Shown here: in pieces, positions 1 to 40,373 of the stretch | How the letters are laid out: each line of letters begins with the position of its first letter | How positions within the stretch are numbered: position 1 is the stretch's first letter | IMG/VR virus record: IMGVR_UViG_3300042350_002363 | Coordinates: 1-40,373 of that record | Strand: one strand, 5' to 3' | DNA length: 40,373 nucleotides | DNA from: a virus | Position numbers and translations under genes: made by a program | The notes under the pieces: generated by a model | Database searches by the model: none | Seen by the model: the letters and a program-made list of their open reading frames with translations, nothing else | Told to the model about the DNA's origin: nothing

Positions 1-697
1 CGACCAGGCCGTTCTTCCACTGGTAGCGCGTGGAGTACGCCTGGAGCCGCGTGCCGTCCGAGTTGTAGACGGTCTGCTCGCCGAGGTCCTCGTGCATGAG
101 GCCGGCCGTCGAGCCCTTGGGGAAGGGGCAGTAGACGGTGTTGTCGCCCCAGACCACCAGGTACACCGAGGTGTTCGCGGTGGCCGAGTACGAGCCGCCG
201 CCGGCGAGGCCGTTGAGGATGTTGACGCTGTTGTTGGAACCCGTCAGCGCCGAGTAGCGCGGGGCCAGCCCGAGGAACTGCTTCGGGTCGGTCGCCGGGT
301 TGCCGTAGAACATCGTGCTCGCCATCGTCTGGTTCATCGCCTCGAGGAAGGCGGTGTCCTCCGACAGGCGGAACTGGGCGGTGTTGCCGTTCAGCATGGC
401 GAGGTCCTTGTCGACCTCGCTGCGGGCCTCGAGGATGCCGCAGGCCTCGTCGACCTGGGCGGTCGTCGACTTGCTGTTCGGGATGCCCTGGTTGAGGGCG
501 CGCCAGTAGACCTGGGGCAGGCCGGTGCGGATCACGACGCGCTCGCCGGTCGGGAGGTTGCCCTCCTTGAAGACGCAGTCCTCGAGGATCTCGTTCGACT
601 GCGACAGGAGCTCGGCGATGATGGGCACGTTGCCCTCGGGATCGGTGCGCTTGGCCCAATCCGCGAGGGTCAGGTTGGAAGTGGAGAGAGTTGCCAT
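1..697 (-). CDS. Major capsid protein (3' end cut off by window edge)
   Basis: Open frame from an ATG at 697 with no stop before the left edge, so 232 N-terminal residues are visible. The protein begins MATLSTSNLTLADWAKR and continues with segments typical of the GP7-like capsid family of podoviruses: an N-terminal region naming the sample state (DPEGNVPIIAELL), a positively charged GERVVIRTGLP segment, and a middle SEDTAFLEAMNQTMASTMFYGNP stretch within which family members are well conserved. Family members are usually about 330 residues, so roughly 100 are missing. It would form the icosahedral shell. It is the last visible gene of the left minus-strand head block, 21 bp after the scaffold gene, matching the scaffold-then-capsid order of many podoviruses. 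Family assignment is from memory of sequence pattern; the partial nature is seen directly. Confidence 0.88.
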   Translation of the reverse strand, partial: MATLSTSNLTLADWAKRTDPEGNVPIIAELLSQSNEILEDCVFKEGNLPTGERVVIRTGLPQVYWRALNQGIPNSKSTTAQVDEACGILEARSEVDKDLAMLNGNTAQFRLSEDTAFLEAMNQTMASTMFYGNPATDPKQFLGLAPRYSALTGSNNSVNILNGLAGGGSYSATANTSVYLVVWGDNTVYCPFPKGSTAGLMHEDLGEQTVYNSDGTRLQAYSTRYQWKNGLV

Positions 698-718
698 TGC
701 TGTGGTTCCCTTGTTGGG

Positions 719-1405
719 TTAGGTGTTTGAGTAAAGAGCCTCGGCGAGGTCGGCGAAGGAACGTGGTCCGGCCTTGGCCTGCGTGGCCGCGCCCGTGACC
801 ATGCGGTCCTCGCTGATCGCCTTTCCGGCTCGGAACATGAACCGGATGAGCTCCGGGTGGTTTCCGAGTCCGGTTTCGTTCAGCAGCGTGCGGAGTTCGG
901 TGGTGCCGAACGCATCGAGCGCCTTCTTTGCAACGCCCAGGTTCTCCGACAGCTTCTCGCCGCCGAACTCTCGGTCGGACTTGGAGTTGTCGGCCCAGCC
1001 GTTGCGTGTGGCCTCGATCATCGCCATCTGGCGCTCGGCCATCTTTGGGCCGACTGCGTCGAGAAGGCGCTGCGCGGACTCCTGCGACAGGTTCAGTTCC
1101 TTTGCCACCTGCGAGTACGAGGCCATGACCTCCGAGTCGAACACTCGACCCTCGGGCGCCTTGAACTCGTAGGCTTCCGGCGCCTTGGGTGCCTCGGCGG
1201 GTGCCTTGGCCTCCTCGGCGGCGGCCGGCGCAGGTTCCTTTCCGGCAGGGGCCGCATCGGCGGCTTGCCGGTCCTGGGTCGCGGGAGCCTTCTGCGTGTT
1301 CCCGTAGAGCTTGTCGGCCGTCGCCGCCACGCTTTCCGGGGCCGTCGATGGTGCAGCTGCTTCAGTGATTGCCGCGGCTGTTTCCATCATCGTTGGTTCC
1401 GTCAT
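719..1405 (-). CDS. Capsid scaffolding protein
   Basis: 228 residues. The first ~90 are rich in Ala, Pro, Glu and Thr and of low complexity; the rest is predicted helical and charged (SEVMASYSQVAKELNLSQE, then KALDAFGTTELRTLLNETG). An acidic, disordered N-terminus with a helical C-terminus, placed directly before the major capsid gene, is the usual picture for podovirus scaffold or scaffold/protease proteins. I see no serine protease catalytic motif, so a pure scaffold role is preferred. The start at 1405 lies 44 bp inside the 3' end of the upstream Bbp19-like gene, in another frame, which suggests translational coupling. The role is inferred from position and composition. Confidence 0.75.
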   Translation of the reverse strand: MTEPTMMETAAAITEAAAPSTAPESVAATADKLYGNTQKAPATQDRQAADAAPAGKEPAPAAAEEAKAPAEAPKAPEAYEFKAPEGRVFDSEVMASYSQVAKELNLSQESAQRLLDAVGPKMAERQMAMIEATRNGWADNSKSDREFGGEKLSENLGVAKKALDAFGTTELRTLLNETGLGNHPELIRFMFRAGKAISEDRMVTGAATQAKAGPRSFADLAEALYSNT

Positions 1406-1712
1406 CCTGGTGTTCCTTCATCATCACGTGGTACTGCTCGGGGCACGCGGAGTGGATGAGGCCGAGGAGCCTCAATCCGCCGTTCCGGTTCCCTTCCGCG
1501 AATGCCATCTGCATGGCGTTGGCCGCGAAGGTAGATCGGAACACACCCGCGTGGTCGAGAATGCGCCAGGCCATGCGCCTGCCGCGCTTCTGCGACATGA
1601 GCCACTTCACGTCGGCCTCCTCGTTCTGCCTGTCCAGGCGCTCCCTGAGCTCCTTGTCGGCTCGGTCGCGCTCCTGCCCGCGCAGGTCGAGGGGGTCGTA
1701 GTTGTTGCTCAT
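1362..1712 (-). CDS. Bbp19-like phage protein
   Basis: 116 residues, highly charged N-terminus (DLRGQERDRADKELRERL) followed by a compact region containing the pattern WLMSQKRGRRMAWRILD, HAGVFRSTF and a later GNRNGGLRLLG...CPEQYHVMMKE. This pattern matches the small phage family named after Bordetella phage BPP-1 Bbp19, normally found between portal and capsid genes; its molecular role is unknown to me. It follows the 265-aa virion gene by 39 bp and overlaps the scaffold gene. The last ~15 residues (DDGTNDDGNSRGNH) are polar and probably unstructured. Confidence 0.72.
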   Translation of the reverse strand: MSNNYDPLDLRGQERDRADKELRERLDRQNEEADVKWLMSQKRGRRMAWRILDHAGVFRSTFAANAMQMAFAEGNRNGGLRLLGLIHSACPEQYHVMMKEHQDDGTNDDGNSRGNH

Positions 1713-1751
1713 ACGCGAATGTAGCCCCGCGTCATGCCGTTACGGGGACTG

Positions 1752-2549
1752 TCACGTGCTAGTGATCTTGAGATTCCACGCCTCGAGCGTGATGAACTCG
1801 TTGGCGGTCGCAATCTGCCCGGTGATGGCGAACGTATGCGCGATCCCGAATCCGCCAGTCGGGGTCATGGTGACGTTCGCGCCAGTTGACGCACCGTGTC
1901 CGGGTGCCGCAAGGGCGTTCGAGACCAGGGTCGTGTCACTGTTCGCCCACGCCTGCTTATCGACGGACAGGCTCACGTTCGATGCGGCAACCGTCTGCGA
2001 ATACCATCCGGCATCGCCGATGTTGACCTTGAGGATCTTGTTGTTGGCGCTTCCCGTCATCGCAAACAGCGCGTCAATCTCAAGTTCCATGCCGGGCTTG
2101 ATCGCGTTCGCCGGGATGGTTGCCGACACCATAGTGATGTCATTGCCGACAACCGTCACGGTCGGGGTGCCGAGGCCAGCAGCGTGCGGGTAGTTGATGG
2201 TGATCTTCGTAGTAGCCGCGCTGACATCGGTGACCGTGTACAGGCCGTTGACGCCAGTACCGCCAGCCCAGGTGACGCGAACGAGCTTGTTCTGCGCAAC
2301 CGCGTTAGTCAGGCTATGGATGCCGGCGCTCGTCAGACGCACGCTGCCGCTGCTGTCCTCGTAACTCAACGTAGTGAACGTCGCAGCAGGAGCGACGATT
2401 GACACGGCGGCAGTTGCGCCGGCGTAGGTCGGCTCGTTCCGCATGATCTGGAAATAATTCTCGCCACCATCCTCGTCCTTGACGCCGACGATGTCTCCGG
2501 TCACGTTATCGTAGAGCCAGGGGGAATTCGGGTTCTTGAGCCGTGCCAT
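1752..2549 (-). CDS. Putative virion (head decoration or tail) protein, 265 aa
   Basis: 265 residues starting MARLKNPNSPWLYDNVTGD. An in-frame upstream extension to 2798 exists but is only antisense-like arginine/histidine-rich sequence lying over the portal gene, so I choose the ATG at 2549, 3 bp after the portal stop. The body is rich in Thr, Ser, Ala and Val in alternating patterns (TLSYEDSSGSVRLTSAG, VNGLYTVTDVSAATTKIT), suggesting an all-beta fold like head decoration or tail proteins. The NPNSPWLYDN...GDIVGVKDEDGGE start recurs in phage structural proteins that I have seen. Its place between portal and Bbp19-like gene supports a virion role; which one is not resolvable here. Confidence 0.6.
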   Translation of the reverse strand: MARLKNPNSPWLYDNVTGDIVGVKDEDGGENYFQIMRNEPTYAGATAAVSIVAPAATFTTLSYEDSSGSVRLTSAGIHSLTNAVAQNKLVRVTWAGGTGVNGLYTVTDVSAATTKITINYPHAAGLGTPTVTVVGNDITMVSATIPANAIKPGMELEIDALFAMTGSANNKILKVNIGDAGWYSQTVAASNVSLSVDKQAWANSDTTLVSNALAAPGHGASTGANVTMTPTGGFGIAHTFAITGQIATANEFITLEAWNLKITST

Positions 2550-2551
2550 GT

Positions 2552-4270
2552 TCAGACCTCCAGTGCGCTCGGGGAGCCATACCCCGAGAACATGTTCGTG
2601 ATGTCGGTGAGGGCGTTGTCGCCGCCTGTCGGCGACTGCGCCATGTTCTTGACCGTCTGCGACTGCTGCTGCATGACGGCCGCCTGCTCCTTCGCGGCCA
2701 TCGCCTGCGCCCGCGCCTGGCGGATGAGCGCGACGTCCTTGTCCGCGATGATGAGGGCCGGGTCGATGCCGAGCATGTCGGCATACACGTCGGCCCACTC
2801 ATCCTGGTCGAACTTGTCGAGGATGTCGGGCTTCATCTGCGCGATGGCGCCGAGGTTCCCGACGAAGCGGTCGACGGCGTTCGTTCCGATGGCGCGCTGC
2901 GCCTGCGCCAGCATGGACACGAACTCGATGTTCAGGTCCATTCCCTGCAATTCCTGCGGCGCAGGCGGGACGATCCCGGCCTGCACCATGCGGGTGAAGG
3001 TCGTGTCGACGAGCGGGGCGAGCAGCTCGTTGTGCAGGCGCTCGAGCACGGGGCCGAGCATGATGAGCTTCTCCTCGTGGCGCTCTGCGACCTCGGTTGC
3101 GGTCATCCGCGTGTTCGGGCCGGCGTTGGCGAGCATCAGGAACAGGTCCGCGTAGAACGCGCCCCGCACGCGCTCGCGGCAGTCCATGATGTCGTTCAGG
3201 AGGTACTGGAGGTTGAGGTTCACCTCGAACGCGGTCTTGATCCCGTTGTTGGCCGCGCCGTCGTAGTAGGAGATCCCGCCCGGGAGCATCTCGATGTCGC
3301 GGTTCTTCATTGACGCCGGCACCTGCAAGGGCGGCTTCGTCTGGTAGTCGATGGCCTGCGCCTTGCGGAGTTGCTCGTGCTGGAGCTGCTTGACGTCGCC
3401 GAGCGCCTCCATGCCTGGGCTGTGCCCGTAGATGTCGCCGCCGACCACGGCCCAGCGGGGGACGAGCGCCGGGAACTGCATGAATCCGCTCTCGCGCAGG
3501 AACTTGCCGTCCTCGCCGCCGACCTCGAAGTACCACGACCCGAAGGGCATGTTGCGCGAGTCGCGCTTGCCCATGTCGCGGTCTGCACGCGGCTCGATGG
3601 CGTGGATCACGGGCACCCACTGGTCGAGGGTGCCGTTCGAATACATGTTCCGCACGGTGACGGAGCAGTTCTCGAGGCCGAACTCCTTGACGATCTGCGA
3701 CACCGTCATGTCGAACTCGCGGTAGAGCGTGCAGACTCGGCCCTTGGCGTCGGTCGAGATGCAGTACTCGCCGCAGGTCAGCGGGTAGTGGTGGATGACC
3801 TGCTCGTAGTCCGGGAGCACGATGGACGCTGCGGTGCCGAAGGTGCCGAGTTCCTCGTACATCATGTGCAGCGAGCGGTAGGTGTTCGACTTCTGGAACA
3901 CGCGCTGCATGCGCTTGGTGACGTCATCGAGCCACAACTTGACCGGGTCGAAGGAGTTCAGTTCCGGGTCAGGCGTGGCGAGCCGGAACCACTGGCGGGC
4001 CGGGCTCGTGGCGCCCGACATCATGCCGGCGCCGAGCGTGCGGAGCGCACGCGTCCCGGTGTTGTCGTAGATGTTGTTGTGCCGGCGCCAGCCCTTGTCG
4101 CGGTCCTGGCGGAAGTAGCGGCCGTTGCGCGGCAGGATGTAGGAGGTCAGTTCCTGCCAATGGGCGTACCAGGACGCACGCTCGCTCTTGAGCTGTCCCC
4201 AGCGGGTGAACAGCTTGTCCCGCGTGGGTGCGTCCTCGTAGCTCTGGCCGTCGCCGACGTACTGGCTCAC
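2552..4270 (-). CDS. Portal (head-to-tail connector) protein
   Basis: 572 residues, the usual length for T7-type podovirus connectors. It starts with a helical region (FTRWGQLKSERASWYAHWQELTSYI) followed by LPRNGRYF, then LGAGMMSGATSPARQWFRL, the hallmark segment of the head-tail connecting protein family. Further along are GTAASIVLPDY, a GGDIYGHSPGMEALGDVKQL segment near residues 277-296 and RMTATEVAERHEEKL, all typical. The last ~50 residues are Gln/Ala-rich (AMAAKEQAAVMQQQSQTVKN) and likely extended. Twelve copies would form the ring at one capsid vertex through which DNA is packaged and ejected. It begins directly after the stop of the 165-aa Ala/Gly-rich gene. Confidence 0.93.
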   Translation of the reverse strand: MSQYVGDGQSYEDAPTRDKLFTRWGQLKSERASWYAHWQELTSYILPRNGRYFRQDRDKGWRRHNNIYDNTGTRALRTLGAGMMSGATSPARQWFRLATPDPELNSFDPVKLWLDDVTKRMQRVFQKSNTYRSLHMMYEELGTFGTAASIVLPDYEQVIHHYPLTCGEYCISTDAKGRVCTLYREFDMTVSQIVKEFGLENCSVTVRNMYSNGTLDQWVPVIHAIEPRADRDMGKRDSRNMPFGSWYFEVGGEDGKFLRESGFMQFPALVPRWAVVGGDIYGHSPGMEALGDVKQLQHEQLRKAQAIDYQTKPPLQVPASMKNRDIEMLPGGISYYDGAANNGIKTAFEVNLNLQYLLNDIMDCRERVRGAFYADLFLMLANAGPNTRMTATEVAERHEEKLIMLGPVLERLHNELLAPLVDTTFTRMVQAGIVPPAPQELQGMDLNIEFVSMLAQAQRAIGTNAVDRFVGNLGAIAQMKPDILDKFDQDEWADVYADMLGIDPALIIADKDVALIRQARAQAMAAKEQAAVMQQQSQTVKNMAQSPTGGDNALTDITNMFSGYGSPSALEV

Positions 4271-4768
4271 TCAGCCTCCGAGGAGCGTCTGGCGCCCCAG
4301 CTGGAGGTCCTGCGGGTTGACGCCCATCGGCCCGGTGAGCATGGTCGTGGTCGGGCCGCCCTCGGCGCCCGCCTGCTGCATGATGCCTGCGACGTCCGGC
4401 TGTGCGCGGGTGGCAGCGGCCATCGCCTGCTGCGACTGACGCTGCTGGCTTCGTGCCTGCGCGGCGGCTGCCTGCTGCGCGGTGCGCTGCTCGGTCATCG
4501 CCTGCTGCTGGGCCTTCTTGCCGCTCTCGCCTGCGGAGATCGCGTAGCCCGTGCCGGCAGCCGCAGTGGCCGCGCCGATGGCTGGGAGCGCCGACCCAAT
4601 GGCCGCGCCCAGGCCGCCGGCGGTGCCGCCCGCGAGTCCGGCCGCGCCTGCCGCAGCGCCGAGGCCGGCGCCGATGGCGCCGAGCGCGCTGCCGATGGCC
4701 GAGATGATGAACCGCCGCTCGTGGCGGGCGGTCAGGTCGCGCTGGCGTCGGAGCGAGTGTCCTTCCAT
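4271..4768 (-). CDS. Ala/Gly-rich putative virion protein, 165 aa
   Basis: 165 residues from the ATG at 4768, which shares one base with the TGA stop of the acetyltransferase gene (TGATG), so the two are translationally coupled. The longer in-frame extension to 4900 lies over that gene and is rejected. After a basic start (MEGHSLRRQRDLTARHERR) comes a long Ala/Gly-rich hydrophobic stretch (residues ~20-80, e.g. SALGAIGAGLGAAAGAAG), then a Gln/Ala-rich helical region. Proteins of this composition are common in phages as internal virion or ejection components that can insert in membranes. No specific family is recognised. Confidence 0.6.
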   Translation of the reverse strand: MEGHSLRRQRDLTARHERRFIISAIGSALGAIGAGLGAAAGAAGLAGGTAGGLGAAIGSALPAIGAATAAAGTGYAISAGESGKKAQQQAMTEQRTAQQAAAAQARSQQRQSQQAMAAATRAQPDVAGIMQQAGAEGGPTTTMLTGPMGVNPQDLQLGRQTLLGG

Positions 4769-5217
4769 CACAGTCCTTTCGTGAACGTCCGTTCGGTGAT
4801 CCGGTACCCGAGCCTCGTCAGGATGCGCTCCGCCGCGCTTTCCCCTTCGAGGACGATGTCCGACATGCAGATGGCTTTCGCGCCTTCTTCCTTGGCCCAA
4901 CGCTCGAATTCTGCCAGCATCCGCACGCCTTCAACTCGTCCTCGGACATCTTCGTCCATCCACCACGACGTCTCGAGGGCAACGCGGGCGCCGGGGCTGA
5001 ACCAGACTGGCTGGAGAATTGCCGCCAGGAAGCCGCGAGGAACGCCTTCAATCTCCGCCACCCACACACGACCATGCTCGAAGACAGCGCCGATGGCGGC
5101 TCGCATGTCCTCGTGGCTTGGCGAAAGTGCTGCTGCATAGCGGGTGCCTGCGAAGAACCGTTGTCCCATCGCGGCGATCACGTCGAGATCGTCCGCAGTC
5201 GCGAGCCTTACGGGCAT
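4768..5217 (-). CDS. GNAT-family N-acetyltransferase
   Basis: 149 residues. The N-terminus MPVRLATADDLDVIAAMGQ is the classical GNAT beta1-alpha1 start, followed by a strand pair around VWVAEIEGVPRGFLAAIL and a C-terminus IVLEGESAAERILTRLGYRITERTF in which AAERILTRLGYR is the typical last helix and motif of the fold. The acetyl-CoA pyrophosphate-binding motif (normally RxxGxG/A) is poorly kept: the corresponding loop reads DEDVRGRVEGVRML. It would transfer acetyl groups from acetyl-CoA to an unknown substrate. It sits between terminase and virion genes, behind a GGGAGGA ribosome site and a 14-bp sequence repeated elsewhere in the genome (5238-5251). Such genes are often accessory cargo in phages. 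Confidence 0.8.
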   Translation of the reverse strand: MPVRLATADDLDVIAAMGQRFFAGTRYAAALSPSHEDMRAAIGAVFEHGRVWVAEIEGVPRGFLAAILQPVWFSPGARVALETSWWMDEDVRGRVEGVRMLAEFERWAKEEGAKAICMSDIVLEGESAAERILTRLGYRITERTFTKGL

Positions 5218-5237
5218 GACTGTATTCCTCCCATCAT

Positions 5238-5251
5238 CGGTTACGGGTACT
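5238..5251 (-). repeat. 14-bp boundary repeat, copy 1
   Basis: Minus-strand sequence AGTACCCGTAACCG begins on the last base of the terminase stop codon and fills most of the gap before the acetyltransferase gene. The identical 14 bases occur again at 25936-25949, also straddling the stop of a minus-strand gene. Meaning unknown: module junction, regulatory site or chance. Confidence 0.55.
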
Positions 5252-6576
5252 CACCGCATCTCTGCGTACGGGTCGTAGTCCTTGGGCTTTGGGTCGAGCC
5301 GCTCGCGCACCTCGCGAGGCAGCATCTTGGCGACCGGGTAGGCGAAGGTGAGCGCGAGCGCGTCCGCGATGTCCGGGCTGCCGCCGCCCTGAAGCCGCTT
5401 CTTGATGTCATCCTTCGACTCTAAGACGCGCTTGCCGACCGCGTCGTACCAGTACATCGGGGTCGACAGCTCCTGCTTGAGGGTGGTGTCCTGCGGGATG
5501 CTGCCGCCGTTCTCGAGCCATTCCTTGACGGCCCACCACATCTCGGTGCGCTTGTTCACGAACAGGTTGGGGAACGTGGCCTTGCCGCCGAATGGCACCT
5601 CGGTGACCTCGTAGCCGAGCTGTCGCAGGCGGTCGATGACACCCGAGCCGGCGCCTGCGTCGATGAACACGGCGTCCGGGTCGCGGTCCTCGATGATGCT
5701 GGCGACGATGGCCGCGAGGTTCATGTTGTCGATCCCCTGCCGGATGACGGGGTCTTCCATGCGCAAGCCCTGGCGCAGGACGATGACGCTGCGGTCATCC
5801 CCGAAGCGGGCCGGGTCGACGCCGATCACCAGCGGGAACTCGAGGACGTCCCCGTCCGGGTAGCGGCGGCTGGCGGCGGCGTCTGCCTCCGAGAGGCTGA
5901 TGAGCTGGTCATCGCCGGCGGCGCTGAAGTCGCAGAGGTACTCGCGTGCGAACGCCTGCTCGGGCATGTCGCGCTGGAGTCGTGCGACCTCCTCGGCGTC
6001 GAGAGCGTCCGTGTCGTGGACCGTGTACCTCGCCGCATACCAGTCGGGCAGGGAGCCAGCCCGGTAGAACAGCTCGCTGAACAGGTTGATCCCGGCGGGC
6101 GTGCCGATGAACATGGCCCATCCCTTGCGGTCGGAGAGGGCGGGCTGGAGGATGTCGTTCCAGACCTCGGGCTTAATCTGCGCGACCTCGTCGATGACGC
6201 AGCCGTCGAGTCGAACGCCGCGGAGTGCGTCAGGGTTGTCGCCGCCGAACAGGCGGATCGTGGCCTTGTTGTGCTTGAACGTCACGGCCAGGTCGGCCTC
6301 GTTGATCTCGACGGCGGCCGAGCGGATGAACGGGTCGAGCTTCTGCTTCAGGCGCGCCCAGGCGATGGCCTTTGCCTGCTTCAGGAACGGGGCGACGTAT
6401 ACGAAGAACCCCAGTTCGTCGGTGAACTTCACCGCCCGGTGCATGAGCTCCATGAGCGCGAGCTCGGTCTTGCCAGCGCGGCGGTGCAGGGCGAGGACGG
6501 TGAAGCGGCGGCGCTCGAGGTGGCACTTGCGCTGCCACGCCCTGGGCTCGTAGCCGAGCCGGATCGTCTCAGGCAT
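5251..6576 (-). CDS. terL: Terminase large subunit
   Basis: 441 residues. ATPase half: Walker A HRRAGKTE at 31-38, Walker B with catalytic carboxylate CVIDE at 126-130, and coupling motif GTPAG at 158-162. Nuclease half (RNase H-like): IGVDPARFGDD at 251-261 with D254, VFIDAGAG at 303-310 with D306, and a last acidic pair in GSPDIADAL at 399-407. All expected motor and nuclease residues are present, so it should be functional in translocating DNA into the capsid through the portal and cutting it. The ATG at 6576 overlaps the end of the small subunit gene by 8 bp. Length is normal for phage large terminases. Confidence 0.95.
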   Translation of the reverse strand: MPETIRLGYEPRAWQRKCHLERRRFTVLALHRRAGKTELALMELMHRAVKFTDELGFFVYVAPFLKQAKAIAWARLKQKLDPFIRSAAVEINEADLAVTFKHNKATIRLFGGDNPDALRGVRLDGCVIDEVAQIKPEVWNDILQPALSDRKGWAMFIGTPAGINLFSELFYRAGSLPDWYAARYTVHDTDALDAEEVARLQRDMPEQAFAREYLCDFSAAGDDQLISLSEADAAASRRYPDGDVLEFPLVIGVDPARFGDDRSVIVLRQGLRMEDPVIRQGIDNMNLAAIVASIIEDRDPDAVFIDAGAGSGVIDRLRQLGYEVTEVPFGGKATFPNLFVNKRTEMWWAVKEWLENGGSIPQDTTLKQELSTPMYWYDAVGKRVLESKDDIKKRLQGGGSPDIADALALTFAYPVAKMLPREVRERLDPKPKDYDPYAEMR

Positions 6577-6982
6577 CCGGGACGCCAGTAATGACGTTCA
6601 GGACGATGTTCCCGCCATGGTCAAGGTGCTGGCGGTCGCCGTACTTCTTCGGGTTCCACTTGGCGAGGAGCTTCAGGCGGGTATCGACCTGGAGCCGACG
6701 CCACGCCACCTCGACCTGGTCAAGCGGCTGGATGTCCGACAGCGCCATGCACTGGTCGGCGATGATGTCGTGCCCATCTTCGCGTGCGCGTGCGATGCGT
6801 AGGGCGAAATCCGGGTCCTTGTCCATCCAGTCGTAAACCGCCGTGAAGTGCGGGTTTCCGTCAATCCTGCACCATTCGCGCAGGGGCCGGCCTTCGGAGA
6901 TCCACTTGACGAGGGAGTCAGCCTTGTCCTGCGGGACGGGGACCGTCGTTCCCAGCGGCCGCCCGACCTTCCGGCGCACGAC
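6569..6982 (-). CDS. terS: Terminase small subunit (start uncertain)
   Basis: The frame is open from 7150, but residues upstream of the GTG at 6982 look like out-of-frame sequence over the preceding gene (Ser/Pro/Arg-rich). From that GTG the product is 137 residues starting (V)RRKVGRPLGTT. It shows the pattern of small terminases that bind the packaging site: GRP basic start, then REWCRIDGNPHFTAVYDWMDKDPDFALRIARAREDG, in which the HTH-like segment and the ...ARA(R/K)ED motif are typical, and a C-terminus KLLAKWNPKKYGDR that is nearly diagnostic. It overlaps the large subunit by 8 bp. No clear ribosome site precedes the GTG; it could rely on coupling to the upstream HTH gene, which it overlaps by 65 bp. 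Confidence 0.82.
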   Translation of the reverse strand, partial: VVRRKVGRPLGTTVPVPQDKADSLVKWISEGRPLREWCRIDGNPHFTAVYDWMDKDPDFALRIARAREDGHDIIADQCMALSDIQPLDQVEVAWRRLQVDTRLKLLAKWNPKKYGDRQHLDHGGNIVLNVITGVPDA

Positions 6983-7208
6983 GAGGTCGCCGCCAGGCGG
7001 TGGGGACTGCGGAGCGGCGCTGGTAGCGGGCGATCTTCGCGACCGTCTGCCAGCGGAGGGCGAGGTGCTTGGCGATGCGACGATAGCCCCATCCACGGTC
7101 TTCGTGGAGCACGCGGATGAGGGTGACGGTTTCGTCCGTGATCGTGGCATTGTGGTGCGTCTGGCCGACGCGGCGGCCGTTGTCGTCGTAGGCGACGAGG
7201 GTGGTCAC
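6918..7208 (-). CDS. Small helix-turn-helix protein
   Basis: 96 residues from a GTG at 7208 that overlaps the stop of the upstream 48-aa gene (GTGA). Residues ~28-58 read TLIRVLHEDRGWGYRRIAKHLALRWQTVAKI, a clear helix-turn-helix (GYRRIAKHLALRWQTVAKI) as in resolvase- or sigma-like DNA binders, preceded by HHNATITDETV. The C-terminal ~35 residues are Arg/Pro/Ala-rich and lie over the start of the small terminase in another frame. Small HTH proteins just before terminase genes are frequent in phages; it may help packaging-site recognition or regulate the block. Function not established. Confidence 0.68.
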   Translation of the reverse strand: MTTLVAYDDNGRRVGQTHHNATITDETVTLIRVLHEDRGWGYRRIAKHLALRWQTVAKIARYQRRSAVPTAWRRPRRAPEGRAAAGNDGPRPAGQG

Positions 7209-7351
7209 TTCTTCCGCTTGCCCTTTGCGCGGACGTCGGCGCGGTTGAACTTCTTGGCGACCTTCATGGGGACGCCGACCTTCTTGGCGAAGGCGCGGGA
7301 ATGGGCGGCGGCGGCCATCAGACGGCGTTGGGCTGGTGACTTGCTTGGCAT
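7205..7351 (-). CDS. Small basic phage protein, 48 aa
   Basis: 48 residues from the ATG at 7351: MPSKSPAQRRLMAAAAHSRA followed by a lysine-rich tail ending KGKRKK. The start pattern SPAQxRLMxAAAH is one I have often seen in very short phage proteins of unknown role encoded near terminase or structural genes. It is strongly basic and could bind nucleic acid. The longer frame up to 7468 overlaps the preceding gene and is rejected. It ends in a 4-bp overlap with the HTH gene, so all the small genes here form one operon. Confidence 0.65.
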   Translation of the reverse strand: MPSKSPAQRRLMAAAAHSRAFAKKVGVPMKVAKKFNRADVRAKGKRKK

Positions 7352-7353
7352 GG

Positions 7354-7596
7354 TCAGGAATCCTTCAGGACGAGCCGGAGGTCGAATCCGGCCTCGTGGG
7401 CGATCTTGAGCACGGAATCGAACGTGGGGCGTCTGCGCCCGATTACGGGGGCATTGGACAAGAGGCACTGCACGGTATGTGCGCGGAGTGCGCCCTTGGC
7501 CTCGAGGCGGCGTGCGAGGGCGCTGCGCGTGGTGCCGCCATCGGTCACGGCTTGCGTGATCGCCTGCTTGAAATCCTCATACGAGCCGATATTCAT
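7354..7596 (-). CDS. Small putative DNA-binding protein, 80 aa
   Basis: 80 residues (MNIGSYEDFKQAITQAVTDG...). The middle reads RSALARRLEAKGALRAHTVQCLLSN, which has the helix-loop-helix spacing of a Cro/C1-like DNA-binding unit, followed by PTFDSVLKIAHEAGFDLRL. The ending resembles antitoxin or XRE-type proteins, where the recognition helix is followed by a 'FDTLLRIAxAxGxxLxL' segment. I infer a transcription regulator; no toxin partner is evident next to it. It lies between the 96-aa and 48-aa genes in one minus-strand operon. An extended -10 element (7604-7612) lies directly upstream, so its mRNA could start at or very near the ATG. Confidence 0.6.
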   Translation of the reverse strand: MNIGSYEDFKQAITQAVTDGGTTRSALARRLEAKGALRAHTVQCLLSNAPVIGRRRPTFDSVLKIAHEAGFDLRLVLKDS

Positions 7597-7603
7597 TGCC
7601 CGC

Positions 7604-7612
7604 AGTATATCA
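7604..7612 (-). promoter_or_regulatory. Possible extended -10 promoter
   Basis: On the minus strand TGATATACT (TGn plus TATACT) lies 7 bp before the ATG at 7596; its TGA is also the stop codon of the upstream gene. There is no convincing -35 box. Transcription from it would give an almost leaderless message. Confidence 0.3.
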
Positions 7613-7900
7613 CTTCCCGGTGATGACTTCCCCGAAATCCTCGGCGGTTGCCGGCCAGATGATTCGCGGGGTGCCTGGGCCGAGGTAGTTCTGCTCGATG
7701 CGGTCGGTGACGAAGCAGCGTGCCTCGGCCATCGACATGTTCTCGTTGTCGCGCAGGCGTGCGGCGATCATCTCGGCGCTGTATACGGCGACGGGTATGC
7801 AGTTCTCCTCGTCTGGGCGGGGGTACATGATCCCGAGGAGGCAGTCATCGAACTGCGCTAGGAGGATGGGATTGTGCTTCGGTCGACGCCTTCCCGCCAT
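7610..7900 (-). CDS. Hypothetical protein, 96 aa
   Basis: 96 residues from the ATG at 7900 (MAGRRRPKHNPILLAQFDDC...). The in-frame extension to 8017 runs into repetitive noncoding sequence and is rejected. Visible features are a basic start, a hydrophobic ILLAQFDDCLLGIMY segment, and AVYSAEMIAARLRDNENMSMAEARCFVTDRIE, probably two helices. I do not recognise a family. As the first gene of the left minus-strand block it is the one nearest the 980-bp noncoding control region, so its promoter probably lies within 7901-8100, where however I cannot point to a clear -35/-10 pair on this strand. Confidence 0.55.
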   Translation of the reverse strand: MAGRRRPKHNPILLAQFDDCLLGIMYPRPDEENCIPVAVYSAEMIAARLRDNENMSMAEARCFVTDRIEQNYLGPGTPRIIWPATAEDFGEVITGK

Positions 7901-8351
7901 GCGGGCGATGCTACAGAGCGTTCGTTTCGTTTCGCGTCTCGCAATGAAACGATGGTTTTTCAGGACGCCGCTCGCTGCGCTCCGCTGCGCTTCGCCTATG
8001 GCTCCGCTCCGCTCCACTCGCGGCGCCTGGGGTGCGCCGGCGACAGGGGAGGGATCATTCCGATCCGTCCTTCGCTTCGCTCAGGACTCTGCGGGGCGCT
8101 TCGCGCCCCCCGAACCACGGATTTCAGTTCACGTGGTGAGCGCAGAGGGCGTGACCCCGCGAGGGGGCCACCACGATCAGCCCACGCGGAGCCGCGCTGT
8201 CGGTTGTAGCGACGATTTTCACCATTTCGCTGGAGGACTGCCAGCCGCTGCCATCGTCGGGGAGCGCGCCCTTTCGGGCGGCGCAGGATAGGGTCATGCC
8301 CTGCGTCTACATCCATGCTCCCCTACCGCGCCGGGAGCTGCGTGCGGCATT

Positions 8352-8380
8352 GTTGCCCCTGAAGGCACCTGCGGTACAAT
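8352..8380 (+). promoter_or_regulatory. Sigma70-type promoter
   Basis: TTGCCC (8352-8357), 17-bp spacer, TACAAT (8375-8380). Expected start near 8387. It points towards the small-RNA candidate and the lone gene at 8880. Confidence 0.55.
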
Positions 8381-8386
8381 GCGACC

Positions 8387-8480
8387 GGATTGGATTAGCT
8401 GGCTGCATGATACCGATCTCTCGGGGCATGCAAGCGAAATTTGCAGACGGCCGCAAGCACGCTTGCGGTCGTTCTGTTTC
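8387..8480 (+). ncRNA. Candidate small RNA
   Basis: Starts ~7 bp after a good -10 box. It folds into a nested hairpin at 8404-8432 (TGCATG/CATGCA outside, CCGA/TCGG inside, TCTC loop) and then a hairpin at 8446-8473 whose stem is 12 bp including three G-U pairs, with the 4-nt loop CACG, followed by CTGTTT. This is promoter, structured body and terminator-like end in about 94 nt, with no sensible reading frame. The T-run is weak, so read-through to the gene at 8880 is possible, and the element could instead be its leader. I recognise no known RNA family. Confidence 0.4.
8446..8480 (+). terminator. Terminator-like hairpin
   Basis: Perfect core CCGCAAG/CTTGCGG around loop CACG, extended to 12 pairs with G-U pairs, followed by CTGTTTC. 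The U-tract is short, so termination may be partial. Confidence 0.4.
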
Positions 8481-8574
8481 CGGGGTATGGTTCCCGCGTC
8501 AGGCGCGCCTCTCTGACGAGGCAGAGCGGCAAGTCGCCGCCGAGCGCGGCGCGACCTGACTGAACCCCCGGAAG

Positions 8575-8614
8575 CGCGGCCTGGTCGACGAAAGTCCCGG
8601 GCCGCGTTTCGTTT
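8575..8614 (+). terminator. Second possible terminator
   Basis: CGCGGCC (8575-8581) pairs with GGCCGCG (8600-8606) across an 18-nt loop and is followed by TTTCGTTT. It may back up the hairpin at 8446 or be part of a longer leader fold. Confidence 0.35.
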
Positions 8615-8651
8615 CTGGTCACATACGACCGATTCACGTGTGACGAGACGT

Positions 8652-8673
8652 TGACACTTGCCGTCAAGTATCA
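8652..8673. promoter_or_regulatory. Operator-like imperfect palindrome
   Basis: Arms TGACACTTG and CAAGTATCA around CCGT; 8 of 9 arm positions are complementary. It overlaps a TTGACA at 8651-8656. Close by are GTCACA (8618-8623) with TGTGAC (8639-8644), and GTCACATGAC (8681-8690). The clustering suggests binding sites for a dimeric repressor or activator upstream of the gene at 8880. Confidence 0.4.
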
Positions 8674-8700
8674 TCACTTTGTCACATGACTAGTTTGGTA

Positions 8701-8737
8701 GGCAGGTGGGCAGCGCCAGGTCTTAGCCTGGCCTGCC
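8701..8737 (+). other. Two-tier hairpin in leader of the lone plus gene
   Basis: GGCAG (8701-8705) pairs with CTGCC (8733-8737), and inside it GCCAGG (8715-8720) pairs with CCTGGC (8727-8732) with loop TCTTAG. There is no T-run, so it is not a terminator; it may be a 5' leader structure. Confidence 0.4.
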
Positions 8738-8879
8738 CTACGGCGGAATGCGTTTGCTACACCAAGGGTTGCGCTGCACCGGGCCGTGCCTCGCGGCCTT
8801 TCTGCCGATGCCCCTGTGAGTGTTTGGCGCCGAAGCCACCTCAGACTCACCCCTCCGCACCGAGAGTATACCTACGCAA

Positions 8880-9464
8880 ATGCCCCGCCACGCAAATCTT
8901 CCGTTTCACCTCTACGTGCAGATACACAACCTCGCGCTCGGGCCGAACATGCCCGAGGGCACGACACGCGGCATCTGGCACGCGGCGTACTGTCGGCCGG
9001 GGCAGGAGCTCCTCGCGCACGTCCTGCTCGAGACGGGCGCGCACTGGTGCGGCATCCCGCTGCACCTCATGTCAATGACCACCGCGTTCCACCCGCAGGC
9101 GGTCGCCGGCGGCGGATCACGCGAGCTCGTTCCTTGGGGCGGCATGGGCGAGCACCTCGAGGCCGTGCACCTCAACTACCTCGAGGGCCTGCCGTGCATG
9201 GGCGTTTCCCAGAAGACCGCATTGGGCGAGAGGCCCGGATTCACGGGCCGGCACACCGGGATCGTGTTCGACTGGGCGGACGGCTTCAGCCGCTACCCGC
9301 AGGAGCACAAGCCCCTGAACCTCATCGAGACGAGTTCGGGCTGGTTCATGCTGCTGCCGAACAACTACGTGCAGTACATCGACTCGCACTTCACCTCGTA
9401 CGTCAAGGGCGAGCGCGACTTCAAGAACTACCGCCGGGGCGACGAGGTGTACTGGCGTGACTGA
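8880..9464 (+). CDS. Unidentified protein, 194 aa, lone plus-strand gene
   Basis: 194 residues from the ATG at 8880 (MPRHANLPFHLYVQIHNLAL). A GTG at 8820 would add 20 residues without protein-like character, so the ATG is preferred; its ribosome site is weak (GAGAG at -15). The composition is clearly protein-like: rich in His, Trp, Tyr and Gly, with conserved-looking blocks GTTRGIWHAAYCRPGQELLAH, HWCGIPLHLMSM, ELVPWGGMGEHLEAVHLNY and GWFMLLPNNYVQYIDSHF. No signal peptide or membrane segment is seen. I recognise no family. It is the only plus gene between two minus clusters, converges on the HExxH gene, and has its own structured upstream region, as expected for an accessory (moron) gene. Confidence 0.6.
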   Translation: MPRHANLPFHLYVQIHNLALGPNMPEGTTRGIWHAAYCRPGQELLAHVLLETGAHWCGIPLHLMSMTTAFHPQAVAGGGSRELVPWGGMGEHLEAVHLNYLEGLPCMGVSQKTALGERPGFTGRHTGIVFDWADGFSRYPQEHKPLNLIETSSGWFMLLPNNYVQYIDSHFTSYVKGERDFKNYRRGDEVYWRD

Positions 9465-9565
9465 CGATTGCCGTTGGTTAACCAGTTTGTATGCGTTTCT
9501 GCAAACGGAAGCCATCACGTAAGCGGAAATCGACGCCTGTCATTGATTTGCGGATACGGCTTGGG

Positions 9566-9829
9566 TCAGGCTTCGCGCCTGTACTGGAGTTTCCACAACA
9601 GGCGAGACAGGTCGTTCGCCAAGTCGGTGACGGCTTTTTCGTCCAATTCCGGTCGGCAGCAATGTATGGCTTCGTGGAGGGTCGTGTCCAAACGATCCTC
9701 CTCGGACTGCCACGTGGCGATCCGCAGCACGCGGCCTGCGGCATGGCCCGGGTCGACCATGTTGCCGTAGTCGGCCAGGTTCGGGCTGAACCTGAGCGTC
9801 CAGTACTTGCCGCCGAGCCGGACCCTCAT
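9566..9829 (-). CDS. Small HExxH metallopeptidase-like protein, 87 aa
   Basis: 87 residues. After a beta-type start (MRVRLGGKYWTLRFSPNL, then YGNMVDPG and RVLRIATWQSEEDRLDT) comes TTLHEAIHCCRPELDEKAVTDLANDLSRLLW. LHEAIH is a zinc-binding HExxH at residues ~52-56 and the following LDEKAVTDLANDLSRLL is a helix that can bring a third acidic ligand. The layout, a short beta region and then the HExxH helix and one more helix, is that of minimal SprT/zincin-like phage proteins. It may be a peptidase or a degenerate zinc-binding fold. It is the last gene of the minus cluster that begins with the metallophosphoesterase, 7 bp after the 44-aa gene. Confidence 0.6.
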   Translation of the reverse strand: MRVRLGGKYWTLRFSPNLADYGNMVDPGHAAGRVLRIATWQSEEDRLDTTLHEAIHCCRPELDEKAVTDLANDLSRLLWKLQYRREA

Positions 9830-9836
9830 GGCCGGA

Positions 9837-9971
9837 TCACTTGAACCCGCGCTTCATCGCACGGTATGCCGATGGGCTCACCGTGGACTTCGACTTCGGT
9901 CGGCTGGTGCCGGCCCTGCGCCGTGCGTTGATGTTCGCGTACAGGCCGCGCTTCGCTGCTTTCTTTGCCAT
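9837..9971 (-). CDS. Small basic phage protein, 44 aa
   Basis: 44 residues: MAKKAAKRGLYANINARRRA then a Ser/Pro/Lys tail ending AYRAMKRGFK. The start MAKKxxKRGLYANINAKR is a very common motif in short proteins of tailed phages and prophages, usually of unknown function. It is too short for most gene finders. It follows the 88-aa gene with 2 bp spacing and precedes the HExxH gene by 7 bp. The strongly basic character suggests nucleic acid or virion binding. Identity as a real gene is supported by the recurring motif and the tight packing. Confidence 0.72.
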   Translation of the reverse strand: MAKKAAKRGLYANINARRRAGTSRPKSKSTVSPSAYRAMKRGFK

Positions 9972-9973
9972 GT

Positions 9974-10240
9974 TCAGCTCCTCGAGGTCTTGCCGCTGCA
10001 CTTCCACTTTGCGCGTGACAGGCGCAGCGGGCTGTTGGGGTTCTTCGCCGCCGCCGAGCTGCGCTGCATCTGCCCCCAGCTGCGGGCGCAGTACGCATCG
10101 CCCTTGGCGGTGCCAGGCTTGATGCGGTCGCCGCCGCCCTTGGCCTTCCCGGCCTGGCCGTAGCTCACCTTGTTGCTGCGCCCGGTCTTCGGGTTCTTCA
10201 CCACCTTCACGAATCGCTTGCCCTTCGCTGGCGTCGGCAT
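9974..10240 (-). CDS. Conserved basic phage protein, 88 aa
   Basis: 88 residues, about a quarter Lys/Arg. The core KVSYGQAGKAKGGGDRIKPGTAKGDAYCARS is a pattern I have met often in phage and prophage proteins of unknown function, ending with SPLRLSRAKWKCSGKTSRS. Two cysteines (residues ~51 and ~82) lie in conserved-looking places. A short basic protein with glycine-rich loops may bind DNA or be packaged in the virion. It lies in the minus cluster 36 bp after the metallophosphoesterase gene and 2 bp before the 44-aa gene, a pairing (this protein plus the MAKK...GLYANI protein) that recurs in phages in my recollection. Confidence 0.7.
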   Translation of the reverse strand: MPTPAKGKRFVKVVKNPKTGRSNKVSYGQAGKAKGGGDRIKPGTAKGDAYCARSWGQMQRSSAAAKNPNSPLRLSRAKWKCSGKTSRS

Positions 10241-10275
10241 GGATGCTCCTGGATCTGTCCTTCTCAGACGGTCAG

Positions 10276-11181
10276 TTACTGCGCTTCACGGACCTCGAAG
10301 CGCAGGGTACGGGTCGCGACCCCGTTCCTGCGGGCGCATTCCATCCAGAACCTGAGCCACAACGCGCCCTTTGGCTTGGGCGGCATGCCCTTCTCGACGG
10401 CCCATCCGTTGCCCTCGCTGAACTCGTCCTTGTAGCCGGGGCTCCTGACATGCAGGACGCGGTCGAGGTACGGCCTGCCGTGGAGCGACAGCCTCGCCCG
10501 CTGGATCGGCATGATCCATTCGTCGTGGGTGTGGCCCGTCCAGATCAGGTCGGCGTCCGGCAGATAGACGGCCATGCGCGCCGTCTGGATGGTGCCACGG
10601 GTGACCGGGCCGCCGCCGCCGTAACCGTGGTGCATGTACATCACGACGCTGCCGGCGACGAGCTGGCGCTGTCCCTTCTTGCGGACGAGGAACCGGACCC
10701 AGTTTGCATAACTGCCTGCATATGCACGGCAGTCCTTGTTCCGGACCTTCAGCGCCTCGACCAGGCGCTCGTTCATGTCCGTCTGATGCCGCTTGCGGAT
10801 CGCGGTTTCGTGGTTTCCGGGCGCGAACAAAAGCGCCATGTCTGCCCACGGCGCGAGGTAATCGGCGGTCGTGTTGATGACGGCATCGAGATAGCGCCCA
10901 TCCTGGTGCTCGGGCCGGCAGGCCGAGGTATCCGAGCGCGGGTCCCACTTTCCCTGCATCAGGCACAGGAAGTCACCGTTTGAAAGCCACTTCGCCCCGC
11001 GCTCCCGGCACTGGCGCATGTGCCGCTCGAACATCTGCCGATCCGCGTGGGCGTTGTCGATGTGCGCGTCGGAGATCAGGAGATATTCCTGGCTCCAGTC
11101 CTGCGACGGGCTCGATCCATCCCCATCATGCGACATCTCGACGGTGAACGATCCTGGCTGGTGCTGCGTCATCGACACCAT
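10276..11181 (-). CDS. Calcineurin-like metallophosphoesterase
   Basis: 301 residues. All five metal-binding blocks of the calcineurin-like fold are visible: ISDAH at 36-40, NGD at 68-70, GNHE at 122-125, MHHG at 183-186 and GHTH at 216-219. The enzyme should bind two metal ions and hydrolyse phosphoester bonds, either in nucleic acids or in small nucleotides. The first ~30 residues are polar and poorly conserved in look; ATGs at codons 4 and 16 are alternative starts. It heads a minus-strand cluster that diverges from the early plus operon, sharing the 154-bp control region 11182-11335. Phage members are usually placed with replication and recombination genes, where a DNA-processing role similar to SbcD would fit; the actual substrate is unknown. 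Confidence 0.85.
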   Translation of the reverse strand: MVSMTQHQPGSFTVEMSHDGDGSSPSQDWSQEYLLISDAHIDNAHADRQMFERHMRQCRERGAKWLSNGDFLCLMQGKWDPRSDTSACRPEHQDGRYLDAVINTTADYLAPWADMALLFAPGNHETAIRKRHQTDMNERLVEALKVRNKDCRAYAGSYANWVRFLVRKKGQRQLVAGSVVMYMHHGYGGGGPVTRGTIQTARMAVYLPDADLIWTGHTHDEWIMPIQRARLSLHGRPYLDRVLHVRSPGYKDEFSEGNGWAVEKGMPPKPKGALWLRFWMECARRNGVATRTLRFEVREAQ

Positions 11182-11224
11182 GCGCCGCTCAACTTACGCA
11201 CTTTCCCAGCGATTTCACGCCGTA

Positions 11225-11246
11225 AGAAATTCTTGCCGGAATTTCT
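11225..11246. promoter_or_regulatory. Perfect 22-bp inverted repeat (operator candidate)
   Basis: Arms AGAAATTC (11225-11232) and GAATTTCT (11239-11246) around TTGCCG, all 8 arm positions complementary. It is AT-rich in a GC-rich genome and centred in the divergent intergenic region. A wider pair CTTACG (11193-11198)/CGTAAG (11221-11226) overlaps it. A phage repressor/activator site controlling both directions is the natural reading. Confidence 0.55.
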
Positions 11247-11258
11247 AACGCAACCCCC

Positions 11259-11288
11259 TTGCGCCGCCGATATAGCCCGATGTATACA
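11259..11288 (+). promoter_or_regulatory. Probable early promoter
   Basis: TTGCGC (11259-11264), 18-bp spacer, TATACA (11283-11288). It lies directly downstream of the inverted repeat and 48 bp before the first early gene. Match is moderate (4/6 and 4/6). Confidence 0.4.
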
Positions 11289-11335
11289 CCCCGCATCCGA
11301 GCGCGTTGCTCGGCGCACAACACCGGAGAACTGCC

Positions 11336-11587
11336 ATGAAGGTCAGGGACACCGTCACGAACCACATCACGATTCGCCAAGAAACTCGCAGCAAGTACGA
11401 CAACGTGCTTCTCGCGGCAGCGATGGAACTGGGGGACTCGGTGAGCGCCGAGGTCATCGCGGCCAGCCGCGCCGTCGCCCAGAGCAACCTCGACGCCGAG
11501 CACGAATTCGACGCCTCCATCCTGTGGCTCCAGCAGGCCGAGAAGGACTTCCTCGCCGTCCACGCCAAGACGGAGGTGGAACTGTGA
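11336..11587 (+). CDS. Hypothetical early protein, 83 aa
   Basis: 83 residues from the ATG at 11336 (MKVRDTVTNHITIRQETRSK), preceded by GGAGA at a good distance. Largely helical and acidic, with a repeated Ala-rich central helix (SAEVIAASRAVAQSNLDAEHEFDASILWLQQAEKDFLAV). I recognise no family. It is the first gene of the plus operon, behind the palindrome and the likely promoter, so it should be among the earliest expressed. Its stop overlaps the GTG of the next gene, so translation is coupled. Confidence 0.6.
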   Translation: MKVRDTVTNHITIRQETRSKYDNVLLAAAMELGDSVSAEVIAASRAVAQSNLDAEHEFDASILWLQQAEKDFLAVHAKTEVEL

Positions 11588-11832
11588 GGCAGGACACCGA
11601 AACCCTCGTCGACCGGATCCTGGACATGGTCACCATCTGCCGGTCCGACCCGATGACACGCAAGGAACTGGCCCACCGCTGGGACGTCACGCCTCGCACC
11701 GTGAACAACATCATCGACCGCGCATACGACCTGTTCGGCGTGGTGGTCGAGCACCGGGATGGGATCGGTTACACCGTGCTCGACGTTGGAATTCTGGATC
11801 CACGCAAGCTGCGGACGAGGAGGTTCCGATGA
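11584..11832 (+). CDS. Winged-helix/HTH protein, 82 aa
   Basis: 82 residues from a GTG at 11584 that overlaps the previous stop (GTGA). The middle MTRKELAHRWDVTPRTVNNIIDRAYDLFGVVVEH is a classical HTH_11-type unit: recognition segment KELAHRWDVTPRTVNNIID followed by a wing (GVVVEHRDGIGYTVLD). This resembles DeoR/BirA-like small regulators common in phage early operons. It could regulate the operon itself or the divergent cluster, with the palindrome at 11225 as a candidate site. The longer in-frame reading from 11020 is antisense to the phosphoesterase gene and rejected. Ends in a 4-bp ATGA overlap with the next gene. Confidence 0.68.
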   Translation: MRQDTETLVDRILDMVTICRSDPMTRKELAHRWDVTPRTVNNIIDRAYDLFGVVVEHRDGIGYTVLDVGILDPRKLRTRRFR

Positions 11833-12134
11833 ACCTGTTCGACACCGCAGAGGCCGAACGGCGAAAGGTCATCGGCAAGGCCCTGGCCGCCGACCGCCGG
11901 CATGAACTCCTCGCCGCCGCACGCGGCTTTGCCGCGTTCATCGCACGCAACGGGAACACCGTCACCGCCGACGAGGTCGCGGCGCTCATGGCCGAGAACG
12001 GCCTTGACTACGCTGACCTAGGAAACGCCGCTGGCAGCGTGTTCGACGGCAAGTTCGCATGGACGGGCGAGGTGGTCGCAAGCCGCCGCCCGTCCACACA
12101 CGGTCGCCTGATTCGGGTATGGAGGCTCGCATGA
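11829..12134 (+). CDS. Phage early protein with winged-helix-like pattern, 101 aa
   Basis: 101 residues (MNLFDTAEAERRKVIGKALA). The pattern is a first helical part, then NTVTADEVAALMAENGLDYADLGNAAGSVFDGKFAWTGEVVASRRPSTHGRLIRVWRL. The ending, a short 'G-x-V-F' segment, 'SxRPSxHGRxIRVW', is one I have met in many small phage proteins whose fold looks like a winged helix. No catalytic residues are visible. Start overlaps the previous stop by ATGA and the stop overlaps the next start the same way. Function unknown; a role in regulation or replication initiation is possible but not shown. Confidence 0.62.
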   Translation: MNLFDTAEAERRKVIGKALAADRRHELLAAARGFAAFIARNGNTVTADEVAALMAENGLDYADLGNAAGSVFDGKFAWTGEVVASRRPSTHGRLIRVWRLA

Positions 12135-12469
12135 TCCTGCACGTAGACCACGTCGTTCCGCTCACGTCCGACTACGCCCGCACCAATCGCACCCTCGCCG
12201 AATACCTCGGCAGCAACGACGTATCGGTGCTCGTTGATGCCAAGTGGGTCGAGGACGAGAACGAACGCTTCCACCAGCACGGCAGCGTGCGGACGCGCTA
12301 CTGGCGCCTGAAGTCCTGGGACTTGCTCGAGATCCGGCTTGACGGCACGGCGATCAACACGCCGCACGACGTGCCGAACGATTTCCCGATGCCTGAGGTC
12401 ATCGCCATCGCCGAGGGCGGCGCGCTTCGCGACGAGCTCGAGCGACAGGGCGCGAAGGCGAAGGCATGA
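12131..12469 (+). CDS. Hypothetical early protein, 112 aa
   Basis: 112 residues from the ATG at 12131, which overlaps the previous stop (ATGA). The sequence MILHVDHVVPLTSDYARTNRTL looks beta then helical, followed by VSVLVDAKWVEDENERFHQHG, RYWRLKSWDLLEIRLDGTAIN, and an Ala/Lys-rich C-terminal helix. No known domain is recognised. It lies immediately before the methyltransferase gene, overlapping it by ATGA, so the two are co-translated. This tight link is the only hint about function: an accessory to the methyltransferase or an unrelated early protein. Confidence 0.58.
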   Translation: MILHVDHVVPLTSDYARTNRTLAEYLGSNDVSVLVDAKWVEDENERFHQHGSVRTRYWRLKSWDLLEIRLDGTAINTPHDVPNDFPMPEVIAIAEGGALRDELERQGAKAKA

Positions 12470-13914
12470 GATACCTCTCCATATGCTCGGGCATTGAGGC
12501 CGCGAGCGTTGCGTGGCACCATCTTGGCTGGACGCCCGTGGGCTTCAGCGAGATTGAACCATTCCCAAGCGCGGTACTCGCGCACCACTATCCCAACGTT
12601 CCCAATTTCGGAGACATGACGAAGCATGAGCAATGGCCCCTTCAACCCGGATCAATTGACCTTCTCGTGGGCGGAACGCCATGCCAGTCATATTCAGTCG
12701 CGGGGTTGCGGCAAGGACTCGCAGATCCGCGAGGGAGCCTCATGCTCACCTACTTGGCAATCGCTGCTCGGCTCCGACCTCGGTGGATTGTCTGGGAAAA
12801 TGTCCCCGGTGTTCTGTCCTCGAACGGAGGACGGGACTTTGGCACCTTCCTCGGGGCGCTGGGGGAACTCGGGTATGGGTTCGCGTACCGAGTCCTGGAC
12901 GCTCAATACGTGCGAGTGGGGCGATGGCCCCGAGCCGTCCCGCAGCGCCGCCGCCGGGTGTTCGTCGTCGGTCGCCTCCTTGAGCGAGGTGCTGGAGACT
13001 GGACCGCTGCCGCCGAGGTACTCGCTGTCCGCGAAGGCTTGCAGCGGCATCTTGAGGCGGGCGGAAAGGCGCGGAAAGGCGCTGCCTCCGATGCTGAAGG
13101 CGGCGCTCAAGTCGGTTTCTATGGGGGAAGTCAGCCCGACTGTGCAGACACGGTGACCAGCAAGTGGTCGAAGGGGTCCGGTGGTCCTGCCGGGAATGCG
13201 TGTGGATTGTTCTTGGCGCAGCCGACCGCGTGGCCTGCTGACTGTGCCGGGACTTTGGCCCAGTCATCCACGGGAAGTGGAGCGCCTGGGTACAGCAACC
13301 AAGAAATCTTCTCGCAGAACTGCGCGAACCTCGTTCCTCAGCCCGTCCCTTTCACCAAGGCCAAGCGGGCGCAGTCTGTGACTGATGACGAAACTTGGGT
13401 GCAGGGCCAGGTCAACCCGACGCTCTCGCTGTTTGACCAAGGCGACACGCGGGCGACCACGGTGGCGGTGGCGTTTGCCAACCGCACTCGCGATGGCATC
13501 AAGATGCCGGAGATCATGGCAGACGGCGTAACGCCAGCCCTGACGAATCCGGGTGGCGGTGGAAGAAGCGATGCGATCAACGTGGCGGTGGCTCACGCCT
13601 TCTACAGCACGGGCGGGACCCACGGAGTCAACCAACATCCCGAGGTGTCCCCCGCCGTGAAGGTGGGAAGTGGGCTCGGCATTCCTTCGCCGCCAGCGGT
13701 GGCTCAAGCCATGACCGTCCGCCGGCTGACCCCGGTTGAGTGCGAGAGACTCCAGGGCTTCCCGGACAACTGGACGCTGATCCCGTGGCGGAAGAAGCCT
13801 GCCGAGGAATGCCCGGACGGGCCGCGATACAAGGCGCTCGGCAACAGCATGGCCTGCAACTGCATGGCTTGGATAGGGGAGCAAATCGCAAAGTGGGAGG
13901 CTGACCATGCGTGA
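12466..13914 (+). CDS. dcm: DNA (cytosine-5) methyltransferase
   Basis: 482 residues with the ordered motifs of C5 methyltransferases: SAM-binding SICSGIEAAS at 5-14 (motif I), catalytic Pro-Cys GGTPCQSYS at 69-77 with C73 (IV), WENV at 110-113 (VI), QRRRRVFVVG at 160-169 (VIII), and near the C-terminus RLTPVECERLQGFPDNW (IX) and YKALGNSM (X). The long, Gly/Asn/Thr-rich region between motifs VIII and IX (about residues 180-410) is the target-recognition part. It would methylate cytosines in phage DNA to evade host restriction. No partner restriction enzyme is present. A second gene lies in another frame over residues ~54-230. Start overlaps the upstream stop (ATGA). Confidence 0.93.
   Translation: MRYLSICSGIEAASVAWHHLGWTPVGFSEIEPFPSAVLAHHYPNVPNFGDMTKHEQWPLQPGSIDLLVGGTPCQSYSVAGLRQGLADPRGSLMLTYLAIAARLRPRWIVWENVPGVLSSNGGRDFGTFLGALGELGYGFAYRVLDAQYVRVGRWPRAVPQRRRRVFVVGRLLERGAGDWTAAAEVLAVREGLQRHLEAGGKARKGAASDAEGGAQVGFYGGSQPDCADTVTSKWSKGSGGPAGNACGLFLAQPTAWPADCAGTLAQSSTGSGAPGYSNQEIFSQNCANLVPQPVPFTKAKRAQSVTDDETWVQGQVNPTLSLFDQGDTRATTVAVAFANRTRDGIKMPEIMADGVTPALTNPGGGGRSDAINVAVAHAFYSTGGTHGVNQHPEVSPAVKVGSGLGIPSPPAVAQAMTVRRLTPVECERLQGFPDNWTLIPWRKKPAEECPDGPRYKALGNSMACNCMAWIGEQIAKWEADHA
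12626..13156 (+). CDS. Overlapping gene inside the methyltransferase gene, 176 aa
   Basis: A 176-residue frame, shifted +1 relative to the methyltransferase gene and wholly contained in it. It begins MSNGPFNPDQLTFSWAERHAS and continues with blocks SGKMSPVFCPRTEDGTLAPSS, GRWGNSGMGSRTESWTLNT, and SLSEVLETGPLPPRYSLSAKACSGILRRAERRGKALPPML. I recognise these blocks from many standalone or overlapping phage 'hypothetical' proteins (DQLTF start, 'WTLNTSEWP', 'LETG..P.RY.LS..AC.GILRRAEKRGK'), which argues that it is a real protein and not a shadow. A GGAGA sits 11 bp before its ATG. Over the same bases the methyltransferase frame also keeps its motifs, so both frames appear under selection. Function unknown; a link to DNA modification is implied by the arrangement. 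Confidence 0.68.
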   Translation: MSNGPFNPDQLTFSWAERHASHIQSRGCGKDSQIREGASCSPTWQSLLGSDLGGLSGKMSPVFCPRTEDGTLAPSSGRWGNSGMGSRTESWTLNTCEWGDGPEPSRSAAAGCSSSVASLSEVLETGPLPPRYSLSAKACSGILRRAERRGKALPPMLKAALKSVSMGEVSPTVQTR

Positions 13915-14095
13915 CATCCCGAACGCCGGCAACGTCGCCGTCACCCTGCGCCATGGCCAGTCGGTCGTGATCGTGGACGAGGATGGCCGTGCCGTCGCCG
14001 CCGTTGCCCCGACGCCGTCCAACGTGGGCAAGGTCACGCTCGTCGTGCGCGCCCCGAAGACCGTGCGAATCCTGAGGGAGCGCGACGATGAGTGA
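13907..14095 (+). CDS. Hypothetical protein, 62 aa
   Basis: 62 residues (MRDIPNAGNVAVTLRHGQSV). Predicted all beta: VAVTLRHGQSVVIVDEDGRAVAAVAP then VGKVTLVVRAPKTVRIL, in a spacing reminiscent of small beta-barrel phage proteins or CsrA-like dimers, although no CsrA signature is present. Start has an excellent GGGAGG ribosome site and overlaps the methyltransferase end by 8 bp; its stop overlaps the next gene by 8 bp. Function unknown. Confidence 0.6.
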   Translation: MRDIPNAGNVAVTLRHGQSVVIVDEDGRAVAAVAPTPSNVGKVTLVVRAPKTVRILRERDDE

Positions 14096-14393
14096 CCCAA
14101 CTTGGTACGAGCACGCGCTCAACGAGCGCGGCCTGACGATCATGCTGCTGCGTGCGCGCATCGGGCAGATCCGCGCTGCCGCCGCCCCGCTGCGGCAGCT
14201 TTCGGCCGCGCTGGCCGCCGGGTTCAAGCACGACCCGGACCAGGCGCTCGAGTCGATCAACGCCCTGCTGCGCGAGATCGACCGCGAGCCACAGACACCC
14301 TCCGGCGCGTTGCCGGAAAGCCCCCGCGCCGTGCCACCTCATCGTGGTTTCCAACACGGCGCGGGGGTAACTTCAAACGAGGAGAAGCGATGA
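14088..14393 (+). CDS. Hypothetical protein, 101 aa
   Basis: 101 residues. The first ~65 (SDPTWYEHALNERGLTIMLLR, then a helix of Ala, Leu, Arg and a KHDPDQALESINALLREIDRE helix) look like a compact helical bundle. The last ~35 are Pro/Gly/Arg-rich and coincide with two DNA hairpins (14301-14317 and 14321-14367), so this tail may be a consequence of an RNA structure lying in the coding region rather than a folded domain. Ribosome site GAGGGAG precedes the ATG. Stop overlaps the next gene by ATGA. No family recognised. Confidence 0.55.
   Translation: MSDPTWYEHALNERGLTIMLLRARIGQIRAAAAPLRQLSAALAAGFKHDPDQALESINALLREIDREPQTPSGALPESPRAVPPHRGFQHGAGVTSNEEKR
14321..14367 (+). other. 13-bp perfect hairpin at a gene junction
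   Basis: CCCCCGCGCCGTG (14321-14333) pairs fully with CACGGCGCGGGGG (14355-14367) across a 21-nt loop. A smaller hairpin TCCGGC/GCCGGA lies at 14301-14317. No T-run follows; instead GAGGAGA and the ATG at 14390 come 10-20 bp later. It could control translation of the next gene, protect mRNA ends, or pause transcription. Confidence 0.5.
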
Positions 14394-14767
14394 GTACCAG
14401 CGACATCGTCACGCGAATGCTTGAGATCGACGGATTCGGATGGCAATGCGGAGAACCGCTGAAGGACAAAGGCAGTTACTTCCGTTGTTCGTGTGGGTGC
14501 AGTCAACCAGACAAGGACTGGGATGGTTCTATGACGATCAAGCAGCCGATGATCCTGCGCGATGCCGCTGACGAGATCATTCGCCTCCGCGCCGAGCGCG
14601 ATGAGGCGAGGCGGTCATTGTGCCGCGTGGAATCTGCGTGTCGGACATGCACGGTTGAGGAATGGGTTCGCAACGAACTTGATGGGTTGACAAAATGGAT
14701 TCCGGTTGATCCAAGAGTGGTTGCCGAGGAGCGCGGCTGGGACTGCTTCGGACCAATCAGACCATGA
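14390..14767 (+). CDS. Hypothetical protein with two Cys clusters, 125 aa
   Basis: 125 residues from the ATG at 14390, with GAGGAGA upstream. An earlier in-frame start at 14102 is rejected because that stretch is arginine-rich shadow sequence over the preceding gene. Residues ~24-40 read CGEPLKDKGSYFRCSCGCSQ and a later segment CRVESACRTCTVEEW; together they give up to seven cysteines that could bind zinc. Between them lies a helix with MILRDAADEIIRLRAERDEARRS, a typical phage coiled pattern ('LRDAADEIIRLRAERDE'). Base composition is somewhat lower in GC than its neighbours. Function unknown. Confidence 0.58.
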   Translation: MSTSDIVTRMLEIDGFGWQCGEPLKDKGSYFRCSCGCSQPDKDWDGSMTIKQPMILRDAADEIIRLRAERDEARRSLCRVESACRTCTVEEWVRNELDGLTKWIPVDPRVVAEERGWDCFGPIRP

Positions 14768-14952
14768 ACCACGACCCGATCATGCTTTGGAGAAACGGAC
14801 GCTGGGTCGCGTCAACCCTCAAGGAGCTTCCCCCGCACTCCCACGGCAAGCCCGAGGATTGCGACAGGTGCAACGCCGAGGCCTACCGACTACTCAGCCG
14901 CATCAGCCGAACACGCGCCGACACTAGCGGCCGAAAGGAGGCCAACAAGTGA
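14764..14952 (+). CDS. Hypothetical small protein, 62 aa
   Basis: 62 residues (MNHDPIMLWRNGRWVASTLK). The centre has PPHSHGKPEDCDRCNAEAYRLL, with HxH and CxxC that might hold a zinc ion, and a basic C-terminus. No family recognised. Start and stop both overlap neighbours (ATGA at 14764; TGA inside the next GTGATC). It belongs to the chain of coupled small early genes. Confidence 0.52.
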   Translation: MNHDPIMLWRNGRWVASTLKELPPHSHGKPEDCDRCNAEAYRLLSRISRTRADTSGRKEANK

Positions 14953-15149
14953 TCGACCCTGGCGATGAGCACCAGGAGCGCGACATCCTTGAGCGCCTTG
15001 ACATCTACTGGCCGGGCATGGGCGAGATGGCGAACCTTGAACGCCGCGAGGCGGCGCGGCACATCCGCGTCCTGCGCGACGAGGTGCGGAAGCTCCGCAA
15101 CATCCTGCCGGCCCGCATCGAGCGCATCCTCTACGAAGGCAGCGGCTGA
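14949..15149 (+). CDS. Hypothetical helical protein, 66 aa
   Basis: 66 residues from a GTG at 14949 with a strong AAAGGAGG ribosome site, which decides the start. The sequence is acidic then helical and charged (ERDILERLDIYWPGMGEMANL, then EAARHIRVLRDEVRKLRNIL), suggesting a short coiled coil. No family recognised. It overlaps the previous gene by 4 bp and is followed 2 bp later by the next small gene. Confidence 0.55.
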   Translation: MIDPGDEHQERDILERLDIYWPGMGEMANLERREAARHIRVLRDEVRKLRNILPARIERILYEGSG

Positions 15150-15151
15150 CC

Positions 15152-15340
15152 ATGCTTGCGGGGCGAGGGGAACGGGACGAAGACGTAGTGGACCGCGTGC
15201 GGGAGAGCGGCACGGACGATCCGCTCACGATTGAACTCATGCAGGAGGTCGTGTACCTGCGGCAGGAGATGGCGAAATTGATACGACAGGTGAACCGCCA
15301 AGTGCTGGCAGCATCCAACCACAGGGTCCGCAATGATTGA
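15152..15340 (+). CDS. Hypothetical helical protein, 62 aa
   Basis: 62 residues (MLAGRGERDEDVVDRVRESG), mainly charged with a C-terminal helix LTIELMQEVVYLRQEMAKLIRQ that could form a coiled coil with the similarly helical preceding protein. No family recognised. Overlaps the start of rusA by 8 bp. Support is an open frame in a tightly packed operon; the ribosome site is unremarkable. Confidence 0.48.
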   Translation: MLAGRGERDEDVVDRVRESGTDDPLTIELMQEVVYLRQEMAKLIRQVNRQVLAASNHRVRND

Positions 15341-15740
15341 ATTCACCGTGCCGGGATTCGCAGCCCCCCAGGGTTCCAAGCGTGCGTTGCTCAGGAACGG
15401 GCGTGTCGTGCTGCTCGAGTCAAGCGCCAAGGTCAAGCCCTACCGGGCGGTGTTCGCGCTGGTGGCACGCGAGGCGTGGACCGAGCCGCCGGCGACCGGG
15501 GCGGTGGCGGTCGAGTTGTGCTTCCGGTTCCCGCGCCCGAAGTCGCACTTCACCTCGCGTGGCCTGCTCAGGCCGGCGCTGCCCTTGGCACCCACGCGGC
15601 CGGACCTGGACAAGCTCTGCAGAGCTGCCTTGGACGCGATGACCGGGGTCGTGTACGTGGATGACGGCCAGGTGGCGATGCTGGCGGCCAGCAAGGAATG
15701 GGGCGAAACCGCCGAAACGCTGGTGAAAGTGTGGGCTTGA
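15333..15740 (+). CDS. rusA: RusA-family Holliday junction resolvase
   Basis: 135 residues, the normal length. Starts with the family pattern FTVPGFAAPQGSKR (phage RusA proteins begin 'xxVPGxPxPKxRPR'), then FRFPRPKSHF at 65-73, PDLDKLCRAALDAMTGVVYVDDGQV at 90-114. Acidic residues D91, D93, D101 and D110/D111 supply the metal site that cleaves four-way junctions. In a phage it resolves recombination intermediates and may debranch DNA before packaging. It precedes the annealase gene and its end overlaps a promoter for that gene. Confidence 0.88.
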   Translation: MIEFTVPGFAAPQGSKRALLRNGRVVLLESSAKVKPYRAVFALVAREAWTEPPATGAVAVELCFRFPRPKSHFTSRGLLRPALPLAPTRPDLDKLCRAALDAMTGVVYVDDGQVAMLAASKEWGETAETLVKVWA

Positions 15741-15764
15741 CGCCGATGTAGTGGGGCGTATACT
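15737..15764 (+). promoter_or_regulatory. Strong sigma70-type promoter for the recombination genes
   Basis: TTGACG (15737-15742), 16-bp spacer, TATACT (15759-15764). The -35 overlaps the rusA stop codon. Expected start is near 15771, giving a ~60-nt leader ending in AAGGAGA before the annealase ATG. This is the best promoter match in the window. Confidence 0.65.
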
Positions 15765-15829
15765 GATCCTGTCGGTGGCGCGTTGCCCCCGGCCGAGCGC
15801 GGCGACCCGCGCAAGCGAAGGAGATTCAC

Positions 15830-16843
15830 ATGAGTGCATTGGCACGCTTGGATGACGAGAAGCGCGAGCTGCTCGCACGGACGCTCTGCAACGGAGCGAG
15901 CCGCGACGAGCTGGACCTGTTCTTCAACATCTGCGAGCGCACCGGGCTCGACCCGTTCGCACGGCAGATCTACGCCGTGCGCCGCTACGACCGCAAGGCT
16001 GGCCGCGAGGTCATGCAGACGCAGGTCAGCATCGATGGGTTCCGCCTGGTCGCGCAGCGCAGCGGTGAGTACGCGGGGCAGACGGCCGTGGCCTACTGCG
16101 GCACGGACGGGCGCTGGGTGGACGTGTGGCTGAACGAGGAGCCGCCGGCGGCCGCCCGCGTGGGCGTGTACCGCAAGGGATTCGTCGAGGCCGTCACGGC
16201 TATCGCCCTGTTCCGCGAGTACGCGCAGCGGTCGAAGGACGGCTACTTGACCGGGATGTGGGGCAAGATGCCGACCGTGATGATCGCCAAGTGCGCCGAG
16301 GCGCTCGCCCTCCGCAAGGCGTTCCCTGCCGAACTGTCCGGGCTCTATACGCCCGAGGAGATGGCGCAGGCCGACAACCCGCCTGCCGCACCCGCCGTGC
16401 AGGCCGTTGCCGCCCTGCCCGCCCCGGAGGTCGTGGAAGCCACCACGATGCCCCAGGACGCGCCCGTGTCCGTCGAGGCCCCCAAGCCCGTCCGCAAGCG
16501 CAAGGCCGCTCCTGAGGCATCTGCGCCCGCCCCGGCCCCAGCGCCCGTGGCGAAGGCTGAGGCCGAGCCCGCCGACACCTACCCGGACGAATACGAGGGG
16601 AACTTCGCCATCCTGCGGGTCGTGCGCCGCAAGGACAAGCCCATCGCGATCTCGGTCGCTGGGGAGCACGGCAACGCCTGGCTCGCCACCACGGTCGCGG
16701 AGTACGCCCAGCTCGCGGACAAGTCCGAGGAGATGCGGCTCGACATCGCCCGGGTCGGTAATGCCCTGACCATCATGCGCGTCCTGTCCACGGTCGAGCG
16801 CAAGCCCGAGCCCGTGTCGGCCGACGATCACGTCCCGTTCTGA
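15830..16843 (+). CDS. bet: Phage recombination protein Bet (RecT-type ssDNA annealase)
   Basis: 337 residues. The Bet/RecT family core lies in residues ~10-190: LCNGASRDELDLFFNICERTGLDPFARQIYAV, then QVSIDGFRLVAQRSGEYAGQ, and CAEALALRKAFPAELSGLYTPEEM, all diagnostic. It anneals complementary single strands during replication and recombination. Residues ~185-240 are a Pro/Ala-rich linker, and ~245-337 form an extra C-terminal domain beginning DEYEGNFAILRVVRRKDKP that is not part of classical Bet and may bind a partner or DNA end. No exonuclease of the Red-alpha type is seen in the window; the neighbouring Gp157 gene is a usual companion. Start has AAGGAGA 8 bp upstream. Confidence 0.9.
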   Translation: MSALARLDDEKRELLARTLCNGASRDELDLFFNICERTGLDPFARQIYAVRRYDRKAGREVMQTQVSIDGFRLVAQRSGEYAGQTAVAYCGTDGRWVDVWLNEEPPAAARVGVYRKGFVEAVTAIALFREYAQRSKDGYLTGMWGKMPTVMIAKCAEALALRKAFPAELSGLYTPEEMAQADNPPAAPAVQAVAALPAPEVVEATTMPQDAPVSVEAPKPVRKRKAAPEASAPAPAPAPVAKAEAEPADTYPDEYEGNFAILRVVRRKDKPIAISVAGEHGNAWLATTVAEYAQLADKSEEMRLDIARVGNALTIMRVLSTVERKPEPVSADDHVPF

Positions 16844-16864
16844 CCATATACCCGGAGGAACACC

Positions 16865-17371
16865 ATGTCACTCTACGCAATCCAGAACGAGATCAGCGAC
16901 ATCATCGACGCCCTGCTTGAGGGCGGGCAGACCGAGGCCGACGCGAACGCGGCGCTCGAGGAGCACCTCGCCGGCCTTGACGCGGCGCTTGAGGACAGGG
17001 CCGAGGCCTACGCCAGCGTCATCCAGGAGCTCGCGCTCCGCGCCAAGGCACGCAAGGACGAGGCCGCCCGCATCCGCGCCCTAGCCGAGGCCGACGAGGC
17101 CGTGGCCGACCGCCTCAAGCGGCGGCTCAAGGAGGCGATGGAAGCCCTTGGCAAACACCGCATCGACGGCGTCCGCTTCAAACTGAGCGTTGCAGCGAAT
17201 GGAGGCAAGCAGCCGCTCGTCATCGAAGCCCCGGTTGATGACCTGCCGTCCGAGTTCAGGGTCGTGCGCCACGAGCCGAACAAGGACGCGATCCGCGCCG
17301 CGCTCGAGGCCGGCACGGCAGTCCCCGGCTGCACCCTGCTCCCGCGAGGCACAAGCCTGCGGATACGCTAG
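16865..17371 (+). CDS. Gp157-like protein
   Basis: 168 residues. N-terminal MSLYAIQNEISDIIDALLEG, long central coiled helix (EDRAEAYASVIQELALRAKARKDEAARI) and C-terminal beta part RIDGVRFKLSVAANGGKQPLV...VDDLPSEFRVV match the Siphovirus Gp157 family. Members sit beside annealases and single-strand DNA binding genes in phages and are thought to take part in DNA metabolism or resistance; the exact activity is unclear to me. It follows bet by 21 bp with a GGAGG ribosome site and is the last gene of the plus operon before a terminator. Confidence 0.85.
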   Translation: MSLYAIQNEISDIIDALLEGGQTEADANAALEEHLAGLDAALEDRAEAYASVIQELALRAKARKDEAARIRALAEADEAVADRLKRRLKEAMEALGKHRIDGVRFKLSVAANGGKQPLVIEAPVDDLPSEFRVVRHEPNKDAIRAALEAGTAVPGCTLLPRGTSLRIR

Positions 17372-17392
17372 GGAACCTTCTTCTCCCCGCTT

Positions 17393-17434
17393 GCCCCGGC
17401 GGCGTGCAGGACGCACTCACCGCCGGGGCTTTTC
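17393..17434 (+). terminator. Intrinsic terminator of the early operon
   Basis: GCCCCGGCGG (17393-17402) pairs perfectly with CCGCCGGGGC (17420-17429) across a 17-nt loop, followed by TTTT. It ends plus transcription before the convergent minus lysis block. Confidence 0.8.
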
Positions 17435-17437
17435 ATT

Positions 17438-17551
17438 TCACTTCGACTTGAACATGTCCATCAGCTTGCCGATGGGCAGCACGTTGCCGACGAGGTAACC
17501 CGCCAGCGCGAGCATGACGCCGAACCAGACCGATCCGAGGAACTGACTCAT
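17438..17551 (-). CDS. Small membrane protein, 37 aa (lysis-associated?)
   Basis: 37 residues: MSQFLGSVWFGVMLALAGYL, then VGNVLPIGKLMDMFKSK. Residues ~5-27 form one hydrophobic membrane segment with a basic amphipathic tail. A strong AAAGGA ribosome site precedes the ATG at 17551, and the gene overlaps the stop of the lipoprotein gene (ATGA). Position at the end of the minus late block, next to a spanin-like lipoprotein, suggests a holin, antiholin or lysis helper. It could also be an unrelated small membrane peptide. No family recognised. Confidence 0.6.
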   Translation of the reverse strand: MSQFLGSVWFGVMLALAGYLVGNVLPIGKLMDMFKSK

Positions 17552-18051
17552 GTCTTTCCTTTCTCTTTGCGGCGCTTGGCCGCGTTTCGGAACGCTGCAT
17601 CGAACTCACTGTCCTGTGCGCGCATTGCAGCTATGAGCTCGCGGTCGCCTTCCGGCCGCGATTCATCGAGCATATCCACGGCCAGCTCGGCCTGGCTGAC
17701 CTTCTTCCGGGGCAGCCACCCGATGGCGATGCGGATGGCCGTGAACGCCCCGCTCTGCCACAGGATGAACGCGACCGCCACCACCGCAAGCGCGATCCCC
17801 CACCAGTGCAGCGTGGAGAGCCATGCCGGCACCCTGGCCTCGACGTGGGGGATGTCGGCCTGGATGGCGTCCGCGTGGCCCAGGATGCGCGTGGCGCCGT
17901 CCACGACCACCGGGTCGCCCGCGGCCTTGCCGTAGTCAACGAGCGCCTGCGCCTCGCCACGAATTGCCGTGGCGTTGTTGGCGATCCTGGCGACCGGGTT
18001 GCAGCCGGCCAGGAGCAGCGCCGCGGCAAGCAGGCTTGCGTGCCCGCGCAC
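17548..18051 (-). CDS. Lipoprotein with internal membrane helix (unimolecular spanin-like)
   Basis: 167 residues from a GTG at 18051, 2 bp after the upstream stop. Residues 1-16 are a lipoprotein signal peptide with lipobox LLAGC (modified C17). Residues ~18-80 are a periplasmic helical part, ~82-101 a transmembrane helix (WWGIALAVVAVAFILWQSG), and ~110-167 a charged tail (KKVSQAELAVDMLDESRPEG...). An outer-membrane lipid anchor plus an inner-membrane helix is the design of u-spanins such as T1 gp11, which fuse the two membranes in lysis; but those have the membrane helix at the very end, so the ~60-residue tail is unusual. Start upstream in frame (18147) is rejected. Confidence 0.6.
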   Translation of the reverse strand: MRGHASLLAAALLLAGCNPVARIANNATAIRGEAQALVDYGKAAGDPVVVDGATRILGHADAIQADIPHVEARVPAWLSTLHWWGIALAVVAVAFILWQSGAFTAIRIAIGWLPRKKVSQAELAVDMLDESRPEGDRELIAAMRAQDSEFDAAFRNAAKRRKEKGKT

Positions 18052-18053
18052 GG

Positions 18054-18371
18054 TCAGGGGGGATACCCGATGCTGCCGTCCTCGCGGCCGATGCGGAGCA
18101 CGACGCTGTTGGCGTACTCGCCCGTCTTCACGCCGGCGCGGTACCACAGCGCCTCGGGCTCGTAGCCGACGTCCTCGCCGGTCGACGTCCAGCGGTCGAC
18201 GTCACGCCAGGTCGAGTTGTCGGTCGAGCGCTGCACGGTGACGGTGGTCCCGCCGAGCGAGCCGACCGAGCCCGATGCGAGGGCGACGCTGATGTTGATG
18301 TTGCCGATCAGCTTGACCGGGGTGGTCCAGGTGTTCTGAGCGGTGATGGTGGCCGATGCGATGGTTGACAT
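18054..18371 (-). CDS. Putative virion beta-sandwich protein, 105 aa
   Basis: 105 residues. Reads as one small beta domain: NTWTTPVKLIGNINISVALAS, VGSLGGTTVTVQRSTDNSTW, RDVDRWTSTGEDVGYEPE, LWYRAGVKTGEYANSVVLRI. The 'VTVQRSxDNxxW..VD.....' and 'YRxGVKTGxYxxxxVxxRI' patterns recur in short phage proteins with an immunoglobulin/jelly-roll look, often annotated as structural. It lies between tail-fibre and lysis genes. A head-decoration or tail accessory role is possible. Start has AAAGGAA upstream. Confidence 0.6.
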   Translation of the reverse strand: MSTIASATITAQNTWTTPVKLIGNINISVALASGSVGSLGGTTVTVQRSTDNSTWRDVDRWTSTGEDVGYEPEALWYRAGVKTGEYANSVVLRIGREDGSIGYPP

Positions 18372-18381
18372 GGTGTTCCTT

Positions 18382-18633
18382 TCAGGCCGCCATCCAGGCG
18401 GTGCCGGCGGCTGCGGCGTCGGTGAACGGCTTGAGGTCCGCGCCCGAATCCTTGATGTGCTTCATGGCGCACATGATGGCGATGTGGCGCACGTTTCGGC
18501 CCATCTCGTCCAGCGCCTCCGGCGTGCGCTCGTCGGCCTCGATGAGGCGGTCGATGACGGCAACGGAGTGGGGCAGCGCCGCGAGGTGTTCTGCGGTCTG
18601 CTCGGGGGAGAATGTGGGTTCTTGATTGTTCAT
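18382..18633 (-). CDS. Hypothetical protein, 83 aa
   Basis: 83 residues from the ATG at 18633 (MNNQEPTFSPEQTAEHLAAL). Helical, slightly acidic, with ALDEMGRNVRHIAIMCAMKHIKDSGAD in the middle and a C-terminal Ala-rich stretch. The first 21 codons of the longer frame (to 18696) lie over the YadA-like gene and are rejected. No family recognised. It follows the YadA-like gene by 11 bp and precedes the 105-aa gene by 10 bp, so it is part of the late operon. Confidence 0.55.
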   Translation of the reverse strand: MNNQEPTFSPEQTAEHLAALPHSVAVIDRLIEADERTPEALDEMGRNVRHIAIMCAMKHIKDSGADLKPFTDAAAAGTAWMAA

Positions 18634-18644
18634 GTTCGTTCCGA

Positions 18645-19736
18645 TCACGGCCAGGTGGCGATGGCTACCCGCTTCCACGTGTTGGCCGCAACGCACACGT
18701 AGATGTAATTGGCGTCCCAGCAGATGTCGCCTTCCGTTCCTGCGGCTCCGGCATTCGCAGGCGTCTTGTCGTTCACGATTCTGACGGTGTCTCCGGCAAC
18801 GCTGAGGATGCTGGTCGCGGTTCCAGCAAGGTATGTCCCCGTGGTGCTGCTGTTGCCGATGGTCGTGGTGTTGGAGCCGTTGCCGACCGCCGAATCACCA
18901 ATGACAATTTGATTGGACTGCGAGTTTCCGTTGCCGCGTGTGTTGTGACCGAGGAAGACGCTTGCGGTTGACCCGGTCATCACATCGCTTCCAGAACCTT
19001 GGTACCGACCCGCCTGCGAGCCGACAGCCACGGATTGAGTTGAACCAGTGTTTCCATACATTGCGGCGGATCCGATTGCGACCGCGTCGTTTCCTCCTCC
19101 TGCACCATACGCATCAACGCCAATCGCAACGAATGTGTTGTTTCCAGTGACTTGGAATGCGGCATTGAGTCCGATTGCCACATGACCAGATCCGCCATTG
19201 TTGGACGAAAGGGCTCCATAGCCAACCGCAACGTGGTTGTTATACGTCGTGCTTGCAGCAAGCGCACCAAACCCGATTGCCGTGTTGTTGGCCCCAGTCG
19301 TGTTCGCCCCAAGCGCATTTCGGCCCACGGCGGTGTTGGAAGCGCCAGTGGTGTTCGCGTCGAGCGCACTGGAGCCGATGGCAGTGGTGTCGTTGGCGGT
19401 ATTGAGTTTTGCGGCATCAAACCCGATTGCCACCACGTCATCGCCCGTGGTCACCGCAGCGCCAGTACCTTGCCCAATCAGCGTGTTGTTCGTTGCACCC
19501 GCCTGAAGCGCAGCACCTGCCCCACTGCCGATGACGGTGTTGCTGGTTGGAGCCGCTGCGGTGCCGGTCGAGACGATGCCGCCCTTGAACGTCGCCACCC
19601 CGTTCACCAGCAGCGTGTCGTTTATCGTGATGTCATCCCCGAGCGCCAGGTCACCGTTGACGGTCAGGTTGCCGTCGACCGTCACGTCCTGGAAGGTCGG
19701 GTTGCGTCCGAAGACTCCACCATTGCTCTTGATCAT
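18645..19736 (-). CDS. Tail fibre with YadA-like head repeats
   Basis: 363 residues. Residues ~15-60 begin with a collar-like region (NPTFQDVTVDGNLTVNGDLAL) common in tail fibres. The body (about 65-300) consists of 14- to 16-residue repeats of the type NTAIGFGALAAS / NTAVGRNALGANTTGA / VAVGYGALSSNNGG / VAIGSAAMYGNTG, the left-handed beta-roll repeat of trimeric autotransporter heads. The C-terminus (DKTPANAGAAGTEGDICWDANYIYVCVAANTWKRVAI) is a small receptor-tip or capping domain found in several phage fibres. A trimeric host-binding fibre is inferred. GC is visibly lower than in neighbouring genes, as in the tailspike. It lies in the late operon between holin-like and hypothetical genes. Confidence 0.75.
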   Translation of the reverse strand: MIKSNGGVFGRNPTFQDVTVDGNLTVNGDLALGDDITINDTLLVNGVATFKGGIVSTGTAAAPTSNTVIGSGAGAALQAGATNNTLIGQGTGAAVTTGDDVVAIGFDAAKLNTANDTTAIGSSALDANTTGASNTAVGRNALGANTTGANNTAIGFGALAASTTYNNHVAVGYGALSSNNGGSGHVAIGLNAAFQVTGNNTFVAIGVDAYGAGGGNDAVAIGSAAMYGNTGSTQSVAVGSQAGRYQGSGSDVMTGSTASVFLGHNTRGNGNSQSNQIVIGDSAVGNGSNTTTIGNSSTTGTYLAGTATSILSVAGDTVRIVNDKTPANAGAAGTEGDICWDANYIYVCVAANTWKRVAIATWP

Positions 19737-19749
19737 TGATTCGTTCCCT

Positions 19750-19974
19750 TCAGGTGACGGCGCGGATGATGTACGTGGACACGACGCTCACGCAGGCGCC
19801 GATTGCTGCGGCCCAGCCGAGCATGTAGCCGCGTGAGTGCTCAAGCGAGCGGAGCCTGTGGTCGTGGTCCTTGAGCTGGTCGCTCTGATTCTGCTGCATG
19901 ACGAGGAGCGAATCGACCTTGCCTTCGAGGCGGCCGATGGCGAGGAACAGCTCGTCATGGCGTTCGGCGCTCAC
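19750..19974 (-). CDS. Holin-like membrane protein, 74 aa
   Basis: 74 residues from a GTG at 19974 overlapping the previous stop (GTGA). Residues 1-45 are a coiled helix (HDELFLAIGRLEGKVDSLLVMQQNQSDQLKDHDHRLRSLEHS) and residues ~50-70 one transmembrane helix (YMLGWAAAIGACVSVVSTYI). This is the XhlA/hemolysin-type holin layout: cytoplasmic coiled coil followed by a single C-terminal membrane helix. It probably forms or times the membrane lesion in lysis. No endolysin is recognised nearby, which weakens the claim. Confidence 0.65.
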   Translation of the reverse strand: MSAERHDELFLAIGRLEGKVDSLLVMQQNQSDQLKDHDHRLRSLEHSRGYMLGWAAAIGACVSVVSTYIIRAVT

Positions 19975-20237
19975 GGCACGGCCTTCCCGTTCGCGGCAAG
20001 GAATGCCTGCGCCCTGGCCACGACCTCGTCGACGTGCGACATGTCATTGCCGTGCCCGAGCGCCTCGAGCCTGGACCGTAGCGACTGCATGTACGGGATG
20101 CCCTTCTGGATCACGGCGATGCCGTCTGCGTCCGTGTTGTTGCATAGGATGGCGAAGCCGACTTCTGATGCGGTGCCGGCAAGCGCCGCCGCCAGGTCGG
20201 CAGCAAATTCTTCCGTGGATGGTGCGGTGTCGATCAT
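19971..20237 (-). CDS. Hypothetical protein, 88 aa
   Basis: 88 residues from the ATG at 20237; the longer reading to 20537 lies over the tailspike gene and is rejected. Helical, acidic start (IDTAPSTEEFAADLAAALAG), then ASEVGFAILCNNTDADGIAVIQKGIPYMQSLRSRLEALGHGND. Three to four helices are likely. No family recognised. It overlaps the tailspike stop at 20234-20237 (ATGA) and the holin-like start at 19971-19974 (GTGA), so it is translated in chain with both. Confidence 0.58.
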   Translation of the reverse strand: MIDTAPSTEEFAADLAAALAGTASEVGFAILCNNTDADGIAVIQKGIPYMQSLRSRLEALGHGNDMSHVDEVVARAQAFLAANGKAVP

Positions 20238-22369
20238 GTGTTGTTCGCCGTTGCCTGCTTGATGAAGTACGTAAGCCGCTCTCGGGTCGCCGTGTACCTG
20301 GCGTTTCCGGACAGGACGATGGAGTTCGACGTGACGCTGGAAATGAGCGAGTTCGTCGGAGACGCAACGCCGATTGCGTTTCCGTTCCCTGTCATCGCAT
20401 AGTCGTTCGCCTGTACGCCGAACGTTGCGCTGTTGACGCTTCGCGACGACCCGTCCGCGCCAACGACATTCGAGATCGTCGCGGATGACGATGAAATGTC
20501 TCCGTAATGCAGGCTGGCAAGCGCGAACGCCCGGCACATGAGGTAGCTGAAATTCCCGCTTGACGTCGTGATCGTCACGGCTAGGTTGCCGCTGGTGTCG
20601 AGATTGTTCTGCGCCACCATCTCAATGGTCGTTCCCGTCCTGGATGAAACGATGAAGACGGTCCCGGTCGTGCTGTCCTCGATGACGTCCCCGACGTCGC
20701 CGCCGATGGTGGCAAGCGACAGCGCAGTGCGGTTCCCGGTCAGGTCCGCAGTCACGGTGCGTCCGGACTGAGAAATGGACGTGATCGTGGTTTTCCCGAA
20801 AAGTGTTTGCGTTCTCGGGAATGGGATGCCGTAGTCCCAATCTTCTCCGTACAGGTGCTTTGCATACACTGGAATGCACGTCTGCCTGGAAAAACTGAAC
20901 TGCGAAGAATGGTAGATCGTGTTCGCTCCGGGAATCACGTTCCCGGTGGTCATGTCATACAGCCCGCTTTGGCGGATTGACCAATCGACGAGGTTGGTGC
21001 CAAGCCCGCTGAACACGATTCCGTTCGTCGAGTTGATGGCCTGCTTCTCGTACAGCTTCGTCGGTTCCTCACCGACAAGCAGGTAGCAGTTCTTGACGGA
21101 CGTCTGTCTGGCATCGCAATTCAGCCGGATGATGTTCGGCATGTCCGCCGATGGGCTAAAACCATAGGTGGAAAACGTGCATCCGTCGAACGTGATCGGG
21201 CATCCGGCACTAATGATCTCCGATGAGATGCCACGATATCTCCACGACTGGAAGCCGAACTCGCATTCGCTAAACAGGACGTTCTGCTGTCTTGCGCCTC
21301 CACTTCCACCGAACAATCCGATGGAGTACAGGCATTCCGCATACATGTTCCTGAATGCGATGTTGCCGCCGAACGCCATGTTCGGGATGATGGCACCGTA
21401 GATCCCGAAGTTGAACGACGAGTTGCGGCAGTCGATCCCAGGCTTTCCGTTCTGCCTTCCGTGCACGCTCGTCGTGACGAAGCAGTAGCACTGGGCCATG
21501 CTCACGTTGTTGATCGAGCAATCGCGTGCCTGCGTGTTGCCGATGCTCACGCCGTACTGGCAGTATCCGACGAGCGCATTCTCAATCTTGACGAAGTCTC
21601 CGTTTCCGTCCGCATCGCAAGGCTGGACAACGAGCGCCACCGCGAATCCAGTGATTTCGACGTCGCGGATGGTCACGTCGCTGCTGTAAGTCGGGCTGTT
21701 GTACTGCGTCGTGTAGTTCAGCCAGCTCGGATAATTGACATCCGGGTACGACACTGCCGGGCGAGGACCGGCATATGGATCAATGGCGATTCCGGCGTAT
21801 GGCGCGTACCTGCTGGATGCGGATGCTGGGAACGACGAATTCACCCAATTGGCGGCAACGAGATCATCAAGAAGTGGCGTCGTGAAATCACCAAGCCTGT
21901 TGTTGATTACCCAGCTTTGATTGAGCCCACGGATCGAGAGCCCTTGGATGGAATTGCTTCGACCGCCGCTGACCGCGATTGCTGGCCTGTCGTTGAACGT
22001 CGGGACAAGCGTCGTTCCGGCGAATCCCTGCTCCCCGACAAACATGCGGCCGTCGCCGCGGAGGTGAACGGATCTAAACGTGTCTCCGTAACCGAGATGG
22101 ATGGTGTCGGAAATCTTGTAGCGCCCGGCAGGGATGAACACGGACGGGACGTTCCAGGTGCGTGACGTGTTGTACGGCAGGTTGCGGTACATCGCCCAGT
22201 CAATGGCCGCCTGGATCGCCGCCGTGTCATCGGCAACGCCGTCCCCGACTGCGCCAAAGTCCTTGACGCTGATCGTTTCCCCGACGCGGGACAGGAGCGT
22301 CCTGCTCACGGCATTGAGGCCGGGACTGTTGTACGTGACCTGTTCGGACGTTGGCTTGGTCATGGTCAT
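20234..22369 (-). CDS. Tailspike with pectate-lyase-type beta-helix
   Basis: 711 residues. Near residues ~30-55 stands SVKDFGAVGDGVADDTAAIQAAID, the signature of the Pectate_lyase_3 domain of phage tailspikes. A right-handed beta-helix is expected from ~35 to ~450, where Asn/Ser/Gly-rich turns are regular (IRGLNQSWVINN, VEITGFAVALV, CSINNVSMAQC, FNFGIYGAII). The last ~200 residues (from about TQTLFGKTTITSISQSG) form a separate beta-rich part, perhaps trimerisation. It would bind and cut or modify host surface polysaccharide. GC is visibly lower than the genome (50% in one counted 60-bp line), fitting a host-range gene that moves between phages. Overlaps the upstream gene by 4 bp. Confidence 0.88.
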   Translation of the reverse strand: MTMTKPTSEQVTYNSPGLNAVSRTLLSRVGETISVKDFGAVGDGVADDTAAIQAAIDWAMYRNLPYNTSRTWNVPSVFIPAGRYKISDTIHLGYGDTFRSVHLRGDGRMFVGEQGFAGTTLVPTFNDRPAIAVSGGRSNSIQGLSIRGLNQSWVINNRLGDFTTPLLDDLVAANWVNSSFPASASSRYAPYAGIAIDPYAGPRPAVSYPDVNYPSWLNYTTQYNSPTYSSDVTIRDVEITGFAVALVVQPCDADGNGDFVKIENALVGYCQYGVSIGNTQARDCSINNVSMAQCYCFVTTSVHGRQNGKPGIDCRNSSFNFGIYGAIIPNMAFGGNIAFRNMYAECLYSIGLFGGSGGARQQNVLFSECEFGFQSWRYRGISSEIISAGCPITFDGCTFSTYGFSPSADMPNIIRLNCDARQTSVKNCYLLVGEEPTKLYEKQAINSTNGIVFSGLGTNLVDWSIRQSGLYDMTTGNVIPGANTIYHSSQFSFSRQTCIPVYAKHLYGEDWDYGIPFPRTQTLFGKTTITSISQSGRTVTADLTGNRTALSLATIGGDVGDVIEDSTTGTVFIVSSRTGTTIEMVAQNNLDTSGNLAVTITTSSGNFSYLMCRAFALASLHYGDISSSSATISNVVGADGSSRSVNSATFGVQANDYAMTGNGNAIGVASPTNSLISSVTSNSIVLSGNARYTATRERLTYFIKQATANNT

Positions 22370-22716
22370 GGCGTGGTTCCGATCATCTCAATGGGCTTCC
22401 ACTCGCCTGCGGACTCGTCCCAGACGTACATCTGTCCGTCCTGCGGCATCGGGACGGGTGCCTGCCATTGGCACGTCGCATCGTCCAGGAGCCACGACGG
22501 GTACGGCTTGGGCGGGATGAATGCGTCGAGGTCGGCGTTGTAGGTGTAGCCGATGCCAGCGAAACTTTTCCGGAAGCTCCCGCTGTAGGAGGTCTGCTTC
22601 CAGTACCCACCGTACGTGTCCGAGCACCACTGCTCGACGTTCGGCTCCAAGTCGTTGGACACGACGATCACGCGGAGCACGACGTTGTTGGCATCTAGTT
22701 CTGCTGCGTGTGCCAT
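22366..22716 (-). CDS. Tail accessory or fibre-associated protein, 116 aa
   Basis: 116 residues. The pattern VVLRVIVVSNDL near the start, then SDTYGGYWKQTSYSGSFRKSFAGIGYTYNADLDAFIPPKPYPSWLLDDATCQWQAPVPMPQDG, is that of a widespread short phage structural protein, best known to me from cyanophage and other marine phage structural gene regions ('W.QTSYN..FR..FAGIG..Y'). Its role is unknown; a tail-fibre or baseplate partner is plausible because it sits between a glycine-rich fibre and the tailspike. ATG at 22716 has an unremarkable ribosome site. Stop overlaps the tailspike start by 4 bp. Confidence 0.7.
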   Translation of the reverse strand: MAHAAELDANNVVLRVIVVSNDLEPNVEQWCSDTYGGYWKQTSYSGSFRKSFAGIGYTYNADLDAFIPPKPYPSWLLDDATCQWQAPVPMPQDGQMYVWDESAGEWKPIEMIGTTP

Positions 22717-22719
22717 GGT

Positions 22720-23487
22720 TTATGCCGAATAGGATCCGCTAGACGTAAAGGTCAAAATCGTGTCCGAGCCGCTGGTGGTTACGGTCGGGCTGCCCGTGGT
22801 CGTGCCGCTGTAGTTGGCGGTCGCCATGCGGAGGATCACGACGCCGGAGCCGCCGGAGCCGGATCGTGTGCCGCCAGTTCCGGTGTTGGCAGCACCATTG
22901 ACGTCCGTACCGCCTACCAAAACACCACCACCACCACCGACTGCCCGAGTCACGCTGCTTCCCGTAATTGAAGAAGCCGAGCCAGCACCCGCTGCTCCCG
23001 GCGTGGCATTTCCAGTCGCATTGCCTCCCGCACCTCCTGCTCCACCACCACCTCCAGCCGGATACGGACTCGTTCCGGAGAATCCTCCGTTGCCTCCTCC
23101 GTTGTTGCCCTGTCCGCTTGTTCCGGTGCCTCCGGTGGATGTGAATCCAAGGTCGCCACTCCAGCCGCCACCACCGCCTGATCCACCATTTGAACCCGCG
23201 CCAGCGCTGAAGCCGCCGCCTTTGCCGCCACCCGTGGATGTGATGCTGTCGAAAACACTGTCGGAACCGTTTGCGTTGCCGTTTCCTCCCGCACCGCCGC
23301 CGCCTACGGTGACAGTTTTGGCTCCGCTTCCAGCAGTCAGGGTCAATGTTCCAGCGCGATAGCCGCCTGCTCCGCCACCACCCGCGTATCCACCTGCCCC
23401 GCCTGCGATGCAGAGATATTCGACTGAATATGTGCCACCTCCGCTCGGCGGTGCCTTGGCGAAGAAACTCTTGGTCGCGGCGAACAT
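22720..23487 (-). CDS. Glycine-rich tail-fibre tip protein
   Basis: 255 residues, about 40% glycine, with the pattern GGGGAGGYRAG...TLTAGSGAKTVTVGGGGAGGNG and later GGGGGAGGAGGN and GGSGVVILRM. Such polyglycine blocks form parallel polyglycine-II sandwiches in phage receptor-binding tips (as in the adhesin of T-even phages). The segment FFAKAPPSGGGTYSVEYLCIAGGAGG at the start and SGGSGVVILRM near the end are typical of the family. It probably caps the 801-residue fibre encoded 2 bp upstream. An AT-richer DNA pattern of short Gly codon repeats (CCA/CC-type antisense) is visible at 22900-23300. Confidence 0.78.
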   Translation of the reverse strand: MFAATKSFFAKAPPSGGGTYSVEYLCIAGGAGGYAGGGGAGGYRAGTLTLTAGSGAKTVTVGGGGAGGNGNANGSDSVFDSITSTGGGKGGGFSAGAGSNGGSGGGGGWSGDLGFTSTGGTGTSGQGNNGGGNGGFSGTSPYPAGGGGGAGGAGGNATGNATPGAAGAGSASSITGSSVTRAVGGGGGVLVGGTDVNGAANTGTGGTRSGSGGSGVVILRMATANYSGTTTGSPTVTTSGSDTILTFTSSGSYSA

Positions 23488-23489
23488 GG

Positions 23490-25895
23490 TCAGGGCGTGA
23501 AGTTCTGGATGAACGATCCGTACCAGTTCGTTCCGTCAGCGAAGAACGAGATGACGTCCAGGCGCCCGAGCGTGGCCGTGATCGTCGGCGCCGTTCCGCC
23601 CGACCACTTCACGCCCGTGAACGTCGCCGTGGTCGTGCTTCCGGACGCGGGCTGCTTGACGAAGAACACGAACGACTTGCCTGCCGTCGCGGTCGGCATC
23701 GTGAACGTCGCCGCCGTGCCGGAGGTCAGCGTGGCCGTCTGCACCGTGCCGTTTGTCAGGTCAAATGTGTGGGTCGCACCGACCGTGCCGATGGCGACCA
23801 CGCCCTCGGTGTAGTTCTTGAACGACGTGTTGCCCTGCATCGACACGTCCGCGCCGGACATGCTCATCGCAGTCGCGGAGCTCGACTTGATGTCGTTGCC
23901 CGTCACGGTCAGGTCGCCCGCCACCGTGACGTCCGCACCGGACATGGTGATCGCGGTGGCGCTGCTTGACTTGATGTCGTTGCCCGTGACCGTCAGGTCG
24001 CCGGCGATTGTGACGTCCGTGCTTGAGAGCGTGATGGCGGTCGCGCTGCTCGACTTGATGTCGTTCCCGGTGACGGTGATGTCCCCGGTCACGGTCACGT
24101 CGCCTCCGGAAGTCCAGGACGGCCCGCCGGTCGTGAGCATGGCGGGTGCCACCACGCCGTTGGCGATGGTCAGCGACGTGCCTCCCGCACTCTTGGTCAC
24201 GTTCCCGGTAAATGCAGAAGTCTGGAGCCCGCCGCTCCCGGTGAACTCGATGCCTCCGCTGACGGTCAACTCCTCGACGTCTCCGGTGCTGGCGGTGTCC
24301 CGGCCGAGCAGGCGGTCCGTCGTGATGTTTTGCATCTTCGCGAACGTCACGGCATCGTTCGCGATGGTCGTGCTCGTTCCGCCCGCAGACTTCGTCACGT
24401 CCCCGGTGAATGCGGAGGTCTGGATGCCGGACCCCATGAACTCGATCCCGCCGCCCACCGTCAGCTCCTCGACGTCTCCTGCGCCGGCCGTGTCGCGCCC
24501 GAGCAGCCTGTCCGTCGCGGACACGTTCTGCATCTTGGCGTAGGTCACGACATCGTTGTCGATGGTCCAGACGCTGCCGCTCGAGGAAACCGTGATGTCG
24601 CCCTTGTCGCCATCGGCAATGCTGGCCGTGGCCGTGGACCACGAACCGTCACCGCGAAGGAAGTTGCCACTTCCGGGCGTCCCGGTCGCACTGATCTTGG
24701 CGACCGTCACCACACTGTTGTCGATGGTCCAGGTGGCGCCAGAGCCGCTGACGGTGATGTCACCCTTGTCGCCGTCCGTCAGCGCAGGCACCGCCTGCCA
24801 CGACCCATCGCCACGCAGGAAGTTGCCGCTGCCAGGGGTGCCCGTGGCGCTGATCTTCGCCATCGTGACGGCGCCATTGGCGATGGTGGTCGCCGTTCCG
24901 CCCGCAACCTTCGTGACGTCGCCCGTAAACGCGCTTGTACGGATGCCAGTGCCGGCAAATTCGATCCCGCCGCTCACGGTGAGCTGCTCGACGTTCCCGG
25001 TGCCCGCACTGTCGCGGCCGAGCAGCGTGTCGGTCCCGATCTGCTGCATCTTGGCGAGCGTCACCGAGTTCGCCGCGATGGTCGACGGCACCGTGCCCGT
25101 ACCGGACCCGGTCACGTCCCCGGTCAGCGTCACGATGCCGACGCCGTTCGAGCCGCTGCCGATCAGGAAGTTCACGAACTCGATGTTGTTCGTCCCCGCC
25201 ACGGGCGCCTGGCTGAACGTCAGCGTCGTACCGAGGATGCTGTACGTGTTTCGCTGCTGGTACACGCCGCCGATGAACACCTGCGCCGAGTTGCCTGCGC
25301 CGCCCGGGTCGCTTGCCAGCGTAAACACCGTCTGCGACCCCGTGCCGCTGAAGACTTGGCGGGTGATCGAGGTCGGTGCCGCGCTCGAGCTCGCTGCCTG
25401 CACGGTCGGGACGCCGTTGGCGTCGAAGGCCAGGAACGTGTTGGCGCGCACCGAGGCGGCCGGGAGCTCCATGTCCGGGCTGCCGTCCGAGATGGGCGCC
25501 TTGATCGACCGCGACACGTCCCCGGCCATCTGCTGGATCTGGATGGTCGCCCGGTCGAACGAGTCCGTGATGACCTCCGGGTAGAACCCGCCCTGGTTGG
25601 TCAGGTCGGTCGGCTGGAGGTTTGCGATGTCTGAGGTGATCGTCAGCGTGAACCCGGTCGCCAGCGGCCCGGCGACCAGCGTGACCGTCCCGCCCGGGTT
25701 CGAGTCCTGGTCAATGTTCAGCGCGACCGTGTAGTCGGTCGTGAGGACGAGCGTGGTTTCCACGCCCGTGGACGAGTTGAGCCGCACGACGTCCAGGTCG
25801 CCCGCGGCGAAGACCTTGAACGTGAAGGGGAAGGCCGAGGCGGTGCCGTTGCCCACGAACGGGCCGGCGATTCTCGTCGTGCTGCTGATGGTCAT
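23490..25895 (-). CDS. Tail fibre with N-terminal tail-attachment domain and internal repeats
   Basis: 801 residues. The N-terminus TRIAGPFVGNGTASAFPFTFKVF...DLDVVRLNSSTGVETTL is a T7 gp17-type attachment domain; ATIQIQQMAGDVSRSIKAP near residue 115-133 is typical of its end. The shaft contains three ~70-residue repeats built on LLGRD...GxVExLTVxGGIEFxGxGIxTSAFTG, two repeats on GDKGDITVS...GNFLRGDGSW, and three exact-length 28-residue repeats DLTVTGNDIKSSSATAIT... at the distal part. The C-terminus (TFDLTNGTVQTATL..., WSGGTAPTITATLGRLDVISFFADGTNWYGSFIQNF) is a small beta receptor or capping domain. It should bind the tail near the nozzle and project to the host. Confidence 0.85.
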   Translation of the reverse strand: MTISSTTRIAGPFVGNGTASAFPFTFKVFAAGDLDVVRLNSSTGVETTLVLTTDYTVALNIDQDSNPGGTVTLVAGPLATGFTLTITSDIANLQPTDLTNQGGFYPEVITDSFDRATIQIQQMAGDVSRSIKAPISDGSPDMELPAASVRANTFLAFDANGVPTVQAASSSAAPTSITRQVFSGTGSQTVFTLASDPGGAGNSAQVFIGGVYQQRNTYSILGTTLTFSQAPVAGTNNIEFVNFLIGSGSNGVGIVTLTGDVTGSGTGTVPSTIAANSVTLAKMQQIGTDTLLGRDSAGTGNVEQLTVSGGIEFAGTGIRTSAFTGDVTKVAGGTATTIANGAVTMAKISATGTPGSGNFLRGDGSWQAVPALTDGDKGDITVSGSGATWTIDNSVVTVAKISATGTPGSGNFLRGDGSWSTATASIADGDKGDITVSSSGSVWTIDNDVVTYAKMQNVSATDRLLGRDTAGAGDVEELTVGGGIEFMGSGIQTSAFTGDVTKSAGGTSTTIANDAVTFAKMQNITTDRLLGRDTASTGDVEELTVSGGIEFTGSGGLQTSAFTGNVTKSAGGTSLTIANGVVAPAMLTTGGPSWTSGGDVTVTGDITVTGNDIKSSSATAITLSSTDVTIAGDLTVTGNDIKSSSATAITMSGADVTVAGDLTVTGNDIKSSSATAMSMSGADVSMQGNTSFKNYTEGVVAIGTVGATHTFDLTNGTVQTATLTSGTAATFTMPTATAGKSFVFFVKQPASGSTTTATFTGVKWSGGTAPTITATLGRLDVISFFADGTNWYGSFIQNFTP
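23833..24092 (-). repeat. Three 84-bp tandem repeats in the fibre gene
   Basis: The segment coding for DLTVTGNDIKSSSATAI recurs with an exact 84-bp period; the shared run GACTTGATGTCGTTGCC/CCC (plus strand) starts at 23884, 23968 and 24052. Each unit encodes 28 residues. Unequal exchange here would change fibre length. Confidence 0.75.
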
Positions 25896-25935
25896 GGATG
25901 CATCGCCTCTTGGTTCAGCCTATGAATCACGGGTA

Positions 25936-25949
25936 CGGTTACGGGTACT
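25936..25949 (-). repeat. 14-bp boundary repeat, copy 2
   Basis: AGTACCCGTAACCG on the minus strand, starting in the TAG stop of the giant gene, identical to 5238-5251. A second, shortened copy of GTACCCGT follows it directly (25930-25936 region), so this site holds one and a half units. The tail fibre gene begins 40 bp further. Confidence 0.55.
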
Positions 25950-28900
25950 AACGCTGCACCCCGGTGAGCGGCGCGACCACCGCGCCGACGCCCTCGACCT
26001 CGCCCTCGACCACCGCCTCGATGCCATCGATGGTGCGGTTGATCTGCGCCGCCGGCAGCCCGGTAAACGCACCGAGCGTGTTGACCGCAGAGCGGCGGAA
26101 GGCGCGGTCGAACTCAAGTTGTCCAGCCTGCGTGGCAAGGCCGTACACCTCTCCGATGGCGCGCAGGCCGGCAGGGCCGCCGTAGCCCATGCGGACGCCT
26201 TCCGCGCCCGTCAGGAGCTGCGCGGCGCCTCCAAACTCGCGTGCGATGATCATGGTGCCCATCATGTACGACAGCTCCTCGGCGGCGAGCTTGCGTGCCA
26301 GCGCCTCGGGATCGAACTCCTCGTCATCCGTGTTCGGCTGGAGCAGGCTCTTGATCGCGTAGCCGAGCACGACCGGGACCACGAACAGCATCGCATAGTC
26401 GGCGGCCAGCTTGCCCTTTCCGCGTGCCGTCATCGTCTGCACGGCGGCCATGTTGTAGACCGTGTTCATGTACGAATAGAACACCGTGAACAGCTTCATG
26501 GCCGGCCCGCCGCGCTCGACAGCCGCAAGGTCCGAGACGAGGCCACTGCCCTGCGAATCGCGCACCGCCTGGTCGGCGAGCGCCACGGCCGTGGCATCGT
26601 TCTTCCCGGCGTCGAGCGCTTTCTGGTACGCGCCGAGCCAGGTCGGGATGTCCACTGACCGCTGCATGTTCATCATCAGGAAGTAGGTGCCGGCGAACAC
26701 CCGCCGCGAAATCTCTGTCTGTCCGCGTACACGGTTCTTGATCTCGTTGATCTCGCGGAACTGCGTGCGGCCGCGCTCGGCCATGAACTGGCTCTTCTCG
26801 GACACCATCTTCGCCGAGTCAAACGGGCTGGTCGCAAACTGCGTGATGCCCTGCCCGACGTACTTAGCGCCCACCCGCACGATGCTTTGGTTGAAGCCCG
26901 TGATCTGAAGCGCCGCGCTGTTGATGTTGAAGCCGAGGCCCGACGCGCTGATGCCCTGCCTGAGCCAAGACAGGACCGACTCGCCGGCGACCTGCTGACC
27001 GCGGCCCCCGGTCGCGTTGTCCTTCGTCCAGTCGCGCAGTTGCTTCAGGAACTCAGGCCCGCGAGTCTCGCGTACGGCGTTTGCGAACTTGACGTCCCGC
27101 AGCAGGCGGTTCGTCGAGATGAGCCACTCGTGCCACGCCAGGTCGTGGATCACGTCGTTCACCCCGCTGAAGGCGGCATCGAGCGTGTACAGGATCGGCC
27201 TGTCCACGACCTCCTTGGCTCGTGCCTTGACGAACGACCGCCGTGTGGTGGCCGCCGTATACGCGCCTTGCAGGTCGCGCTTGGCCTCCTCGGCGGCGTC
27301 CACGGTCGCCACGCGGTCGGAAGCCACCGGGTCGTACTTGATTGGGTAGTAGCCGCCCTGGAGGTTGACCTCCTTGCCGTCGACCGTGCGGACGGTGAAC
27401 GGGACGGGCGTGACCCAAGTCGGCTCCTTGCCGTAGAGCCTGCGCTCCTTGGCGGCGATCTCCGGGCGGTAGCCGTCGATGAAGTCCCACACCTGCTGCA
27501 CGGCCTGCCATTCGGCCTCGGTCAGGCTTTCGAGCACGGGCTGGATCTGCTCGAGCGTCCAGCCCTCGCCGTCGAGCAGGCGCTGGCGGTTGCCGTCGTT
27601 GCCCATGTTCAGGGCGATGGCGAGCCGCGCCTCCCGGTTCAGGCTGCGCCCGATGGACGGGAAGTGCATCCCCTTGCCGCCCATGCCGCCGAGCGCGAAC
27701 ACGGGCTTCAGGATCTCGCCCAGCCTGAGCGCTGCCTTGGCCCGCATGGTGGTTTCCATGTCGGAGGCGTCGTTGGCCGTGCGGATGATGGCGTTCCAGA
27801 GCGGGCCGTCTTCCTTGCCGCCGTCGAGGACGCGGGCAATGGACGCGGCCTTCAGGTGCTGGGCGGCGAACCCGCGCAGGAACGCGGCGGCGCGGCCGAT
27901 CCCGGTCAGGGGCGTGCGCGGGTCGAGGCTCAGGCCCCGGACCTTGCCGGCGGCGCGGATGCGCGTGACGATCTCGTCCCGCTTCTCCTCGAACGCGGCG
28001 CGCTCCTCGGCCAAGCGCAGCTTCTGCTCGTTCTTGCCGATGAACTCGATCTGCCGCACCGCGTCCACCAGGTCGCGGAACTCGCTGACCTTCATCTCGC
28101 GGTAGTTGACGCGGCGGGCTTCGTTCGCGATCTCCGGGGCAATGTCCGGCACCAGCCCGGCGGCCTCCTGCTCGGCAAGCCAGTCGGTCAGCGCCTTGCG
28201 CTCGTCCAGGCGCTTCAGGCTGACGGCGGCGACCTCGAAGCGGGCAAGGAGCCCGGCGACCTGGTCGGCCGCCTGCGCCCCCATGCGCTTGACGTTCTCG
28301 TCCCTGAGCACCCGCCGCAGGTACTTGACCTGCTTGTCGACCTCGGCCTTGACCCGCAGCGCCTCGGCGGCGAGCTGGTTCTGGTAGAGCTGGGCGCGCT
28401 TTGCCCGTATGCGGGCCTGCTCCGGATCGGCCCCGTAGCGCGCCTTGATCTCTTCCGTGCGCTCCTGAGCCATCCTGGCGGCCTCCACGCTGGCTGTGGT
28501 GGCCTCGGCCACGGCGGTCAGCTCGTCGGCCCCCGCCGCGATCCGCTCGTTGTAGGTCCGGGTATAGGCGGCGCGGCCAACGGCCACGGCATCCACGGGC
28601 GACCCGATGCGGGAAGCGTCCCGGGCGGCGCGGGCCTCGGCGGCCACGAAGTCGCTCGGGCGCACGTCCCGGACCCGCTTGCCGGCGATCAGGTCGCGGG
28701 CGACCTGCTTGGCCGCGTCGACCATCACCCGGGCAGGCTCGGTCGCCTTGGACAGGTAGCGCAGCTCAACGGCCACGAACCGGGCGCGGGCCTCGTTGTG
28801 GAGCGCAGCCTGCACCTCGGCCTCGATGGCCTCCGGGCTCGTCATGTCCCCGAACCGCCTGAGCATCTCGGCGTCCGTCCGCTCGGCCACGATCTCCTTC

Positions 28901-31900
28901 ATGGGCCGGGCTGCGATCAGGGCGCGGATCATCTCGTCGCCGCTCGAGTAGCCGAACGTCTCGGCCACCAAATCCGGGTCGAGCCCATCCACGCCCATCA
29001 TGCCGCCCTTGCCCGTCCCGAGCTTGGCGATGTCCGGGGCGATCACCGCCGGCATCGGCATCCCGGTCGCACGCACGGCCTCGAGCGAGGCGGCGGTCGG
29101 GACCGTCTCGTAGAGCTTCTTGACGCGCTTGGTGTCAAGGCGGTGCGGCCCCTCGACGGCGACCTCGGCCCCGTCCGCGTCCACGAACTTCCCGGTGCGG
29201 AGGTAGGTCATCGCACGGTAGACGGGCTCGAGCCTGACCTCAGCGGCGATCTCGACGGCGACTTCCTTGCGCCTGGCGTCGTGCTTCTTCTGCACCTCGC
29301 GCAGGACGCGGCTGCGTGCGTTCCCGAGCCACTGCATCTGCCGCATGCTGGCGACGTTCATGTCGATGACCGACGCCTCAATGGCCTCCTGCTGCATCTG
29401 CTGGTACGCAGCCCACTCCGCGTCCGACATGCCGCTCTCGGCCTGCGTCTGGAACATCGGCTTCATCTCGTTGATGGCCGCCTGCCGTGCGATCTGCTCG
29501 TCCGTGGCGAGCATCCGGTCCATCACCTGGCGCACCTCCCCGGTCAGGAGTGGCAGGTCTTCCCCGAACTCGCGGCGGTAGATCGCGTTCAGGTCATCGC
29601 GGATCGAGCGGTAGATGCGCTTGAGCCACGCGCTGAACCGCTCGAACATGCCCTGCATCTCGGCGCTCGGTGCCTTGCCCTCAAACAGGTAGACCTCGAA
29701 CGAGTAGGCGAACTGCTCGTGCGCCTTGCGCTTCTGGTCAAGCGTCATGCCGTTCCACGTGGCGAGGCGCGCCTGCGGCGTGTCGCCGGCGATGCCTGCC
29801 CAGCGGAGCACTTCGTCCAGGTCGTTGACGATGCGCGCCGGGGCATCCGGCATCTGTGCGACCTGCTCGTAGAACGTGAGAAAGGCGTGCGCCGACTCGT
29901 GCAGGAACGTCGAGAGGTCGGCGGTCTTGTTGAGGATCGTGGTCAGCCGGCGCGGGTCGAAACCGCCGCGGGCTGGGCCGGGCGCTGCCTGCTCTAGGAC
30001 GCCGACCCCGACTGCGGGTTGAACTCCGGCGCCGGATCGCGCACGAATGGCATCGGCGTCCGCAGCAGCCTGCTCAGCAAGGCGCGCTCCCTCTCCCGTG
30101 CCGCCGCCTCGGTCGGCCCACTTTGCGGCTTGTTCTTCAAGTCGCTGCCGGTTGACTTCTGGTCGCGTGTACCACGGGGCATTTCCACTCTCCGATACTT
30201 TGAATTTGGCCGGAACAACCTTGTTGCCGGCCTTCTTGATCTCAGACAAGAACTGCCGGAACGAGGCTACGCTAAAATCATACGTTCCGCCAAGTGGCGT
30301 GACGTACCGGAACCACGGGATTCCATCACGGTCCCGGTTGTACTGGGCGCCATACTCGTATGCGCCGTATTCGCCCTGTTTACCGGACACCTTTGCGATG
30401 GCTTGGTCATCGCCCTTGGCATCAAGCAAGATTGCATCCAGCGTGGCGTGCGCGGCTTCCTGCTGACTGTAGGCAACCCACGTTTCCCAGTGATAGCGGC
30501 CGATGCTCGCATCTTCCGGCCTACCAAGTCTGGCGTACAGCTCATTGACGCGGCCTGCAAGCTGCCTTTCAATTGCCTCATAGACGAGGATGCCGCGAAC
30601 ACCTTCGGTGATCGCATTGAGCGATGATCCGGCGAGCTTCTTTCCGTCCTCGCTCATCACTCCGTCATACAGATTCGTCCCCGCGAATCTTCCGTCATCC
30701 CACAACTGGCGAATCTGCACACGATCAAGAACCATCACGTCGTTGAATCCGGCGACAAGCAGCGTGAATGACACGACCTTGTTGTCGATGCCAACGCCTT
30801 CTCCGAACGTGGAGAACTCGCGACGAATCTTCTGTCCGGTCTGGTTCGGATCGGACATCATCTCGTGCAGGCGCTGTAAGTTCGACTTCCCGTCCGGGCC
30901 GATGGCACCCATCTTCATCAGGAAGTTCTTGCCGAATGCGTTCAGGTTGTGGGTCGCGCCGGCACCAGGCTGTCCGCTGCCCTGCGGCGCAACGGATTTG
31001 GCCCATTTTTCATACGCCGGGAAGTCCGCTTCCGTGAAGTCGCCCTGAGCAGCCTTTTTGATCCAGCTGTCAGCGCCCTCAAATGCGTCGATGAACAAAG
31101 ATTCCTGCGTGTATGGGCTGACGCCTCGAGACAGGAACGACCACAGGAACAGCTTTCCGGTGGTGATGACATCAAGTTCGCCGTTGATGTACGCCTGGCG
31201 GAACTCCCTGGCATTGGCAAAGCCACGCGACGCATCGGCAATCTGGCCTTCGGTAAGCGTGGAAAGCCTTTCAAACGATCCATTTCCGTTGATGTCCCGG
31301 ATGAATGCATACGGCGGAACCGGAACATCGCTTGTCGCAAACGCATACGACAGCATGTTCGTCCAAGCATCTACGGATGCTCCGGCATCTGGGAATCGAC
31401 CGAGGATGTCATCAACGTTCGAAAGCTGCTTTGCAGCATTCTTATTCGTCGTTCCCGTCAGGATCAGCGGCTTCTCTGGCAATTCCTGTGCTTGCGTTGC
31501 CATGACACGCAATGCCGGCCAGAACCCAAGCTTGTTCTCTTGCGCCACACCGATGCTTGGTGCATTCGGTCCAGGTGGCATCGCTGCCTGCTCGAACAGC
31601 TTGGCGCTGGTGATGTCAAAGCGGCGCGACAGCGGGACGATGTTGCCCTGCTCGTCGCGGGTGACGGGGTTGGCTGACTTGATGTCATTCGGACTGAAGA
31701 ATCCGATGTTCCGGAAGTAGTCAGAAACAGACTCCCTCTCAAAGTACCCAGAGAAACCTGCATCTCGGATTGCTCGCGCAACATCCGACATTCCGCCGGC
31801 GAAATCAAGCTCGTAAGTTTCCCACGTGAACGGGAGATCCAAGCCGGACAGTCCAGCCCTCTGAACGTGCGCCGGATTTCTTGGATCGAATATTTCTCCT

Positions 31901-34419
31901 CGGCCGTACCACGTGGAAATGTTCGGACCGATTACCTGCGCTCCCTCCGGAAGAATTGCTTCGCCGCGCAAATACGCATCTTCCATCGTTCTGGCGTAGT
32001 ACTCGGCCGTAGAGCGATCCAGGCTTGCAGATGCAGCGATACCGCGCACTCCGCGTGGAACGTCGATTTTCGTGATTCCGCCGTGGAACAACGGCCCGAC
32101 CTTGTACCCAGCCATCCACGCAGCTTCTTCAACCATCTGCTTTGCCGTTGACATGTCTCCGCGCTGAACGGCATCAAGATATTGCGCGTCACGGCGAGTT
32201 ACTGACGTCGGTCGTTCCTTCTCGCGCTTCCTGACAAGGGCAAGCAATGGGTGCTGACCACGCTTGCCCATTTCGCCTGGCAGCGACATCATTCCGCCAC
32301 CGCGAGTCGAAACTCCGGCCATCTCAAAATCGAAGTCTTGTTGCAGCAATTCAGTGACTTCGTCTTCAGTCACCAATCCAAACAGGTTTGCTTCGGCAAT
32401 AAAGTCACGTGCATTGATTTCGCCCTTGGCGTACCGACGAATGTCCTTGCGAAGCGACACACCATCGACTTTCGGCATTTGCGCTGCCTGCTCAAGCGGT
32501 GTTGCCGGCGTCGCCATGCCCTCGCCCTCGACGCGGACGGGGAAGCGCTCGTACACCTGCTTCGGCGTCAGCCCCATCGACGCCGCCTGCGTCACGTAGA
32601 AGTCGCGCATGAACTGCGCGCTCGAGCGCGCCGCACGCTCGTCCATCTGCCCGGTCGCTTGGATCTGTGAGGCCAGCGTGTCCTCAATCTCACGCGCCTC
32701 CTGCACGAAGGTGCCGCTCGTGGACTCCTTTTCGGTCAGGATGCGCTCGGCGTCCTTCACGACCTCCTGCCGCCGCGCCTGGAACTCCTGCGCCTCTGTC
32801 AGGCTCATCGCGTCCGGGTCAAGCCGCATGTGCGGCAGCAGCGCGTTCCCGAGGTCCGTGTTCGCTAGCCGCGCCCCGAACCGCGCCGTCTGGATCGTCA
32901 CGTCCCCGCCCGTGGCGACCGCTTCGTCCACCTGCGCCTTGATCCCGGGCAGCACCTCCTCAAGCTGCGCCGCCGTCAGGCCGCTCTGCGCGAACAGCTC
33001 CTGCGCCGTGCGCCCGTCCACGTAGATCGTCTCGGCGGGGCCGTCCTTTGCCTGCGCCTCGAGGAACCGCTCGTATGCCTCCGGGCTGCGCTTGGCGAGC
33101 CTGCTGTCCTTGCCGACCGTGGCGAGCTTCTCAAAGAACACCTGCTGCCGCTCGGTGTTGGCCGCACGGCTCAGGTCTACGTACAGGTTTGCGCCCGGTC
33201 CGATGCCGCCCAGGATGGCCGACCCCATCGCGCCCTGCACGAAGGCGTCCACCACGCGCTCGGTGGCCTGCCGCAGGCCAGTCTCGCTGTCGATCCCGGA
33301 CGCCGCCTTGGCGATCTCCTCGCCGGCGATGATGACCACCTCCTGGAGCGCCTCCTCGCTGGCCTCGGTCCCGACCTGGAGGATGTAGCCCTTTCCGGCC
33401 GCGGCGAGCGCGGCGCGGGTCGTGGGCTGCGCGACGGCCTTGGACACCGCCTCGGCCATGAACCGCTTGGCAAGCGCCTGGAACGGCTTGGCGGCGATCT
33501 TCATGCCGACCACCTCAATCACGCCGTTCAGGAACCCGCCCGCCACGGACACCGGGATGGCAACGTCATCCTCGACGCCTTCCTCGCGCAGGTCGAGGTA
33601 CAGGTTCCCGGCCTCCATCTGCCCGGTCGTGGCGACCACGCCTGCGGTCGCGCCGAGCGCGCCGCCAGCAATCGTGCCGAGAACTGGCACCGCGCTGCCG
33701 ACCGCCGCGCCGCCGACCGTGAACGTGCCGATCCCACGGATCTGCGCGAGGTTCTGCGCGATGACCTCGGTGGTCGCGCCCAGGAACCCGACGTCCACCA
33801 GCTCGCGCATCCGGTCGCGGATCTTGGTCGCACGCTCAAAGTCCTCGGGCTGCGCCAAACCAGCCATTGCCCTGCCGCCGATCTCGCCGCGCTCGGCAAC
33901 GAGCTGGCCACGCTCGAATCCGCGCCGCATTCCCGGGGTCATCCCGGTCACGTAGAACTGCACGTAGTCCAGCATGAACGGCCGGATCGTCCCCAGCACG
34001 TCGATGTCATCGTGAGCCGTCTCCGCAAACTCCTTGTTGGCGAGGAAGTTCGCCATGACTGGGTCGGTGCGGAGCAGGTCCTTCGAGCGCAGGTCCGCGA
34101 GGTACGCCTGCTGCTCGGCCCGCTGCATGTCGGCACGGGCCACCTCAGCCGGGATGCCGACCTTCCTGCCGACCTTGATGGCGCGTGCGGCCTCGTCCGG
34201 GTTGACGGCGCGTGCGCCGAGCACGGCGGCGTCGAGCGACTCCGTGTCCTTCTCTGCGATTTGCGCCGCCACCGGGTCGACGTCCGGCATCGCCATCGTC
34301 GGCTGCGAGGTCGGGACGGCCGCACGGGACGCGATCTCGGACGCAATCGGGTCGACATCGTCCTGGACCTGCGAGGGAGAGAATCGTGCCATGCGCTCGT
34401 TGATGTCCGGCTCGATCAC
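25948..34419 (-). CDS. Giant polyvalent ejection protein (ADP-ribosyltransferase-like and zinc-peptidase-like regions)
   Basis: 2823 residues. N-terminal part (1-640) is helical with a Gly/Ala-rich hydrophobic stretch at ~233-265. Residues ~745-942 match the ADP-ribosyltransferase of polyvalent proteins: YKVGPLFHGG at 772-781 (H779), DRSTAEYYAR at 801-809, and the closing NDIKSANPVT...NIVPLSRRFD. Residues ~950-1420 are a second conserved-looking region I cannot name. HESAH at 1507-1511 plus HEQFAYSFEVY at 1567-1577 (E1568) form a zincin-type site. From ~1650 to 2150 it is charged coiled coil; a membrane helix lies at ~2676-2693. EQAA linkers at 642, 942 and 1475 separate the parts. It is presumably injected with the DNA and acts inside the host. 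Residues ~647-1423 are encoded by lower-GC DNA. Confidence 0.8.
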   Translation of the reverse strand: MIEPDINERMARFSPSQVQDDVDPIASEIASRAAVPTSQPTMAMPDVDPVAAQIAEKDTESLDAAVLGARAVNPDEAARAIKVGRKVGIPAEVARADMQRAEQQAYLADLRSKDLLRTDPVMANFLANKEFAETAHDDIDVLGTIRPFMLDYVQFYVTGMTPGMRRGFERGQLVAERGEIGGRAMAGLAQPEDFERATKIRDRMRELVDVGFLGATTEVIAQNLAQIRGIGTFTVGGAAVGSAVPVLGTIAGGALGATAGVVATTGQMEAGNLYLDLREEGVEDDVAIPVSVAGGFLNGVIEVVGMKIAAKPFQALAKRFMAEAVSKAVAQPTTRAALAAAGKGYILQVGTEASEEALQEVVIIAGEEIAKAASGIDSETGLRQATERVVDAFVQGAMGSAILGGIGPGANLYVDLSRAANTERQQVFFEKLATVGKDSRLAKRSPEAYERFLEAQAKDGPAETIYVDGRTAQELFAQSGLTAAQLEEVLPGIKAQVDEAVATGGDVTIQTARFGARLANTDLGNALLPHMRLDPDAMSLTEAQEFQARRQEVVKDAERILTEKESTSGTFVQEAREIEDTLASQIQATGQMDERAARSSAQFMRDFYVTQAASMGLTPKQVYERFPVRVEGEGMATPATPLEQAAQMPKVDGVSLRKDIRRYAKGEINARDFIAEANLFGLVTEDEVTELLQQDFDFEMAGVSTRGGGMMSLPGEMGKRGQHPLLALVRKREKERPTSVTRRDAQYLDAVQRGDMSTAKQMVEEAAWMAGYKVGPLFHGGITKIDVPRGVRGIAASASLDRSTAEYYARTMEDAYLRGEAILPEGAQVIGPNISTWYGRGEIFDPRNPAHVQRAGLSGLDLPFTWETYELDFAGGMSDVARAIRDAGFSGYFERESVSDYFRNIGFFSPNDIKSANPVTRDEQGNIVPLSRRFDITSAKLFEQAAMPPGPNAPSIGVAQENKLGFWPALRVMATQAQELPEKPLILTGTTNKNAAKQLSNVDDILGRFPDAGASVDAWTNMLSYAFATSDVPVPPYAFIRDINGNGSFERLSTLTEGQIADASRGFANAREFRQAYINGELDVITTGKLFLWSFLSRGVSPYTQESLFIDAFEGADSWIKKAAQGDFTEADFPAYEKWAKSVAPQGSGQPGAGATHNLNAFGKNFLMKMGAIGPDGKSNLQRLHEMMSDPNQTGQKIRREFSTFGEGVGIDNKVVSFTLLVAGFNDVMVLDRVQIRQLWDDGRFAGTNLYDGVMSEDGKKLAGSSLNAITEGVRGILVYEAIERQLAGRVNELYARLGRPEDASIGRYHWETWVAYSQQEAAHATLDAILLDAKGDDQAIAKVSGKQGEYGAYEYGAQYNRDRDGIPWFRYVTPLGGTYDFSVASFRQFLSEIKKAGNKVVPAKFKVSESGNAPWYTRPEVNRQRLEEQAAKWADRGGGTGEGARLAEQAAADADAIRARSGAGVQPAVGVGVLEQAAPGPARGGFDPRRLTTILNKTADLSTFLHESAHAFLTFYEQVAQMPDAPARIVNDLDEVLRWAGIAGDTPQARLATWNGMTLDQKRKAHEQFAYSFEVYLFEGKAPSAEMQGMFERFSAWLKRIYRSIRDDLNAIYRREFGEDLPLLTGEVRQVMDRMLATDEQIARQAAINEMKPMFQTQAESGMSDAEWAAYQQMQQEAIEASVIDMNVASMRQMQWLGNARSRVLREVQKKHDARRKEVAVEIAAEVRLEPVYRAMTYLRTGKFVDADGAEVAVEGPHRLDTKRVKKLYETVPTAASLEAVRATGMPMPAVIAPDIAKLGTGKGGMMGVDGLDPDLVAETFGYSSGDEMIRALIAARPMKEIVAERTDAEMLRRFGDMTSPEAIEAEVQAALHNEARARFVAVELRYLSKATEPARVMVDAAKQVARDLIAGKRVRDVRPSDFVAAEARAARDASRIGSPVDAVAVGRAAYTRTYNERIAAGADELTAVAEATTASVEAARMAQERTEEIKARYGADPEQARIRAKRAQLYQNQLAAEALRVKAEVDKQVKYLRRVLRDENVKRMGAQAADQVAGLLARFEVAAVSLKRLDERKALTDWLAEQEAAGLVPDIAPEIANEARRVNYREMKVSEFRDLVDAVRQIEFIGKNEQKLRLAEERAAFEEKRDEIVTRIRAAGKVRGLSLDPRTPLTGIGRAAAFLRGFAAQHLKAASIARVLDGGKEDGPLWNAIIRTANDASDMETTMRAKAALRLGEILKPVFALGGMGGKGMHFPSIGRSLNREARLAIALNMGNDGNRQRLLDGEGWTLEQIQPVLESLTEAEWQAVQQVWDFIDGYRPEIAAKERRLYGKEPTWVTPVPFTVRTVDGKEVNLQGGYYPIKYDPVASDRVATVDAAEEAKRDLQGAYTAATTRRSFVKARAKEVVDRPILYTLDAAFSGVNDVIHDLAWHEWLISTNRLLRDVKFANAVRETRGPEFLKQLRDWTKDNATGGRGQQVAGESVLSWLRQGISASGLGFNINSAALQITGFNQSIVRVGAKYVGQGITQFATSPFDSAKMVSEKSQFMAERGRTQFREINEIKNRVRGQTEISRRVFAGTYFLMMNMQRSVDIPTWLGAYQKALDAGKNDATAVALADQAVRDSQGSGLVSDLAAVERGGPAMKLFTVFYSYMNTVYNMAAVQTMTARGKGKLAADYAMLFVVPVVLGYAIKSLLQPNTDDEEFDPEALARKLAAEELSYMMGTMIIAREFGGAAQLLTGAEGVRMGYGGPAGLRAIGEVYGLATQAGQLEFDRAFRRSAVNTLGAFTGLPAAQINRTIDGIEAVVEGEVEGVGAVVAPLTGVQR
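29983..29994 (-). repeat. 12-bp linker repeat, copy 3
   Basis: Plus-strand CGCTGCCTGCTC, identical at 29983, 31582 and 32482. In each case it encodes EQA(A) in the giant protein. This copy lies between the unnamed domain and the zinc-peptidase region. Confidence 0.6.
31582..31593 (-). repeat. 12-bp linker repeat, copy 2
   Basis: Same 12 bases as at 29983 and 32482; encodes EQAA right after the ADP-ribosyltransferase-like region (LFEQAAMPPGP, residues 941-951). Confidence 0.6.
32482..32493 (-). repeat. 12-bp linker repeat, copy 1
   Basis: Same 12 bases; encodes LEQAAQMPK (residues 642-650). It lies at the point where the GC content drops towards the ADP-ribosyltransferase-like segment. Confidence 0.6.
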
Positions 34420-36188
34420 TTCGGCTTGCCCTTCCGGGTCCAGTATTCAAGGATCTGCGCCTCTGTCGGGGACGCGATGCCGGCGCGGACGAGTTGCTGC
34501 TCGGCCATGCGGTACTGCGCGATGGGCACTTCCTGCCCGCCGATGTCGTAGTACGAGGTTCCGAGTTCCTCCTGCGTCATCATGGCGACAGGCATTCGCC
34601 TGTCTGACCAGAACCTGACGGCCACGTATGCCTCGTCGGTGATGGCCTTGCGGATGATGTCGCGCTTCTCCGCATCGCCGATCTTTCCGCCCTTCTCGCG
34701 CTGGCGAACCTCGATCATCTGCTTGACGTTGTTGCGGAAGATGAGGCTCGCCTGCTTGTCCTTCGTGCCTTCCTTCGGGTTGACGTACCTGTCCATGCCG
34801 AAGTCGACGAGCAGTCTGTTGATGTCATCCGCGTCGACCTGCGCCTCAATGATCTTCTCGGGCTGGTTGAGTTCACCGAGCAGCTTGACGTAGGTTCCGG
34901 GCGTCATCTTCGTGCGGTTGCGTTCGAGCCACTCGCGGGTGAGCATTGCCGGGTTGCGCGCCAGCTCCTCCTGCACGCCGATCTCGTCAGACTCGCGCTG
35001 CTGCGCGTAGAACGACTGGCGGTCCTTCGGGCTCAGGGCGGCCATCTGGCTTTCGAGCGCCGGCGGCAGGTTGAACATGGAGTTGCCAGGCACCGCCATG
35101 TGGTTCTCGTAGGCGTCGATCAGGGCGCGGTATTCCTGCGTCCTGAGCGCCTCGTCCTGCGCGTACTGCGTCCTGAGCTGCGCCTGCACCGCCTTGCGGA
35201 CGTCATCGTCCTTGATTGACTCGGCGCGCTCGAGCGCATCGCGCAGCGTGGCCGGCGGCTGTGCGCCCTCGGTCGCCTCCTGCCCGTAGGTCTTGGGGTC
35301 GCTCTTGGCGTACAGCGTGCCCGTTTCCTTGATGCTTGCCGTGAGTTCCCCGATGACGGCGCGCTGCTGGTTGGTCATCACGTTCTCGCGCAGCGCCTGC
35401 GCCGCCCTGGCGTCGAGCATCTCCTGCGTGTCCGGGTCGGACAGGAACTCGTCGGCGGCGGCATACTCGCCGTTGACGAGCATGGAATCCACGATGCCCT
35501 TCGCCATCCGGTCGTGGACCTTCTGCTCAAGTTGCTTCATCTGCGCCGAGTCGGGCGCGTAGCCCATGAGCTCTCCGGCCTTGCGGGCCTCGTCCACGGC
35601 CGTATCGGCGTAGGCGGCATACCTGAGCATCCCGACCGGGCGCCCGGCGGCATCCTTTTCGTTGCGGCTTGCCCAGGCGAAGATGGCGTTGTCGGCGTTC
35701 ACCTCGCTGCGTGCGATGGCCTCGTTCGTGTTCCAGACGCGCACCTGGCCGTTGCGGTGCTGCTGCATCCGGCTCTGGAACATCCCCATGTTCCGGGCGA
35801 GGATCGGCGAGAACATGGCCCGCTGCGTGTCGTTCTTCAGAGTGCCCATCGCCGCCGACCCGGCCTGCGACAGCTCGCCCATCGCCGCCTCGAAGTCGCG
35901 CTCGGACTGCTGCCCGACCGTGCCGAGGAAGCGGTCGGCCACGCGCTGCATGGCCGTCGTGCCCATCACGTCGGCCTGCTTGGTCGTGGCATCGTCGATC
36001 CCGTCCTGGATCGCGGAGCCCAACCGGAAGGCGGCGTTGCCGGCCCCGGTCATCGCCTGCCCGAAGCGGGCGAGCTGCGGCCCGGCGAGGTTCTCGGCGG
36101 CCTGCACGCCCGGCGCCTGGAACTGGCCGATGTCGCCCGGCGCCTGCGGCGCGACCTGCGGGACGAACGTTGTCGGTACGGTGGGCAT
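34416..36188 (-). CDS. Internal virion (ejection) protein, 590 aa
   Basis: 590 residues, nearly all helical and Gln/Ala/Glu-rich: after a Pro-rich start (MPTVPTTFVPQVAPQAPGD) come segments QSERDFEAAMGELSQAGSAAM, NADNAIFAWASRNEKDAAGRPVG, and a last third with NNVKQMIEVRQREKGGKIGDAEKRDIIRKA. The general layout, length and location between a short Ala-rich virion protein and the giant ejection protein match the internal core proteins of podoviruses (T7 gp15/16 or P22 gp16/20 in function, not in sequence). It would form part of the channel for DNA. Its stop overlaps the giant gene start by 4 bp. Confidence 0.72.
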   Translation of the reverse strand: MPTVPTTFVPQVAPQAPGDIGQFQAPGVQAAENLAGPQLARFGQAMTGAGNAAFRLGSAIQDGIDDATTKQADVMGTTAMQRVADRFLGTVGQQSERDFEAAMGELSQAGSAAMGTLKNDTQRAMFSPILARNMGMFQSRMQQHRNGQVRVWNTNEAIARSEVNADNAIFAWASRNEKDAAGRPVGMLRYAAYADTAVDEARKAGELMGYAPDSAQMKQLEQKVHDRMAKGIVDSMLVNGEYAAADEFLSDPDTQEMLDARAAQALRENVMTNQQRAVIGELTASIKETGTLYAKSDPKTYGQEATEGAQPPATLRDALERAESIKDDDVRKAVQAQLRTQYAQDEALRTQEYRALIDAYENHMAVPGNSMFNLPPALESQMAALSPKDRQSFYAQQRESDEIGVQEELARNPAMLTREWLERNRTKMTPGTYVKLLGELNQPEKIIEAQVDADDINRLLVDFGMDRYVNPKEGTKDKQASLIFRNNVKQMIEVRQREKGGKIGDAEKRDIIRKAITDEAYVAVRFWSDRRMPVAMMTQEELGTSYYDIGGQEVPIAQYRMAEQQLVRAGIASPTEAQILEYWTRKGKPK

Positions 36189-36191
36189 TGG

Positions 36192-36908
36192 TCAGATCCT
36201 CTGCGTTCCCACGCCTGCGAGCAGTTCCTCGATGCGGCGGTTCCTGGCCCACGTGGACCCGATCTCGGTGGCGCTGCCGAGGAGGCTGGTGCCGAGGGCC
36301 ATGCCGGGGTAGATCGTGCCTGCGGTCGCCTCAAGGTTCCGGGCCGAGATCCCGGCCATCGTGGCCTGAGCGCCGAGGTTCGTGGCGGCGAGGCGGGCGG
36401 CCTCCTGCTCGCGCACGGTGGCGGCGCTGATGCTCAGGCGGTCGATCTCGGCCATCAGGTCCATGCTGCCGATGATCTCGCGTGCCGATCCTGCGCCGAG
36501 GACGGCCCCGCGTGCGGCCAGTGACGCCCGTGCGCCCGCCCGTGCCTGCCCGGCGCGCATTCCCATGATCCCGGCCCGCATGGCGCCCTCGCGGCCGACC
36601 TGCGCGGCGGTGAACTCGGCGCCCTGCCGGTTGATGCGGGCCATCTCGCCAGCAAACCGCTGGTTCTGCGCCTGCATCTTGAGGGCGTTCTTCTGGCTCT
36701 CGGCGGCGTAGTACGACCCGATGGCGCTCGACGCGGCCCCGAAGATGGAGACAATCGGCCCGGCGACGGTCATGCCCTCGGCGAAGGCCGGGGCGAAGCC
36801 CTGCATGAATGTGCCGCCCGCCGGCGCGGCGCTGGTCAGCATGGTGCCGACCTCCCGCGTCTGGTACGGCATGTTGAGCATCCACTGCTGGGCCGGGGTC
36901 AGGTTCAT
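36192..36908 (-). CDS. Internal virion protein, 238 aa
   Basis: 238 residues. Start MNLTPAQQWMLNMPYQTREVG is followed by a Gly/Ala-rich hydrophobic part (TFMQGFAPAFAEGMTVAGPIVSIFGAASSAIGSYYAA), then a long charged helix (QKNALKMQAQNQRFAGEMARINRQGAEF) and repeated Ala/Gly/Arg helices (GIMGMRAGQARAGARASLAA). This 'hydrophobic patch plus long helix' composition is typical of small ejection proteins of the T7 gp14 type that insert in the outer membrane. Placed 1 bp after the nozzle gene and 3 bp before the 590-aa gene. Sequence family not named. Confidence 0.68.
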   Translation of the reverse strand: MNLTPAQQWMLNMPYQTREVGTMLTSAAPAGGTFMQGFAPAFAEGMTVAGPIVSIFGAASSAIGSYYAAESQKNALKMQAQNQRFAGEMARINRQGAEFTAAQVGREGAMRAGIMGMRAGQARAGARASLAARGAVLGAGSAREIIGSMDLMAEIDRLSISAATVREQEAARLAATNLGAQATMAGISARNLEATAGTIYPGMALGTSLLGSATEIGSTWARNRRIEELLAGVGTQRI

Positions 36909-36909
36909 G

Positions 36910-39900
36910 TCATCCTCCGATGGCGACCTCGAGCGTCAGCCCGACGATGGTCAGGGGCAGCGGATCGGACTGCCGCACGAAGATGCGCCCGGCCTGCTGC
37001 CAGGACGGCGTCAGCTTCACGCCGATCTCGTCCGTCTTCAGGGCCGGCGGGCTGCCGTAGGGCTCCGTGGTGCGCTGCTTGGCCTCGACGAGGTTGTCGA
37101 GGCTTGGGCCGATGAAGATGCCGCTCGAGCTCACCACGCGCAGCCATGCCTCGTTGATGTTCTTGGCGCGGCCCTGCCCGAACGCCTCGACCTGGAGCGT
37201 CATCGGCAGCGTCTCGAGGTCGCTGTCGTAGGGCAGGCCGACATGGACCACGGTCGATGCGCGCTGGAGCGTGACCGTCCCTGCCGTCACGACCTTCTGC
37301 GGCATCACGGCACCGTCCGCGAGGATGCTCACGGTCTTGCCCTCGAGGTGCCCCAGGCCCGAGATGGAGTCGCGTGCGAACGACCACGCCGTGGTCGCCA
37401 CGCCGCGCAGGGCGGGCGCGATCACCTTGTCCACCTTGGCGGTCGCCACCGTGGTGCTCGACGTGCCGAGGATCGTCAGGCGGTACTGCGTGCCGTCCGT
37501 GGCCGTGATGACGATGGCGTCGTTGATGTCCGTGGTCGCCGGGAACTGGAAGATTGCGGTGCTCGCCGTCACGGTCAGGACGTCTGCCGGACCCCAGGTC
37601 GAGCCGCCCGTGACCGTCACCGTGGTCGAGCCCGTGTTCGTGCCGTCGTAGCTCAGGCCGCTGTCCACGAAGAAGCAGTCCTCGATGTCCCCGACCTGGC
37701 GGCTTGCCATGCGCTCGACGTACCGCTTGGTCGTGCCGCCGATGGTGCGCTTCACGATGACGTACAGGCGGTCCTCGACGCCTTCGGCGACCGCCGTGCA
37801 GGACTCGAACGACCCGTCCGTGTCGTGGCGGTGCCATGCGCCGATCTGCTGCTCAGGGATGTAGGTGAGGCCCAGCAGCCTGCCCGTGCTTGAAATGAAC
37901 CACAGGAGCGGCTGCGGAGCCTTGCTGTAGCACATGTCCGAGATGTCGAAGTTGTCGAACAGGTGCGTGGCGCGCAGGCTCAGGTCGCCCGTCACGAATC
38001 CGCTGGCCTGCCACGAGTAGCCGAGCTCGCGCACGTGGCCGTCGCGGGCCGAGCAGTAGACCACCGTGTTGTTGACGATGGACGGCTGGACGTTGTTGGC
38101 CCCGACGTATGCCTGCGGGCGCACGGAGATCGTGGTCGGGGTGATGACGTCGCTGTTGACCGGGGAGATGCGCCACTCTGCGGCGCTCGTCAGCGCGAGG
38201 AGCTGCGTGAGCGGCACCAGGTGGCGGATGGTGTTCGCCTCGCGGGCGGCCACGGTGAAGGAGATGCGGTCGGTGTCCTGCACCGGGATGTGGTAGGACA
38301 TGTCGCTCTCGGTGCCCGTGCGGGTCATCCAGAGCGTCTGGGGCGCGAGCGTGGTCCCGGCGAAGACGCGGCGCTGCTCGAAGTAGCTGACCGCGCCGGG
38401 GAACTGGACCGCCGACAGGACCGCCGCACCGAACGTGGCGCTCGACCCGCCTGCCGCCGAGGTGACGGTGATGGTCGGGCTGGTGTAGTTGCGCCCGCCG
38501 TTCACGACCCGGATGGCGGTAATGACGCCGCCCTGGACGATGGGCTCGAGCACGGCCCCGGTCCCCGTGGTGTCGGTGACGCCGATGGTGACGCTGCCAT
38601 AGACCAGCGGCGTGAGCGTCGGCAGGAGCCGTGCGCCGCTGCCCGCCGTTGGCGTGAATCCGCCTGAGTTTCCGCCTGCCGTGAACGTCGGGTCGCTGTA
38701 CAGGCTTCCGCCGGCCGTGACGGCCACCGCCGTGATGACGCCCGCCGACTCGGTCACGGTGAACGTGGCGCCGCTCCCGGTCGGGTCGGCCACGGTCACC
38801 GATTCACCGTTGTCGTAGTTCGTGCCGCCGGCGATGACGGCCACGGTCTGGAACGATCCGCCGCTCACCACCGTCGAGCCGTAGCCCGAGCCGCCGTTCG
38901 TGACCGGGACCGACAGGATCGCGCCCGGGACGAAGGTCGTGTCCGCGATGGGCGGCGTGATCCCGAGGTTCGGGGCGATGTTGTTGTCCGTGAACGACAG
39001 CGACTGCGTCTGCCCGATGTAGCCGTACAGGCCGCTCTGGCGCTTGTAGACGTTGTAGAGCGCCGCGCCCGCAGACGCCGCCCACGTGACCGTGTTGCTC
39101 GAGCCCGGGGCATTCAGGTTGTTCGTGACGCTCACCGCCACGCTCGGTGCGCTCTCGTCGATCCCGTTCGCGTCCACTGCCGTCACCACGTAGTACGAGT
39201 CCGAGTCGATGGTCTTCGCGCCGAACTGCACGTAGCCGCCGCCAGACCACGCCGTGAACGAGGTCGTGTTCACCGGGACACCGCTGTCGTATGCGCGCAG
39301 CGACAGCGTGGTCGTGCCGGGCGTCGAGTTCACGGTGTAGAACCCGCGCACCTGGGTCATCGTGCCGCCATCGACGTAGACCGGGTCATCGACCGCGAGG
39401 CCGTGGTTGCCGATGGTCGTGATGACGCCCGGGTTCGCCTGCGTGAAGGCCGTGATGTTGAGCGCCTGCCCACGGTTTGCCGTCACCGCGACCGAGGTCG
39501 GGGTGCTCACGTTCGGGACGAATGAGATCGTGGACAAGACCCACGTGGTCGCACCCAGCCGGCGCAGCTCGCGGGGCGCGTAGTTGGGGTGGACGAGCGT
39601 CAGCACGTCCGCCGACTGCACGTAGTGGATGTCGAACAGGTCGGCCTCGGCGTATGGATTCGGGATCTCGTAGATCCCCGCCGGGAGCGCGTACCAGTAC
39701 GTAGCGTTCGGCGGTGCGTTGCCCGTGGTCGCCGCGATGCAGTAGTAGTTCACGCCGCCCGAGGAGACGAGCGCGCCGATCGAGTAGGCCGTGGCATTGT
39801 TGTAGGCGGCAGGCGTGCCGGGTCCGAGCGTGGCGCCCTGCGTGTGGAAGCGGAAGTAGCCAGCGCCGAGCTCAAGCACCATCGTCTGCGTGGTGCTGAA

Positions 39901-40116
39901 CGTGAACGGCAGCAGGCGCGTCTTCTTGCTCGAGTCCTTCACCTCGCGCACGAACTGCGTGCCGGGTCGGTTCTCGGCGGCGCCCTGCGGCAGGGCGATG
40001 AAGTTCCGCATCGTGGCAGCGCCAGTCTGGAAGCGCACGTCATCGATGCGCCCGAACATCTCGGGCGACAGCTCCCCACCTCCGAACGAGCGGTGATAGA
40101 CGCGGGTCTGTGCCAT
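36910..40116 (-). CDS. Tail nozzle/hub protein, 1068 aa
   Basis: 1068 residues. N-terminus MAQTRVYHRSFGGGELSPEMFGRIDDVRFQTGAATMRNFIALPQGAAENRPGTQFVREV is a very recognisable podovirus tail signature ('GGELSPxxxGRxDxxxYxxGxxxxxNxxxxPxGxxxxRPGTxFV'), seen in T7 gp12-like nozzle proteins; many database members are labelled 'ubiquitin-activating enzyme E1 FCCH domain'. The middle has a series of small beta motifs (GGTNYDNGESVTV, GGSLYSDPTFT, GGRNYTSPTITV), probably inserted beta modules; the later part (LLALTSAAEWRIS, VYCSARDGHVRELGYSW, LWFISSTGRLLGLTY) suggests a beta-propeller. It would form the hexameric end of the tail tube and hold the fibres. It ends 1 bp before the next gene. Confidence 0.85.
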   Translation of the reverse strand: MAQTRVYHRSFGGGELSPEMFGRIDDVRFQTGAATMRNFIALPQGAAENRPGTQFVREVKDSSKKTRLLPFTFSTTQTMVLELGAGYFRFHTQGATLGPGTPAAYNNATAYSIGALVSSGGVNYYCIAATTGNAPPNATYWYALPAGIYEIPNPYAEADLFDIHYVQSADVLTLVHPNYAPRELRRLGATTWVLSTISFVPNVSTPTSVAVTANRGQALNITAFTQANPGVITTIGNHGLAVDDPVYVDGGTMTQVRGFYTVNSTPGTTTLSLRAYDSGVPVNTTSFTAWSGGGYVQFGAKTIDSDSYYVVTAVDANGIDESAPSVAVSVTNNLNAPGSSNTVTWAASAGAALYNVYKRQSGLYGYIGQTQSLSFTDNNIAPNLGITPPIADTTFVPGAILSVPVTNGGSGYGSTVVSGGSFQTVAVIAGGTNYDNGESVTVADPTGSGATFTVTESAGVITAVAVTAGGSLYSDPTFTAGGNSGGFTPTAGSGARLLPTLTPLVYGSVTIGVTDTTGTGAVLEPIVQGGVITAIRVVNGGRNYTSPTITVTSAAGGSSATFGAAVLSAVQFPGAVSYFEQRRVFAGTTLAPQTLWMTRTGTESDMSYHIPVQDTDRISFTVAAREANTIRHLVPLTQLLALTSAAEWRISPVNSDVITPTTISVRPQAYVGANNVQPSIVNNTVVYCSARDGHVRELGYSWQASGFVTGDLSLRATHLFDNFDISDMCYSKAPQPLLWFISSTGRLLGLTYIPEQQIGAWHRHDTDGSFESCTAVAEGVEDRLYVIVKRTIGGTTKRYVERMASRQVGDIEDCFFVDSGLSYDGTNTGSTTVTVTGGSTWGPADVLTVTASTAIFQFPATTDINDAIVITATDGTQYRLTILGTSSTTVATAKVDKVIAPALRGVATTAWSFARDSISGLGHLEGKTVSILADGAVMPQKVVTAGTVTLQRASTVVHVGLPYDSDLETLPMTLQVEAFGQGRAKNINEAWLRVVSSSGIFIGPSLDNLVEAKQRTTEPYGSPPALKTDEIGVKLTPSWQQAGRIFVRQSDPLPLTIVGLTLEVAIGG

Positions 40117-40119
40117 CGG

Positions 40120-40373
40120 TCAGCGGCCAGAGATCCAGGGCGTGATGTGGTCGGGCCTGATGTCGCGCTGGCTGGCGTCGGACGCCTTGGCCTGCTGCAC
40201 GTAGACGAGCGCCATCTGCATGCAGCGCCTGCCCTCTGCTGCGCCTTCGGAGCCCTTGATGACCGGGCCGGCAAGCATCGACGCGAGGTGCCATGCGAGC
40301 GCGTTCGAGAACAGCGGGTCAAACTTGGTCGGGTCGGTGACGAGCGCCTGGTAGCGCAGGAGCGCGTTCTCCT
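40120..40373 (-). CDS. Tail tube adaptor protein (5' part outside window)
   Basis: Reading frame open to the right edge with stop at 40120, giving the last 83 residues: ENALLRYQALVTDPTKFDPL, then NALAWHLASMLAGPVIKG, and QMALVYVQQAKASDASQRDIRPDHITPWISGR. The 'TDPxxFDxLFxxALAWxLAxxLAxPxxK' pattern and the ending are those of T7 gp11-type tail tubular/adaptor proteins that dock on the portal. Length of the family (about 190-230 residues) implies that ~110-150 N-terminal residues lie outside. It is followed 3 bp later by the nozzle gene, the normal order. Confidence 0.78.
   Translation of the reverse strand, partial: ENALLRYQALVTDPTKFDPLFSNALAWHLASMLAGPVIKGSEGAAEGRRCMQMALVYVQQAKASDASQRDIRPDHITPWISGR

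Follow-up and report, generated by a model that had tools for sequence, protein, structure and literature searches.

The window analysed here is the whole of a 40 kb virus record (40,373 nucleotides; IMG/VR record IMGVR_UViG_3300042350_002363), in which a PHROGs scan of 20 ORFs finds terminase, head-tail adaptor, tail, RecT-like and Gam-like genes. It also encodes a cytosine-5 DNA methyltransferase that matches PF00145 over residues 1-170 (E 3.1e-44; 152.2 bits, with a Pfam cut-off of 22), phrog_116 over residues 1-478 (E 7.2e-85) and TIGR00675 (E 7.3e-43), and the C5-methyltransferase motifs PCQ, ENV and QRRRR can all be read in its translation. Inside this gene lies a second ORF (Table 1). 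An earlier note on this DNA had described it as a 176-codon frame, offset by +1 and fully nested in the methyltransferase gene; its start, stop, length, strand, offset and full nesting were all given correctly, the sequence blocks that the note quoted are present, and the methyltransferase motifs PCQ, ENV and QRRRRV can be read over the same bases. Where the nested frame crosses QRRRRV it runs through a more variable stretch, which precedes its three-helix domain.

Table 1. Features of the methyltransferase gene and of the frame nested in it, in window coordinates
Feature	Position	Strand	Basis
Cytosine-5 DNA methyltransferase, 482 aa, host frame	12466..13914	+	PF00145, phrog_116, TIGR00675
Proposed start of the nested frame: GGAG 12610-12613, ATG 12626-12628	12610..12628	+	Sequence; selected in relatives
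Nested ORF, 176 aa, +1 frame of the methyltransferase	12626..13156	+	ORF list; relatives; dual-frame statistics
QLTFSW, place of the clamp-motif-like segment, degenerate in the window	12653..12670	+	Alignment
Catalytic PCQ of the methyltransferase; nested frame reads through	12679..12687	+	Translation; PF00145
QRRRRV motif of the methyltransferase	12943..12960	+	Translation; entropies of codons 151-165
Methyltransferase codons 166-206, third codon position constrained	12961..13083	+	Position entropies, resampling
Conserved three-helix domain (predicted), nested residues 119-165	12980..13120	+	AlphaFold2; invariant residues
Methyltransferase C-terminal part (ECERLQGFPD ... GNSMA), beyond the overlap	13696..13911	+	In 8 relatives, counterpart joined to the nested frame

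The window by itself does not exclude chance as the source of the nested ORF's length. When synonymous codons were resampled within the gene, 1013 of 5000 recodings (20%) held in that frame an ATG-initiated ORF no shorter than 176 aa, as did 298 of 5000 sequences in which the order of the codons was shuffled. It is the comparison with relatives, through the carriage of the frame by 72 of 72 methyltransferases, the open rows and the deficit of stops described below, that rules out a chance ORF.

The nested frame is widespread, and in every examined locus it sits within a methyltransferase. Loci gathered by similarity to the nested frame (the best 80 of 396, 80 of 587 and 80 of 473 relatives, five phage records and the window's own copy) numbered 246; in all of them a methyltransferase frame lies over the core of the nested protein, and the nested frame is always +1. 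The core is likewise in +1 in Caulobacter phage DMCA, Enterobacter CobraSix, Mycobacterium Porcelain and Vibrio 234P10, and in the cytosine methyltransferase part of dmt of phage P1 and P1-like plasmids, a gene annotated in NC_005856 as a bifunctional methyltransferase without a nested CDS. A composed core query matches 113 of 50,697 phage records at E 1e-5; the number of phage records rises to 161 with the Porcelain protein as query at E 0.01. The core query also matches 528 of 72,556 plasmid records, Escherichia being the source of 448. A core profile found 19 of 398 genomes in the phylum of genome G002 (locus L174, Bacillota) and 5 of 396 in that of genome G003 (locus L190, Microbispora), each count including the seed genome. 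On rescanning 38 genome loci, the core was found in 36, nested in +1 in a methyltransferase frame every time; L328 and L362 gave no core match on the rescan, L362 being a partial match with an internal stop, and were left out of the nesting count. The same arrangement holds in a further 85 of 85 loci, in sets that were chosen by nested-frame similarity and of which one source was the best 80 of 195 relatives. We refer below to loci L325-L361 and L363-L447 as Firmicutes-type; this is a label of our own, most of these loci having been picked by likeness to the nested proteins of the G002 phylum, and they include viral contigs and a few loci from other phyla.

Searches of phage and plasmid records and of the genome loci examined in the two phyla gave no free-standing nested copy. 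The candidate gp104 of Mycobacterium phage Thibault was rejected as such a copy, being the part that follows an HNH insert within a methyltransferase gene. The earlier note had described the blocks of the nested protein as sometimes standalone, which is not supported: every examined core (246, 36 and 85 loci) lies inside a methyltransferase gene. Nor is the core a feature of all C5-methyltransferases: 58 of 60 top-scoring PF00145 loci from the two phyla are without it and one of the two that have it is G002, numbers which, coming from the biased sample that top scorers are, indicate a subfamily and not the subfamily's share. The nested core evidently marks one subfamily of methyltransferases.

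Selection on the second frame was measured in two sets of relatives. For a set chosen independently of the overlap, we picked the best 80 of 600 relatives by the last 72 residues of the enzyme, which lie outside it. The N-terminal half is in the same ORF in 72 of these 80 loci, the other 8 being dropped, and all 72 full-length methyltransferases so chosen carry the nested frame. Removal of duplicates, N-containing rows and short rows left 69 distinct rows including the window, and the same filtering reduced the 246 loci chosen by nested similarity to 224 rows, again with the window among them. Expected values come from resampling in which every row retains its protein sequence and codon usage while the tree is ignored; each test used 20 to 200 resamplings, and the test on the window alone used 5000.

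In the 69 rows, the entropies of enzyme codons 166-206 are 1.07, 0.63 and 0.62 bits at codon positions 1, 2 and 3, against 1.47-1.88 bits at position 3 in three control regions of the same set. Position 3, as a rule the free one, is fixed in this stretch, since it serves as the middle base of the nested codon; each nested codon is free at its third base and fixed at the first two. At the level of amino acids, too, the nested frame is the less variable of the two (entropy 0.92 vs 1.49 for the enzyme frame). Stops in the +1 frame number 0 in codons 166-206, where 40.2 are expected after synonymous resampling, and 1 in codons 106-150, where 68.0 are expected; over codons 106-206 as a whole there is 1 against about 113 (68.0 + 5.2 + 40.2). 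The control regions have no stop deficit (67 vs 54.4, 72 vs 41.9 and 75 vs 67.3 expected). Codons 61-105 have 37 stops against 130.7 expected, with a third-position entropy of 1.53 bits that is not lowered, and the N-terminal part of the nested protein is therefore loosely constrained. Constraint on the second frame is uneven, strong in codons 166-206 and partial in codons 106-150.

The larger set agrees. Across codons 60-210 the nested frame is open in 217 of 224 rows against 17.3 expected, although counts of this kind overstate the independent evidence, as the rows are kin. Over codons 166-206 the +1 consensus share is 0.781, compared with 0.360 after resampling and with 0.640 for the enzyme's own frame. 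The second frame is under purifying selection beyond what the enzyme frame imposes. The earlier note had held that both frames are constrained, and the entropies, the stop deficit and the selected start in relatives speak strongly for this. It had also coupled two observations that would together count against its proposal, namely an absence of homologues outside overlapping methyltransferase genes and a normal third-position freedom in the methyltransferase frame; the first is what we find in the loci examined, whereas third-position freedom is not normal. Of the blocks that had looked conserved in the window, LETG..P.RY.LSAKAC.GILRRAERRGKALP shows conservation of its own, whereas TEDGTLAPSS in part reflects the enzyme motif ENVPGVLSSNGGRDFG, because codons 61-105 show no lowered third-position entropy.

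The start of the nested frame has also been selected. In the window, an in-frame TGA at 12617-12619 ahead of the ATG excludes a longer reading of the nested ORF, and the anti-Shine-Dalgarno duplex is computed at -6.6 kcal/mol for the nested start compared with -5.6 for the methyltransferase's own. A nested-frame ATG follows the last in-frame stop in 188 of 217 rows (22.0 expected), and 154 of the 217 combine an ATG with a Shine-Dalgarno sequence, against 7.3 expected and a maximum of 13 in 40 resamplings. The combination is present in 77 of 100 Firmicutes-type rows (18.8 expected). The column of the start varies among the 217 rows, falling at enzyme codons 54, 59, 65, 48 and others. Internal initiation accounts for this better than frameshifting does. 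With the dual-frame statistics and a selected internal start both behind it, the real co-encoded protein proposed by the earlier note almost certainly exists.

Structure prediction suggests what kind of protein this is. An AlphaFold2 model built with 106 relatives has a disordered-looking stretch of 120 residues at its beginning (block pLDDT 49-59), followed by three helices at residues 119-125, 136-149 and 155-165, with block pLDDT of 91-97 in residues 131-160; at an overall pTM of 0.33, only the three-helix domain of the model is usable. When the core was predicted alone, helices two and three were confidently repeated and the first helix was short, with pLDDT blocks of 57-65. Ten residues are invariant in the 106 sequences: L119, L123, L134, A138, C139, G141, I142, R145, L157 and L161. 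We take the nested product to be, on this model, a flexible N-terminal arm joined to a 47-residue C-terminal three-helix domain.

Family and fold searches gave no usable match beyond probable kin of this protein. The window's nested protein has no match in Pfam, PHROG or NCBIfam, and among the 106 relatives Pfam gives two families, with one relative each (E 0.046 and 0.05). Of the 106 relatives, 98 hit the 139-position profile phrog_16143 at an E value of 0.1 or less, although the window's protein gives no hit even at E 1. This profile, labelled 'DNA methyltransferase', describes the nested frame and in phage DMCA maps to it; the label fits the overlapping enzyme and not the nested protein. 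PDB sequence searches gave no match with query A1 and a single match, at E 1.1, with the core. The core model gave a best PDB Foldseek hit at E 3.1 and a best VIA hit at Z 3.9 (rmsd 5.2, 45 residues aligned, in a sigma factor region), both too weak to use. In a viral structure library the two best matches, at E 4e-3, were a 521-aa 'cytosine methyltransferase' and an 81-aa Thibault protein, both of which look like family members. Seven nested proteins had no match in PADLOC, a library of defence and not of counter-defence models.

Natural fusions connect the nested protein with the enzyme. In 105 distinct Firmicutes-type and genome rows, the C-terminal half of the enzyme could be located in 88 and not in 17; it lies in the enzyme ORF in 60 of the 88, in an ORF of its own in 20 and in the nested ORF in 8. 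In those 8 loci the enzyme frame stops somewhere from 46 nt upstream to 170 nt downstream of the point where the core match ends, and the nested ORF continues into the enzyme's C-half, with ECERLQG or the like and GNSIA. Their nested proteins are 43-66% identical to each other, and a single sequencing error is therefore no explanation. The C-half can here be expressed only if ribosomes translate the nested frame, or enter it by a frameshift, so the fusions point, indirectly, to use of the nested start. The conserved motifs, which the window's enzyme holds in one chain, are thus divided between two chains in these 8 of 88 relatives, to which come the 20 whose C-half forms a separate ORF. In three other loci (L415, L416 and L425) it is the enzyme's N-half that continues in frame into the core, and so frames can swap inside the overlap, unless these are sequence errors. 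We read the 8 loci as gene-fusion evidence suggesting an association of the nested protein with the enzyme, although the fusion may be an ordinary splitting of the enzyme in which the nested frame was used by convenience, given the 20 separate C-half ORFs. Exclusive nesting and natural fusion together favour the earlier note's proposal of a methyltransferase partner, and the nested product probably is one. The roles that the note offered for such a partner, a change in the enzyme's specificity or the countering of a host defence, are conjectural.

According to a review (PMC11139829), natural clamp-binding motifs have the form Q-aliphatic-x-[L/M]-[F/L] or a six-residue form, that of Hda lying in a disordered N-terminus. 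A motif resembling them is found in part of the nested family, an observation absent from the earlier note. With the published definition, which we applied after a first expression devised on viewing the sequences, and over a stretch of up to 60 codons rather than the tip of the arm alone, the motif is found in 30 of 101 Firmicutes-type rows, where 1.36 are expected; control motifs were found 0 (mirror), 0 (Q-to-N) and 2 (Q-to-E) times. In many Firmicutes-type nested proteins a segment such as EQVSLFD, EGQMSIFD or YQLTLFD comes soon after the proposed start. The remaining rows have it in 18 of 222 against 2.05 expected, with 1, 0 and 6 for the same controls in the window type (1.7, 1.5 and 3.1 expected). 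That leaves 71 of the 101 Firmicutes-type rows, and 204 of the 222 outside that type, without the motif.

The window too is without it: none of the 176 residues of its nested protein falls in a published clamp motif, and QLTFSW stands at that place. In the window type, a Q is selected (160 of 217 rows vs 37.4 expected), as is a hydrophobic residue three places after it (193 of 217 vs 55.1), and position 5 is not (128 vs 125.1 expected). Across the whole nested frame, no clamp motif is found in P1, CobraSix or DMCA, and none in Vibrio 234P10 except at a great distance from the nested N-terminus, whereas the Porcelain nested protein has QLDLF near its start. The segment is near enzyme codon 60 in the window type and further downstream, at about codon 100 by reading, in the Firmicutes type, which suggests that the motif came to lie at different places along the enzyme gene. 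A universal clamp motif is rejected; the motif is lineage-limited. Where it does occur, tethering to the clamp could be the mechanism, a suggestion to which we give slightly less than an even chance.

Taken jointly, these observations are in our view best explained if the nested gene encodes an internally started accessory subunit of the methyltransferase whose arm is clamp-bound in many lineages, and we regard this combined explanation as evenly balanced between true and false. Translation would begin at the internal start, and the RNA that yields the enzyme would also yield the small protein, the two being produced in step. The three-helix domain would dock on the enzyme, or on adjacent DNA, close to where the catalytic part of the enzyme meets its target-recognition part. 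In lineages that have it, the arm motif Q-aliphatic-x-[LMI]-F would bind the bacterial sliding clamp behind the fork, and the clamp-bound arm would carry the enzyme to newly copied phage or prophage DNA, resulting in replication-coupled methylation. Dual coding, the selected start, nesting in each examined locus, the natural fusions with the enzyme's C-half and the motif enrichment are observed; it is enzyme binding, clamp binding and replication-coupled methylation that we infer. A more sweeping version, in which an ancient overprinted gene encodes a clamp adaptor throughout one large phage methyltransferase subfamily, with its arm on the host sliding clamp and its helical domain on the methyltransferase, and phage DNA is methylated during copying, before restriction, strikes us as rather unlikely. 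DNMT1 is recruited by PCNA, and a true clamp adaptor would be the bacterial counterpart of that recruitment, located inside the enzyme's own gene.

The nested gene could also be real and its product independent of the methyltransferase, acting on host restriction, another defence or a replication protein, with an overlap that is merely hard to undo. The presence of the core in mobile genomes (phages and P1-like plasmids) would accord with this, and a target in host replication would be in keeping with the conserved helix 2 arginines and with the clamp motif that some members of the family have; the core is, however, never apart from a methyltransferase in the examined loci and its frame is fused to the C-half in 8 of 88, and we consider independent action unlikely. 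Another thought is a structural beta subunit for catalysis or target recognition, in the style of the two-chain C5-methyltransferases and unlinked to replication. The beta ORF of M.EcoHK31I lies inside the alpha gene in a different frame, and M.EcoHK31I and M.AquI resemble the window's locus in having a C5-methyltransferase with a second chain, a putative one in the window, the nesting in another frame being shared with M.EcoHK31I. PMC3404938 describes both as C5-methyltransferases of two polypeptides, the small chain of M.EcoHK31I supplying motif IX. Relatives with the C-half in the nested frame (8 of 88) or in an ORF of its own (20 of 88) point the same way. The window's nested protein, however, is without an enzyme motif, and phrog_116 matches the long chain throughout; 60 of 88 Firmicutes-type loci keep the C-half within the enzyme ORF, the N-half is in the same ORF in 72 of the 80 found by the C-terminus, and a beta subunit would leave the clamp motif unaccounted for, all of which makes us think it decidedly improbable.

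The two remaining explanations dispense with a separate protein. Programmed frameshifting from the methyltransferase into the nested frame, giving the enzyme an alternative C-terminus, would make sense of a nested frame that is open over the catalytic region and, in the 8 fused loci, would unite the two halves of the enzyme. It sits so badly with a selected ATG and Shine-Dalgarno sequence, with the in-frame stop just upstream in the window and with a motif under selection close to the nested start that we give it very little credence. Lowest of all we place the idea that no protein is made, the DNA being conserved through RNA structure, codon bias or a shadow of the enzyme's conservation. Block similarity over the catalytic motifs is partly such a shadow, and an ORF of the window's length is expected in 20% of recodings, but codons 166-206 vary at the nested third base while the nested first and second are fixed, the +1 consensus share there exceeds both the resampled value and that of the enzyme frame, and no Rfam family matches window positions 12300-14000 at E up to 0.1.

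Both overlapping genes and C5-methyltransferases of two chains have precedents. What is apparently new is a conserved extra protein that seems to be nested in complete, one-chain phage methyltransferases, with a domain of its own and, in part of the family, a clamp motif; among the matches listed, the titles and abstract openings of open-licence papers do not describe a nested frame in phage methyltransferases. Short Q-aliphatic-x-[L/M]-[F/L] tail motifs are found in Hda, at the disordered N-terminus, and in IS transposases, at the C-terminus (PMC11139829 and PMC4549789); the motif described here differs in lying within a gene that overlaps a methyltransferase, in belonging to part of a family only and in being known from sequence. 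Annotation, with its preference for a single gene in each stretch of DNA, has apparently let a conserved protein go unnoticed: the window's nested product is without a Pfam or NCBIfam family, and its relatives are filed in one PHROG under the enzyme's name. Should the nested protein be a subunit, it may have been present, unrecognised, whenever a cloned phage methyltransferase of this subfamily was assayed, and it would be lost from any such gene recoded for expression. Codons 166-206, in which the hidden frame is better conserved than the annotated one, also provide a clean natural system for the study of overlapping genes.

The profile phrog_16143 (PHROGs v4) carries the label 'DNA methyltransferase', yet its match falls on the nested frame, the +1 frame inside the cytosine-5 DNA methyltransferase gene, and annotation pipelines may therefore propagate a wrong name from it. 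A second profile, phrog_864, is labelled DNA primase and matches residues 14-242 of the methyltransferase encoded at 12466-13914 (E 1.1e-55), which suggests primase-methyltransferase fusions within that family.

The enzyme seems to be split frequently at a point downstream of the nested core, the conserved three-helix part of the nested product. Its C-terminal half has a separate ORF in 20 of the 88 Firmicutes-type and genome rows in which that half was located (for example at loci L341, L363, L381, L389 and L431), and these ORFs lie downstream of the core in any of the three frames. At L415, L416 and L425, the nested core is read in the same frame as the enzyme's N-terminal half, which leads straight into it, and the C-terminal half continues in the other frame; either the two frames have been exchanged inside the overlap or the sequences contain errors. 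A stop ends the nested frame after 83 codons at L055 (about 1623-1874), a locus of the window's type, through either loss or a sequence error.

In the Mycobacterium phages Thibault, KashFlow and Schatzie (L325, L326 and L327), an HNH endonuclease insert lies within the methyltransferase gene (about 1400-2000), and the nested frame is broken because the insert falls inside the overlap; the Schatzie record states that the intron boundaries could not be determined. HNH-endonuclease-like sequence (HRIVWIA...DHINNDK), recognised by eye, also occurs in the nested-frame ORFs of L408 and L436, where it lies in frame just after ERLQG(F/Y)P, within the part of the fused second chain that surrounds motif IX.

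Elsewhere in the window, a long open frame antisense to a larger ORF is probably a compositional shadow.

Antisense open frame and the ORF opposite it
Feature	Window position	Strand	Relation
1036-codon open frame	26887-29997	+	antisense to the 2823-codon ORF
2823-codon ORF	25948-34419	-	opposite the 1036-codon open frame
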